52,297 nucleotides of DNA from Gammaproteobacteria bacterium. Its GTDB lineage: Bacteria; Pseudomonadota; Gammaproteobacteria; Pseudomonadales; Azotimanducaceae. The position numbers and the translations under genes are program-made. Under the pieces are notes generated by a model that searched no databases, was not told the DNA's origin, and worked only from the letters and a program-made list of their open reading frames with translations. How positions within the stretch are numbered: the first letter of the stretch is position 1; each line of letters begins with the position of its first letter. Below, piece by piece: positions 1 through 52,297 of this stretch. Location: the NCBI GenBank assembly GCA_026706665.1, contig JAPOYI010000240.1, forward strand, positions 1-52,297, written 5' to 3'.

Positions 1-204
1 CCTTGCGGCACGATGCGTAGTCTGTTGTCAGTCACTACTTATCATGACTCGGCAGAGCTAGGCGCGGCCGGGGAGCGAGTCGGGCTTGACGTTGGGTTCC
101 AGACGGTCTGCTCGGCATTGGGCAGTGTTGTCCGGATCGAAAGGCTTGACTCACGCTGGCTTCGCGTCGTTTTCGTTGGCTTCTGCGCTTCGCTGTTGCG
201 CCCG

Positions 205-843
205 TCATCCCTTTCGGTGGGACAGCAGCCACCGCCAGAGTTCGGGGTCGTGGTACGCTGGCGTCCAGACATCGTGATCCAGGTCCGGATACTCGGTGAA
301 CTTCACGTCACAGCCGGCGTTGCGCAATTGCCAGATCATTCTGTCCGACTCCTCGATCGGCACGACTGAATCCATCGCCCCGTGGAACACCCAGACAGGG
401 AGTTCCTTGAAGTTCTCGGGATCGACTCGTGTGAACGATGGACAGACTGGAGCAATGGCCGCGATGCGGTCCGCAGCCACGTTGGCCAACATCCAGGTGC
501 CCAATCCTCCCATGCTGCTCCCGGTGACGTAGACCCTCCCGGGATCGACATTGAACCTCTGGACAACCTCGTCCAATAGCGGATCGAGGATGCGGACGTC
601 CCACATTTCCAAGCACTGGGGACACACGGTAACGAAGGGCAGTTGCAGGCCTTCCTTGATGAAGCGGGGCAATGTCGCCCGCTCGAGCAGATCGAGGTCC
701 GTACCCGTCTCGCCAGCGCCATGCATGAAAAGGAGCATCGGAAACGGCGCGCCGGCTTCGGAATAGGCCTCCGGAAAGTACGTGCGGCAAGAAATCGACC
801 GGTCCCCTCCCGCTGCGGTGAAGGATCGATCTTCGCTTCGCAC
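205..843 (-). CDS. alpha/beta hydrolase (phospholipase/carboxylesterase-like)
   Basis: A 212-residue cytosolic-looking protein of the alpha/beta hydrolase superfamily, closest in style to prolyl-oligopeptidase/carboxylesterase or dienelactone hydrolase-like enzymes. The oxyanion-loop motif MHGAGE lies near residue 40. The nucleophile elbow GSSMG is at 108-112 (Ser110), the probable acid Asp158 lies in HGAMDSVVP, and the catalytic His190 lies in DLDHDVW, so the triad is complete. No signal peptide is seen. The start is a GTG at 843; no strong ribosome-binding site confirms it. It points the same way as the MORN-repeat gene, about 50 bp downstream of that gene's stop, so the two could be co-transcribed. 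The substrate cannot be told from the sequence. Confidence 0.85.
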   Translation of the reverse strand: MRSEDRSFTAAGGDRSISCRTYFPEAYSEAGAPFPMLLFMHGAGETGTDLDLLERATLPRFIKEGLQLPFVTVCPQCLEMWDVRILDPLLDEVVQRFNVDPGRVYVTGSSMGGLGTWMLANVAADRIAAIAPVCPSFTRVDPENFKELPVWVFHGAMDSVVPIEESDRMIWQLRNAGCDVKFTEYPDLDHDVWTPAYHDPELWRWLLSHRKG

Positions 844-891
844 CGCTCGTCTCGGGTCAAGCCTTGCGCGCGACCAGACGGAATCTCCCCG

Positions 892-1929
892 TCAATCTTC
901 AGCGTCGGGGAGCGACCGCATGCGTTTCGTCAGCCTGTCGCTCTTCCAGCGTCCCTGCCGCGTGATTCCGCCGTCCTTGCCGTAGAGCGTCCCCAACCCG
1001 CTTTTCTTGCCATCCTGCCACTGTCCCTCGTAGCGGCTTCCGTCGGGGTAGTGCGCGATCCCCCGGCCGTTCGGGTACCCCTCCTTCCAATCACCCTCAT
1101 AGCGGCTGCCGTCCGGGAAGTAGTAGGTTCCCTTGCCGCTCTTCTTGCTTTCCAGGTACTCCCCGGAATAGATCGCGCCGTTCGCGTAGTAGTACGTGCC
1201 CCGGCCGTGTTTCTGCTGATTCCGGTACTCGCCGACATATTGATCGCCGTTGGCGAAGTGATAGGTGCCCCGGCCGTGCCTCTCACCGTCCTTGAAATCG
1301 CCGATGTAGCGGTCACCGTCGGTGAAATAGAAGGTTCCCCTGCCGTCCCGGCGACCGCCTTTCCATTCACCCTCGAAGCGGGTGTCATTGGAGTAGTAGA
1401 CCGTCCCCTGGCCATGCGGCATACCGTCTTTCCATGAACCTTCATAGCGGTTGCCATCATAGTCGTAGGTGCCTTGACCATCTCGACTGCCGCGTACCCA
1501 TTGTCCCTCGTAGCGGTGGCCATTGGCGTAGACACGCGTACCCCGGCCGTGTTCGAGGCCTTCCACCCACTCTCCTTCGTAGCGGCCGCCGTCCGCAAAT
1601 TCAACCGTCCCCCCGCCATGCCGGTGCCCCGCTTCCCACTCGCCTTCGTACCGGTCTCCATCGGCGTCCCGAGCGGTTCCATTGCCGTGCGGCAGGTCGT
1701 TTTCCCAGTAACCCTCGTATCGGTACCCGTCGGGGTGCATGAAGATCCCCCAGCCGTGTCGGCGACCCTCTTTCCATTCGCCCTGGTAGCGGCCGTCTTC
1801 CGGTGGGAGATCAACCTTCTCCCCGGTACGTCGCGTCGCCTCGACCGCCTCGGACGGATCCGCCAGTTCTGTCCCGGCGGGGCCATCCGCCGCCGAAACC
1901 GGTAAACCGGACATTGCCCACAGGACCAT
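892..1929 (-). CDS. MORN-repeat protein, probably exported
   Basis: A 345-residue protein built almost entirely of about twelve tandem 23-residue MORN repeats of the form rYEGeWkdGrrhGrGTyyyadG. It ends in a short basic/acidic tail. MORN repeats form elongated beta-hairpin arrays used as scaffolds or membrane-associated adaptors; in bacteria the role is mostly unknown. I start it at the ATG at 1929, where a short hydrophobic leader ending VSA-ADG looks like a signal peptide. The reading frame stays open upstream to 2430, but that part runs through two R1 repeat copies and has repeat-like composition, so I exclude it. The leader has no basic residues before its hydrophobic core. The original 5' end may have been lost or altered when R1 inserted only about 14 bp upstream. 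Confidence 0.8.
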   Translation of the reverse strand: MVLWAMSGLPVSAADGPAGTELADPSEAVEATRRTGEKVDLPPEDGRYQGEWKEGRRHGWGIFMHPDGYRYEGYWENDLPHGNGTARDADGDRYEGEWEAGHRHGGGTVEFADGGRYEGEWVEGLEHGRGTRVYANGHRYEGQWVRGSRDGQGTYDYDGNRYEGSWKDGMPHGQGTVYYSNDTRFEGEWKGGRRDGRGTFYFTDGDRYIGDFKDGERHGRGTYHFANGDQYVGEYRNQQKHGRGTYYYANGAIYSGEYLESKKSGKGTYYFPDGSRYEGDWKEGYPNGRGIAHYPDGSRYEGQWQDGKKSGLGTLYGKDGGITRQGRWKSDRLTKRMRSLPDAED

Positions 1930-1942
1930 GGACAGTCTTAGC

Positions 1943-2168
1943 AGTGCCCCACGGCCGGCGCCTTCGGCTTCTCCTGTGGCCCGGCCCCGCTCGCCGCCCA
2001 TGGAACAATCGCCCCGGGTCGCTGGCGCTCCCGGGAGGGGCTTGTTCCATGCGAGTGCCCCACGACCGTCGCCTGTCGGCGCCGCTCGCGGCCCGGCCCC
2101 GCTCGTCGACCATGGAACAACCGCTCCCGATCGCTGACGCTCCCGGAAGCGTTTGTTCCATGGAAGTG
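1943..2168. repeat. R1 dispersed repeat, two tandem copies (A 1943-2053, B 2054-2168)
   Basis: Two head-to-tail copies of a unit of about 112 bp begin with AGTGCCCCACG. Both contain GGCCCGGCCCCGCTCG, then a left arm CCATGGAACAA or its ATGGAACAA core, then a GC-rich loop, then TTGTTCCATGG. Arm positions are 2000-2008/2042-2050 in copy A and 2110-2120/2153-2163 in copy B, so each unit can fold into a hairpin. A third copy lies at 35081-35192. The copies fill the gap between the divergent MORN and DUF1820 genes. They look like non-coding mobile or REP-like elements; their function is unknown. The rest of the gap, 2169-2282, shows nothing recognisable. Confidence 0.85.
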
Positions 2169-2282
2169 TCATCGTGGTTCTGGTCAAGGCAACTACACCC
2201 AAGCCCCAACTCCCGATGGTGGACCGTATCTCAGACCCCGAGCCGCGACAAGTACGCTGTACGATCCGCGCGATCCCCACGC

Positions 2283-2311
2283 TTGCAAAAGTCCCAACGG
2301 CCCCATATATA
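2283..2311 (+). promoter_or_regulatory. sigma70-type promoter for the DUF1820 gene
   Basis: TTGCAA at 2283-2288 and TATATA at 2306-2311 are separated by exactly 17 bp. Transcription would start near 2318, about 78 nt before the ATG at 2396. The AT-rich -10 stands out in GC-rich surroundings. This is a prediction from sequence only. Confidence 0.55.
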
Positions 2312-2395
2312 GATGCATCGAGGCAGGAACCGGACGGCCCGGCCAGACTTCGACCAGGAGCAACCGCCCCTGGTCCGAAGCGAGGTGTGCTGTCC

Positions 2396-2746
2396 ATGGA
2401 AGGTGTCGTGGCCGACTCGCAAAAACACATCTACCGGATCTACTTCCACAGCCAGGGGCAGGTGTACGAGGTCTATGCGCGCTCGATCTACCAGAGCGAC
2501 CTGTACGGGTTCGTCGAGATCGAGGACTACATCTTCGGCGAAAAGTCGCAAATGGTTATCGACCCCGGCGAAGACAAGCTGCGAACGGAGTTCTCCGGCG
2601 TGCAGCGCAGCTTCATCCCCATGCATGCGATCTTGAGGATCGACGAAGTGGAGAAGGAAGGGATCGCCAAGATCATGGACTCCAGCGGACAGAACGTGAC
2701 GCCATTCCCAATGCCGGTGCCCAAGGGCGGCGGAAGATCTCCTTAG
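2396..2746 (+). CDS. DUF1820 family protein
   Basis: A 116-residue soluble protein matching the DUF1820 family of short conserved proteobacterial proteins. The segment HIYRIYFHSQGQVYEVYAR near the N-terminus and the central GFVEIEDYIFGE and FIPMHAILRIDEVEKEG stretches are typical. The function is unknown. The frame is open upstream to 2153 through repeat sequence. I choose the ATG at 2396 because family members begin just before the HIYRIYF motif and because a promoter-like sequence lies at 2283-2311. The C-terminal tail is rich in Pro and Gly. The gene is convergent with the alpha ribosomal operon, with only 24 bp between the DUF1820 and rplQ stops and no obvious terminator hairpin. Confidence 0.85.
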   Translation: MEGVVADSQKHIYRIYFHSQGQVYEVYARSIYQSDLYGFVEIEDYIFGEKSQMVIDPGEDKLRTEFSGVQRSFIPMHAILRIDEVEKEGIAKIMDSSGQNVTPFPMPVPKGGGRSP

Positions 2747-2770
2747 CGACCCCCCGCCCCCGCGCGGTTC

Positions 2771-3382
2771 CTAAGGTTCTTTCTTGAGCCTGCTGCGCAA
2801 TCGCCCGAACAGCGACCGATCACTCTCTCCGGGTTCGGAGGTGGCATCCCCTTCGGTTTCCTCCCCGGCAGCCGATTCTTCACCGGGTTCCGGCGCGTCC
2901 TGCTCCGCTGTCTCAACTACAGAGTCTTCCGAGCTCTCCGCCGACGCCTGTTCCGAATCCGTCGACGCCGCCGGTGACACGGCAGCAGCGGGTTCTTCAA
3001 CCGCTTCGTCCTCGTAGGACTGACCGGGGCGGTCAACGAGTTCCATCACGGCCACCGGGGCGGAGTCGCCGGCACGGTGGCCAGCCCGCACGATGCGCGT
3101 ATATCCCCCCGGGCGGTCCACGTAGCGGGGACCGAGTTCCTCGAACAGCTTGCCAACCGCTGCCTTGCTGCCGGTGCGCTGGAACGCGAGCCGCCGGTTC
3201 GAGACGGTATCGTGCTTCGCCAGGGTGATCAGCGGTTCAGCCACGCGGCGCAGTTCCTTGGCTTTCGGCACCGTCGTCCTTATCACTTCGTGCTCGATGA
3301 GAGAAACCGCCAGGTTCCTGAACATCGACTTGCGATGCGCACTGTCCCGGTTAAAGTGCCGGCCACTCTTTCTGTGTCTCAT
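2771..3382 (-). CDS. rplQ: 50S ribosomal protein L17, with long acidic C-terminal tail
   Basis: Residues 1 to about 122 are a standard bacterial L17, a large-subunit protein near the peptide exit tunnel (start [20 protein letters not shown], core [13 protein letters not shown], and RPGGYTRIV). L17 is normally about 120-130 residues, but this one is 203. The extra 80 or so residues are low-complexity Glu/Ala/Ser/Asp and end in a basic [15 protein letters not shown] tail. It is the last gene of the alpha operon, 41 bp after rpoA. The ATG start is unambiguous by homology. The extension is intact and in frame, so it does not look like a sequencing artefact. Confidence 0.97.
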
Positions 3383-3423
3383 CTCTTGTGGCTTGTCTTC
3401 CGTGACTCTTCGATTCGAACCGA

Positions 3424-4425
3424 CTACGACACGCGCTCCGTGCCGCGCAGACTCGCCGGTGGCCAGGTTTCCAGCCGCATCCCCAGGGCCAGGCCGTGTT
3501 GCGCCAGCACATCCTTGATCTCGGTGAGTGACTTCTTGCCGAGGTTGGGCGTCTTCAGCAGTTCCACTTCCGTGCGCTGGATCAGGTCGCCGATGTAGTA
3601 GATGTGTTCAGCCTTCAGGCAGTTGGCGGACCGTACCGTCAGCTCCAGGTCGTCCACCGGGCGCAACAGTTTCGGATCGATTTCGTCGGCTTCCTCCTCC
3701 GTGCCCACCTCGCCCTCGGCACCCTCCAGGTCAACGAAGACATCCAGTTGCTGCTTCAGGATAGTAGCTGCCCTGCGAATGGCCTCTTCCGGCTCGATGG
3801 TGCCGTTCGATTCGATGTCCAGCACCAGCCTGTCAAGGTCCGTGCGCTGTTCAACCCGGGCGTTTTCGACGTGGTAAGCCACGCGGCGCATCGGACTGTA
3901 GCTTGCATCGAGCCGCAGTATGCCGATGGTGCGCGACTCCTCCTCTTCATTGTCCACATGCTCGACTGGCACGTAACCCCGGCCGCGCGTCACCTTCGCT
4001 TCAAGCCGAATGCTGCCATCCTGGTTCAACGTGCAGATGGGATGATCAGGATTGACGACTTCGACATCGTCCGAGCGCTGAAAGTCACCCGCAGTCACCG
4101 TGCCACCGCCTTCCCTCGACAGGCGGACGACGGCCGATTCTGCATGGTGCAACCGAACGGCAACCCCCTTGAGGTTGAGCAGGATGTCGGTGACGTCTTC
4201 CTGCACGCCCTCCATGGTGCTGTATTCGTGCAGCACGTTGTCGATCTGCACTTCCGTGATCGCACAACCCGGCATCGTCGACAGCAGAATACGCCGGAAC
4301 GTATTGCCCAGCGTGTGGCCAAAGCCGCGCTCAAGCGGCTCCAGCGTGACACGGGCGTGCGTAGGGCTGATCTCCTGGATCCTGATGTGCCGCGGCTTGA
4401 GAAGTTCACTCACCGACTGTGCCAT
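3424..4425 (-). CDS. rpoA: DNA-directed RNA polymerase alpha subunit
   Basis: A 333-residue alpha subunit of RNA polymerase. The N-terminal assembly domain includes [18 protein letters not shown]-type sequence (here [20 protein letters not shown], residues about 33-52). The C-terminal domain contains [18 protein letters not shown] and [19 protein letters not shown], which in the family binds UP elements and activators. Length is normal for gammaproteobacteria (E. coli 329). It sits between rpsD and rplQ as in the E. coli alpha operon. The linker between domains is acidic ([15 protein letters not shown]). The start ATG at 4425 gives the expected [13 protein letters not shown]-terminus. Confidence 0.99.
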
Positions 4426-4554
4426 ATGTCAATCATCCTCCGGCATGAATGGTGGGGGGCGCTGCTGACAGCGAACGTCGCGTCGAACACGAGCGGCAGC
4501 CAAAGCCTTGGCCGTGCGCGGTCAGTCCGAAACTCGACGGCTCAAGCAGCGCGC

Positions 4555-5178
4555 CTATTTCGAGTAGAGCTCGACGATAAGGTTCTCGTTGATTTCCTGC
4601 GGGAGCTCGCTGCGATCCGGTGACCGGCTGAACCTCCCTTCCATCTTTTCTGCGTCCACTTCCACCCATTCCGCCATTCCGCGCTGCGCTGCGACTTCAA
4701 GAGCGGACTTGATGCGAAGCTGTGATCTCGCCTTCTCGCGAACGGCGACCATGTCTTCCGGGCGAACCTGGTACGAGGGAATGTTGACCGGCTTGCCGTT
4801 CACCTCTATGGCCTTGTGCGAAACCAGTTGCCTCGACTCGGCACGCGTGGATCCAAAGCCCATCCGGTAGACAACGTTGTCGAGACGGCCCTCGAGGAGT
4901 CGCAACAGGTTCTCGCCAGTCGCACCCCGTTGACGGTCCGCCAACTTGTAGTAGTTGCGGAACTGCTTCTCCAGGACGCCGTAGAATCGCCGTACCTTCT
5001 GCTTTTCGCGCAATTGGATCGCATAGTCCGTGAGCCGTTGCCGACGGCCCGTGCCATGCTGCCCTGGTGGAGTATCCGCCCGGCACTTCGACTCGATAGG
5101 TCGAATGCCGCTCTTCAGGAAGAGATCCGTCCCCTCCCGCCGAGCAAGCTTTAGCTTTGGTCCCGTGTAACGCGCCAC
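4555..5178 (-). CDS. rpsD: 30S ribosomal protein S4
   Basis: A 207-residue S4, a primary 16S rRNA-binding protein and, in E. coli, the translational repressor of the alpha operon. It starts [19 protein letters not shown] and has the S4 RNA-binding region [27 protein letters not shown]. The length matches the family. The start codon is GTG at 5178, supported by a GGAAGA ribosome-binding site five bases upstream. A gap of 129 bp separates it from rpoA. A run of degenerate GTACTTCC repeats lies between it and rpsK. Confidence 0.98.
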
Positions 5179-5184
5179 TTGATT

Positions 5185-5243
5185 CTTCCCGTACTTCCTG
5201 CTTCCTGTACTTCTTTACTTCCCGTACTTCCGGTACTTCCCGT
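5185..5243. repeat. degenerate short tandem repeat (GTACTTCC-like) in the rpsK-rpsD gap
   Basis: The 90-bp rpsK-rpsD spacer is mostly successive variants of (C)CCGTACTTC / GGTACTTCC, with about six recognisable units. On the transcribed strand it reads as repeated GGAAGTAC, so several Shine-Dalgarno-like GGAAG cores precede rpsD. It could be slipped-strand repeat DNA or a ribosome standby region. No gene is present. Confidence 0.6.
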
Positions 5244-5268
5244 GATGTTCAGCCGCTCGTATCGCGCG

Positions 5269-5652
5269 TCATACCCGCCGTCGCTTCGGCGGTCTGCACC
5301 CGTTGTGGGGTATCGGCGTCACGTCAGCAATGCTGTTGATCTTGAGGCCCGCGGCGTTCATCGCGCGCACGGCCGACTCCCTGCCGGACCCCGGTCCCTT
5401 CACGTATACATCGACGCTTTTCATGCCATGGTTCTCGACCATGTCCGTCGCGACCCGCTCGGCCGCAACCTGGGCAGCGAAGGGCGTCTTCTTTCTCGAA
5501 CCCCTGAAACCGGAACCGCCGCCCGTCGCCCAGCCGAGCGCGTTGCCCTGTCGGTCCGAAATGGTGATGATCGTGTTGTTGAACGAAGCATGCACGTGGG
5601 CTACGCCATCCACCACGATGCGCTTGCCCCTTCTCCTGGTCGGCTCAGCCAT
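5269..5652 (-). CDS. rpsK: 30S ribosomal protein S11
   Basis: A 127-residue S11, a component of the 30S platform near the mRNA exit. It is recognised by [41 protein letters not shown] and by the C-terminal [19 protein letters not shown], which is nearly invariant in bacteria. The length is normal. ATG start at 5652. It is the second gene of the alpha operon, 9 bp after rpsM. Confidence 0.98.
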
Positions 5653-5661
5653 ATCGTCTCT

Positions 5662-6024
5662 CTACTTCTTCTTGACCTGCCGGCGCGCGGGGCCCTTGCG
5701 CGTCCGCGCATTGGTCTGCGTGCGTTGGCCGCGCACCGGCAAGCCCCGGCGATGCCGAATGCCTCGATACGCGCCGAGGTCCATGAGTCGCTTCACGTTC
5801 ATCGACACTTCCCGGCGCAAGTCGCCTTCGATCACCCGCTTGGTCACTTCACTCCGCAGCCCGTCGAGATCCTGCTCGGTCAGATCCCGGATCTTGACCG
5901 CCGGATCCACCCCGGCCTCCGAGCAGACCTTCAGTGCCGCGGATCTGCCAATGCCAAAGATGTACGTGAGCGAGATGCCCGCGTGCTTGTCGTCGGGAAC
6001 GTTTATTCCAGCGATACGTGCCAT
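5662..6024 (-). CDS. rpsM: 30S ribosomal protein S13
   Basis: A 120-residue S13, the head protein that contacts the P-site tRNA and forms inter-subunit bridges. It begins [26 protein letters not shown] and ends with the basic [23 protein letters not shown] tail. The length is normal. It is the first gene of the alpha operon and follows rpmJ by 6 bp, so transcription probably reads through from the spc operon. Confidence 0.98.
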
Positions 6025-6030
6025 AACTGC

Positions 6031-6147
6031 CTAACCCTGTCTCTGTTTGTGCCTTGGCTCTGCCGTGCAGATCACGCGCACCACACCGTTGCGCTTGACG
6101 ATCTTGCAGTTGCGGCACATTTTCCTGACCGACGCCCTGACTTTCAT
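6031..6147 (-). CDS. rpmJ: 50S ribosomal protein L36
   Basis: A 38-residue L36 translated directly from the sequence: it begins [15 protein letters not shown] and ends PRHKQRQG. The zinc-binding pattern is Cys11, Cys14, Cys27 and His33 (CRNC...C.....H), so this is the zinc-coordinating (C+) form. It lies between secY and rpsM, its usual place at the end of the spc operon. Confidence 0.95.
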
Positions 6148-6175
6148 CGGACACTCCTTACCTGGCGGCGGCGCC

Positions 6176-7510
6176 TCATCGCCGTCTTCCATAGTTCTGC
6201 AAATTCGAACGTTCCATCAGTTTAGCGTACTGGCTCGATCTCAAGTGCTCGGTCACCTGCGCCATGAAGTCCATCGCCACCACCACCACGATGAGGAGCG
6301 CGGTGCCACCGAGTTGGAACGTGACCTTGAAGAACACGATCATGAACTCGGGGAGCAGACAGACCAGAGTCACGTAAGACGCCCCGAACAGGGTCAGCCG
6401 CGTGATGACGTTATCGATGTAGTGCGCGGTCTGCGCCCCGGGACGAATACCCGGCACATAGGCGCCCTGGCGCTTGAGATTGTCGGAAAGATCCTTCGGA
6501 TCGAAGACGATGGCCGTGTAGAAGAAACTGAAAAACACGATCCCCGCAGCGAACAGCATGATGTACGCCGGCTGCCCCGGTGACAGCACGAGGGCCACTT
6601 CCTGTAACCAGGAGAATCCCGGCGCCTGCCCGAACCAGGTGGCCATCGAAGCCGGGGCGAGCAGCAGGCTGGAAGCGAAAATCGCGGGGATTACACCCGC
6701 CATGTTGATCTTCAGCGGGAGGTAGCTGGCCTGCGCCTGGTACATGCGCCGGCCCTGTTGCCGCTTCGCATAGTTGACGGGTATTCGGCGCTGTCCGCGC
6801 TCGATGAACACCACGAAACCGACGATCACGACGCCAAAGACCCCGATGGCGAGAAGCGCGATGATATTCAGGTCGCCCTGCCGGGCCGCTTCGAACGCCT
6901 GCCCGATTTCCGCCGGGAATCCCGACACGATGCCGGCGAAGATCAGTAGCGAAATGCCGTTGCCGACGCCCCGCTCCGTGATCTGCTCCCCCAGCCACAT
7001 CAGGAACAGCGCACCCGATACCAGTGTGATCAGTGCCGTGAAGTAAAAGGCGATGCCGGGATTGAACGCGAGTCCCTGGGCAACCAGGGTTCCCGTCAGG
7101 GCAACTCCCTGGATGACGGACACTATCAGCGTGCCGTAACGCGTGTACTGCGTGATCTTCCTGCGGCCGGCTTCTCCCTCCTTGCGCAGCTGCCGCAACG
7201 TCGGATACATCATCGTCAGGAGGTTCATGACGATGCTGGACGTGATGTAGGGCATGACACCGAGGGCCAGGATGCTCATGCGCTCCAGCGCGCCCCCGCC
7301 GAACATGTTGACAAGGTCCAGGATGCCGCCCTGGTTCTGTTCGAACAGTGCGCGCAAGGAGTCCGGATTGATCCCCGGAACCGGTATGTGCGTCCCGATG
7401 CGATAGACGAGCAACGCGAACAGCACGAACAGCAGCCGTCCCCGAAGTTCGGAGAGGCCCGCCTGCGCGCCTGCCAGGCTTGTTGCCGCCCTGTGAGTTG
7501 CCGTCACCAT
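6176..7510 (-). CDS. secY: Sec translocon channel subunit SecY
   Basis: A 444-residue inner-membrane protein with about ten transmembrane helices, the central channel of the SecYEG protein-export translocon. Typical segments are [14 protein letters not shown] in the first periplasmic/plug region, [21 protein letters not shown], the cytoplasmic loop [20 protein letters not shown] and the C5 region [13 protein letters not shown]. The length equals the E. coli protein (443). ATG start at 7510, 12 bp after rplO, in the standard spc-operon position. Confidence 0.99.
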
Positions 7511-7522
7511 CGGATCGCCGTC

Positions 7523-7993
7523 CTAGTGCTCCTCACCTTCGATGCTGCCACCCGCCGCCTTGATCGCAGCCCTTGCGCCCCGGGTTACCCCGAGACCCCT
7601 GACCGTTACCGGCCGCCCAATGCTGCCGGACAGCATGATGCGCGCTCGCTTGACATTGCGGGAGAGAACGTTTGCCGCCTTCAGAACCTCCAGGTCGACA
7701 ACGTCGCCTTCGGCTCCCACTCGATCGAGCGCCTTTTCAAGGTCGCCCAGTCGAACTTCTCCGGTGGTCATGCCGATCCGGGAACGGAACCCGAACTTGG
7801 GCACCCGCATCTGCAGCGGCAACTGGCCACCTTCGAACCACGGAGGCATGGAGGACCCGGAACGTGACTTCTGTCCCTTTTGCCCACGGCCGCAGGTCTT
7901 GCCGGTGCCAGCGCCGTTGCCGCGACCAACGCGCTTCGCCGCGCGTTTCGACCCGGCCGCCGGTCTCAGTGAATTGAGTTGCATTTTCGCCAC
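7523..7993 (-). CDS. rplO: 50S ribosomal protein L15
   Basis: L15 of about 156 residues, a late-assembling large-subunit protein. It is recognised by [34 protein letters not shown] and the [15 protein letters not shown] stretch. The frame is open to a GTG at 8011. I place the start at the GTG at 7993, because a strong GGAGG lies eight bases upstream of it. The ATG at 7984, three codons further on, gives the family-typical MQLNSL start and is the main alternative. Either start leaves it directly after rpmD. Confidence 0.93.
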
Positions 7994-8007
7994 GTCCACA
8001 ACCTCCG

Positions 8008-8244
8008 TCACGGCAACACCTCGACCATGTAACCGACCTTGCCGATCATGCCCCGCACGGCCGGCGTATCCTCGACGTCCACGGTCTGGCCGATGCGCCG
8101 CAAGCCCAGGCCCCTGACACAGGCCTGGTGCTTCTTCAGGCGACCGTGCCGGCTCTTCACGAGCCTGACCCGAAGCATCTGTTTCGGCTCCTGTCCTGAC
8201 TGCTGTTTCGGCTCTCTTTCCGGCATTGCTTCCTCAGACACCAT
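8008..8244 (-). CDS. rpmD: 50S ribosomal protein L30
   Basis: The core, from [33 protein letters not shown] to [13 protein letters not shown], is a standard bacterial L30 of about 57 residues. With the ATG at 8244 the protein is 78 residues and carries a hydrophilic N-terminal extension ([18 protein letters not shown]). This ATG overlaps the rpsE stop as TGATG, suggesting translational coupling. An internal ATG at 8226 with GAGGAA just upstream is the alternative. Its place between rpsE and rplO is standard. Confidence 0.93.
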
Positions 8245-8747
8245 CAAGCCGTGAGTTCTTCGACGGTCTTGCCGCGCTTCTCCGCGACCATCTCCGGCGA
8301 ACGCATGTTCCTGAGCGCGTCGAACGTCGCCCTCACCACGTTCACGGGATTGGTGGATCCGTAGCACTTTGCCAGCACGTTCTGCACGCCTGCCGCTTCC
8401 AGCACGGCCCGCATGGCGCCACCGGCAATAATGCCCGTCCCCTCCGAGGCGGGTTGCATGTACACGATCGATGCGCCGTGGCGTTCCCGGACCGGATACC
8501 AGATGGTCGTGCCGTTGAGTTCGACGTCTACCATCTCCCGCCTTGCCGCCTCCATGGACTTCTGTATGGCGACGGGCACTTCGCGCGCCTTGCCGTGCCC
8601 GAATCCGACGCGGCCGTTGCCGTCGCCAACGACGGTCAACGCAGTGAAGCCGAAGATCCGGCCGCCCTTGACCACCTTGGAAACCTTGTTGACGTTGACC
8701 AGTTTCTCAAGCAGGCCCTCTTCTCTTATCTCTTCCGTATATGCCAC
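8244..8747 (-). CDS. rpsE: 30S ribosomal protein S5
   Basis: A 167-residue S5, involved in decoding accuracy and helicase activity at the mRNA entry site. Diagnostic regions are [47 protein letters not shown] and [32 protein letters not shown]. The length equals E. coli S5. The start is a GTG at 8747, 3 bp after rplR. The stop overlaps the rpmD start. Confidence 0.98.
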
Positions 8748-8750
8748 GTA

Positions 8751-9101
8751 TCAGAACTCCAGTCCGCCTTCCCGCGCCGCTTCCGCAAGCCCCTTGACGC
8801 GCCCATGGTACTTGTAGCCCGAACGATCGAAGGCTACCTTCGAACAGCCCACGGCCTTCGCCCTATCAGCGATCAGGGTCCCAACCTTGCGGGCGGCATC
8901 CACATTACCCGTAGCCCCACTGCGTATCGAAGCATCCAGTGTCGACGCCTGGGCAAGCACGCGCCCCCCATCCGGCGCTATCAACTGCGCATAGATGTGG
9001 CGTGGCGACCGGTAGACCGTGAGCCGGACGGCACCGAGTTCGCGGATCTTCATGCGCGCCCGCTTCGCGCGCCGCAGGCGGACAGTTTTCTTGTCGATCA
9101 T
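8751..9101 (-). CDS. rplR: 50S ribosomal protein L18
   Basis: A 116-residue L18, which binds 5S rRNA in the central protuberance. Typical motifs are [29 protein letters not shown] and the C-terminal [28 protein letters not shown]. The length is normal. ATG start at 9101. A gap of 101 bp separates it from rplF; it contains pyrimidine-rich sequence but no gene. Confidence 0.98.
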
Positions 9102-9202
9102 CGTCGCGTCACTTCTTCCTGGCTGCTCTCTCTATGCGGCTCTTCCTTCAGCCATGCCGCAAGCGATTTCCCACAAGCCATCATCTCGTCAGTTCTTCTT
9201 GG

Positions 9203-9742
9203 CTATTTCTTCTTGGCTTCTTTCCGCCTGACCCGCTCGTTGAGGTATCGGACGCCCTTGCCCTTGTATGGCTCCGGCGGCCGAAACGCGCGTATTTCGG
9301 CCGCTACCTGACCCACGAGTTGCTTGTCCGCACCGCCGACCACGATCTCCGTGGCAGTCGGCGTTTGCACGTCGACGCCCTCGGGTACCGCGTAACGGAC
9401 CGGGTGCGAAAAACCCAGCTGGAGGTTCAGGGTCCTGCCTTGCGCCTGCGCCCGATAACCGACTCCGACGAGCTGCAACCGGCGTTCGAAGCCCTGGCTC
9501 ACACCCATCACCATGTTGTTCACCAGCGAGCGCACCGTGCCGGCCATTGCCCGCGTCCTATGGCTCTGGTCACGAGGTTCGAAATGCAACGTCCTGTCTT
9601 CGACCGCCACTCCGACATCCCCGCTCAACTTGAGCTGCAGTTTTCCCTTGGCGCCGCTAACCGACAATTCGGTCGCGCCGGGCGCGACAGCGACCTCGAC
9701 ACCACCGGGAAGTTCGACTGGAGCTTTTGCAACTCTGGACAT
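9203..9742 (-). CDS. rplF: 50S ribosomal protein L6
   Basis: A 179-residue L6 near the sarcin-ricin loop and the factor-binding site. It starts [17 protein letters not shown], carries [47 protein letters not shown], and ends [26 protein letters not shown], which are classic family signatures. The length matches E. coli (177). ATG start at 9742. Confidence 0.98.
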
Positions 9743-9761
9743 GACTGCTGCTTGCCTCGAC

Positions 9762-10154
9762 TCAGAACACGGTGCAGAGAACTTCGCCGCCGATACCGGC
9801 CTTCCTCGCTGCCCGGTCCGTCATCACTCCCTGCGCGGTGCTGATGATGGCGATAGCCAAACCGCCACGCTCTTCGCGGATATCGTTGCACTGCCTGTAT
9901 ACCCGCAGACCGGGCCGGCTGACCCTCTTGAGTTCCTCGATCACCGGCGCCCCGTCGTGATACTTCAAGTCGACGGTGAGTTCCGGTTTCGGCCCTTCGC
10001 TCACCCGGTACCCGCCGACATACCCTTCGTCCGTCAAGACCTCGCAAATCGCGACCTTCAGCGTCGAACTTGGCATCGTGACATCGACACGCTCCTTCGA
10101 CTGGGCGTTTCGAATACGGGTGAGAAAGTCCGCGATGGGGTCCTGCATGCTCAT
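9762..10154 (-). CDS. rpsH: 30S ribosomal protein S8
   Basis: A 130-residue S8, a primary 16S rRNA binder and, in E. coli, the repressor of the spc operon. Signatures are [16 protein letters not shown] and the C-terminal [25 protein letters not shown] start at 10154; the second ATG two codons later is an alternative. It follows rpsN by 7 bp. Confidence 0.98.
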
Positions 10155-10161
10155 GGTTGCC

Positions 10162-10467
10162 TCACCAACTGCCTTTCATCAGGCCCGGGACATCGCCTCG
10201 CATCGCAGCCTCCCGCAGCTTGTTCCTGCCCAATCCGAACTTCCGATACACGCCACGGGGCCGACCGGTCTGGCCGCAGCGCCGCCGCAAACGCACCGGA
10301 GACGCATTGCGCGGAAGCGCCTGGAGTTTCAGTTGCGCCTCCCAGCGCTCTTCTTCCGATGCGCTGCGGTCCGCAATGATGGCCTTCAGTGCCCTGCGTT
10401 TCTCCGCGTATTTGGCAACTGTCTTTTCGCGCTTCTTCTCGCGCTCCGTGATGGAAACTCTCGCCAT
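10162..10467 (-). CDS. rpsN: 30S ribosomal protein S14 (zinc-free type)
   Basis: A 101-residue long-form S14 from the 30S head. It begins [30 protein letters not shown] and ends [31 protein letters not shown]. The short zinc-binding form would have CxxC pairs, which are absent, so this is the C-minus type. The ATG at 10467 is set by homology; the frame is open further upstream only as an overlap with rplE. Confidence 0.97.
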
Positions 10468-10469
10468 GA

Positions 10470-11009
10470 CTAGTTCCTGAACGGGAAATTGAATGCTCGC
10501 AAGAGAGCGAATCCTTCGACATCGGTTCGCGCCGTCGTGGTGATCGCGATATCGAGGCCCCTGACGGCGTCGATCTTGTCGTAGTCGATTTCCGGGAACA
10601 CGATCTGCTCGGACAACCCCAGCGAATAGTTCCCCCGGCCGTCGAAAGCGCGCGGGTTGAGGCCCCGGAAGTCGCGCATTCTCGGTATCGCGATTCCAAT
10701 CAGGCGTTCGATAAACTCGTACATGCGCTCCCTTCTGAGCGTAACCTTGCAACCCACCGGCCAGCCCGCGCGTATCTTGAACGCCGCTTCGGACTTTCGG
10801 GCCTTGGTGACCACTGCCTTCTGCCCCGCGATCAGGGTCAGGTCCGAGACGGCGCTGTCCATGATCTTCCGGTCACCCACGGCCTCGCCGACACCCATAT
10901 TGAGCGTCACCTTTTCCAGCCGGGGCACCCGCATCGGATTGGCGTAGTTCAACTCCTTCTGCAGTTGCGGATGCAACTCCTCGCGATACCTGGCAAGCAA
11001 ATCCGTCAT
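10470..11009 (-). CDS. rplE: 50S ribosomal protein L5
   Basis: A 179-residue L5, which binds 5S rRNA and contacts the P-site tRNA. Diagnostic segments are [20 protein letters not shown], the [24 protein letters not shown] loop and the C-terminal [27 protein letters not shown]. The length is identical to E. coli. ATG start at 11009, 22 bp after rplX; only 2 bp separate it from rpsN. Confidence 0.98.
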
Positions 11010-11031
11010 CTATCGACCGTCCATAGCTGTC

Positions 11032-11346
11032 TCAGTCATCGATCAAGGCACCGCTGGACTTGAAAAACCGGACGCGCTTTCCATCCTCCACGCGAATTCC
11101 CACCCGATCCGCCTTGCTCGTGTCCCGATTGTAGATGGCCACGTTCGATGCCTGGATCGGGGCTTCGCGACTGACGATGCCTCCCTGTTCATTTGTCTGC
11201 GGATTGGCGCGCACGTGTTTCCTGACCATGTTCACGCCGGCAACAAGCAACCTTCCATCGGGCATGACCTGCACCACCTCGCCGACCCTGCCCCTGTCAC
11301 GCCCGGAGATCACGATGACTTCGTCCTCTCTTCTTATCTTTCGCAT
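11032..11346 (-). CDS. rplX: 50S ribosomal protein L24
   Basis: A 104-residue L24, an assembly initiator at the exit tunnel. It begins [19 protein letters not shown] (the KOW motif), continues [21 protein letters not shown], and ends with [15 protein letters not shown]. The length matches E. coli (104). The start ATG overlaps the rplN stop as TGATG, implying coupled translation. Confidence 0.98.
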
Positions 11347-11714
11347 CAGAGCACTTCCGGCGCGAGCGAGACGATGCGCATGAATCTCTCGCTGCGCAGT
11401 TCTCTTGTTACGGGCCCGAAGATGCGGGTCCCGACCGGCTGCAACCCCGCCGTAAGCAGCACCGCGGCATTCTGATCGAACCGGATCACCGAACCGTCCG
11501 AGCGCCTCACCCCCTTTTTGGTACGCACGACCACGGCGTCCATGACCTGGCCCTTGCGAACCCGGCCTCGGGGAATCGCCTCCTTCACCGCGACCTTGAT
11601 GACGTCGCCGATTCCGGCGTAGCGCCTCCGGGAACCGCCGAGCACCTTGATGCACTGCACCCGTCGGGCACCGCTGTTGTCCGCGATGTCGAGCATGGTT
11701 TCCGTCTGGATCAC
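11346..11714 (-). CDS. rplN: 50S ribosomal protein L14
   Basis: A 122-residue L14, located at the subunit interface. It starts [28 protein letters not shown] and ends [13 protein letters not shown], almost identical in layout to E. coli. The start codon is GTG at 11714; the longer open frame upstream overlaps rpsQ and is not L14-like. It is the first gene of the spc block. Confidence 0.97.
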
Positions 11715-11724
11715 GTGGCCGCCC

Positions 11725-12168
11725 TCATGTTCCCGGCGCCTCTTCTCCGGTGCCGATTCTTCTGGTGTCGTTGCCTCGCAGGCGCCACGATTTTCGCTTC
11801 GAAATCGGCCTCGACTCGACAATGGTGACGAAATCTCCGACCTTGCATTCATTGTGCTCATCGTGCGCGTGGATCCTGGACTTGCGCCGGACGATCTTGC
11901 CGTAGACCGGATGCTTCACGCTGCGCTCAACCAGCACCGAGATCGTCTTGTCCATGCGATCGGAGACCACGGTACCGGACAGCGTTCTCGGATTCGTCCG
12001 CCCGGAGGAACGCGCCGGCGCCGCAGCTTCGGGCGCCGGCTCGGCGGGAGCGGACGCGTTGTCTTGTGCGTGCTCGGCACTGTCTTCCCCGGTTTCCGCC
12101 GTTTCCGCCGCCGTTTCCACTTCACCCGTCGTTTCGGACGCTTCGGGCGTTTCCAGTGCCTTAGCCAT
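11725..12168 (-). CDS. rpsQ: 30S ribosomal protein S17, with acidic N-terminal extension
   Basis: The C-terminal 90 residues are a normal S17 ([44 protein letters not shown]...). S17 is usually 80-90 residues; here it is 147. A first segment of about 57 residues is Ala/Glu/Thr-rich and acidic (for example [20 protein letters not shown]), probably disordered. The ATG at 12168 lies within the end of rpmC (8-nt overlap), which supports coupled translation and argues the extension is real. A shorter start nearer RTLSGTV would need a non-ATG codon. Confidence 0.95.
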
Positions 12169-12352
12169 CGGCCTTCTCCCGCATTACCGTTTCCACGCGC
12201 GCGATGTCCTGGCGCGTTTCCCGCAGCAGGTGCGTTTGCGGCAATTGAGAACTGCCGCGCAGCATGCGCAGGTTGAACTGCTCGCGCAGGAGCCGCAGGC
12301 GTTCGGCGCGCAACTCCTCGGTGGTCATATCTCTCAATTCGCTCGCTTTCAT
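12161..12352 (-). CDS. rpmC: 50S ribosomal protein L29
   Basis: A 63-residue two-helix L29 near the exit tunnel, part of the docking site for SRP and trigger factor. It starts [37 protein letters not shown] and contains the usual [16 protein letters not shown] end. The length is identical to E. coli. Its TAA stop overlaps the rpsQ start by 8 nt. Confidence 0.97.
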
Positions 12353-12403
12353 GACTGTTTCACTTCGCTCTCAGCCGCACTATCAGCCGCATTATCTGCC
12401 GCA

Positions 12404-12817
12404 TTAAAGGGCCGACCGCCTGACCACGGCGGTCTTGAACGGCAGCTTCGCCGCGGCCAGTGCAAAGGCCCGCTTCGCGACCTCCTCAGAAACACCTTCC
12501 ATCTCGTAGAGCACGCGTCCCGGCTGAATCTGCGCAACCCAGTATTCCACCGCGCCCTTGCCCTTGCCCTGGCGCACTTCCAGCGGCTTCTTGGTGATCG
12601 GTTTGTCGGGAAACACGCGTATCCACACCTTTCCGCCCCGCCGGACATGCCGCGTCATGGCTCGCCGGGCAGACTCGATCTGACGTGCGGTCAGCCTGCC
12701 GCGCCCCACGGCCTTCAGGCCGAACTCGCCGAAGCTGACCTTGTTGCCACGCTGCGCCAGACCGCGGTTGCGGCCCTTTTGCTGCTTCCTGTACCTGGTT
12801 CTACTCGGCTGTAACAT
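12404..12817 (-). CDS. rplP: 50S ribosomal protein L16
   Basis: A 137-residue L16 near the A-site tRNA elbow. Diagnostic segments are [79 protein letters not shown] and the C-terminal [14 protein letters not shown] start at 12817. It is separated from rpsC by 62 bp and from rpmC by 51 bp, slightly looser packing than elsewhere in the operon. Confidence 0.98.
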
Positions 12818-12879
12818 CGTTTTCGTTCATCGTTGCGGCGCCGCCGCCTGTTCCTGCTCTTCAGGACTCGTCCAGGCTT

Positions 12880-13539
12880 CTACAGAGCTTCTGCATCCTC
12901 CAGAGCTTCCCCGGCGATCACTTCGCCCTTGAAGATCCAGACCTTGATGCCAATGATCCCGTAGGTGGTCCTGGCTTCCGCAGTCGCATAGTCAATGTCG
13001 GCCCGCAGCGTGTGCAATGGCACTCGACCTTCGTGATACACCTCCGCGCGCGCGATTTCGGCACCGTTCAAACGACCCGCCACGCGCACCTTGATGCCCT
13101 TTGCTCCCAGCCGCATGGCGTTCTGGATCACCCGACGCATGGCGCGGCGATACTGCACGCGACGCTCGAGCTGCTGTGCCACGTTCTGGGCGACGAGATA
13201 CGCATCCGTCTCCGGTTTGCGTACTTCCTCCACGTTGACGTGCACCGGCACGCCCATGATTTTCGTCAGTTCGAACCGCAACCGCTCGACGTCCTCGCCT
13301 TTCTTGCCGATCACGATGCCCGGGCGCGCGGTGTGAATCGTCACCCGGGCCGTCTGCGCCGGACGCTCTATGTCGATCCGGCTCACCGAAGCCTGCGCCA
13401 GGCGTTTACCGAGGTACTCCCGAACCTCCAGGTCGTTAAGCAGGTATTCGGCGTACGTTTCCTTCTCTGCATACCAGACGGAACGGTGCTCGGCGACGAT
13501 GCCGAGTCTCAAGCCTGTTGGACTAACCTTCTGACCCAT
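12880..13539 (-). CDS. rpsC: 30S ribosomal protein S3
   Basis: A 219-residue S3 lining the mRNA entry tunnel. It starts [15 protein letters not shown], contains the KH-domain signature [16 protein letters not shown] and continues [52 protein letters not shown]. The length is normal for gammaproteobacteria. ATG start at 13539, 17 bp after rplV. Confidence 0.98.
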
Positions 13540-13556
13540 CTTGTCTCCCGATCGAA

Positions 13557-13895
13557 CTATTGCTCGTCGTCCGTCACCGCAATCGTGACGTGACTGGTGC
13601 GCTTCAGGATGCGATTGCCGCGGCCCCGCGCCCGGGGCCGCATCCTTTTCATGGTCAGGCCTTCATCCACCCGGATTTCTCCGACCTTCAGTTCATCGAC
13701 ATCCGCCCCCTCGTTGTGCTCGGCGTTCGCGATCGCAGATTCCAGCACCTTGGAAACCAGCCCCGCCGCCTTTTGCGGGCTGAACGCCAGGATGTCCAGC
13801 GCGCTTTCGACCGGCTCGCCCCGCACCAGGTCCGCGATCACGCGAACTTTCTGCGGCGATATGCGCAACGCCCTGGCCTGTGCAACGACCCGCAT
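13557..13895 (-). CDS. rplV: 50S ribosomal protein L22
   Basis: A 112-residue L22 whose beta-hairpin lines the peptide exit tunnel. Signatures are [43 protein letters not shown] and the hairpin [24 protein letters not shown]. The length matches E. coli (110). ATG start at 13895, 2 bp after the rpsS stop. Confidence 0.98.
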
Positions 13896-13897
13896 GA

Positions 13898-14173
13898 CTA
13901 TCGCCTTGCCCGGCGGTCACCCGCGTGACCGCGAAACGTCCGGGTCGGCGCGAACTCGCCGAGCTTGTGGCCGACCATGTCGTCGGTAATGAACACGGGG
14001 ACATGCTGCCGGCCGTTGTGCACGGCGATGGTCAACCCCACCATTTCGGGGGAAATCATCGATCGACGAGACCACGTGCGAATGGCGCGCTTGTCCCCGC
14101 TCTGTTGCGCGGAAGCCACCTTCTTCGCCAGGTGCAGATCCACGAACGGTCCCTTGCGTAGTGATCTCGGCAT
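13898..14173 (-). CDS. rpsS: 30S ribosomal protein S19
   Basis: A 91-residue S19, a head protein in contact with S13. It begins [19 protein letters not shown] and contains [55 protein letters not shown], both family hallmarks. The length is normal. ATG start at 14173. The 52-bp gap before it is rich in CTACC/AGGTAG-like short repeats and holds no gene. Confidence 0.98.
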
Positions 14174-14225
14174 CTCTTCTGCTACCTACCTCTGCCTACC
14201 TGTCCTTTACCCAACTACCCTTGAC

Positions 14226-15059
14226 CTATCTCGTCCTGCTGCTTCGCCGGCGCACGATCAACGCGTTCGCGCGCTTGTTGGTACGTGTCTTGTAGCCCTT
14301 TGTCGGCACGCCCCACGGAGTCACAGGGTGACGCCCTCCCGAAGAGCGGCCTTCTCCTCCACCGTGCGGGTGGTCCACCGGATTCATGGCCACGCCTCGC
14401 ACCGTCGGCCGTCGACCGCGCCAGCGCGCCGCACCGGCCTTGCCCAGGGAGCGGAGGTTGTGTTCGCTGTTGCCGACCTCGCCCAGCGTCCCGCGGCACT
14501 CGGCCAGCACCCGGCGCATTTCGCCCGACCGCAGCCTGAGAGTCACATACGCGCCTTCCCGCGCCACGAGCTGTGCGGACGTTCCCGCGCTGCGGGCGAG
14601 CTGCGCCCCCTTGCGGGGTTTCAGTTCCACGCAGTGAATGACGCTACCCAGCGGTATGTTCCTGAGTGCCAGCGCATTGCCCGCCCGGATAGGCGCGTTG
14701 CTGCCGGACATGAGTTCGTCTCCCGCCCGCACGCCTCGCGGCGCGACGATATACCGGCGTTCTCCGTCCGAGTACTTCAGCAGGGCAAGGTTGGCGCTGC
14801 GATTCGGGTCGTACTCCAACCGTTCCACGACGGCCCTCACGTTGTCCTTGTCCCGCCGGAAGTCGATCTTGCGGTAGAAACGCTTGTGGCCGCCGCCCCG
14901 GTGACGCGTGGTGATGCGGCCATGGGTGTTGCGTCCACCGGACTTCCTGGCGGGTTCGAGCAGGGGCTTGTAGGGGCTGCCGCGATGCAGCGACGGGTCC
15001 ACGACCTTGACCACGAACCGCCGGCCCGGAGAAGTAGGTCTTGCCTTGACGACAGCCAT
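14226..15059 (-). CDS. rplB: 50S ribosomal protein L2
   Basis: A 277-residue L2, essential for subunit association and peptidyl transfer. It has [20 protein letters not shown] near residue 65, the [16 protein letters not shown] segment, and the near-invariant [21 protein letters not shown] containing the conserved His. The length is similar to E. coli (273). ATG start at 15059, 3 bp after rplW. Confidence 0.99.
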
Positions 15060-15062
15060 GGA

Positions 15063-15362
15063 TCAGCGCTCCGCCGCAAAGTCGATTTCGTCGCCTTCGG
15101 CAAGACGGACATAGGCTTTCTTCCAGTCCTTCTTGCGCGAGACGCCGCGACGCCAGTTGCGCTTCACCTTGCCTTTCTGGTTGAGCGTTGTGACGTTGAC
15201 CACGGTTACCCCAAATATCGACTCCACCGCTTCCCTTATCTCCGGTTTCGTCGCGTCGGTTGCAACCTTGAATGCGTATCCGTTGCTGGTATCGCCGATG
15301 TTTGCCGCTTTCTCGGTGCTATGCGGCTCCAGGAGCACCGCGTACTTTCGTTCTTCGTTCAT
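15063..15362 (-). CDS. rplW: 50S ribosomal protein L23
   Basis: A 99-residue L23 at the tunnel exit and a docking site for trigger factor. Typical segments are [56 protein letters not shown] and the following basic [18 protein letters not shown]. Its ATG overlaps the rplD stop (ATGA), so translation is probably coupled. Confidence 0.98.
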
Positions 15363-15964
15363 GCGAGGGCCGCTTCGAGGCTCTTGAGTGCATCTGCCGT
15401 GATGAGCACCTTGTCATGGCGCAGCAGGGTCACGGGATCGACGGCCGGCACATCGCGCACGTCAACGTCCTTCAGGTTGCGTGCCGCGAGGTAGAGGTTC
15501 TCATCGACTTGTTCGGCGATGATCAGGACGTTTGAGAGATTGAGTGTTTCGAGTTTCTGGAGAAGGGCTTTGGTCTTGGGAGCTTCGACTTCGATGTCGG
15601 CGGCAACGATGAGGCGATTCTGCCGGAGAAGTTCGGAGACGATACAGCGCATCGCTCCCTGGTACATCTTGCGGTTTACTTTGTGCGAATGGTCCTGCGG
15701 CTTCGCCGCAAACGTCCGCCCGCCACCTCGCCAGATGGGGCTCCGGATCGATCCGGCCCGCGCACGGCCCGTACCCTTCTGCCGGTAGGGCTTGCGACCG
15801 CCGCCCCGCACCTCGGCGCGCGTCTTCTGGGCACGCGACCCGCTGCGGCCACCGGCGAGATACGCAACCACCACCTGATGCACGAGCGCCTCGTTGAAGT
15901 CCCTCGCGAACGCCGCGTCCGAAACCTCGATCACCTCGCCGCTGCCGTTCAGAGATAGTTGCAT
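15359..15964 (-). CDS. rplD: 50S ribosomal protein L4
   Basis: L4 of 201 residues; in E. coli it is also the repressor of the S10 operon. Signatures are [59 protein letters not shown] and the C-terminal [28 protein letters not shown] start it at the ATG at 15964 (MQLSLNGSG); a TTG at 15988 would add eight residues overlapping rplC and is less likely. Confidence 0.97.
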
Positions 15965-15984
15965 TTCAGACGTCCCGTACGTGA

Positions 15985-16638
15985 TCAAGCGGCGTCGCCC
16001 GCCGCCTTGATCGCCGGTCTGACGTAGACATCGCCCCCGGCCGGCCCCGGTACCGCGCCCTTGACGAATAGAAGGTTGCGCTCGACATCGACCCGAACCA
16101 CCGTCAGGTTCTGCGTCGTGACACGCTCAGCACCCATGTGCCCGGCCATCTTCTTGCCCTTGAAGACCCGGCCTGGCGTCTGGCACTGGCCGATGGAACC
16201 GGGGGCCCGATGCGCGCCCGAGTTGCCGTGGGTCCATCCCTGCGTGCCGAACTTCCATCGCTTCACGGTGCCCGCGTAGCCCTTGCCCTTGGAGACCGCG
16301 GAGACGTCGACCTTTTGCCCCGCCTCGAACTGGTCCGCATTGAGCTCGGCGCCCGTGTCGATTTCCGCCTCGGGCGGTTCGTTGAGACGAAACTCCCAAA
16401 GGCCCCTGCCCGCCGTCGCCCGGGCCTTGGCAAAGTGTCCTGCCATCGGCCTCGTGACGCGACTGGGTTTGGCGGAGCCCGTGGTGATCTGCACGGCGAA
16501 ATATCCGTCCGATTCCGGGGTCTTGACCTGGGTTACCCGGTTCGGCTCGACGGATATGACCGTCACCGGCACGGACGTTCCCTCATCGGCGAACAACCGG
16601 GTCATTCCGCTCTTTTTTCCTACGACGCCGATCGTCAT
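15985..16638 (-). CDS. rplC: 50S ribosomal protein L3
   Basis: A 217-residue L3, an early assembly protein near the peptidyl-transferase centre. It starts [35 protein letters not shown] and carries [58 protein letters not shown]. The Gln of the GSIGQ motif, the PrmB methylation site in E. coli, is present. ATG start at 16638. An unusual terminator-like hairpin lies between it and rpsJ. Confidence 0.98.
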
Positions 16639-16708
16639 TATCGATTAGCTCTCTCAAATCCGCCGCAAGTCCACCGGCGACGCTGGCGGCCTTACCTGCC
16701 GCCGTAAG

Positions 16709-16746
16709 AAAAACGCCGCTCGACTCGAGGGTCAAACGGCGTTTTT
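16709..16746. terminator. bidirectional intrinsic-terminator-like hairpin between rpsJ and rplC
   Basis: AAAAACGCCG at 16709-16718 and CGGCGTTTTT at 16737-16746 are perfect inverted 10-mers around an 18-nt loop that contains CTCGAG. Read on the minus strand it is a GC stem followed by a T-run just after the rpsJ stop codon (16750). On the plus strand it is likewise followed by six Ts. A strong terminator inside the S10 operon would uncouple rpsJ from rplC onward unless it acts as an attenuator. Confidence 0.65.
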
Positions 16747-16749
16747 TGC

Positions 16750-17064
16750 TCAGTTCAAACTGATCTGCACCTCTACGCCCGCGGCCAGGTCGAGCCGCAT
16801 CAGCGCGTCGACCGTCTTCTCCGTGGGTTCAACAATGTCGAGCAACCGTTTATGCGTGCGGATCTCGTATTGATCCCGCGCGTCCTTGTTGACATGCGGC
16901 GAGATCAGCACGGTGTAGCGCTCCTTTCGTGTCGGCAATGGAATCGGGCCAAGCACCTGCGCGCCGGTACGTTTCGCCGTATCGACGATTTCCTCCGCGG
17001 ACACGTCGATCAGCCGATGATCGAAGGCTTTGAGGCGTATCCGTATGCGCTGGTTCTGAACCAC
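16750..17064 (-). CDS. rpsJ: 30S ribosomal protein S10
   Basis: A 104-residue S10, a 30S head protein that also acts with NusB in antitermination. It begins [20 protein letters not shown] and contains [70 protein letters not shown]. The start is a GTG at 17064, one codon longer than E. coli; no strong ribosome-binding site is visible. It is first in the S10 operon but is separated from fusA by a 2.8-kb cassette rather than by tuf. Confidence 0.97.
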
Positions 17065-17217
17065 GAAAAGTACCCGATCTTCAGCCGGTTGCCGCCCGAC
17101 CGATCCATGTTCGTTCCGATTGCTATCCGGCCTCGATCCGGACCCTCGAGCTACTGTGGCGACGCGGTCACGCTACCCTGGACGCGTTGCGCCCGCCGCG
17201 ACGATGCCCTTCCCCGC
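17065..17217 (-). other. rpsJ 5' region, no gene
   Basis: Non-coding stretch between the terminator at 17218-17246 and rpsJ; it must hold the S10-operon promoter if that terminator works. I see only a weak -10-like TAGCAAT-type element and no convincing -35. No leader structure resembling the E. coli S10 attenuator was recognised by eye. The adjoining 17247-17385 also shows nothing. Confidence 0.4.
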
Positions 17218-17246
17218 AAAAAAACGGAGGCGCAACAACCGCCTCC
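17218..17246 (-). terminator. intrinsic terminator downstream of the methyltransferase cassette
   Basis: On the minus strand GGAGGCG pairs with CGCCTCC around a short TTGTTG-type loop (stems at 17240-17246 and 17226-17232) and is followed by a run of seven Ts (17224-17218). It lies about 140 bp after the last cassette ORF and would insulate rpsJ from cassette transcription. Confidence 0.75.
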
Positions 17247-17385
17247 CGCTCCACAGGAAACCGGGCACTATACGCGCGAACCCCCTCGAGGGCAATCCTA
17301 TTTTCGCCGATGCCGCCGAGAACACAGCCCAAACGAATTTCGCGTTGGCTGGACTCGGTCGCGGTGCGCCCACGCGAGTTGGGCG

Positions 17386-17859
17386 TTACGCAACAGTGAA
17401 CTCCGCAACAACCGCGTCCTCTCCCAACTTTGCCCCGTTGACATCGAACTCGGGAAGTGACGGCGTGTCGGGAAGTTGCGCCCAACAGGCCTTCGACGGG
17501 GAGGCGTAAACCGGTCCTGCATAGACCACAAGGAATGAACCCGCCTCCGGTCTCGCCAACCGTTGCGTCAAGGAACGGCGCCAATGGTTGTTCTGTGGCA
17601 CCCCATCGCGCCATGTCTCTATTGCCGCCTCCGTTGCACGGCGCACCATCCAGGTGGGGACATGCGGCCTGAAGGAGCGTCCCACGGCGGTCCCCATGGG
17701 CAAGGCGGGTCCCAAACAGTTCGTGGGCTAGAGGCAACCTGTCTGCGTATCGCTGCCGACGCATATGGTTGCGAAACTGCTCGCGGCAAAAACGTCGTCC
17801 ACCATGCGTTTGCCCGCCGGATGCCACGCCAGGTTCATGAATCTACGGCTCGAGATCAC
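17386..17859 (-). pseudogene. ORF overlapping the methyltransferase stop, interrupted by an amber codon; possible restriction-partner remnant
   Basis: Starting at a GTG that shares a base with the methyltransferase stop (TAGTG at 17861-17857), the frame reads VISSRRFMNLAWHPAGKRMV and continues to a TAG at 17728-17730. The same frame then stays open to 17386 (for example GSFLVVYAGPVYASPSK, ending VVAEFTVA). Both halves read like ordinary protein with no low-complexity runs, so this looks like one gene of about 157 codons with an in-frame nonsense mutation, or two small ORFs (the second could start at a TTG at 17715). I recognise no domain. Its position suggests the lost or minimal partner of the methyltransferase, such as a restriction enzyme, but that is inference from context only. 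Confidence 0.4.
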
Positions 17860-18935
17860 TACAAGGACAACGCCGATCTGACGGTCGCCGACACGGATTT
17901 CGCCAATGGCGGAGGGACTGCATTCGCAACTTGCCGGTGCTGGTCAAGGTCTCGAACTGTCCCGGTTCGTCTGCGGATTGGTCCGACAAACACATGCGCG
18001 TCCGTGAATCCCTGGATTCGCGCAGCCTCTCGCGGCGTCAGATAACGATCCTCCACCGGATGGTACAGAGCTTCCCCACACCTCAGCGTAAGCGATGGAA
18101 GATTGCGATGCAGCCTGCGGAACTTCGTCGAGTCCTTCGGCGTCAGCCGTTGCACGACATCTGGTGGGGCGTCTCGTGACTTGGACAACCACTCTCCCTC
18201 GGCAACGAACGAAATGCGGTGCCGGTCCCTTGGTGGCGTCACATCAATATGATTCGGTACGAGCGGCTCGCGACCCAGTGGTACTGCTTCAGGCAGATCG
18301 CTGATCGCCTCGCCAACTGTGGACGGTCGACACTCTCTGACCAAGGGGAACTCGAACTCTTGGCCTTCCGCCACCGCAACGATGATCGCTCTCTTGCGCT
18401 TCTGTGGAACGCCGTAGTCTGTAGCGTTCATCAACGATGCCCGCAGTTGGTACCCGATACGCCAGAATTCCTCAGTGAGCACATCGAGCATAGTCATGCC
18501 GTCCGCTGCCCAAGTATCCAGGAACTTGGGCACTTGTTCGATGAGCACCGCAGCCGGGCGAAGCGCTGCGGCAAATCGGACCATCTGAAACGCCAGCTGT
18601 CCCCGAGGGTCGTTGACGCCGTCCTTCTTCCCGATCTGACTAAAAGGTTGGCATGGCGGTCCCCCATGAAGCAGCGTCAACTCGCCAGGTTTCAGATTCA
18701 ACGCGATGGCCATTCCGCAAGGGTCCAAAGCCCTCACGTCCACCTGCCAGACCGATTTGCTCCGAGTATTTTGGAGCAAGGTCGAGACGCAGTGTGGATC
18801 TAGCTCGACTGCGCATATCGTCCTGAATCCGGCCGCGTCAACTCCAATATCAAGTCCTCCCGCTCCCGCGAAAAGACTCACCGCCTTGAGCTTCCGACCT
18901 CTAACCGGGGTGCCATTGGGTGTTCTCGCCAGCAT
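17859..18935 (-). CDS. C5-cytosine-specific DNA methyltransferase (Dcm/HhaI-like)
   Basis: A 358-residue enzyme that would transfer methyl from SAM to C5 of cytosine. Ordered motifs: I LFAGAGGLDIG (21-31), IV GGPPCQPFS with catalytic Cys95, VI LIEQV (Glu133; the usual ENV is EQV here), VIII QKRKR (178-182), a target-recognition region at about 190-290, IX RYLTPREAARIQGF, and X QVANAVPPPLA (335-345). The start ATG at 18935 has AGGAG six bases upstream and fits a promoter at 19030-19057; the frame is open back to 19115 but that part is non-homologous. Base composition looks less GC-rich than the flanking ribosomal genes. It sits between fusA and rpsJ, an unexpected place, suggesting horizontal insertion. 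Confidence 0.93.
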   Translation of the reverse strand: MLARTPNGTPVRGRKLKAVSLFAGAGGLDIGVDAAGFRTICAVELDPHCVSTLLQNTRSKSVWQVDVRALDPCGMAIALNLKPGELTLLHGGPPCQPFSQIGKKDGVNDPRGQLAFQMVRFAAALRPAAVLIEQVPKFLDTWAADGMTMLDVLTEEFWRIGYQLRASLMNATDYGVPQKRKRAIIVAVAEGQEFEFPLVRECRPSTVGEAISDLPEAVPLGREPLVPNHIDVTPPRDRHRISFVAEGEWLSKSRDAPPDVVQRLTPKDSTKFRRLHRNLPSLTLRCGEALYHPVEDRYLTPREAARIQGFTDAHVFVGPIRRRTGTVRDLDQHRQVANAVPPPLAKSVSATVRSALSL

Positions 18936-19029
18936 TTCGGTCTCCTTCAGTCTTCTCGTCGCATCATGCTTGATGGGTCCGGCCAAGTCGCAATTTGGAG
19001 CCACGAGCGACCCAAGCCTTATGTGGACA

Positions 19030-19057
19030 ATCTTAGGTCGTTCCACTGGCTTGTCAA
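19030..19057 (-). promoter_or_regulatory. promoter of the cytosine methyltransferase gene
   Basis: On the minus strand a consensus TTGACA (19052-19057) is followed after 16 bp by TAAGAT (19030-19035). The predicted start of transcription leaves a leader of about 90 nt before the ATG at 18935. Confidence 0.65.
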
Positions 19058-19064
19058 TCAAAAA

Positions 19065-19080
19065 CTGTAATAATATACAG
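19065..19080. promoter_or_regulatory. LexA-like operator (CTGT-N8-ACAG)
   Basis: CTGTAATAATATACAG fits the gammaproteobacterial SOS box pattern CTGT-N8-ACAG with an AT-only spacer. It lies 7 bp upstream of the -35 of the methyltransferase promoter. A match to a 16-bp pattern is suggestive, not proof; a cassette-specific regulator using the same short palindrome is the alternative. Confidence 0.5.
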
Positions 19081-19207
19081 CACCTCGGAATCACTTGATT
19101 GGTGGAATCGACCAACGGCGGTTCGCGTATTCGTGCCGTCGAAATGAGGCTCAGCTCAAGCGTGGAACGGCGCGCGAAACCGTGCCAGGAAAGAGTGGTC
19201 CCAGCCG

Positions 19208-19621
19208 CTACTCCCTGCGACCCAAGTACTCGACAGACCGGTCCGAGCTGCCGGATTCCCCGTGTTCCAGGGGGGGTTCCGTCGACCCAGTGCGGCTTTC
19301 ATCGACGACCAGCGACGGGACAACGAAATCCTTCACAAGCTCCCGCAACCGAAAGTCATTCACCGCGAATGGGAAGTTCACCGTCTGCAGGGACACCGCG
19401 ACGAACATGCACCACTCCACGTACCGGTCCAGCGTGATGCCCTCCCGAAGACGTCCCGTTCGCTGCGCCCGTTCGAAGGTCGTACGCGAGCACGCGAGCG
19501 CCGCGTCGAAACAGGCGGCGAGCGACTCGTCGATCCGCTCGTATAGCTGGCGGCTGTTGTTGGCGAAGAGCGGCTTCAGGGCGGGGCGGCGGCGCAACTG
19601 CCGAACGAACCAGCTGATGTC
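19208..19621 (-). pseudogene. TetR-type regulator remnant (C-terminal part only)
   Basis: An open stretch reads DISWFVRQLRRRPALKPLF, then LYERIDESLAACFDAALACSRTTFERAQRTGRLREGITLDRYVEWCMFVAVSLQTV. This resembles the ligand-binding C-terminal half of TetR-family regulators. A stop codon (TAG at 19622-19624) lies directly upstream, another stop occurs at 19700-19702, and no helix-turn-helix can be found in any frame before fusA. I therefore read it as a truncated regulator left at the cassette edge. A short intact ORF starting at the TTG at 19597 remains possible. The family assignment is by eye. Confidence 0.4.
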
Positions 19622-19840
19622 CTATGCGGTGGCTTTTCGGCGCACGCAAACTGCGTTTTCCGCCTCGGTGGTCCTCGCCGGTCGCACATGCCCGATCCAT
19701 CATGGCCACGGCGCTCGCGGTCGCGCCGGAGAAGTTCCGCCAGGCCATTGCCGCCCTGATGGAAACGTCAGGAATGAAACCATCCTTCGGGTGGCTCCTC
19801 AGACCTCATCCCGCAGAGGACAGGCGCCGCCCGCGCGGCC

Positions 19841-21931
<2,091 letters not shown>

Positions 21932-22048
21932 TGCGCATCTCCAGTGCGCTGTCGGAGCTGCTACGCCCCGATAGCATTCAGTTGGTGAATCATGCCGGTA
22001 AATTTCCCGGCTAGTGCCGGCTTGCGTACCGGTCCACAGCGCAAGCTC

Positions 22049-22519
22049 CTAGAACCGATAGTGCGAGAATGCCCTGTTCGCTTCCGCCATTCGGTGTGTA
22101 TCCTCGCGTCGCCTCACTGCGGTACCGCGACCATCCGCCGCGTCCATCAGTTCTCCCGCCAACCGCGCTGCCATGGACTTCTCGCGACGCGCCCGCGCGC
22201 TGTCGACCAGCCAGCGCATGGCCAGTGCCTGCCGTCGGGAGGGCCTGACCTCGACGGGGACCTGGTAGGTGGCCCCACCGACCCTGCGGGACTTGACCTC
22301 GACAAACGGTGCCACCGATTCCAGCGCCTTTTCGAACGTTTCAACCGGGTTGGAGTGTTCCCTCTGCTCGATGCGGGACAACGCCCCGTATACGATACGT
22401 TCCGCGACAGACTTCTTGCCGCTCACCATCACATGGTTGATGAACTTGGCCACGGTCTGGTTGTGATACTTCGGATCCGGGAGAATTTCCCGTTTGGCGA
22501 CGACTCTCCGTCTCGGCAT
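22049..22519 (-). CDS. rpsG: 30S ribosomal protein S7
   Basis: A 156-residue S7, a primary head-domain binder and, in E. coli, the repressor of the str operon. It begins [47 protein letters not shown] and continues [26 protein letters not shown]. The length is identical to the common 156-residue form. ATG start at 22519, 111 bp after rpsL. Confidence 0.98.
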
Positions 22520-22630
22520 CTCATGCCTCCCTGTTTCTCACGCTCGCCTCTCGATGCTTGCCTTGCAATCCCTCGAGCCATCTCTCGGGCGCTATCGGGG
22601 AAGGCCTGATCGCGCGGATCAAGCCCGCAG

Positions 22631-23002
22631 CTATCTTGGTTTCTTGGCCCCGTACTTCGAGCGGCCGCGTCTCCGTTCGGACACGCCGGACGTGTCGAGG
22701 GTGCCCCTGATCGTATGGTAGCGAACGCCGGGAAGATCCTTGACGCGACCGCCCCGGATGAGCACGACCGAGTGTTCCTGCAGGTTGTGACCCTCTCCGC
22801 CGATGTACGAGTTGACCTCGTACCCGTTCGTCAGACGCACGCGACAGACCTTTCTCAGGGCGGAATTCGGTTTGCGCGGCGTGGTCGTGTAGACGCGGGT
22901 GCACACGCCACGTTTCTGCGGTGATGCCTGCAGGGCCGGCACCATGCTCTTGGATTGGCGCCGCTTGCGCGGCTTTCGAACCAGTTGGCTGATGGTCGCC
23001 AT
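22631..23002 (-). CDS. rpsL: 30S ribosomal protein S12
   Basis: A 123-residue S12 of the decoding centre. It starts [60 protein letters not shown] and includes [22 protein letters not shown]. The streptomycin-associated Lys in TPRKPNS and the Lys in GGRVKDLPG are the wild-type residues. It is the first gene of the str operon, with its own promoter at 23073-23101. Confidence 0.99.
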
Positions 23003-23072
23003 GCGTTACCCAGGATCTCCGTCCAGATGGAGCAATCCGCGCAAACGGACGCCCCGTCCCAAAAGGCGCGGT

Positions 23073-23101
23073 ATTCTAAGCGGGCGGGCAGGCAGCATCA
23101 A
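23073..23101 (-). promoter_or_regulatory. str operon promoter (upstream of rpsL)
   Basis: On the minus strand TTGATG (23096-23101) and TAGAAT (23073-23078) are separated by exactly 17 bp. Predicted transcription starts about 65 nt upstream of the rpsL ATG. A promoter here means the operon need not depend on rpoBC read-through; rpoC is not the neighbour. Confidence 0.6.
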
Positions 23102-23203
23102 GCGCCAGCAAGGTCCGAGGTCCAGGTCCTGAAGGTCTTGGCTGCCGGTTCGCCACGAATCTCCCGACGGCCTCCGGCCGCCGCAAACCGCGGCGCAACG
23201 CGT

Positions 23204-24547
23204 TCATCCATTCCGCGATATGCGCCGGACGACGAGGTAGCCGGCAGCACCCAGGGCGATGATGACAAGCCCGGCCAGGCTTTCCATCGGCCGCCTCACC
23301 GAAATGTAGATCAGCGTCCAACCCGTGATTACGAGATAGATCAGCGGCGGCAGTGGGTATAGCGGCACCCTGAACGGGCGTTCGAGGGAGGGGTTGCGCC
23401 ACCGCAACACGAATATCCCGGCAACCGTGAGCGCGCTGCTCGCGCCCAGGGTAAATCCGGCAAACACCAGGATGGACTCGAACGAGGCCGTCAGCACGAA
23501 CGCAAGCGCCAGGGCTGACTGGAACAGCACTGCGACCGTCGGCACGCCGTAGGCGTTCGTCCTTGCCAGCAGGCCGAATACGCGGAAGTCCTGGCCGACC
23601 ACCTGCAGCACCCGGGGACCGGCGAGAGTCATCGCGCTCAATGTCGAGATGAGCAATAGCGCAAGGGCGATGCCCATGACCGCGGCGCCGGATTCTCCGA
23701 GGACGAATCGGGCGGCGATGTAGCCGATCTCTATCTTGCCGGCCATGGCGTCGACCGGCGCCGCATACAGGAAGCTGAAGTTGAGGAGCAGATACAGGAC
23801 CAGCACGATACCGGTCCCCGCGAGCAGGATGCTGGAGAGCGTCTCGGCGGGGCGTTCGAGTTCGTCGAGGAGATAGGTCGCCGCGTTCCAACCCGTGTAG
23901 GCGTAGTTGACGTATATGAGGGCAACGGCGAACGCGCCCGAGGCAAGCAGCGCACCATCCCCTGGGGCAGGAAGCAGCCGGACGTCCTGCGGCGTTTCGG
24001 TGAGCGTCCACGTAAGTATGCAGAACGCCCCGATCAGACCCACCTTCAGGTACGTGAACGCGCGCTGGGTGCCGCCGCTCGCTCGCCGCGTGGAGGAATG
24101 GACGGCGGCGAGTGCCACGATCAGCAGCGCGGCGAGCCAGGTCGGCGAGATTCCCGGAAAGACCGACGCCACGTACGTCCCGAAGGTAATCGCGACCAGC
24201 GCGGAAGGGGCAGCAAAGCCGATCGTCGCGGAAATCCAGCCGGAAACGAATCCAGCGCCGGGATGGTAGATGCGCGAAAGAAAGTTGTATTCGCCACCCG
24301 AGCGCGGCAGTGCCGAGCCGAGTTCCGCATAGGTCAGCGCGCCGCAAAGCGCCGTCAGGCCGCCGATAAACCACAACATCAGGATGACGAAGCCCGACTG
24401 GATCTCGAGCAGTTGGAACCCGAGGCTGGTGAACACGCCGGTGCCGATCATGTTGGCGATCACGAGCGTGACCGCAGTCCGCGGGGTGAATTTCCTCGCG
24501 CTCACCCGATCGATCCGGCTCGGCAGCAGGGACTTTTCCACGGGCAT
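23204..24547 (-). CDS. APC-superfamily amino acid permease
   Basis: A 447-residue inner-membrane protein with about twelve hydrophobic segments, of the amino acid-polyamine-organocation superfamily. The first helix carries the substrate-loop signature VIANMIGTGVFTSLGF, followed by GALTYAELGSALPRSGGEYNFLSRIYHPGAGFVSGW, typical of LAT-like/basic amino acid carriers. The C-terminal part ends RPMESLAGLVIIALGAAGYLVVRRI. I use the ATG at 24547 (MPVEKSLLP); a longer frame to 24592 overlaps the divergent neighbour. The substrate is not determinable. It is convergent to nothing nearby and is transcribed toward rpsL's promoter region. Confidence 0.88.
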   Translation of the reverse strand: MPVEKSLLPSRIDRVSARKFTPRTAVTLVIANMIGTGVFTSLGFQLLEIQSGFVILMLWFIGGLTALCGALTYAELGSALPRSGGEYNFLSRIYHPGAGFVSGWISATIGFAAPSALVAITFGTYVASVFPGISPTWLAALLIVALAAVHSSTRRASGGTQRAFTYLKVGLIGAFCILTWTLTETPQDVRLLPAPGDGALLASGAFAVALIYVNYAYTGWNAATYLLDELERPAETLSSILLAGTGIVLVLYLLLNFSFLYAAPVDAMAGKIEIGYIAARFVLGESGAAVMGIALALLLISTLSAMTLAGPRVLQVVGQDFRVFGLLARTNAYGVPTVAVLFQSALALAFVLTASFESILVFAGFTLGASSALTVAGIFVLRWRNPSLERPFRVPLYPLPPLIYLVITGWTLIYISVRRPMESLAGLVIIALGAAGYLVVRRISRNG

Positions 24548-24559
24548 AATGGCGGAGTC

Positions 24560-25267
24560 ATGTCCCAGTTTGAATTCCTGGGCCCGGCCCACATCGTCGC
24601 AATGTGCGCGACGCTCGCCCTACCCATCATCCTGTCCGTCATTGTCAGGCGTGACGAGCGCCTCGCCAGGGGAATCCGCATCACCTTCGCGGGCGTTCTC
24701 CTGCTGAACGAAGTGGCGCACTGGATATGGCGGCTTGCGACTTCCTCCGTGGAAGAGTTCCTGCGACTGAACCTCCCGCTTCACGTCTGCGGCATCGCGA
24801 TCTTCGCCGTCATGTTCGCCCTCGTCTTTCGCAACCGCATAGCCTACGAGATCGCCTGGTTCTGGGGAATCGCCGGAACGGCGAACGCGCTCGTCACGCC
24901 GCAGCTCGAAGTGGGATTCCCGGAGTATCGCTTCTTCCAGTATTTCATCGCCCACGGCGGCATCGTCGCGGGTGCGCTATTCGCCACCTGGGGGCTCGGA
25001 ATGCGGCCTACCGCCATGTCCGTCGTTCGCGCCTTCGTCCTGCTCCACGTGCTCTGCATCATCGCATTCGGGGCAAACCTGGCCCTTGGAAGCAACTACA
25101 TGTTCCTGATGGAACCGCCCCTCACGCAGTCACCGTTCTTCTTCGCCCCGTGGCCCTGGTACATACCAATCCTCGACGCGGTCGCGCTGCTCCTGTTCGT
25201 GCTGTTGCTGGTCCCGTTCCTGTTCCGCAATCCCCGGCGCGGGAGCGACGCCGGGCCGTCCAGGTGA
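24560..25267 (+). CDS. YwaF/TIGR02206-type membrane protein
   Basis: A 235-residue integral membrane protein with about six or seven hydrophobic helices. It resembles the TIGR02206 (YwaF) family, recognised by FLRLNLPLHVCGIAIF, WFWGIAGTANALVTP and the QYFIAHGGIVAG region with its conserved His. The function is unknown; the fold resembles small integral enzymes or channels. The ATG at 24560 has GGAG a few bases upstream and lies only 12 bp from the start of the divergent permease, so the two promoters must overlap the opposite coding starts or the messages are leaderless. The stop at 25267 directly abuts the convergent acyl-CoA synthetase stop. Confidence 0.82.
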   Translation: MSQFEFLGPAHIVAMCATLALPIILSVIVRRDERLARGIRITFAGVLLLNEVAHWIWRLATSSVEEFLRLNLPLHVCGIAIFAVMFALVFRNRIAYEIAWFWGIAGTANALVTPQLEVGFPEYRFFQYFIAHGGIVAGALFATWGLGMRPTAMSVVRAFVLLHVLCIIAFGANLALGSNYMFLMEPPLTQSPFFFAPWPWYIPILDAVALLLFVLLLVPFLFRNPRRGSDAGPSR

Positions 25268-27073
25268 TCAGAAACCCGCGGCGCCGTCTCGAATGGTCGC
25301 GAGGTAGTCCGCGTCCAGAGCCTCGTAGGCCGCGCTGCCCGGCTTCATCACGTAGACCGGATCGTCAAGGCTCGAGATATCGAAACCTTCCTGTTTCAGG
25401 TCTCCCTTCACCATCTTGAACGTCCCGGTGACCTCTATTTCCGACTGTACGCGGACAAAAACCGGGCGCGCATAGGGGGGAAGTTCGCGCTCAACGTACG
25501 AGGCCAGACCCGCCAGGTCGAGATCGTGGCCCTCGGCCAGACGCACGGCGGCCATTCCCGCGCGACCATCGGCCCCCGGCACTTCCACCCCGTAGACGTT
25601 GCAGAACTCGATGCCCTCGAAGCCGTTGATGATCTCGCCGACCTCGTTGGTGGACACGTTCTCCGACTTCCACCGGAAGGTGTCGCCGGTGCGGTCGACG
25701 AACTGGTAGTGGGCATAGCCGAGCGAGAACCCGACATCGACCTCACGGATGAGGTCCCCCGTGTTGAACCACGCATCGCCCTCTTCCAGCACGCCGCGCA
25801 GGATCTTGCTCTCCGTGGCTTGCGGGTCCGTATAGCCCTCGAACCGCGCCGTCGGATTGATGTGTCCCAGCAGCAGGCCGGGCTCGCCCTGTGCCACTTC
25901 GATGCAGCGTCCATCGTCGCCCCGCACGATCTCGTCGCTGTCCACGTCGTAGCGGACCAGGGCGATCTTCGAAGAGGTCATGCCGATCGTGCAGTCCTTG
26001 TTCATGAGGTTTGCGAAGGCCACGTTGCCCTCGCTCGCGCCGTAGAACTCGGTCACTCGCCTGATTCCGTAGCGCCGCTTGAAGTCCACCCAGATATCGG
26101 GCCGCAAACCGTTGCCCATCATGGTGTGCAGCGGGTTGTCGTGATCGTCCGGCTTCGGTTCGGAGTTGTTCAGGTAGCGGCACAGTTCGCCCACGTAAAT
26201 GAAGGACGTGCAGCCGTGCTCGCGCGCGTCCGGCAGGAAACCGCTGGCGGAGAACCGTCGTCGCAGGAACATCGATGCGCCGGACATGAATGCCGCACCC
26301 GCGCCGACCACCAGCGCGGTGGCATGGTAGAGCGGCAGGCAGATGTAGATGCGATCCTTCGAAGTGCAGCGCAGCCCGGCGACCGCGGACAGCCCGGCGG
26401 TCGCCAGATAGCGGCGGTTCGACATCACCGCCGCCTTGGGCAAACCCGTGGTGCCGGACGTAAAGATATACATGGCCGTCTGACCCAGCGTCATTTCACC
26501 GGTGTCATCCGGATTCTCCACCGCGAGATTGGCGCTTGCGGCCGCCATGTCGATGGCCCAATCCGGCGCACCATTCGACGTGCCGTCGGGGACGACAAAG
26601 TAGTCGCTGCCCTGCTCGAGATTCAGCTCGCCTCTCGCTTCTTCGATGGCGTGCTGCATCTCGCCCCCGAAGACGCACTTTTTCGATTCGGTCACGTCGA
26701 CGCAGTGAATGAGCGGCCGACCGCGCAGGTTCGTATTGATGAGGCCGGCCGTGATTCCGAGCTTGTTGGCCGCGATCAACAGGGCCAGGAACTCGATCCG
26801 GTTCTCCATCATGATGCTGACGGTATCGCCAGCGCGAAGTCCCGCCCCCTTCAGGAAGTGGGCGTAACGGTTCGCGTGCGCGTTGAGATCTCCCCAGGTA
26901 ACGGTCTCGCCTTCGCAGACAACGGCGGAAAGCGTGCCGAAGTTCTCGGCGGTGCGTTCCACGACGGCGCCCAGGCAATCCTTCTCGTCCAGGAGACGGG
27001 GTTGCATGCCCTTCTTCAATGCCAGCAGCACCGGCACGTCCTTCAGAACCGAAGCGACTTCACGAATTCCCAT
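25268..27073 (-). CDS. long-chain/very-long-chain acyl-CoA synthetase (FATP-like)
   Basis: A 601-residue AMP-forming ligase that would activate fatty acids to acyl-CoA with ATP. The ATP-binding P-loop MYIFTSGTTGLPKAAVMSNRRYL lies near 200-222. The FATP/ACSVL-type YGASEGNVAF follows near 340, and the VDRTGDTFRWKSENVSTNEVGEII signature near 460-485 with conserved Arg and Lys. The C-terminal KMVKGDLKQEGFDI is also characteristic. The length fits the FATP/FadD6-like group rather than E. coli FadD (561). It lies 97 bp downstream of a crotonase-family gene on the same strand, suggesting a shared role in lipid metabolism. Confidence 0.9.
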   Translation of the reverse strand: MGIREVASVLKDVPVLLALKKGMQPRLLDEKDCLGAVVERTAENFGTLSAVVCEGETVTWGDLNAHANRYAHFLKGAGLRAGDTVSIMMENRIEFLALLIAANKLGITAGLINTNLRGRPLIHCVDVTESKKCVFGGEMQHAIEEARGELNLEQGSDYFVVPDGTSNGAPDWAIDMAAASANLAVENPDDTGEMTLGQTAMYIFTSGTTGLPKAAVMSNRRYLATAGLSAVAGLRCTSKDRIYICLPLYHATALVVGAGAAFMSGASMFLRRRFSASGFLPDAREHGCTSFIYVGELCRYLNNSEPKPDDHDNPLHTMMGNGLRPDIWVDFKRRYGIRRVTEFYGASEGNVAFANLMNKDCTIGMTSSKIALVRYDVDSDEIVRGDDGRCIEVAQGEPGLLLGHINPTARFEGYTDPQATESKILRGVLEEGDAWFNTGDLIREVDVGFSLGYAHYQFVDRTGDTFRWKSENVSTNEVGEIINGFEGIEFCNVYGVEVPGADGRAGMAAVRLAEGHDLDLAGLASYVERELPPYARPVFVRVQSEIEVTGTFKMVKGDLKQEGFDISSLDDPVYVMKPGSAAYEALDADYLATIRDGAAGF

Positions 27074-27170
27074 GGCGGCTACCCCCCTCGTTTCACCGAA
27101 ACATATATCCGGTGCACGACAAAATAAAGGCAGGGGACAGCCCTTGCCCCGGATGGTTGGGCGTCAAGTA

Positions 27171-27953
27171 TCAGCGTCCCGCGAAGTTCCCCGGGCGCCG
27201 TTCCGCCACGGCCCGGACACCTTCCTTGTGGTCTTCCGTTTCCCGCAGCCGCGCCTGCTCGATGTTCTCCCAGTCGGTCGCGTCCTTGATTCTCTCTGCC
27301 AGGCCCTGGCGCATCGTCGCCCGCACCGACTGCACGGCCAGCGGGGCGTTCTCCGCGATCTCCGAACCCAGGCGAACAGCTTCGGCGCGTAGACTGGCCT
27401 GGTCGGTGAGGACATCCGCAAGGCCCCAGGCATGGGCAGTCGCGCCATCAATGCGGCGGCCGGTCATGAACAACAGGTTGGCTCTCTGTTGGCCGATGAC
27501 ATTCGGCAGCGTGTGGGTAAGGCCGAAGCCCGGGTGGAAACCGAGCTTCACGAAGTTCGCGGTAAAGCGCGCCTCGGGACACGCCACGCGAAAATCCGCC
27601 ATTACGGCAAGCCCGAAACCGCCACCCACTGCGGCACCCTGAATCGCGGCGATGATGGGCTTCCGGCAGGAGAATAGCCGTACCGCCGCAGCGTACAGCG
27701 GATTGCTGGCGCCATCGAAACGGACCGGGCGGGCGGCATTGCGGGCCGGATCGCCAAAGTTCGCACCGGCGCAGAAGTGTTTGCCCTGCGCGCATAACAC
27801 GTAGGCGCGCATGTTCACGTCGGCATCGAGTTCGTCGAGCGCGTCCGCCATGTCGTTGACGAGATTCACGTCGAAGAAGTTGTTCGGTGGCCGCTGAATC
27901 TCGACCAGTGCGATGTATCCATCGCGCTGCACTTCTATGTCGCCGTATTTCAC
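27171..27953 (-). CDS. enoyl-CoA hydratase/isomerase (crotonase) family protein
   Basis: A 260-residue crotonase-fold protein. The two oxyanion-hole stretches are GKHFCAGANF (near residue 66) and IQGAAVGGGFGLAVMADFRVA (near 115). The positions that hold the two catalytic glutamates of true enoyl-CoA hydratases (PExxLG and AxEMxLTG in the rat enzyme) appear to be ANFVKLG and ANLLFMTG here. Both Glu are therefore missing and a hydratase activity is doubtful; an isomerase, hydrolase or other crotonase reaction is more likely. The start is the GTG at 27953 with GGAG seven bases upstream; a longer frame to 28013 runs into the divergent ATPase gene. It is probably co-transcribed with the acyl-CoA synthetase. 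Confidence 0.88.
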   Translation of the reverse strand: MKYGDIEVQRDGYIALVEIQRPPNNFFDVNLVNDMADALDELDADVNMRAYVLCAQGKHFCAGANFGDPARNAARPVRFDGASNPLYAAAVRLFSCRKPIIAAIQGAAVGGGFGLAVMADFRVACPEARFTANFVKLGFHPGFGLTHTLPNVIGQQRANLLFMTGRRIDGATAHAWGLADVLTDQASLRAEAVRLGSEIAENAPLAVQSVRATMRQGLAERIKDATDWENIEQARLRETEDHKEGVRAVAERRPGNFAGR

Positions 27954-28011
27954 TTTGCATCTCCGTGCTGTGTCGCCCCCGTGCGCGGGCCATCGGCATA
28001 TGATAGGCGCC

Positions 28012-29220
28012 ATGAGCGGCCGCCTGTTAACCCGCGTTGTCGTCCGGAACTACAAGAGTATCGCCGCATGCGACGTCGCGCCCGCACGGCTTGCTTTTCT
28101 GGTCGGGCCGAACGGAGCCGGGAAGAGCAACTTCCTCGACGCGCTCCGCTTCGTAGCGGACTCGCTTGCATATTCGATCCAGCACGCGCTGCGCGACCGG
28201 GGCGGCATCAACGACGTTCGGCGCAGATCCGGAGGCCATCCGACGCACTTTGCCATTCGCGTCGACTTCGACCTCGGCGAATCATCGGGCAACTACGGAT
28301 TACTGATCGGCGCCAGACCGGGTGAAGGGTACGTCGTCGAGCGCGAAGAATGCCTTGTGCGAGCATGTGACGGGCGCCCGAGTTTCTATTCGACGAGGCG
28401 CGGCCGCGTCGTCCGCTGCACGATTCCGTCACCGCCCGCAGCCGTGCAGGATCGCCTGTACCTGGTCAATGTCTCGGGATACCAAGCCTTCCGCCCGGTA
28501 TACGACGCCCTGTCCGAGATGGGGTTCTACAATCTGCGCCCCGACGAGATGCGCGCGTTGCAGTCGCCGGACGGAGGCGGGCTGTTGCAGCGCGATGGCG
28601 GCAATGTCGTGAGCGTCCTGTCGGCATTGGCGTCCGAAAACCCCGAACTGAAGCGGCGGGTAGACAGCTATCTCGCAAGGATGGTGCCGGGGATCGACAG
28701 CGTCGACCGGCGCACCGTCGGTCCCCTGGAAACACTCGAGTTTCGTCGAACGGTACGCGGCGCGAAACACTCCTGGCGCTTCTCTCCGAACGACGTTTCC
28801 GACGGCACGTTAAGGGCGCTCGGTGCGCTGGTGGCAGCATTCCAGGAAAGCGGAACTTCACTCAAGCGACTGGTCGGGATGGAGGAGCCTGAAGTTGCCC
28901 TGCACCCGCTTGCGGCTGGCGTGCTGGTCGAGGCCTTGCGGGAAGCTGCAGAAAAGACGCAGATTCTCGTGACCAGCCACAGTGCTGAAATGCTCGACAA
29001 TCCCGATATAGCCGACGATTCCATTCTGGCCGTGCGATCAGAGCAGGGGGAGAGCCGAATCGGCCCGCTCGATGACATCGGCCGCTCGGCACTCCAACGC
29101 CGCTTGCACACGGTCGGCGAACTGTTGCGAATGGACCAGCTCTCCCCCGACCCGGACCGGTCGAACCTGAACCCGCAACAACTCGACATATTCGACCAGG
29201 GCGGCCGGCACGAGGTGTAG
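28012..29220 (+). CDS. RecF/OLD-like AAA ATPase (SMC-type P-loop)
   Basis: A 402-residue soluble ATPase of the ABC/SMC-related class. The N-terminal VVRNYKSI is followed by Walker A GPNGAGKSN (32-40). An ABC-type signature NDVSDGTLRAL lies near 260-270, Walker B is VGMEEPEVALHP and the H-loop is LVTSHSAEML. There is no Toprim nuclease domain and no long coiled coil, so it is shorter than full OLD nucleases. Such stand-alone ATPases often pair with a small effector (for example DUF4276), but none is adjacent here. The ATG at 28012 is preferred; an ATG four codons earlier at 28000 is possible. Its start region is about 50 bp from the divergent crotonase gene. Confidence 0.85.
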   Translation: MSGRLLTRVVVRNYKSIAACDVAPARLAFLVGPNGAGKSNFLDALRFVADSLAYSIQHALRDRGGINDVRRRSGGHPTHFAIRVDFDLGESSGNYGLLIGARPGEGYVVEREECLVRACDGRPSFYSTRRGRVVRCTIPSPPAAVQDRLYLVNVSGYQAFRPVYDALSEMGFYNLRPDEMRALQSPDGGGLLQRDGGNVVSVLSALASENPELKRRVDSYLARMVPGIDSVDRRTVGPLETLEFRRTVRGAKHSWRFSPNDVSDGTLRALGALVAAFQESGTSLKRLVGMEEPEVALHPLAAGVLVEALREAAEKTQILVTSHSAEMLDNPDIADDSILAVRSEQGESRIGPLDDIGRSALQRRLHTVGELLRMDQLSPDPDRSNLNPQQLDIFDQGGRHEV

Positions 29221-29325
29221 CCACCCCCGCATCCGCCGCGACACCGGCGACCCAATCCCTTTAGAATGGGCGCCGCTACCGAAGACTGACTGCGACTGGC
29301 GAAGCATGATTGCCACCGGCGAAGT

Positions 29326-32085
29326 ATGGGCGCCTCCAGGGAAACGTCCGTGCTGAACAAGGAGCGCCGTTTCTTCCCTACCGGCCAGCCGTGGCTACTG
29401 TCCGCCCGGGTGACGATTCCGGGACAGGTCGACGGATACATGCGTCGGCCGCAACTGCTCAGCCGATGCCGACCGCTCGACAGGCGCCTCACCGTATTCC
29501 AGGCACCGTGCGGGTTCGGCAAGACAACCCTGCTCGCCGACATCTGTCGGCGCCAAAGGGCAATGGGCGTGCTGACGCCCTGGCTCCGTCTCGATGAAGC
29601 AGATTCGCTGAATGCCCTGACGAGCTACATCGGCTTTGCCCTGGAACGCGCGGGACTGGACGTTTCGGTGCTGCGATCCGCCGCCCCCAACTTCTCCAAG
29701 GTAGACAATCGACCTGATCACGAGCGCCCGGACCACCGGCTCGGCCTGTTGATGCGAGCGATTGACGACTATCGCAAGCCGTGCCTGTTTGCGCTCGACG
29801 AGGTGGAGCGCCTCGCCGATACGGAACAGGTCCGCGCGATCGACTTCCTCCTGAAACGTGCGCCGCGGAATGTTCACTTCTCAATGTCTATGCGCAACAG
29901 TCCGCGGGGGCTCGATCTGGCCACGGCGATCCTGGACCAGCGCGGTGCCATTCTGGGCGCCGAGGACTTGCGTTTTTCGAAACCGGAGATCGCGCTGTTT
30001 TTTGATGGCCAGCTGTCACGTCCCGAACTCACCGAGATGACGGAACGCACCGAAGGGTGGCCTGCGGCGCTAAGGGTTCATCACAACATGAGAACCGGGG
30101 TGTCGATTCCCGGAGAGTCGGACCAGTCGCCGGGATCGCATCCTGTACAGGGATACGCCGGGATAGCCGCGCGGCTTATCGCCTCTCGTCTGCGCCGGGA
30201 CTGGAAGGACGAGGAACGGAGCTATCTCCTGGACGTCGCCCTGTTCGACGTCATCGAACTCGCGATAGTTGACGAAGTGCTGCCCGAGGCGCATCGCAGA
30301 TCTGGAGCGGAAGTCCTGTCGAAACTGGACGGCCTTGTCCATTCCGTGGGCACCTCGGCGGGGGTGCTGCGCCTGCATCCGCTGGTCAGGGAGTACTGTG
30401 CCGCAAGGCGATTCCAGGAAGCTCCCTCGCGATATCGAATGCTCCATGGGCGGATCGCAATGGCCATGGCGCGTCGTAACCGCCTGGACTCCGCCCTGCG
30501 ACATGCCTCCGAGAGCGGCGACCATGCCCTGCTGGGACGGATCCTGGAAGGCGTCGGCGGCGCGAGGCTTTGGGCCACGCACGGAATGCAGCAGCTTCTT
30601 TCCGCGGAACGCTTCCTCAAGGCGGAGATGCTGGCGGACTTTCCCCGGCTCGCTTTGCTGCGGTGCGCCGCTCTGGTCGCCCGGTCCGAACTGCATGAGG
30701 GACTTGCGCTGTACCGGGCCGTCCGCGAACAGACCGCGGGCTTTCGTCGAGACCGGGACGGCGGCGACGATCATGCGCTGTGGATAGACAATGTCCTCGT
30801 GAAATCGACACTGGTGATTTTCGGATGCCAGCCGCTGGGCGACGTCACCGTCAGGACAATCCTTGCCGATGTACGGGCACTTGCGGTCGACGAGCAACTT
30901 GATCCGGCGGCTCGAGGACTGCTCTACACCATTCTCTGCAGCGCCGACTACCAGCGAGCGAGATTCGAATCCAGCCACTGGCTTGGAACCCAGGCCAAGC
31001 AATACTTCATGCTCGCCGGCGCCCGCTATGGCGCAGTCTTCAACGACTTTCACCGCGGCATGGCGGCCATGGCAGAAGGCCGCGTCGAGGATGCGGCCCA
31101 GACTTATTCGCGCCGCAGTCCGGCGCTGATCACGCAGGTGCTCCTGGCTGAACTCTATCTCGAACGAAACCAGCTCAAGTCCCATCGGCGCCTCGGGGCT
31201 GCTTCCGTGGTTCCGCTTCGCAACGTCGAGAAATGGCTCGACATTCACGCCGCGGCGTATGGCGTCGCGGCCGAACTGGCGCTCGAAAGAGAAGGCGTCA
31301 GCAGGGCCCTGCAAGTGGTGGAAGAAGGACTGAACCTGGCCAGGTCCGACAGTCTGCCCAGCCTGGCGCGTCACCTGTCGGCCCTGCGCGCTTCCTACCT
31401 GGTCATCGACGGGCAGGTTGAGTCCGCGATCCGGATGTGGCAGACGGCGGGATTGCCGGATGATCCATCGCGGCTGCTCGACCTGGACGACCAGACCTGG
31501 CGAGAGATGGAGTCGCTTTCCTGCGCCCGCCTGCGACTGCTTGCGGCGCAAGGAGAATTCGAAGCCGCCCGCCGCCTGGCGGAGCGGTTCGAGGAGGTCG
31601 CGCGGAGCCGCGGGCTGATGCGATCGCTGATGCGCTGCATCGCACTATGGATGAGCCTGGAGTACCGTGCCGGCAACATGAATGCCGCCGCTACCCGGCT
31701 GCTTGAGTTCCTCCGCCTGCTGCGCATCGCGGACTATGCGAGACCGCTGGTGCGCGAGCGCGAAGTGAGCGCGGAACTGCTGAGACGGGTGTTGGGGACG
31801 GCACTCAATCCCGCTCTCCGAGCGTCTGCCGAGTCCTTGCTGAGGCAGATGGGTTCTGAGGACGCCGGGCGCCCGGCGCGAACCTCACGCTACACGGCGC
31901 GCGAGCTAGAGGTGCTCGAACACCTGAACCGGGGCCTGCGCGACAAGGAGATTGCCCGTCATCTCGGCCTGACTGAACACGGCGTGCGGTACCACCTGAA
32001 GAACATATTTCGAAAGACCGGCGCCGTCAGCCGTCTGGATGCGGTACGGCGCGCCCGGGAACTGGGTCTCGGTGTCGAACCGTGA
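29326..32085 (+). CDS. MalT-like LuxR-family transcriptional regulator, copy 1
   Basis: A 919-residue regulator with the architecture of the MalT/LAL group. It has an N-terminal NTPase with Walker A APCGFGKTTLL (60-70) and FALDEVERL as the Walker B region. A winged-helix/arm follows, including TERTEGWPAALRVH, then a long TPR-like helical sensor. The C-terminal LuxR helix-turn-helix lies at about 852-912 (YTARELEVLEHLNRG, DKEIARHLGLTEHGVRYHLKNIF). In the family, ATP and an inducer drive oligomerisation and DNA binding. A weak promoter-like TAGAAT lies at 29262-29267. Its stop overlaps the start of a homologous second regulator (GTGA), so the two are co-translated. The inducer and targets are unknown. 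Confidence 0.92.
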   Translation: MGASRETSVLNKERRFFPTGQPWLLSARVTIPGQVDGYMRRPQLLSRCRPLDRRLTVFQAPCGFGKTTLLADICRRQRAMGVLTPWLRLDEADSLNALTSYIGFALERAGLDVSVLRSAAPNFSKVDNRPDHERPDHRLGLLMRAIDDYRKPCLFALDEVERLADTEQVRAIDFLLKRAPRNVHFSMSMRNSPRGLDLATAILDQRGAILGAEDLRFSKPEIALFFDGQLSRPELTEMTERTEGWPAALRVHHNMRTGVSIPGESDQSPGSHPVQGYAGIAARLIASRLRRDWKDEERSYLLDVALFDVIELAIVDEVLPEAHRRSGAEVLSKLDGLVHSVGTSAGVLRLHPLVREYCAARRFQEAPSRYRMLHGRIAMAMARRNRLDSALRHASESGDHALLGRILEGVGGARLWATHGMQQLLSAERFLKAEMLADFPRLALLRCAALVARSELHEGLALYRAVREQTAGFRRDRDGGDDHALWIDNVLVKSTLVIFGCQPLGDVTVRTILADVRALAVDEQLDPAARGLLYTILCSADYQRARFESSHWLGTQAKQYFMLAGARYGAVFNDFHRGMAAMAEGRVEDAAQTYSRRSPALITQVLLAELYLERNQLKSHRRLGAASVVPLRNVEKWLDIHAAAYGVAAELALEREGVSRALQVVEEGLNLARSDSLPSLARHLSALRASYLVIDGQVESAIRMWQTAGLPDDPSRLLDLDDQTWREMESLSCARLRLLAAQGEFEAARRLAERFEEVARSRGLMRSLMRCIALWMSLEYRAGNMNAAATRLLEFLRLLRIADYARPLVREREVSAELLRRVLGTALNPALRASAESLLRQMGSEDAGRPARTSRYTARELEVLEHLNRGLRDKEIARHLGLTEHGVRYHLKNIFRKTGAVSRLDAVRRARELGLGVEP

Positions 32086-34844
32086 ACATGGAGGAGTGGC
32101 ACTCGAGAGGGACCCGGGCGTCGACGGTGTTGACAGTGGCTCCCTGGCTGTTGAGCGCAAAGGTCGAGGTACCGGCCCGCGTTGATTCGTATTTCAGTCG
32201 CCCCCGACTATCTGGGTGGAGCGAACTGGGGGCCTCCCGAGTCGTGGTCATGCAGGCGCCCGGAGGTTTCGGCAAGACAACCGTGCTGGCGGAGATTCTC
32301 CGCCAGGCGCGTGAGCGCGGCACGCTCGCCGCGTGGCTCACCCTGGACGAAGACGATACCGAGGACGGCCTCGGAGCCTATCTCGCCTATGCCTTCGAGC
32401 GAGCGGGCCTCCCGGTCTCCGACCCGAGTGCCGCCATTGAGCATGGCCTGGGGCTGGTTGCGGCAACCATTGAGGCCCACAGAGAGCCTTGCCTGCTTGT
32501 TCTCGACGAAGCGGAGCGAATGACACCGACCGCCGTTTCGGCAATCAACTTCCTTTTGCGCAACATCCCGGACAATCTGCGCATTGCGGTCGGAATGCGG
32601 GACAACCCGGGACTGGATCTTGCGGTGTTCACGCTGGGTGAGCAGGGTGTTGTCCTGACCTCCGAGCAGTTGCGGTTCACGAGACGGGAAATCATCGACT
32701 TCTTCGGTGGCGAACTGTCGCGTCGAGAGCTGGCCGAGGTCACCGCTCGCACCGAAGGATGGCCCGTCGCCTTGCGCCTCTATCGCAATACGGGGACTGA
32801 CGAAACCAGTCCCCGATCGGCGCGGGGATGGCCGATGCGCGAACCCGCGGGAGACGACGAGGTCGCGGCAAACTGGCTGGGCGCGCGACTGCTGCGGGAT
32901 GTTGCGGATGCAGAACGCGAGTTCCTCTTTGACATCTCCCTGTTCGACTGGATCGATGTCGCGCTGGCGGACGAGGTGCTTGGGAGGGACGACTCGGGAC
33001 GAAGCGTGCACCGCCTGTCCTTGCTGCGCGGATTGGTCCAGCCAATGGGAAACAATGGCGACACGTTGCGCCTGCATCCGTTACTCCGGGATTACTGTGC
33101 GGCTCAGCTGCAGCGTGACGATCCCCAGCGGTACCGGTCGCTACACCGCGAAGTTGCCGTCGCGATGGATGGCCACGGCCACCTGATTCCCGCCATGCGA
33201 CATGCCAGCGCGGCCGGTGACCCCGGCCTGGTGGGTGACATTCTGGAGCGGGCCGGAGGGTTGCGGCTGTGGATGCAGGAGGGCATGACGAGACTCGGGG
33301 CGGCAGAGCGTTTCCTGACCCCGGAGGTGATGGAGAGTCATCCGCGCATCGCGCTGCTGCGTTGCCGGATTCTCACAAAGAACGCCAGGTTGGCGGAGGC
33401 GCGGCGGCTTTTTGAGCGCGTCAGGGCGCAGACGCACGATTTCACGCGTGATCCCGGCGGAGACTCGAACTACGAACTTGGCGTGGATGCCGTGGTCATC
33501 AAGGCAACCCTGGCCGGGTATGGCTGCATGCCGATTACCGCCGAACTGGTCAGGGACGTGGAGGCGAGCCTGTATCTCGTCCAGCGGGAACAGGACCCGA
33601 ACCCGACCACGCTGGCCAATCACAACCTCCTCCTCTTTGTCGCGTACTACCAGGCAGCACGGTTCGATCTCGCCCGAGCGTTTGCCGCCGAGGCTCGAAC
33701 ACGGTACTCACTCTGCAATTCTCACCACGGTGACTTCCATGTGACATTGCAGTCCGGCCTGCTCGCCATGGCACAAGGTCGCGTGGCAGAGGCTGAACGC
33801 AGCTACGAGCGGGCAGGTCGCATCGCGAGGGAGCACTTTCCCCGTGATGCCAGCCTGCCTGTCATTCTCAATGTCCTTTCGATGGAACTCGATCTCGAAC
33901 GCAACCGGACGGACGAACTCGAAGCACGTCTGTCCGAGATTCCGATTCCGCTACGTGATGTCGCCGTGTTGCTCGATGTTCACGCGGCGGCCGTCGACGT
34001 CGCGACCGAATGGATACTCGAGATGGGAAGCGCGGACGAAGCCCTGAGACTCGTGGAAGAGTCGTGGGACTTCGCCTTGAACGAAGGGCTGATGAGTGCC
34101 CTGCGGCACCTTTCCGCACTACGTGTCGGCTACCTGGTCTCTGGCGGACAGATCGATCAGGCGACGAGAGCGTGGCGAAGTGCCGGTCTTCCGGACGACG
34201 TGGGCGAACTGCTCGACCTCGAAACACAGTCCTGGCGCGAGATGGAAGCGATTTCCAGTGCGCGTATCCGGCTACTCGCGGCCGAGGGCTCCTTCGAAGC
34301 GGCTCGTGACGTGGCCGGCGGGTTGTGCGAACTGGCGCAGGAACGAGGCTTGACCCGAACACGCATGCGGGGCCTGGCGTCGCGAATGGCCCTGGAGTAC
34401 CAGGCCGGTCACGAGAGCGATGCGGAAAGGCGACTGCTCGACTACCTGCACGCTTATGCCGCCACGGACTATGTCCGACCGTTGGTGCGCGAACGGGAAA
34501 TCGCTCGCTCCGTCCTGGAGGCGCTGCTTGACTCGGGCCTGGAAGCACCCGTGCGCGAGATCGCGGACGCCGCACTGGAACATCTTGGCTCCGGGGTCGA
34601 ACAAGCGCCCCGGGCGCAACAGTACACGGCGCGGGAAATCGAGGTCCTGGAAGGTCTGGCCCGGGGAGAGCGGGACAAGGAGATCGCCCGCGATCTCGGG
34701 ATAACGGCGCATGGAGTTCGGTACCACCTGAAGAACCTCTTCAGAAAGCTGGGTGTGTCCGACAGGCTGGGTGCCGTGCGGACGGCACGTTCAGGCGGCC
34801 TGATTGGCCGGCGCACCAACGAAACTGGCAGTGGGAGCTGCTAG
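32082..34844 (+). CDS. MalT-like LuxR-family transcriptional regulator, copy 2
   Basis: A 920-residue paralogue of the upstream gene with the same layout: Walker A QAPGGFGKTTVLAE (58-71), Walker B LLVLDEAERM, TARTEGWPVALRLYRN, a TPR-like middle, and a C-terminal LuxR domain (YTAREIEVLEGLARG, DKEIARDLGITAHGVRYHLKNLFRKLG). The two proteins align along their full lengths, so they arose by tandem duplication. The start is a GTG at 32082 overlapping the previous stop; an ATG at 32088 is the alternative, and neither has a clear ribosome-binding site. An R2 repeat begins directly after its TAG stop. Confidence 0.92.
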   Translation: MNMEEWHSRGTRASTVLTVAPWLLSAKVEVPARVDSYFSRPRLSGWSELGASRVVVMQAPGGFGKTTVLAEILRQARERGTLAAWLTLDEDDTEDGLGAYLAYAFERAGLPVSDPSAAIEHGLGLVAATIEAHREPCLLVLDEAERMTPTAVSAINFLLRNIPDNLRIAVGMRDNPGLDLAVFTLGEQGVVLTSEQLRFTRREIIDFFGGELSRRELAEVTARTEGWPVALRLYRNTGTDETSPRSARGWPMREPAGDDEVAANWLGARLLRDVADAEREFLFDISLFDWIDVALADEVLGRDDSGRSVHRLSLLRGLVQPMGNNGDTLRLHPLLRDYCAAQLQRDDPQRYRSLHREVAVAMDGHGHLIPAMRHASAAGDPGLVGDILERAGGLRLWMQEGMTRLGAAERFLTPEVMESHPRIALLRCRILTKNARLAEARRLFERVRAQTHDFTRDPGGDSNYELGVDAVVIKATLAGYGCMPITAELVRDVEASLYLVQREQDPNPTTLANHNLLLFVAYYQAARFDLARAFAAEARTRYSLCNSHHGDFHVTLQSGLLAMAQGRVAEAERSYERAGRIAREHFPRDASLPVILNVLSMELDLERNRTDELEARLSEIPIPLRDVAVLLDVHAAAVDVATEWILEMGSADEALRLVEESWDFALNEGLMSALRHLSALRVGYLVSGGQIDQATRAWRSAGLPDDVGELLDLETQSWREMEAISSARIRLLAAEGSFEAARDVAGGLCELAQERGLTRTRMRGLASRMALEYQAGHESDAERRLLDYLHAYAATDYVRPLVREREIARSVLEALLDSGLEAPVREIADAALEHLGSGVEQAPRAQQYTAREIEVLEGLARGERDKEIARDLGITAHGVRYHLKNLFRKLGVSDRLGAVRTARSGGLIGRRTNETGSGSC

Positions 34845-34900
34845 TGCCATGAAATCCGACAGCCCTTCGGGCATGCCGTCTTTCACCCCCGCCCAAGCCC
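34843..34900 (+). repeat. R2 dispersed repeat, copy 1 (3' of the second LuxR gene)
   Basis: It reads (T)AGTGCCATGAAATCCGAC, then the small hairpin GCCC-TTC-GGGC, then ATGCCGTCTTTCACCCCCG and CCCAAGCCC. It starts within the TAG stop codon of the upstream gene. A close copy lies on the other strand at 40584-40641 and a diverged one at 43732-43790; both are also immediately 3' of a stop codon. Confidence 0.8.
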
Positions 34901-35080
34901 AGATATGCGAGTGTAGCTGCGAGGGATTTTTGGTTCCTGGCGAGGCGCGACGACGCCGTGTGGCAGGCACCGCACAAGGAGGAGCAACGGAGCCTTCAGC
35001 CCCGGGAGCGCGAGGGTGTCCCTCGCAAGAAAGTGTGCGCGAGGGGGTACCCCTCGCATGAAGACCGCCAGGGGCCAAAA
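34901..35080. other. gene-free interval with two small perfect hairpins
   Basis: No gene is seen. Two near-identical stem-loops stand out: GCGAGGG-TGT-CCCTCGC at 35010-35026 and GCGAGGGG-GTA-CCCCTCGC at 35039-35057, separated by 12 bp. They differ by an extra G:C pair and in the loop. With R2 on the left and R1 on the right, the whole 34845-35192 interval is a mosaic of repeat elements. The remaining 35193-35239, before recG, shows nothing. Confidence 0.6.
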
Positions 35081-35192
35081 AGTGCCCCACGGCCGGCGCC
35101 TTCGGCTCCGCCCGTGGCCCGGCCCCGCTCGTCGACCATGGAACAAACGTCCCCGGTCGCTGGCGCTCCGCGGACACGTCTGTTCCATGGTA
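35081..35192. repeat. R1 dispersed repeat, copy C
   Basis: A unit of about 112 bp starting AGTGCCCCACGGCCGGCGCC, with the same internal GGCCCGGCCCCGCTCGTCG as copies A and B at 1943-2168. The arms ACCATGGAACA (35135-35145) and TGTTCCATGGT (35181-35191) are perfectly complementary and can be extended by ACGT/ACGT after one mismatch. A new AGTGCC follows at once (35192-35197), the same junction as between copies A and B. Confidence 0.85.
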
Positions 35193-35239
35193 GTGCCGCA
35201 GATACCCGTAGATTTTGGTTTGACGGCGCACCAGTGTCG

Positions 35240-37261
35240 CTAGACTTCAACATACCGGTCGTCGAAGAACGGGCTCCACGTGGCAACGACCTTGCGGCGC
35301 ACCGGATCGGCCAGCCGGGCACCCATTTCGACGACCGCAGGAATCAGCGGCGCGTCCCGCGCGAGGTCCGCGACCTGGAATGTCTGCATGCCGGTCTGCC
35401 GCGTACCGAGGATATCTCCGGGGCCCCTGAGTTCGAGGTCTTTCTCGGCGATGACGAAGCCGTCCCGGGTTTCCCGCATGATCCCGAGCCGCGCCCTCGC
35501 GACATCCGACAACGGCGGATCGAACAGCAGGATGCAGTAGCTTCGCCGTTTTCCGCGGCCTATGCGGCCCCGGAGCTGGTGCAGTTGCGCGAGGCCGAGC
35601 CGTTCCGGATTCTCGATCACCATCAGCGACGCATTCGGCACGTCGACACCCACTTCGACCACGGTCGTCGCCACGAGCACATCGATGGCGCCGTTCTTGA
35701 AGCCTTCCATAGCCTGCGCTCTCTCCGCCGCCGACAGCCGGCCGTGGACCAGGCCGACCCGCAGGCCCGGCGCCTCCGCGCGCAGTTCCGCCGCAACGTT
35801 CTCGGCCGCCTGTGACTCAAGCGCGTCGGAAGCCTCGATGAGGGTGCATATCCAGTACGCCTGACGGCCGGCGCGACACGCGGACACAACACGCCCGGTC
35901 ACTTCCGGTCGGCGCGAACTAGACACGGCGCTGGTCTGGACAGGTGGCCGTCCGGGCGGCAGTTCGTCGATCACCGACACATCCATGTCCGCGTAGAGCG
36001 CCATCGTCAAGGTGCGCGGAATGGGTGTGGCCGTCATCACGAGCTGATGGGGAAGATGCCCCTTGTGGCGAAGCATCATGCGTTGATGCACCCCGAAACG
36101 ATGCTGCTCGTCGACGATCACGAGCGCGAGTGACGCGAACTCCACCGAGGACTGGAACAGCGCGTGGGTGCCGGCGGCAACCAGTGTCTCACCGCGCGCG
36201 ATGGCGGAGAGGCGCGCGCGACGTTCCCTGGCGGCGAGGCGGCCGGTAATCAGGCCCACCTCGATGCCGAGCGGCGACAGCCATCCGGACAGCGTCTCGT
36301 AGTGCTGTTCCGCCAGGATTTCCGTCGGCGCCATGATGGCCGTCTGGCATCCATGCTCCGCCGCCCGGATGGCTGCAAACGCCGCGACGACAGTCTTGCC
36401 CGAGCCAACGTCGCCCTGCAGCAGGCGGATCATCGGGGTCGGGCTGTCGAGATCGTTCAGAACCTCCGACACGACACGGCGCTGCGCACCTGTCAGCCGG
36501 AAGCCCAGGTTGCGCGCCAGTTCACGACCGAGACCCTGCGCCTTGGGCAAGGGCGTCGTACGCTGCCGGGCGCGCAGTTTCTGACGCTCGCGCATCAGCA
36601 GGTGGTGCGCCAACAACTCGTCTTTCGCGACCCGCACGCGGGACGCGTCCAGCGCTTCGGGCGCCGCATCCGCGGGTGGCCGGTGCAGGAACACGACAGC
36701 GTCGTCAAGCGCCGGAACGGGTTCGTCCGGCAACACGCTTCCGTTCAGTGTCATCCCGGCGTCCAGCACCTGGTCGATGCAAGCCCGGATACGCGTGCTC
36801 GCGAAACCCTGGGTCGCCGGATACACGGGTGTCAGGGCCGGTTGCGGCGCTTCGGGCCTCGCGGAGAGCACCCGGTACTCCGGATGCACCATTTCCCTGC
36901 CCGCCGGACCGGCCCGCACCTCGCCGAAACACCGCAACCATTCGCCCCGCCGCAGCGCCTCGGCCTGCGGCCGCGAAAAGTGAAACAGCCGCATGGTCAG
37001 GAATCCGGCGCCGTCCGAGATAGTCGCCGTCAGGCTTCTTCGTCGGCCATACGCCATGTCGGACCGAACGAGCTTGCCCGCGACCAGGCACGCCTGGCCA
37101 ATTTCCACCTCGCTCAGGGGGACGTAGCGCGTCCGGTCCTCGTAGCGCATCGGCAGATGCAGCAACAGCTCTGCAACGGAAACGATGCCGAGCCTCGCGA
37201 GACTCCCTGCGGCGGCAGGTCCAACACCGCGCAGGACGGTCACCGGATCACCGGCCTTCAT
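35240..37261 (-). CDS. recG: ATP-dependent DNA helicase RecG
   Basis: A 673-residue superfamily-2 branch-migration helicase that rescues stalled forks. The N-terminal wedge domain starts VTVLRGVGPAAAGSLARLGIVSVAELLLHLPMRYEDRT. Walker A is GDVGSGKTVVA, motif II is DEQHRFGV, motif III is MTATPIPRTL and motif VI is QLHQLRGRIGRGKRRSYC, followed by the RecG-type GDILGTRQTGMQTFQVADL. The length is slightly below E. coli (693). The ATG at 37261 is set by homology. It lies 117 bp downstream of spoT; trmH, often between them, is absent. Confidence 0.97.
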   Translation of the reverse strand: MKAGDPVTVLRGVGPAAAGSLARLGIVSVAELLLHLPMRYEDRTRYVPLSEVEIGQACLVAGKLVRSDMAYGRRRSLTATISDGAGFLTMRLFHFSRPQAEALRRGEWLRCFGEVRAGPAGREMVHPEYRVLSARPEAPQPALTPVYPATQGFASTRIRACIDQVLDAGMTLNGSVLPDEPVPALDDAVVFLHRPPADAAPEALDASRVRVAKDELLAHHLLMRERQKLRARQRTTPLPKAQGLGRELARNLGFRLTGAQRRVVSEVLNDLDSPTPMIRLLQGDVGSGKTVVAAFAAIRAAEHGCQTAIMAPTEILAEQHYETLSGWLSPLGIEVGLITGRLAARERRARLSAIARGETLVAAGTHALFQSSVEFASLALVIVDEQHRFGVHQRMMLRHKGHLPHQLVMTATPIPRTLTMALYADMDVSVIDELPPGRPPVQTSAVSSSRRPEVTGRVVSACRAGRQAYWICTLIEASDALESQAAENVAAELRAEAPGLRVGLVHGRLSAAERAQAMEGFKNGAIDVLVATTVVEVGVDVPNASLMVIENPERLGLAQLHQLRGRIGRGKRRSYCILLFDPPLSDVARARLGIMRETRDGFVIAEKDLELRGPGDILGTRQTGMQTFQVADLARDAPLIPAVVEMGARLADPVRRKVVATWSPFFDDRYVEV

Positions 37262-37378
37262 TCGGGGTCTCGCACCGTCGACGCGGGGCGCGGGGTCAGT
37301 GTGAGTTTCCGGGCCGTAAGCCAGCCCATGCCGAGCCGGTGCCCGCAGAACCGATGGCTATCCAGGTGAACAGACCGC

Positions 37379-39571
37379 TCAGCCGACTGTACGACGCACG
37401 CTCTGGACCGCCGGAATCGCAAGCAACCGATGCCGAACACGGTCCAGGTGACCGCGGTTCGACACGGAGAGGTCCACGGTGACGCTGGACAACTCGGCAT
37501 TGCGTTCGTCGACCCGGATGTTGCTGATACCCGCATTGCCCTGGTTCACCGACGCCGCGATCTCGGCGAGGACGCCCTTGCGCCGGTTGACCGTCAACAT
37601 GAGCGTCGTCTCGAACTCGCCGGCGATCGAATCGGTCCACCGCGCGGGAATGACCTGGTTAGGCATACGGCGGCGCACGGCATCCATGTTGTGGCATGTA
37701 TCCACGTGCAGGACCAGCCCCCGTTCCGGCGTGACGTGACCGATGACGGCATCCCCCGGCACGGGTCCGCAACAGCGCCCATAGGAGATGACGAGCCCCT
37801 CTCCGCCCCGGATGGCGACGGGCCCGCCCTTGTCGATGTCTACCGCCTCGTAGTCCGGATTGTCAGCCGCCAGCAGGCGCTGCGCCACGGCGTAAGCCAT
37901 CAGGTTGCCCGTTCCGATTCCCGCCAGGACCTCATCCAGCTTTCGCACGCCAAACTCGCGAAACACCCTTCGCAGGCGCCTGAAGTCAAAGTCCTTGATG
38001 GACGCGTTCGCGTTCTCCAGCGAACGGTTGAGGAGTCGGCGTCCCAGCGCTATGGATTCCGAACGGTGCTGCGCCTTCAACGCCTGGCGGATCGCCGAAC
38101 GGGCGCGTCCCGACACCGCAAAACCAAGCCACGCCGGGCTCGGGCGCGCGTCCCGGGAAGTGATGATGTCGACCGTCTGACCGCTTTCGAGCTGCTGCGA
38201 CAGGGGGGCAAGCGCCCGATCCACCCGGCAGGCGACGCAGTGATTGCCGATGTCCGTGTGGACCGCGTATGCGAAATCCACCGGACAGGCCCCCCTTGCA
38301 AGTTCGAAGATGTCCCCCTTCGGCGAAAACACGTACACCTCGTCCGGGAACAGGTCCGTCTTCAGGCTTTCGATGAATTCCTGCGGGTCTCCGGCGCGGC
38401 GCTGCAAGTCCAGAACGCCGTCTATCCACCGAGACGCCCGGGCCTGGTTGAGCGACGCGTCGCCGGACTTGTACAGCCAGTGGCCGGCGATGCCGTGGTC
38501 GGCGACGGCGTCCATCTCCCGGGTACGAATCTGCACCTCCATCGTGACGCCGCGCATTCCGATCAGCGTGGTATGCAGGGACTGGTAGCCGTTCGCCTTG
38601 GGTATGGCCACGTAGTCCTTGAAGCGGCCGGCCACCGGCTTGTACAGGTTGTGCACGATCCCCAGTGTTCTGTAGCAGTCATCCACCTGGCTTACGATGA
38701 CGCGGACACCGAACACGTCGACGATGTCCTGGAACGGCTTGCGCTGCGTCTTCATCTTCTTGTAGATGGAATACAGGGTCTTTTCCCGTCCGCTCACCTG
38801 GGCTTCGATGCCGTCGCGCCGCAGCGCGGCTTCGAATGATCTCGTGATCTCGTCCATCAACGCCTTGTGCCGCGTGCGGCGCGCCGTGTCCACGGCCCGG
38901 CGGAGCCGGTCCGCGCGCAGCGGGTAGAGCGCCTCGAAACCGAGTTCCTCCAGTTCGGTGCAGAGATTGTGCATCCCGAGCCGGTTCGCGATCGGGGCGT
39001 AGTAATCAAGGGTTTCGCGCGAAATGCGCCGGCGCGCTTCCAGGGGCATGACCCCGATCGTGCGCATGTTGTGAAGCCTGTCGGCCAGCTTGACCAGGAT
39101 TACCCGCAGGTCGTTGGCCATCGCGATGGCCATTTTCTGGAAGTTCTCGGCACGGGCCTGTTCGTGGGTCTTGAACATCTTGCCCAGCTTGCTCACGCCA
39201 TCGACGATGTGCGCCACCTCGCCGCCGAACTCCGTCGCGAGGTCCTCCTTCGTGGTGCCCGTGTCCTCGAGAACGTCATGCAGGACGGCTGCCGCTATGG
39301 ACTGCTCGTCCATGTGCATCTCGCAAAGGATGTTGGCAACGGCCAGCGGATGGGTGATGTAGCTGTGCCCGGTGCGGCGCCTCTGGCCGGCGTGGGCCAC
39401 CTGGGCGAAGCCATGCGCACGCACGACCATGTCAACGCCGACCTGCGGGAGATATTCGGATAGCGATTCGGCGAGCGAATCTATGGTTGCCGGAGCGGCG
39501 ATCTCGTCGTTCGACGCCCGCGCGGCAAGAATGTTATGGAAGTACGACTCAAAGGTCGTTGCGTGCATCAT
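37379..39571 (-). CDS. spoT: bifunctional (p)ppGpp synthetase/hydrolase SpoT
   Basis: A 730-residue RSH enzyme that makes and degrades the stringent-response alarmone. The HD hydrolase domain includes [17 protein letters not shown] and [12 protein letters not shown] near 80-120. The synthetase domain includes [14 protein letters not shown] and [18 protein letters not shown] domain ([30 protein letters not shown]) and a C-terminal ACT domain ([23 protein letters not shown]) follow. An intact HD motif fits a bifunctional rather than RelA-type enzyme. I start it at the ATG at 39571, overlapping the end of rpoZ by 23 nt; the frame is open to 39649 but inside rpoZ. Confidence 0.95.
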
Positions 39572-39839
39572 CCCCAATATAGAAAGGCGCTTCGACTCTC
39601 TCGGCGAATTCAGCCTGCGCATCGTGTGCGGACGCATCCGTTGCGTCAAGCAGTTCGTCGCTCACCAGCCCCTCGGCGATTTCCCGCAACGCCATGACGG
39701 TAGGTTTGTCGTTTTCAGGCTCGACCAGCGGGTCGACGAAGGGATTGTGAAGTTGCCGCGCCCTTCGGCTGGCGATCATGACCAGTTCAAATCGATTTTC
39801 TACTTTTTCGAGGCAATCCTGAACGGTTACGCGGGCCAT
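39549..39839 (-). CDS. rpoZ: RNA polymerase omega subunit
   Basis: A 96-residue omega subunit that assists RNA polymerase assembly and, in E. coli, forms part of a ppGpp site. It begins [33 protein letters not shown] and contains [17 protein letters not shown], as in the family. The length matches E. coli (91). Its 3' end overlaps the spoT start, and gmk, usually upstream, is missing. The 124-bp upstream gap holds its promoter but I see no strong consensus. Confidence 0.96.
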
Positions 39840-39963
39840 GAGTACACCAATTTCCTCAAATTCGGCGAAGCGTTGAGTTTACCGGAGCAGATTTGTCCAA
39901 GAAACCCCCTTTCGCTGGCCGCGTTTTCGCTATCCCGGACTGCCCCGTTCCCAGCGGCCCGGG

Positions 39964-40521
39964 CTATTCCGGCGCATCGCCAAATTGTCCCATCACGTAC
40001 TCGAAAAGCAGGGTCCGCGCCTCTTCGACGGTGGTGACGGTCGTATCGATGACCAATGCGGGATTCTCCGGCGGTTCGTAGACATCGTCGATGCCCGTGA
40101 AGTTCTCGATCACGCCCGCGCGCGCCTTGCGGTAGAGACCCTTCGGGTCGCGTCGCTCACACGTGGCAAGATCCGCCTTGACGTACACCTCGTGAAATCG
40201 CCGGGCCGCCCGGCGCGCCGTCTCCCGTTCCGAGCGATAAGGCGAGATGAAGGCCGAAATGCAGATCATGCCGGCGTCCTCGAACAGCGCGGCCATCTCT
40301 CCGGCCCGGCGGATGTTCTCGACGCGGTCCGCATGCGAAAAGCCAAGGTCCGAGTTCAGGCCGGCGCGAATGTTGTCGCCATCGAGCACATATGCCCGGT
40401 AGCCGCGCCTGAGCAGGGCCTCGCACAGTCCGACCGCCAGGGTCGACTTGCCGGCTCCGGACAGTCCGGTAAGCCAGACCACGCCGCTCTTGTGGCGGTT
40501 GTGGTCGTCGCGTTCGCGCAT
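39964..40521 (-). CDS. cysC: adenylylsulfate (APS) kinase
   Basis: A 185-residue cytosolic kinase that phosphorylates APS to PAPS in sulfate assimilation. The P-loop is GLSGAGKST (19-27), followed by the APS-kinase signatures LDGDNIRAGLNSDLGFSHADRVENIRR and CISAFISPYR, then the lid region DPKGLYRKARAGVIENFTGIDDVYEPP. The length is that of a single-domain CysC. No other sulfate genes are adjacent, so it appears isolated. The ATG at 40521 is followed upstream by a repeat-rich gap. Confidence 0.95.
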   Translation of the reverse strand: MRERDDHNRHKSGVVWLTGLSGAGKSTLAVGLCEALLRRGYRAYVLDGDNIRAGLNSDLGFSHADRVENIRRAGEMAALFEDAGMICISAFISPYRSERETARRAARRFHEVYVKADLATCERRDPKGLYRKARAGVIENFTGIDDVYEPPENPALVIDTTVTTVEEARTLLFEYVMGQFGDAPE

Positions 40522-40531
40522 CTCTCGCTAG

Positions 40532-40577
40532 CATCCTGTCGACCCTGCCGCCCTTTTGCGGCAGGGTCGACAGGATG
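40532..40577. repeat. perfect 20-bp inverted repeat
   Basis: Arms at 40532-40551 and 40558-40577 are exactly complementary over 20 bp (left arm begins CATCCTGTCGACC and ends CTGCCGC) around the 6-nt loop CCTTTT. The core contains GTCGAC. There is no T-run after either arm, so it is not a classical terminator. It abuts R2 copy 2 and lies between the cysC start and the DUF2782 stop. Confidence 0.9.
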
Positions 40578-40583
40578 GCAAGA

Positions 40584-40641
40584 GGGCTTGGGCCGGGGTG
40601 AAAGATGGCGCGCCCGAAGGGCCGACAGATTTCATGGCTCT
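40584..40641 (-). repeat. R2 dispersed repeat, copy 2 (3' of the DUF2782 gene)
   Basis: On the minus strand it reads (T)AGAGCCATGAAATCTGTCG, then GCCC-TTC-GGGC, then GCGCCATCTTTCACCCCGG and CCCAAGCCC, closely matching copy 1. It begins in the TAG stop of the gene on the same strand and runs downstream of it. Confidence 0.8.
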
Positions 40642-40927
40642 AGAACCTGACGATTTCCCACTGGGGCAGGAGCACGTCCGCCTCTTCGACGGTGCCGAGT
40701 CCCTTGCCTGGATCGCGGGGCACGAGGTAGTAGGGTTTTCCCCGCTTCGGCACGATCTTGATCATCCTCAAGAGGCCGTTCTGCCGATACTCGTACACGA
40801 CGCGTTCTTCGGTCTCGATCAGCGTGACATCGGGCCCGCGATGCTCCCGCTTCCGCTCGTCGGCCGCGTTCGCGGGAGCGGCGAGCGCGGCAACGATGGC
40901 GATCAGAATGATACGGCGTGGACGCAT
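40640..40927 (-). CDS. DUF2782 family small exported protein
   Basis: A 95-residue protein with a clear signal peptide (MRPRRIILIAIVAALAAPANA, cleavage likely before ADE). The mature part is about 74 residues and contains DVTLIETEERVVYEYRQNGLLRMIKIVPKRGKPYYLV. This matches the DUF2782 family, which is commonly found next to polA in gammaproteobacteria. It is probably periplasmic; the function is unknown. The ATG at 40927 lies 38 bp from the divergent polA start, so the two share a promoter region. An R2 repeat follows its stop. Confidence 0.85.
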   Translation of the reverse strand: MRPRRIILIAIVAALAAPANAADERKREHRGPDVTLIETEERVVYEYRQNGLLRMIKIVPKRGKPYYLVPRDPGKGLGTVEEADVLLPQWEIVRF

Positions 40928-40965
40928 CGCTAATGTGATAGGTTCGAGCCCGAGGGAACTGTAGC

Positions 40966-43731
40966 ATGTCGCAGGCGCAAGGGAACGCAACGGATGGGGT
41001 CGCGGACACCGCAGTCGCCACGGCCGCGGAAGGAGTGTCCGATCCCCCGCTCCTGCTGGTGGACGGTTCGTCTTACCTGTTCCGCGCCTTCCACGCGATG
41101 CCCAACCTGTCGACATCGGATGGAATCCCCACCGGGGCGATATTCGGCGTGGTCAACATGCTGCGCAAACTCTGCGCCGACTTCGAGGGCAGTCCCGTGG
41201 CGGTGGTGTTCGACGCCGGGGGCAAGTCGTTCCGCAACGACATCTACCCCGAGTACAAGGCCAACCGGCCACCGATGCCCGACGAACTGCGCCAGCAGGT
41301 GCAGCCGATCCACGACATCATCGACGCCATGGGCATGCCGCTGCTGGTCGTGCCAGATGTCGAAGCCGACGACGTGATCGGCACGTTGGCGGAACAGGCC
41401 GCAGCACTGAAACGCCGGATCGTCATCTCCACGTCCGACAAGGACATGGCGCAGCTCGTCGGCGAGCACGTCACCCTCGTCAACACGATGAGCGAAACCG
41501 CCATGGACCGCGACGGCGTATTCGAGAAGTACGGCGTGCACCCGGAACGCATCGTCGACTACCTCGCGCTGATGGGGGACAGCGTCGACAACATTCCCGG
41601 CGTCCCGAATGTCGGGCCGAAAACCGCCGCCAAGTGGCTCGCGAGCTTCGGCAGCCTGGACGATGTCATCGAGCGGGCCGACGAAGTCCGCGGCAAGGTG
41701 GGCGAGAACCTCCGCGCATCGCTCGACGCGTTACCCGTCTCGAAACGTCTCGCGACCATTCGCCGGGATGTCGAGTTGTCGGTGGCAATCGGCGACCTGG
41801 CACCCAGGCCCGTGGATGAAGAAAGGCTCAGGTCCCTGTTCGAGAAGTACGAGTTCAAGGCCTGGATCGAGGAACTGGGGGGCAGCCTCGGCCAGCGCCC
41901 GGCGGAAGGCGACTACGCGTGTGTCACGACCGGGGAAGAACTCGACGACCTCGTAGGCCGGATTCGCGCGGCGGGGTCATGCTCGCTCGCGGTGGTGACC
42001 CGGCGGGGCAACCGGGCCGATGCGGAAGTGGCAGGGATCGCGTTCGCCGAGGCCCCGGGAGAGGCCGCCTACGTGCCGCTCGGGCTCGACCTTACCAGTG
42101 GCGACCACCTGTCGCTGGCGGAAGCGACCGACTGCCTCAAACCCCTGCTGGAAGACGCCAGGATCGCCAAGGCCGGCCACAACATGAAGCGGGCCAAGCG
42201 CGTCCTTGCGCGCTGCGGGATGGACCTTCGCGGCATCGCCCACGACACCATGCTCGAATCCTACGTGCTGGACAGCGTCGGCACGCGCCGGCACAACCTG
42301 GACGACCTGGTCGAGAAGCAGGTCGGCCTCGGCACGACCCGCTACGAGGACGTGGCCGGCAGAGGCGCGAAACAGATCGACTTCGCGTTGGTGCCGCCAA
42401 AGGCGGCAACGGCCCACGCTGCAGGTGCCGCGGACGCGGCGCTGCGGTTGCACGACGTGCTATGGCCCCGGCTGTCATCGATAGCCCCGCTCAAGTCACT
42501 CTATGAAAAAGTCGAATTGCCCCTGCTGTCCGTCCTGTCCCGCGTGGAACAGGCGGGCACGCTGGTGGACGCCGGCCTGCTCGCGGATCAGAGCCGCGAA
42601 CTTGCGGGCCGCATGGCCCACCTCGCCGAACAGGCGTTCGAGCAGGCGGGGAAACAGTTCAATCTCGGCTCGCCCAAGCAGTTGCGCGAGATCCTCTACG
42701 ACAGGTTGGAGCTGCACCGGCATCTTCGCACCCCCGGCACAAGCAGGACCCAGACCGGCCAACGGTCCACCGCCGAGCACGTGCTGGCCGAACTCGCCCT
42801 CCACCACCCCCTGCCGCAGATCATTCTCGACTACCGCCAGGTGTCGAAGCTCAGGTCTACCTACACGGACACATTGCCGAAGCAGATCAGTCAACGCACC
42901 GGGCGCATCCATACCTCGTACGAACAGGCCGTGGCCGCCACCGGCCGGCTGTCCTCCCAGGATCCCAACCTGCAGAACATCCCGATCCGCACGGACGAGG
43001 GCCGCCGGATCCGCGCAGCGTTCGTAGCACCTCCCGGCCACAAGCTGGTCGCCGCCGACTACTCCCAGATCGAACTCCGGATCATGGCGCACCTGTCTCG
43101 GGATGCGGGACTGCTCAATGCGTTCGAGAACCGGCTCGACATCCACCGCGCCACCGCCTCGGAAGTCTTCGGTTCGCCCGTCTCCGACGTTACGGATGGA
43201 CAACGCCGCAGCGCCAAGGCCATCAACTTCGGCCTCATCTACGGCATGTCGGCATTCGGCCTGGCCCGCCAGCTCGGTATCGAACGCAAGCTGGCCCAGG
43301 AGTACATCGACCTTTATTTCGCGCGTTATCCCGGGGTGCGGGACTACATGGAGCGCATCCGCGCCGAGGCGCGCGAACAGGGCTTCGTCGAAACCGTGTT
43401 CGGCCGCCGGCTCTATCTGCCCGACATCAATGCACGCCAGGTCCCGAGACGCCAGGCCGCGGAGCGCACCGCCATCAATGCGCCGATGCAGGGCACCGCG
43501 GCGGACATCATCAAGCGCGCCATGATCAGCGTCGACGCATGGCTGGCGCAGGCGGACCACGATGCCCGCATGATCATGCAGGTACACGACGAACTCGTGA
43601 TGGAGGTGGCGGAGGACGATGTCGAAGCGGTGGTCGAGGGCGTAACCGAACGCATGACGGCGGCGGCGGATCTCTCGGTGGATCTCGTGGTGGACGCCGG
43701 GGTCGGAGACAACTGGGACCAGGCCCACTGA
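40966..43731 (+). CDS. polA: DNA polymerase I, with apparently inactive 3'-5' exonuclease domain
   Basis: A 921-residue family-A polymerase for Okazaki-fragment maturation and repair. The 5' nuclease domain is intact (LLLVDGSSYLFRAF, VFDAGGKSFRNDIYPEYKANRPPMP, EADDVIGTLA, DSVDNIPGVPNVGPKTA). The polymerase motifs are intact: A DYSQIELRIMAHLSRD, B RRSAKAINFGLIYGMSAFG, C QVHDELVME. In the middle domain, DTE of E. coli (Asp355/Glu357) is replaced around residue 336 by SLAVVTRRG, KYD (Asp424) by KRA in HNMKRAKRV near 405, and YAAEDAD (Tyr497/Asp501) by HAAGAADA near 483. Proofreading should therefore be lost. The ATG at 40966 gives a 25-residue extra N-terminus. An R2-like repeat follows its stop. 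Confidence 0.97.
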   Translation: MSQAQGNATDGVADTAVATAAEGVSDPPLLLVDGSSYLFRAFHAMPNLSTSDGIPTGAIFGVVNMLRKLCADFEGSPVAVVFDAGGKSFRNDIYPEYKANRPPMPDELRQQVQPIHDIIDAMGMPLLVVPDVEADDVIGTLAEQAAALKRRIVISTSDKDMAQLVGEHVTLVNTMSETAMDRDGVFEKYGVHPERIVDYLALMGDSVDNIPGVPNVGPKTAAKWLASFGSLDDVIERADEVRGKVGENLRASLDALPVSKRLATIRRDVELSVAIGDLAPRPVDEERLRSLFEKYEFKAWIEELGGSLGQRPAEGDYACVTTGEELDDLVGRIRAAGSCSLAVVTRRGNRADAEVAGIAFAEAPGEAAYVPLGLDLTSGDHLSLAEATDCLKPLLEDARIAKAGHNMKRAKRVLARCGMDLRGIAHDTMLESYVLDSVGTRRHNLDDLVEKQVGLGTTRYEDVAGRGAKQIDFALVPPKAATAHAAGAADAALRLHDVLWPRLSSIAPLKSLYEKVELPLLSVLSRVEQAGTLVDAGLLADQSRELAGRMAHLAEQAFEQAGKQFNLGSPKQLREILYDRLELHRHLRTPGTSRTQTGQRSTAEHVLAELALHHPLPQIILDYRQVSKLRSTYTDTLPKQISQRTGRIHTSYEQAVAATGRLSSQDPNLQNIPIRTDEGRRIRAAFVAPPGHKLVAADYSQIELRIMAHLSRDAGLLNAFENRLDIHRATASEVFGSPVSDVTDGQRRSAKAINFGLIYGMSAFGLARQLGIERKLAQEYIDLYFARYPGVRDYMERIRAEAREQGFVETVFGRRLYLPDINARQVPRRQAAERTAINAPMQGTAADIIKRAMISVDAWLAQADHDARMIMQVHDELVMEVAEDDVEAVVEGVTERMTAAADLSVDLVVDAGVGDNWDQAH

Positions 43732-43790
43732 CGGCGCCATGAAATCCGTCGCAGCCGAAGGCGTGCGCCGTGTCTCACTTAGCCTGAATG
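43732..43790 (+). repeat. R2-like dispersed repeat, copy 3, diverged (3' of polA)
   Basis: It starts directly after the polA TGA with CGGCGCCATGAAATCCGTCG, then GCC-GAA-GGC, then GTGCGCCGTGTCTCAC. The first 20 bases match copies 1 and 2; further on only the hairpin position is kept, with the loop-closing sequence changed on both sides. Confidence 0.6.
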
Positions 43791-43797
43791 GTCAGGC
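43782..43797. terminator. possible hairpin between convergent polA and engB
   Basis: GCCTGA-ATGG-TCAGGC forms a 6-bp perfect stem. No T-run follows on either strand, so a factor-independent terminator is doubtful; it may simply end convergent messages or be part of the R2 region. Confidence 0.3.
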
Positions 43798-43843
43798 AGC
43801 AGAAGCGACCGACAGATCCCAGCAGCCTTGCAGGGCGGCGGCG

Positions 43844-44440
43844 TCAGTCTTCGGCGCGACCCAGGAATTCCCCCACGCGACGTGCGAGCGCCTCCGCGCC
43901 CAGCCCAGTCCTGGCTGAGAATGCCAGCACCTCGACGTTCGATATCGACGCGACTTGGGCGGCGACCCTGAGCTGCGCGAGGTTGCGGGCGCCCTGCTTG
44001 AGCTTGTCGCACTTGTTCAGCACGGCGAGCATCGGCGTGCCCGTCGACTGCGCCCAGTCCAGCATCTGGCAGTCGAACGGCTGCAATGGATGGCGGGCGT
44101 CCATGACGAGCACGATGGCCGCCAGGTCCGCGCGTCGCGTCAGGTAGTCGTCGATGGCCTGGCTCCAGAGACGCCGGGCCGACTTGCCGGCATTCGCATA
44201 GCCGTATCCCGGCAAGTCCACGAATCGCCCGCCGCCCTCGATGTCGAAGAAGTTGAGCATGCGGGTCCTGCCCGGCGTCTTGCTGACGCGCGCGAGCCGC
44301 TTCGATCCGGTCAGGCGATTGAGCATGCTCGATTTGCCGGCGTTGGAACGGCCCACAAACGCCACTTCGGGCATGCCGCCGGGTGGACACTCGGAGAACC
44401 GCGATGCGCCGGCGAGGAACTGTGCGGAGAAAGTCACCAT
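43844..44440 (-). CDS. engB: ribosome biogenesis GTPase YsxC/EngB
   Basis: A 198-residue Era-like GTPase needed for 50S assembly and cell division. G1 is GRSNAGKSSMLN near residue 28. G3 lies in LPGYGYANAGKSARR (the family's DLPGYGYA with conserved layout), and G4 is NKCDKL. The C-terminal region is LAFSARTGLGAEALARRV. The length is close to E. coli YihA (210). ATG start at 44440. It is convergent with polA and divergent from the cytochrome gene, the usual gammaproteobacterial neighbourhood. Confidence 0.97.
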   Translation of the reverse strand: MVTFSAQFLAGASRFSECPPGGMPEVAFVGRSNAGKSSMLNRLTGSKRLARVSKTPGRTRMLNFFDIEGGGRFVDLPGYGYANAGKSARRLWSQAIDDYLTRRADLAAIVLVMDARHPLQPFDCQMLDWAQSTGTPMLAVLNKCDKLKQGARNLAQLRVAAQVASISNVEVLAFSARTGLGAEALARRVGEFLGRAED

Positions 44441-44445
44441 CGGTT

Positions 44446-44451
44446 TATAAT
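44446..44451 (+). promoter_or_regulatory. candidate -10 element for cytochrome c4
   Basis: A perfect TATAAT occurs in otherwise GC-rich sequence 71 bp before the cytochrome c4 ATG. The expected -35 position (44423-44428) is not TTGACA-like, so an activator or extended contacts would be needed. Confidence 0.3.
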
Positions 44452-44521
44452 CCGGCGCGCCCCGAACAGTCTAGATGTGCGCGGTCCTGCCAAAGGCCAG
44501 GGCCGGCGTGGAAGAACCGAC

Positions 44522-45142
44522 ATGCGTTTCCTCAAGTGGGCGATGTTTTCCATCGCCCTGCTGGCCACAACTGCGAACGCCGCTGCGGACGCCGAAGAAC
44601 ACGCGGCGTTCGACATCACCATCGGTGTGTGCGCATCGTGCCACGGACAGGACGGCGCGACCGGAATCGCTCCGGACTATCCGAACCTGGCCGGGCAGAA
44701 CGCCCGTTATCTCCTGACGCAAATGCAGATGATCCAGTCCGGCGAGCGGCCGGTGCCGCTGATGGCCGGGCAGCTCGATGGCAAATCGGAACAAGAACTC
44801 CTGCGCCTCGCCGAGCATTATGCAGCCATGCCAGTCAAGGTCGGGCGGTCCAGGGAAGAGAATCTCGATGCCGGCATGCGCATCTATCGCGGGGGTATCA
44901 TGGCCAAGGGCGTCGCCGCCTGCTCGGCCTGCCACTCACCCACCGGGAAGGGCAATGCGCCGGCGGGGTTCCCGGTTCTGTCGGGCCAGCGTTTCGACTA
45001 TGTCGTCGCGCAACTCGTCGCATACCGGGAAGGCGTGCGCAGGACCGACGGCGAATACGGCAGCATGATGCGCGGCGTGGCGTCCAGGTTGACGGATACA
45101 GAGATCAGGGCCGTTGCAAACTATATTCAAGGCTTGTACTAG
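44522..45142 (+). CDS. cytochrome c4, di-haem, periplasmic
   Basis: A 206-residue exported di-haem cytochrome. The signal peptide MRFLKWAMFSIALLATTANA is followed by two haem-attachment sites, CASCH (37-41) and CSACH (134-138). Likely axial methionines are Met81 in VPLMAGQ and Met171/172 in GSMMRG. The two halves repeat the class I cytochrome c fold. It carries electrons to terminal oxidases, as c4 does in Pseudomonas and Azotobacter. The ATG at 44522 is chosen for the signal peptide. It lies 22 bp upstream of dsbA, likely the same operon; polA-engB-c4-dsbA is a conserved order. Confidence 0.93.
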   Translation: MRFLKWAMFSIALLATTANAAADAEEHAAFDITIGVCASCHGQDGATGIAPDYPNLAGQNARYLLTQMQMIQSGERPVPLMAGQLDGKSEQELLRLAEHYAAMPVKVGRSREENLDAGMRIYRGGIMAKGVAACSACHSPTGKGNAPAGFPVLSGQRFDYVVAQLVAYREGVRRTDGEYGSMMRGVASRLTDTEIRAVANYIQGLY

Positions 45143-45164
45143 GGCGACACCACGGAGGGCAGGC

Positions 45165-45827
45165 GTGAAGTTCCTGGCCGGACTGGTGATCGCCGTCTCA
45201 ACCGGCTTCCAGGCAGCGGGTGAGACGTTCGAGGAAGGTCAGCACTACGACCTGCTGCCCATTCCCGTGGAAACCCGAAATCCCTATGCCATCGAGGTCG
45301 TCGAGGTCTTCTCGTACGCGTGCGTACACTGTTTCGGATTCGAGTCCGCGCTCCAGGGATGGTTGACGACGCTGGACGAAGACGTCGATTTCCGGCGCGT
45401 ACCCGCCGTCTTCAACAACCCCACCTGGGAGATCTTCGCGAAGGTCTACTTCAGCGCCGAAGCGCTGCGCGTGACCGACAAGGTGCACCTTCCGCTGTTC
45501 GAGTCCCTCCACGTCCATGGTGTCGATCTTCGACAACCCCCGCTCCTCGCCAGGCTGTTCCGGGAAGTGGGCGAAGTCGACGCGCGGCAGTTCCTGAACG
45601 TCTACGACTCGTTCAGCGTCTACACCCGCGTGCAGCAGGCGAGGGCACAGGCCCGCATGTACCGCATCACCAGCGTGCCCACGATGATCGTGGACGGCAC
45701 CTACCGCGTGGAAATCTCCCCCGATGTCGAGGGGACCAGGGTGCTGGAGGTGGTGGACTTCCTGGTGGACAAGGCGAGAGAGCAGCGCAGGGCGGCGGAG
45801 GAAGCCAAGGCCGGGGACAGCGAATAG
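45165..45827 (+). CDS. dsbA: thiol:disulfide interchange protein DsbA
   Basis: A 220-residue periplasmic oxidase that introduces disulfides into exported proteins and would be reoxidised by DsbB. The signal peptide MKFLAGLVIAVSTGFQAAG is followed by the thioredoxin-fold active site FSYACVHCFGFE (Cys53 and Cys56; CVHC rather than the E. coli CPHC) and the cis-proline loop ITSVPTMIVDG. The length is usual. The start is a GTG at 45165 with GGAGGGC upstream. It lies directly after cytochrome c4. Confidence 0.95.
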   Translation: MKFLAGLVIAVSTGFQAAGETFEEGQHYDLLPIPVETRNPYAIEVVEVFSYACVHCFGFESALQGWLTTLDEDVDFRRVPAVFNNPTWEIFAKVYFSAEALRVTDKVHLPLFESLHVHGVDLRQPPLLARLFREVGEVDARQFLNVYDSFSVYTRVQQARAQARMYRITSVPTMIVDGTYRVEISPDVEGTRVLEVVDFLVDKAREQRRAAEEAKAGDSE

Positions 45828-45831
45828 CCGG

Positions 45832-46701
45832 TCACATCCCCGCGGCTTCCATGACCTCCGGGATTCGGCGCTCCCAGCCGATGGCCATGATGTGTACGCC
45901 CTGGCACATCGGGGCGACATCTCTCACGAGTCGGCCCGCCATTCGGATGCTTGTCCGGGCGACGTCCCCGGCACGCTCGAGTTCATCGGTCAGATGGTCG
46001 GGAACGACCACGCCTGGGATCGTCTCCGTCATGTAGCGCGCCTGCCTGGCCGACTTCAGCATGATGATGCCCGCCAGGACAGGCACGTCGAGAGCCTCGA
46101 CCCGCTTCATGAACGCCTCGAAACCGGACGGTTCGTACACGGCATTGGTCTGGAAGAACTGCGCCCCCGCCTCGATCTTCTTTTCCATGCGGGCGATTTC
46201 CCTGCCGAGGTCGGGTACCGCGACGTTGACGACGGCACCGCGGTAAAAGTCCGGCCCGTCCTTGAGGCGGTTGCCCGACAGGTCACGACCTGACGCCAGA
46301 CTGCCGGCCGCCTCCAGAATGTCCTCCGCGCCGAGATCGAAGACCGGTTTCGCTTCGGGATGGTCGCCGGCGGAAGGCGGGTCGCCGGTCATGCAAACGA
46401 TGTTGGCCACGCCCAGCGCGTGTGCGGCCAGCATGTCCGCCTGGATGGCCAGCCGATTCCGGTCCCGGCCGGCGATCTGCAAGGTGGACTCGATGCCGCG
46501 GTCGCCCAGCAGGTGCGCGACCGCCATCGGCGCCATCGCCATTCTCGACGCGGCCGAATCGGTCAGGTTGAAAGCGGTGACCAGGTGTCGCAGCGCTTCC
46601 CCGGCGTCGAACAGATCGCGCAGGTCGGTGCCCTTGGGCGGGTTCAGTTCCGCCGTGAGGGTGAATTCGTTGCCGGCAAGCGACTCCGACAGATTGCTCA
46701 T
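45832..46701 (-). CDS. methylenetetrahydrofolate reductase family protein
   Basis: A 289-residue TIM-barrel flavoprotein of the MetF family, which reduces 5,10-methylene-THF to 5-methyl-THF. The N-terminal LTAELNPPKG corresponds to the conserved Glu-containing strand. LTDSAASRMAMAPMAVAHLL and ANIVCMTGDPP follow, and FQTNAVYEP is the usual FxQT-like segment. It is more like the MetF-related group found with corrinoid or bacterial C1 genes than E. coli MetF, so the exact reaction is uncertain. It is convergent with dsbA (4 bp apart). The ATG at 46701 fits; the 118-bp gap upstream shows nothing. Confidence 0.85.
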   Translation of the reverse strand: MSNLSESLAGNEFTLTAELNPPKGTDLRDLFDAGEALRHLVTAFNLTDSAASRMAMAPMAVAHLLGDRGIESTLQIAGRDRNRLAIQADMLAAHALGVANIVCMTGDPPSAGDHPEAKPVFDLGAEDILEAAGSLASGRDLSGNRLKDGPDFYRGAVVNVAVPDLGREIARMEKKIEAGAQFFQTNAVYEPSGFEAFMKRVEALDVPVLAGIIMLKSARQARYMTETIPGVVVPDHLTDELERAGDVARTSIRMAGRLVRDVAPMCQGVHIMAIGWERRIPEVMEAAGM

Positions 46702-46819
46702 GCGCGAGAGTGTCCCGCAATACGGCGCAGTCGGCCAGCATCGAATGGGCCGGCAGCAGTGCCGGGCCGATCAACGCGCGGCGCGGGGGAAAGACCCGCA
46801 TTGACCAAGCCCGCAGGGA

Positions 46820-49800
46820 TCAGGACTCTTCGAACGAATGGGTGTCGATCCTCAGACTCGCGCTGTTCTCCGTCACGATCCGCTCCACCCGCTCGGGCAC
46901 TCCGTCGGGCACGCTGACTTCGATCTCGAGCGTGACCTTCACGTCCGAGCCCACCAGCGCGTCCAGATGCGACACGACCTCTTCCGCGATTCGACCCGCC
47001 TCCGGGCCGATTCGGGTATGGCTTAGCGTTGCGGTCGCGTGGAACCGCCTGGCCAGGGGCCTCCCGGGGACCGTTGGCTTCACCGGGAGATCCGGCTCGG
47101 GTGGCACGGGTGCGGGCCCCGGCTCGCCCGTATCATCCCGCACTTCAGCGTCGATCTGCCTGCGCGCCACCGCTGGCCGGACCAACAGGCCCCGACTGTC
47201 CGCGGCAACGGCGATGTCGCGCATGAAACGCAGTCCCCGGTAGCGCTTGCCGTCCTCGTCGAAGTCGTCCGCGAACGCGAACGCGTCGTGCTCCCAGGTC
47301 AACAGCCCCACCCCATCCCGGACCGCGCGGGACAGCACTTCGCCGCTCGTCAGCCTCGGCAGATACAGGTACTGCGCGAAGTCCTCGACCAATTGCCGGA
47401 CCGGGACATGGTCGCCGCGCCAAAGCGGCACCGTGTCCAGATGCAGGCGCAGCACGGTGGGACCGAGCTCCCCCACCAGCAGTTCCTCGCCAACAAGCCG
47501 CCTGCCGGCCCGGGCCGCGAGCGGACCCGACGCGGACAGGCTCAGCGATTTCCAGGACATCTCGGCATCCGGCGACTGCTGCTCGGGAACGAGCAGCCAT
47601 CTGTACGTCTCGGGGATCCGCGCTCGGACGGTTGCGTCCGCGGCTTCCTGTTGGGCGCGGGCCTGTCCGGCCTGGTGAGGATCGAGGTTGAGCCGCTCGA
47701 CGTCATTGATGATCGACTTCCAGGCAAGGAAACGCCGCAGCGCCTCGTCGAGTTCCTGGAATCGGGTCCGGTCGGCCGCGAGGAACACCAGCGCGTTGCG
47801 GAACAGCCTCGGCGCCGCGCCGCGCGACTCCAGCACCCTTGCCGCCAGGGCCTGCGCCGGGTTGTCGGCCCCGCGCGCGTAGTGCGTATCCGGCGGCAGC
47901 ACCACGAGCCGCGCGTCCCTTTCATCCGCCACGTCCGCCGGCGATTTCGCGAACGTGTGAATGCGCGCGAACGCGCCCCGTTCGCGAAGGTCGTCCCGCA
48001 AGCGGCTCTCCAGTTCGGATGCCACGGCGTCCGCGTCGCGACGGAGTTCCTCCGCCCGGTCCTCCGCCAGCTTGGCCACGGTCGGCTGCGTGTCGTACCA
48101 GTACCGCGTGCCGTCCTGGTAGAGATACGTGGCCCGAACCGCGAGGCGGCGAAGTCCGTCGCCAAAGACCGCAGGCACCTCCGTCGGCATAACGCAACCG
48201 AGCTTGATCCGCGTGTCCTCGATCCCGCGCCTCGCCGCCTCCGCGATCGGCGCCGAGCCCAGGTAGATCGTGCGTGCGACCCTTTGCGTGGCGCGGAGTT
48301 TGCCGAGATTGGGGGCGTCGCCATCGATCGCGACCGGCAGCGAGTTGAGGCCGTCGACATCTTTTCCGATCACGGGCGTCCAGTTGTCGGAGAGGTACCG
48401 GGTGAGTTCGTTCTGCACGCGCGGATTGTCCAGATGGACATTCCAGGGCTGTATCACGGGGCTGCGGTCGCCGGCTTCCCACAGGCTGTGGATCACCGCC
48501 GCCATCAGGCGCAGCACGCCGCGCGTGCGCTGGAACCTCGCAAGGGACGACCAGTCCGTATACAGCCGGTCGAAAACCTCCGGATGGATCGGATAGGACG
48601 CCTGGATGCGGCGCTCGTAGTCCAGCGACGCGCAGACCGCCGGAAACTCCGCGGCGTGCGTCCGGTAGAGATCGAAGAACGCCCGCGCGGTCACGTCCCT
48701 CTGCTTGAACGCTTCCTCGTCGGCCAGCGGCTTGAACAGCCGTCGCCTGACGATCTCGAAACCTTCCTCGGCGGTCGCCGGTCGCCAGGGCGACTCGACC
48801 CGGGCTATCACGTTGCGCAGTCGCTCGAGGGCGTCGCGGCCGCGTACCCCTCCCACCTCGGTGTCGTCAACATCTGCGCTCGCCCCGGCGCCCTGGTCCG
48901 ATGCCGGCAGCGACACCATCACCAGGCAATTCCCGGTCAGCTTCACCGCCTCGGTCAGCGCCTGCGCGAAAGTGAACTGCGTCTCGAACGTACCGCCCGG
49001 CAGACCCGGTTCATCGTGAAGCTGGCGGGCGTACGCTACCCATTCGTCGATCAATATCGCGCACGGTCCGTAGTCGTTCAGCAGATCGAGCAGCTTGTGT
49101 CCGGGATTGGTCGCGTGTTCGTCGTCGACGCGCACCCGCTCGTAGGCCTCCCGGCCGCCGAGCTGGTAGGCCAGCTCTCCCCAGAGCGTTCGCGCAACCG
49201 TTCCATCGGCCTTCGGCGCCGGATCGCCAGGCGATACCTGGGTACCGACCAGCACCACTCGCCGCACGGGTTCAACCTGGCTGACGCCCGCTTCTTCGAG
49301 CACCGCCTCCAATCCCGACACGGTCTTGACGTCGATGCCCGATAGCAGGTGGTATAGCGCCAGCATGGAGTGCGTCTTGCCGCCGCCGAAATTGGTCTGA
49401 AGCTGGATGACGGGGTCTCCATCCCCGCCCGAAAGACGCCGAATCGACCCCACCAACAAAGACTTGAGACTCGCCGTCAGGTACGTCCGCCGGAAGAACT
49501 CGACCGGGTCGCGGTACTCGTCAACGCCCTGGCCCCGATGCACCTGGCCCAGGTCGGCGGCGAATTCCGCCTGCTGGTAGCGACCGGTGGCGACGTCGTC
49601 ATGGGGCTCGATGACATCGCGCCACGCCTTGACGCCCGAGGTCGCCAGGGCATCCATCTGGCGGGAGGTCACGCGCCGGGTCTCGCCGCGCACCTGCTCG
49701 TCGAACACGAGGCGGCGAAGGTCCATCTTCATGCGCCCGACTTCGGCCGCCTGCGGCGCCGAAACCGCAGCCAGCAGGCGCTCCGCCGAGTCGAGGGCGC

Positions 49801-50125
49801 GGTCCGTGTCGTCGCTCGAAATACGCTCCTGGTGCGCCCACCTGTTGCGCCACTCGCGCAATTCCGATACCAGGCTGCGGCCGCTGTGCCCCAGGGTGTC
49901 CTGAAACACCTCGCGCCAGACGTCTGTCATGAGCCGCAGAAGCCCGGACACGTCCCACTGTTCTACCGGCCTGTCCGCGAGGCGCGGATCGTCCGCATAG
50001 CGCCGGATGCGTTCGATCGGCACCTGTCTCGACCGCGCCCTTATCTCGCGCTCCACGAACGGAGCGATTCCGCTGCGCAGCAACTCCAGCGCCTTGCCGA
50101 CGCGTTCGTGGTTGGTCGTAGCCAT
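46820..50125 (-). CDS. Swt1-type HEPN / DUF499 ATPase (candidate defence protein)
   Basis: A 1101-residue protein. Residues 1 to about 130 form a Swt1-like HEPN domain with an Rx4H element (Arg93...His98 in EWRNRWAHQE), the pattern of HEPN ribonucleases. A DUF499 P-loop region follows: Walker A NFGGGKTHS (245-253) and Walker B CAILIDEWVAY (355-365). A long C-terminal part ends GSDVKVTLEIEVSVPDGVPERVER. DUF499 proteins recur beside DUF1156 methylase-type proteins in candidate antiphage clusters. Here DUF1156 lies divergently at 52017, with two recombinases between. The ATG at 50125 has GGAG nearby. Only 85 bp separate it from the first recombinase. The HEPN-nuclease activity and the defence role are inferred. 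Confidence 0.85.
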   Translation of the reverse strand: MATTNHERVGKALELLRSGIAPFVEREIRARSRQVPIERIRRYADDPRLADRPVEQWDVSGLLRLMTDVWREVFQDTLGHSGRSLVSELREWRNRWAHQERISSDDTDRALDSAERLLAAVSAPQAAEVGRMKMDLRRLVFDEQVRGETRRVTSRQMDALATSGVKAWRDVIEPHDDVATGRYQQAEFAADLGQVHRGQGVDEYRDPVEFFRRTYLTASLKSLLVGSIRRLSGGDGDPVIQLQTNFGGGKTHSMLALYHLLSGIDVKTVSGLEAVLEEAGVSQVEPVRRVVLVGTQVSPGDPAPKADGTVARTLWGELAYQLGGREAYERVRVDDEHATNPGHKLLDLLNDYGPCAILIDEWVAYARQLHDEPGLPGGTFETQFTFAQALTEAVKLTGNCLVMVSLPASDQGAGASADVDDTEVGGVRGRDALERLRNVIARVESPWRPATAEEGFEIVRRRLFKPLADEEAFKQRDVTARAFFDLYRTHAAEFPAVCASLDYERRIQASYPIHPEVFDRLYTDWSSLARFQRTRGVLRLMAAVIHSLWEAGDRSPVIQPWNVHLDNPRVQNELTRYLSDNWTPVIGKDVDGLNSLPVAIDGDAPNLGKLRATQRVARTIYLGSAPIAEAARRGIEDTRIKLGCVMPTEVPAVFGDGLRRLAVRATYLYQDGTRYWYDTQPTVAKLAEDRAEELRRDADAVASELESRLRDDLRERGAFARIHTFAKSPADVADERDARLVVLPPDTHYARGADNPAQALAARVLESRGAAPRLFRNALVFLAADRTRFQELDEALRRFLAWKSIINDVERLNLDPHQAGQARAQQEAADATVRARIPETYRWLLVPEQQSPDAEMSWKSLSLSASGPLAARAGRRLVGEELLVGELGPTVLRLHLDTVPLWRGDHVPVRQLVEDFAQYLYLPRLTSGEVLSRAVRDGVGLLTWEHDAFAFADDFDEDGKRYRGLRFMRDIAVAADSRGLLVRPAVARRQIDAEVRDDTGEPGPAPVPPEPDLPVKPTVPGRPLARRFHATATLSHTRIGPEAGRIAEEVVSHLDALVGSDVKVTLEIEVSVPDGVPERVERIVTENSASLRIDTHSFEES

Positions 50126-50148
50126 AGATTCTCCTTGCAGCTCCGCCT

Positions 50149-50166
50149 CGGTCCCGGAGCGGACCG
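50149..50166. promoter_or_regulatory. inverted repeat in the divergent DUF499-recombinase promoter gap
   Basis: CGGTCC (50149-50154) and GGACCG (50161-50166) flank six bases in the 85-bp gap that must contain both divergent promoters. A GCTCCG/CGGAGC pair overlaps it. It could be an operator or a recombinase-binding core; it is short, so this is tentative. Confidence 0.3.
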
Positions 50167-50210
50167 GAAGAACTCCCGACCTCGCGTTCCGATGCGGATT
50201 CGCTTACATC

Positions 50211-51095
50211 ATGGAGCACGACACCTTGCATGAAAAGCCGCCGACCCTTCTGGGACCCCTCGCCGATTCCGTCATCCGCAGCCATTCGCGCCTCTGGAAG
50301 CCTCGCACACTAGCGGTCAACCGCTGCTATCTGCGCAATCAGATCCTGCCGTTCTTCGCCCGCCGGCCGGTGGCCGACGTCTCTCGTGGCGAGGTCCGCC
50401 GGTGGTTCGCCGGGCTGCGCGCCACGCCAGCGGCGGCCAACCGAGCCCTGCCCGTTCTCTCGACCGTCTTCCGCGAGGCGGAGCGCCTGGGGTTTCGTCC
50501 CGAAAACAGCAACCCCTGCGCGGGCATACGGCGGTATCGCACGCCGGGACGCAGCCGTTTCCTGACTCCCGCAGAAATACGTCGGATCGGCGCGGTGCTG
50601 GCCGAACGCGAACGCGATGCGCCCGATACAGTCGCGCTCGTTCGCCTTCTCATCCTCACCGGCTGCCGTCAGGGAGAGATCCGACACCTGCGCTGGCACG
50701 ACTACCGCGAAGGCAACCTGTACCTTCCCGACAGCAAGACCGGGCCGCGAACGGTGTGGCTTTCGGGTGCGAGCCGGCGTGTTCTGGCAGGTCTCGGCAG
50801 GAGGTCCGCCTGGGTCTTTCCCGCCCGGCGGAGCGACGGCCCCATGCGCACCGAGACCCTCTACCGGCGCTGGCGCGGCATTTGCCAGGCCGCCGACCTG
50901 CAGGACATGCGCCTTCACGACCTTCGGCACACTTACGCGAGCTTCGCGCTGAGCCGGGGCGAGACCGTGCCGACCATCGGCCGCCTTCTCGGGCATCGCG
51001 ACGCCGCGACCACGCTGCGCTATCTGCATTTCGACGATACCCGCGCGATGTTGGCGGTGCAGACCGTCGCCGCCGCCATGGCGCATGGGCCATGA
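50211..51095 (+). CDS. tyrosine recombinase/integrase 1
   Basis: A 294-residue site-specific recombinase with a short SAM-like N-terminal DNA-binding domain (WKPRTLAVNRCYLRNQILPFF; residues about 15-95). The complete catalytic domain has Arg153 (GCRQGEIRHLRW), Lys177 (DSKTGPR), His236 and Arg239 (LHDLRHTYAS), His262 (LLGHRD) and the nucleophile Tyr271 (TLRYLHF). All active-site residues are present. The ATG at 50211 is chosen because the N-terminal domain starts there. Its stop overlaps the start of a second recombinase (ATGA), and the DUF1156 gene follows that, so all three read as one operon divergent from DUF499. Confidence 0.92.
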   Translation: MEHDTLHEKPPTLLGPLADSVIRSHSRLWKPRTLAVNRCYLRNQILPFFARRPVADVSRGEVRRWFAGLRATPAAANRALPVLSTVFREAERLGFRPENSNPCAGIRRYRTPGRSRFLTPAEIRRIGAVLAERERDAPDTVALVRLLILTGCRQGEIRHLRWHDYREGNLYLPDSKTGPRTVWLSGASRRVLAGLGRRSAWVFPARRSDGPMRTETLYRRWRGICQAADLQDMRLHDLRHTYASFALSRGETVPTIGRLLGHRDAATTLRYLHFDDTRAMLAVQTVAAAMAHGP

Positions 51096-52030
51096 CGACG
51101 TTCGCCGATTTCGTGGCCTCCCCCTGGACGCCCGCATGCCATGAACCATGCAAGCCTTCCACCAGGCGCCGGGTCGAGAGTCTGCTGCGGACGCAACTGC
51201 TGCCCGAGTTCGGCGCGATGTGCCTTGCCCGGCTCGGCCACGAGAACATCCGCATATGGTTCGACCGCTACTCCAGGGTCGCGCCAGCCGGCGCGAATCG
51301 GGCCCTGGATGTGCTTTCGCAGATCCTGAATTTCGCCATCGAGTGCGGCCAACTGACTTCGAATCCCGCGCGCGCCATCCGACGCAACCCGCAATTCAGG
51401 AAGACGCGTTTCCTGACGCGCACCGAAATCGAGCGTCTCCACCGGGCCCTGGACGACCATCGCGGGCGCGGCTCCGGCGTTCAGCAGGCCGACATCATCC
51501 GCCTGCTCCTGCTGACCGGGTGCCGCAAGGGCGAATTGATCAACCTGCGCTGGGCGGAGGTCGGCGACGACAGGCTGGTCCTGACCGACTCCAAGACCGG
51601 CCCCCGAGCGGTCTTTCTCAGCGCCGCCGCCAAGGCGATCCTCGACAGGCAACCCCGCATCGGCGAGTACGTATTTCCGTCCTCGGCAGACCCTTCGACG
51701 TGCCGGTCGCCGGAACTCTCGCTCTGGCGAAAGGTCCGTCACGCCGCCAGCATCGACGACGTCCGTCTCCACGACCTGCGCCACACCTTCGCCAGTCACG
51801 CGGTCATGGCCGGCGTTCCCCTGCCCGTGGTGTCGCGGCTGCTGGGTCACTCGCAGATGCGCATGACGCTCCGGTATGCCCATGTGAGCGACAGGGAGAC
51901 GGAAGCCGCCGCCGAACGCATCGGATCGGCCATGTCCGCCACCCTGGCCGGCGCAGTACCGGCCCCTATGGTTGACGCGAATCGACCCTTCGCGGAGACT
52001 TCGCATTCGGAGGCGCATGGATTCCCCTGA
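51092..52030 (+). CDS. tyrosine recombinase/integrase 2
   Basis: A 312-residue paralogue of the preceding recombinase. N-terminal DNA-binding segment: [18 protein letters not shown]. Catalytic residues: Arg145 ([12 protein letters not shown]), Lys168 (DSKTGPRAV), His227 and Arg230 ([10 protein letters not shown]), His253 (LLGHSQ) and Tyr262 (TLRYAHV). The ATG at 51092 overlaps the previous stop by 4 nt. Its own 3' end overlaps the DUF1156 start by 14 nt, so translation of the methylase is probably tied to it. A pair of different recombinases with matching N-termini suggests a heteromeric enzyme acting on asymmetric sites, like XerCD. That is inference. Confidence 0.92.
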
Positions 52031-52297
52031 GTCTTCATGGCCGTTCCATCGTGAGGGACTATTGCGCAGGAAACTGATTGAAGTCGCGCTGCCGCTCGAC
52101 GAGATCAATGCGGCCGGCGCGCGCGAGAAGTCGATCCGTCACGGGCACCCGTCCACTCTTCATCTATGGTGGTCCCGTAAGCCTTTGGCGGTTGCCCGGG
52201 CGGTGATTTTCGGCCAGTTGGTGGACGATCCGTCGTCGGTTCCGGAGGAGTTTCCGACGCCGGAGGATCAAGCCGTCGAGCGCGAGCGCCTGTTCGA
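52017..52297 (+). CDS. DUF1156 (adenine-specific methylase-type) protein, partial, cut by window end
   Basis: Only the first 93 residues are in the window, starting [16 protein letters not shown] at the ATG at 52017 with GGAGG just upstream. The segment [20 protein letters not shown], followed by [23 protein letters not shown] and [10 protein letters not shown], is the signature N-terminus of DUF1156 proteins. These are very large N6-adenine methylase-like proteins that partner with DUF499 ATPases. The catalytic DPPY-type motif lies beyond the window and is not seen. The gene overlaps recombinase 2 by 14 nt. Confidence 0.88.

Follow-up and report, generated by a model that had tools for sequence, protein, structure and literature searches.

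The window, by which we mean the whole stretch of DNA analysed here (52,297 bp), is an entire contig (C190, JAPOYI010000240.1) of a 252-contig draft genome of 5.0 Mb. The features at its right end are as follows.

46820..50125, minus strand: hmaC, encoding a DUF499 ATPase with an N-terminal Swt1-like HEPN domain, 1101 aa (Pfam PF18731, PF04465; PADLOC HmaC)
49760..50095, minus strand: HEPN_Swt1 domain of HmaC, aa 11-122 (Pfam PF18731, E 1.9e-33)
50126..50210, no strand: divergent gap of 85 bp between hmaC and rec1 (ORF coordinates)
50211..51095, plus strand: rec1, tyrosine recombinase, 294 aa (Pfam Phage_integrase)
51092..52030, plus strand: rec2, tyrosine recombinase, 312 aa (Pfam Phage_integrase)
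52017..52297, plus strand: 5′ end of hmaB-B (DUF1156 methylase), 93 codons, cut by the contig end (Pfam PF06634)
52243..52297, plus strand: 55-bp terminus of C190, matching the beginning of contig C233 (reverse strand) exactly, within the second hmaB start and at the edge of an unassembled common hmaB core

The initial annotation had given this layout exactly, as coordinates and Pfam matches confirm: a DUF499 gene (E 3.5e-28), the 85-bp gap, two recombinase genes (Phage_integrase, E 1.7e-19 for rec1 and 3.2e-24 for rec2), and overlaps of 4 nt (ATGA) between rec1 and rec2 and of 14 nt between rec2 and the DUF1156 gene at the window's right end (E 1.3e-31). C190 stops 281 bp into this last gene, the cut being the contig end and not an edge of the window. 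Rec1 and Rec2 are 41% identical to one another. When each was aligned in three rows with two outside orthologues, R153, K176, H236, R239, H262 and Y271 of Rec1 and R145, K168, H227, R230, H253 and Y262 of Rec2 were invariant; R, K, H, R, H and Y are what we take to be the catalytic set of tyrosine recombinases.

By PADLOC models the locus is an Hma system, that is, the helicase-methylase-ATPase system of PMC8565338, with a predicted anti-phage role. The DUF499 protein of the window scores 1060 bits as HmaC over aa 165-1100, and an SNF2 helicase encoded on C233 scores 1623 bits as HmaA (next model, DrmD, 408). HmaB, the DUF1156 adenine methylase, is represented by two halves on contig C225 that score 707 and 445 bits, no whole copy having been assembled. 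The initial annotation had suggested looking for genes such as a helicase to the right of position 52297; a helicase is indeed part of the system, but it lies on a contig other than the window and is linked to it through a repeat at the contig ends, not simply rightward. Hma membership rests on the three genes, collinear order being usual but not defining, and the arrangement here departs from a collinear single-copy operon in that hmaC diverges from rec1-rec2-hmaB-B and hmaB has two starts. The system is called Type-1 BR (DUF499-centred BREX-related) in PMC12839542, where HEPN-fused DUF499 is already a described form. While HmaA, HmaB and HmaC are all present by model, as in Hma/Type-1 BR, the locus differs in having hmaB in two inverted copies together with a dedicated recombinase pair; the word "recombinase" is absent from the main text of PMC12839542 and of PMC8565338. 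Two other assignments were rejected. The DUF499-DUF3780-DUF1156 anti-phage type failed on its DUF499 and DUF1156 models, the NCBIfam anti-phage DUF499 model scoring 167.6 (cut-off 1200) and the corresponding DUF1156 model (cut-off 1000) giving 42.4 for a C225 half and 108.5 for a relative (L042). DISARM was judged on its DrmD-type helicase, for which NCBIfam DISARM_DrmD scored 354 (cut-off 610).

hmaB sequences at the contig ends

PF06634 identified two DUF1156 starts in the window's genome: the first lies at the terminus of C190, and the second where C233 begins, immediately behind hmaA. The terminal 55 bp of these two contigs are exactly alike, and identity across the last 227 bp is 85%. A search with a relative's HmaB located two hmaB 3′ halves, inverted with respect to each other, one at each end of C225 (5,930 bp), as well as an extra 84-residue scrap on C191. 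Both ends of C225 begin with one 55-mer, inverted and different from that of C190 and C233. An overlap of this length, 55 bp, corresponds to the k of SPAdes-type assemblers. Throughout the bin, a 20-mer from the C190/C233 55-mer is confined to these two contig ends, and a 27-mer from the C225 55-mer occurs nowhere else, up to 2 mismatches being allowed; the GC contents of the three contigs are alike (0.64, 0.65 and 0.63). The hmaB core between C190/C233 and C225 (~1.2 kb, or ~400 codons by homology) is absent from the bin, and because the contig ends share their terminal 55-mers we read it as present twice. The simplest path through these contigs would be hmaA> hmaB-A> core, C225, core (inverted) <hmaB-B <rec2 <rec1 / hmaC>, with both orientations of C225 fitting. 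Between the 3′ halves on C225 lies an AlbA_2/RecG-like gene; one half reaches the end of the family profile, and the other is no longer homologous beyond L042 residue ~836. If the arrangement is as proposed, contigs breaking inside hmaB in this manner would explain the loss of such loci from short-read assemblies.

Because strain mixture can yield common k-mer ends, and the genome is a draft in many contigs, two strains in the MAG rather than two copies in one cell could have produced the doubled contig ends. However, both 3′ halves are carried, inverted, by the single contig C225, and the two-copy arrangement is found on single contigs at two loci from other phyla (see below), making a mixture of strains very improbable as the source of the two hmaB copies.

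Recombinase pairs at hmaB loci of other genomes

Outside hmaB loci were drawn from a contig scan as the best 80 of at least 503, 55 of the 80 having 4 kb or more of flanking sequence on each side. Contig ends cut many of the 80. Orthologues of rec1 and rec2 occur at two of these 80 (best 80 of at least 503), one in Acidobacteria COS3_bin_14 (L149) and the other in Gemmatimonadetes jk18x11bins.40 (L152). They score 353-399 bits, as against 57 for the next recombinase-like ORF in 117 loci scanned, and identity among the three loci is 59-60% for rec1 and 64-67% for rec2, the window's own rec2 being 64-65% identical to those of L149 and L152. Both outside loci also have a second hmaB on the opposite strand, which is found at none of the remaining 78 of the best 80; the chance that recombinases and inverted second hmaB would fall in the same two of these 80 (best of at least 503) is 1/3160. 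One further locus (L174) has a same-strand hmaB scrap of 39 residues. The inverted second copy is seen directly in L149 and L152 and is deduced from the contig ends for the window's genome, and a site-specific recombinase is adjacent, both as in an inverting hsdS-like locus.

In full-length loci of relatives from the window's class, the helicase gene is followed on the same strand by DUF1156 and then DUF499, with additional genes intervening in some. Among the outside loci (best 80 of at least 503), 52 are A-B-C on one strand, 25 are parts thereof and three are rearranged, namely L149, L152 and L194, the last being rearranged and yet without recombinases; the other 77 lack recombinases, inverted copy and rearranged order alike. 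The order is hmaA(-), hmaB'(-), rec1, rec2, hmaB, hmaC(+) in L152 and rec2, rec1, hmaB'(-), hmaB(+), hmaC, hmaA(-) in L149. Another species of the window's genus (G747) has rec1 and the beginning of rec2 divergent from hmaC, on a contig that ends inside rec2; hmaB was not found in this MAG. The initial annotation had regarded the recombinases as members of the system and not chance neighbours, a view that it tied to their presence at homologous loci, where they do occur, though rarely (two of the best 80 of at least 503). This view is supported by the orthologue pairs beside hmaB and an inverted copy in L149 and L152, and by the G747 pair divergent from hmaC. The interlocking of start and stop codons, on which the initial annotation had based this view, carries little weight, rec2 and hmaB being 259 nt apart in the Gemmatimonadetes locus. 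Switching, a role that it had also suggested, is supported as one possible role and is a predicted function. A 75-row HmaC tree places the window's genome together with G747 in a starred group that includes neither L149 nor L152. Starred branches of this tree force at least two changes of the recombinase label, suggesting that the module was attached more than once, or transferred.

The recombinases might alternatively serve as integrase to a mobile element by which the second hmaB was brought into Hma loci, in which case they would act in insertion and excision and not in switching. Tandem overlapping integrase pairs, 41-43% identical to rec2, are known on Aliivibrio, Shewanella and Photobacterium plasmids, and pairs of ~400-aa integrases occur elsewhere in relatives and in this genome. 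The Vibrionaceae/Shewanella plasmid pairs, like rec1 and rec2, are two adjacent overlapping tyrosine recombinase genes, but they encode longer proteins, and no hmaB adjoins them in the three annotated regions viewed. The Hma-linked proteins, in contrast, are about 300 aa long, about 100 aa shorter N-terminally than such integrases (in this genome and in two of the four outside proteins of the three loci). Moreover, every second hmaB copy is in inverted orientation and is truncated at the same codons, and delivery by such an element seems to us improbable.

Common truncation point and shared block

In C225, L149 and L152 alike, the second hmaB copy is homologous up to LAQAAIGPGMAxYTRY and homology is lost within a few codons. 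This copy stops just past the methyltransferase domain, without the C-terminal domain, while the other copy is complete; in the predicted HmaB structure the shared block follows the methyltransferase domain and precedes the C-terminal helical domains. In all three loci the longest exact run between the copies sits at the truncation codons. It measures 73 bp in C225 (880-952 and 4994-5066), 59 bp in L149 and, in L152, 53 bp followed after one mismatch by 25 more bp. Third-codon identity between the copies is 84-96% at the block, compared with about 49% overall. Short inverted repeats, another feature of an inverting hsdS-like locus, are therefore present, with the caveat on coding conservation that the control raises. 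Among 1,225 pairs of control hmaB, compared in the same frame as the test pairs, a single one reached 53 bp (58 bp, between two hmaB of one Spirochaetia MAG) and the next had 52 bp; the unrelated control pair L125/L138 has 52 bp at the block, just under the 53 of L152. The identity of the block is partly coding conservation, and the length of the L152 block alone is not outstanding; the three loci together are. The dN/dS ratios between the copies of the three loci are 0.29, 0.18 and 0.26, and values of about 0.2-0.3 mean that the incomplete hmaB copy is not drifting freely and that both copies are under purifying selection. A convincing dyad site common to all three loci was not found.

Diversification of the methylase could also proceed by homologous recombination or gene conversion between hmaB paralogues, with the recombinases as bystanders, e.g. 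leftovers of an integrated element. The copies in the window's genome seem identical over the ~1.2-kb core, which is long enough for homologous recombination. In addition, the two hmaB of the Spirochaetia MAG are mosaic, being identical over 742 bp on the 5′ side and more than 90% similar at third positions in most 3′ windows but diverged between, with no recombinase within reach. This pair supports the existence of a modular central cassette, and indicates that hmaB exchange can arise without a nearby recombinase. Secondary shared blocks are likewise compatible with homologous exchange: one at GGTGARAYAEAVAVYL spans 39 bp in L152 and 30 bp in L149 and is also found in C225 at the edge of the core, and L149 has another, of 53 bp, at the 5′ edge of its copy. 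Such exchange nevertheless explains neither the common truncation point nor the coincidence of orthologous recombinases and inverted second copies in the same loci, and we consider it unlikely.

A candidate inversion switch

Based on the gene content, the inverted second copies, the common truncation point, the shared blocks and the purifying selection on both copies, we propose, with a probability of roughly 0.6, that the locus is an Hma system with two inverted hmaB copies, in which Rec1 and Rec2 invert DNA between the shared blocks and in this way choose the methylase body that is joined to the C-terminal domain. Recombination at the block, its catalysis by Rec1/Rec2 and a change of specificity are what we infer from these features. 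Rec1 and Rec2, perhaps a XerCD-like pair, would recombine the short sequence common to both hmaB copies, causing the intervening DNA to be inverted and the alternative methylase body to be joined to the constant C-terminal part. In L152, a single inversion should swap two whole methylase bodies upstream of the constant C-terminal part and hmaC. Inversion in the window's genome should move the C-terminal part and the AlbA_2 gene between copies that differ at L042 residues ~516 to ~836. L152 has its recombinases within the putative invertible segment, but in L149 and in the window's genome they are located outside. Because the second copy of L149 also lacks the first ~260 codons, a single inversion there would give no whole gene; either L149 is undergoing decay or two or more blocks may be used, by analogy with the pneumococcal cod locus and its three inverted repeats, as described in PMC7096588.

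The outcome of inversion would be an altered self-mark DNA sequence and hence an altered range of phages restricted. A changed self-mark is likely, given that the exchanged portion contains the variable central methylase region. We infer the role of this portion in determining the DNA target from the described insert and from the low conservation of residues ~381-560. We see even odds for the broader proposition that a two-recombinase inversion cassette was attached at least twice to Hma in different phyla, where whole bodies would be exchanged onto a constant C-terminal domain and inner blocks would reshuffle the recognition region, such that self-mark and targets change within a clone.

Inversion-based specificity switching is well known for type I R-M systems (hsdS). 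For Hma/BR no description of it was found in the literature searched, nor was any paper joining Hma or DUF1156 with inversion; an earlier report may exist. Inversion of pglX was reportedly suggested by Goldfarb in 2015. Phase-variable pglX of Pgl/BREX represents methylase variation in a related defence system (PMC9122589), and neither recombinase nor inversion is mentioned in the main text of that paper. If the proposed switch is real, a widespread BREX-related defence can use programmed inversion to change its self/non-self mark, and the shared block together with two recombinases constitutes an immediately testable switch. Its closest parallel would be the inverting type I R-M systems with duplicated hsdS (pneumococcal cod locus, PsrA), which, as outlined in PMC7096588 and PMC7394358, resemble it in an inverted incomplete second specificity gene, short shared blocks and a nearby tyrosine recombinase. 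Here, in contrast, the variation would affect a methylase gene, hmaB, whose product has its own recognition domain; the system is BREX-related, and there are two recombinases instead of one. Duplicated hsdS with inverted repeats are given in PMC7394358 as about 6% of the type I R-M systems in REBASE.

Divergence within paired hmaB genes

One Spirochaetia MAG carries the DUF1156 methylase gene hmaB on each of two contigs (loci L134 and L177). When these two genes were compared, 742 bp on the 5′ side were identical and, towards the 3′ end, third positions were mostly more than 90% identical, while the middle (codons ~298-750) was diverged. This pattern is that of a putative central-cassette swap between hmaB paralogues. 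No recombinase was found in either L134 or L177.

Contig breaks inside DUF1156 genes

In genome G116, two DUF1156 genes, at the end of L103 (G116:C17) and the start of L104 (G116:C345), reach an identical 55-bp contig end, presumably another collapsed DUF1156 repeat. Both genes belong to another subfamily. Contigs also break mid-hmaB in G070 (at the ends of L100 and L044), near the GGTGARAYAEAV block, and in G342 (at the ends of L099 and L039); only one hmaB copy was found in each of these two genomes.

Variant and remnant loci

In the Acidobacteria locus L149, the orthologue of the window's tyrosine recombinase rec2 (L149:5575-6777) has a C-terminal extension that by eye looks like an XRE-type HTH. 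Locus L174 contains a partial duplication of hmaB:

L174:10001-10117, first 39 residues of hmaB, a direct repeat ahead of the full gene
L174:11197-14109, full hmaB gene, downstream of the 39-residue duplicate

Two further features lie on other contigs of the window's genome (G000):

L066 about 8022-9951 (G000:C191:30021-31950), degenerate leftover in which parts of a helicase, a fragment of the HmaB C-terminus and part of an AlbA_2 gene persist
L097 2489-9799 (G000:C153), type III R-M genes, Mod-Res like, with an integrase pair

The L097 integrases form a convergent tandem pair of ~400-aa proteins related to the window's rec1/rec2 recombinases.
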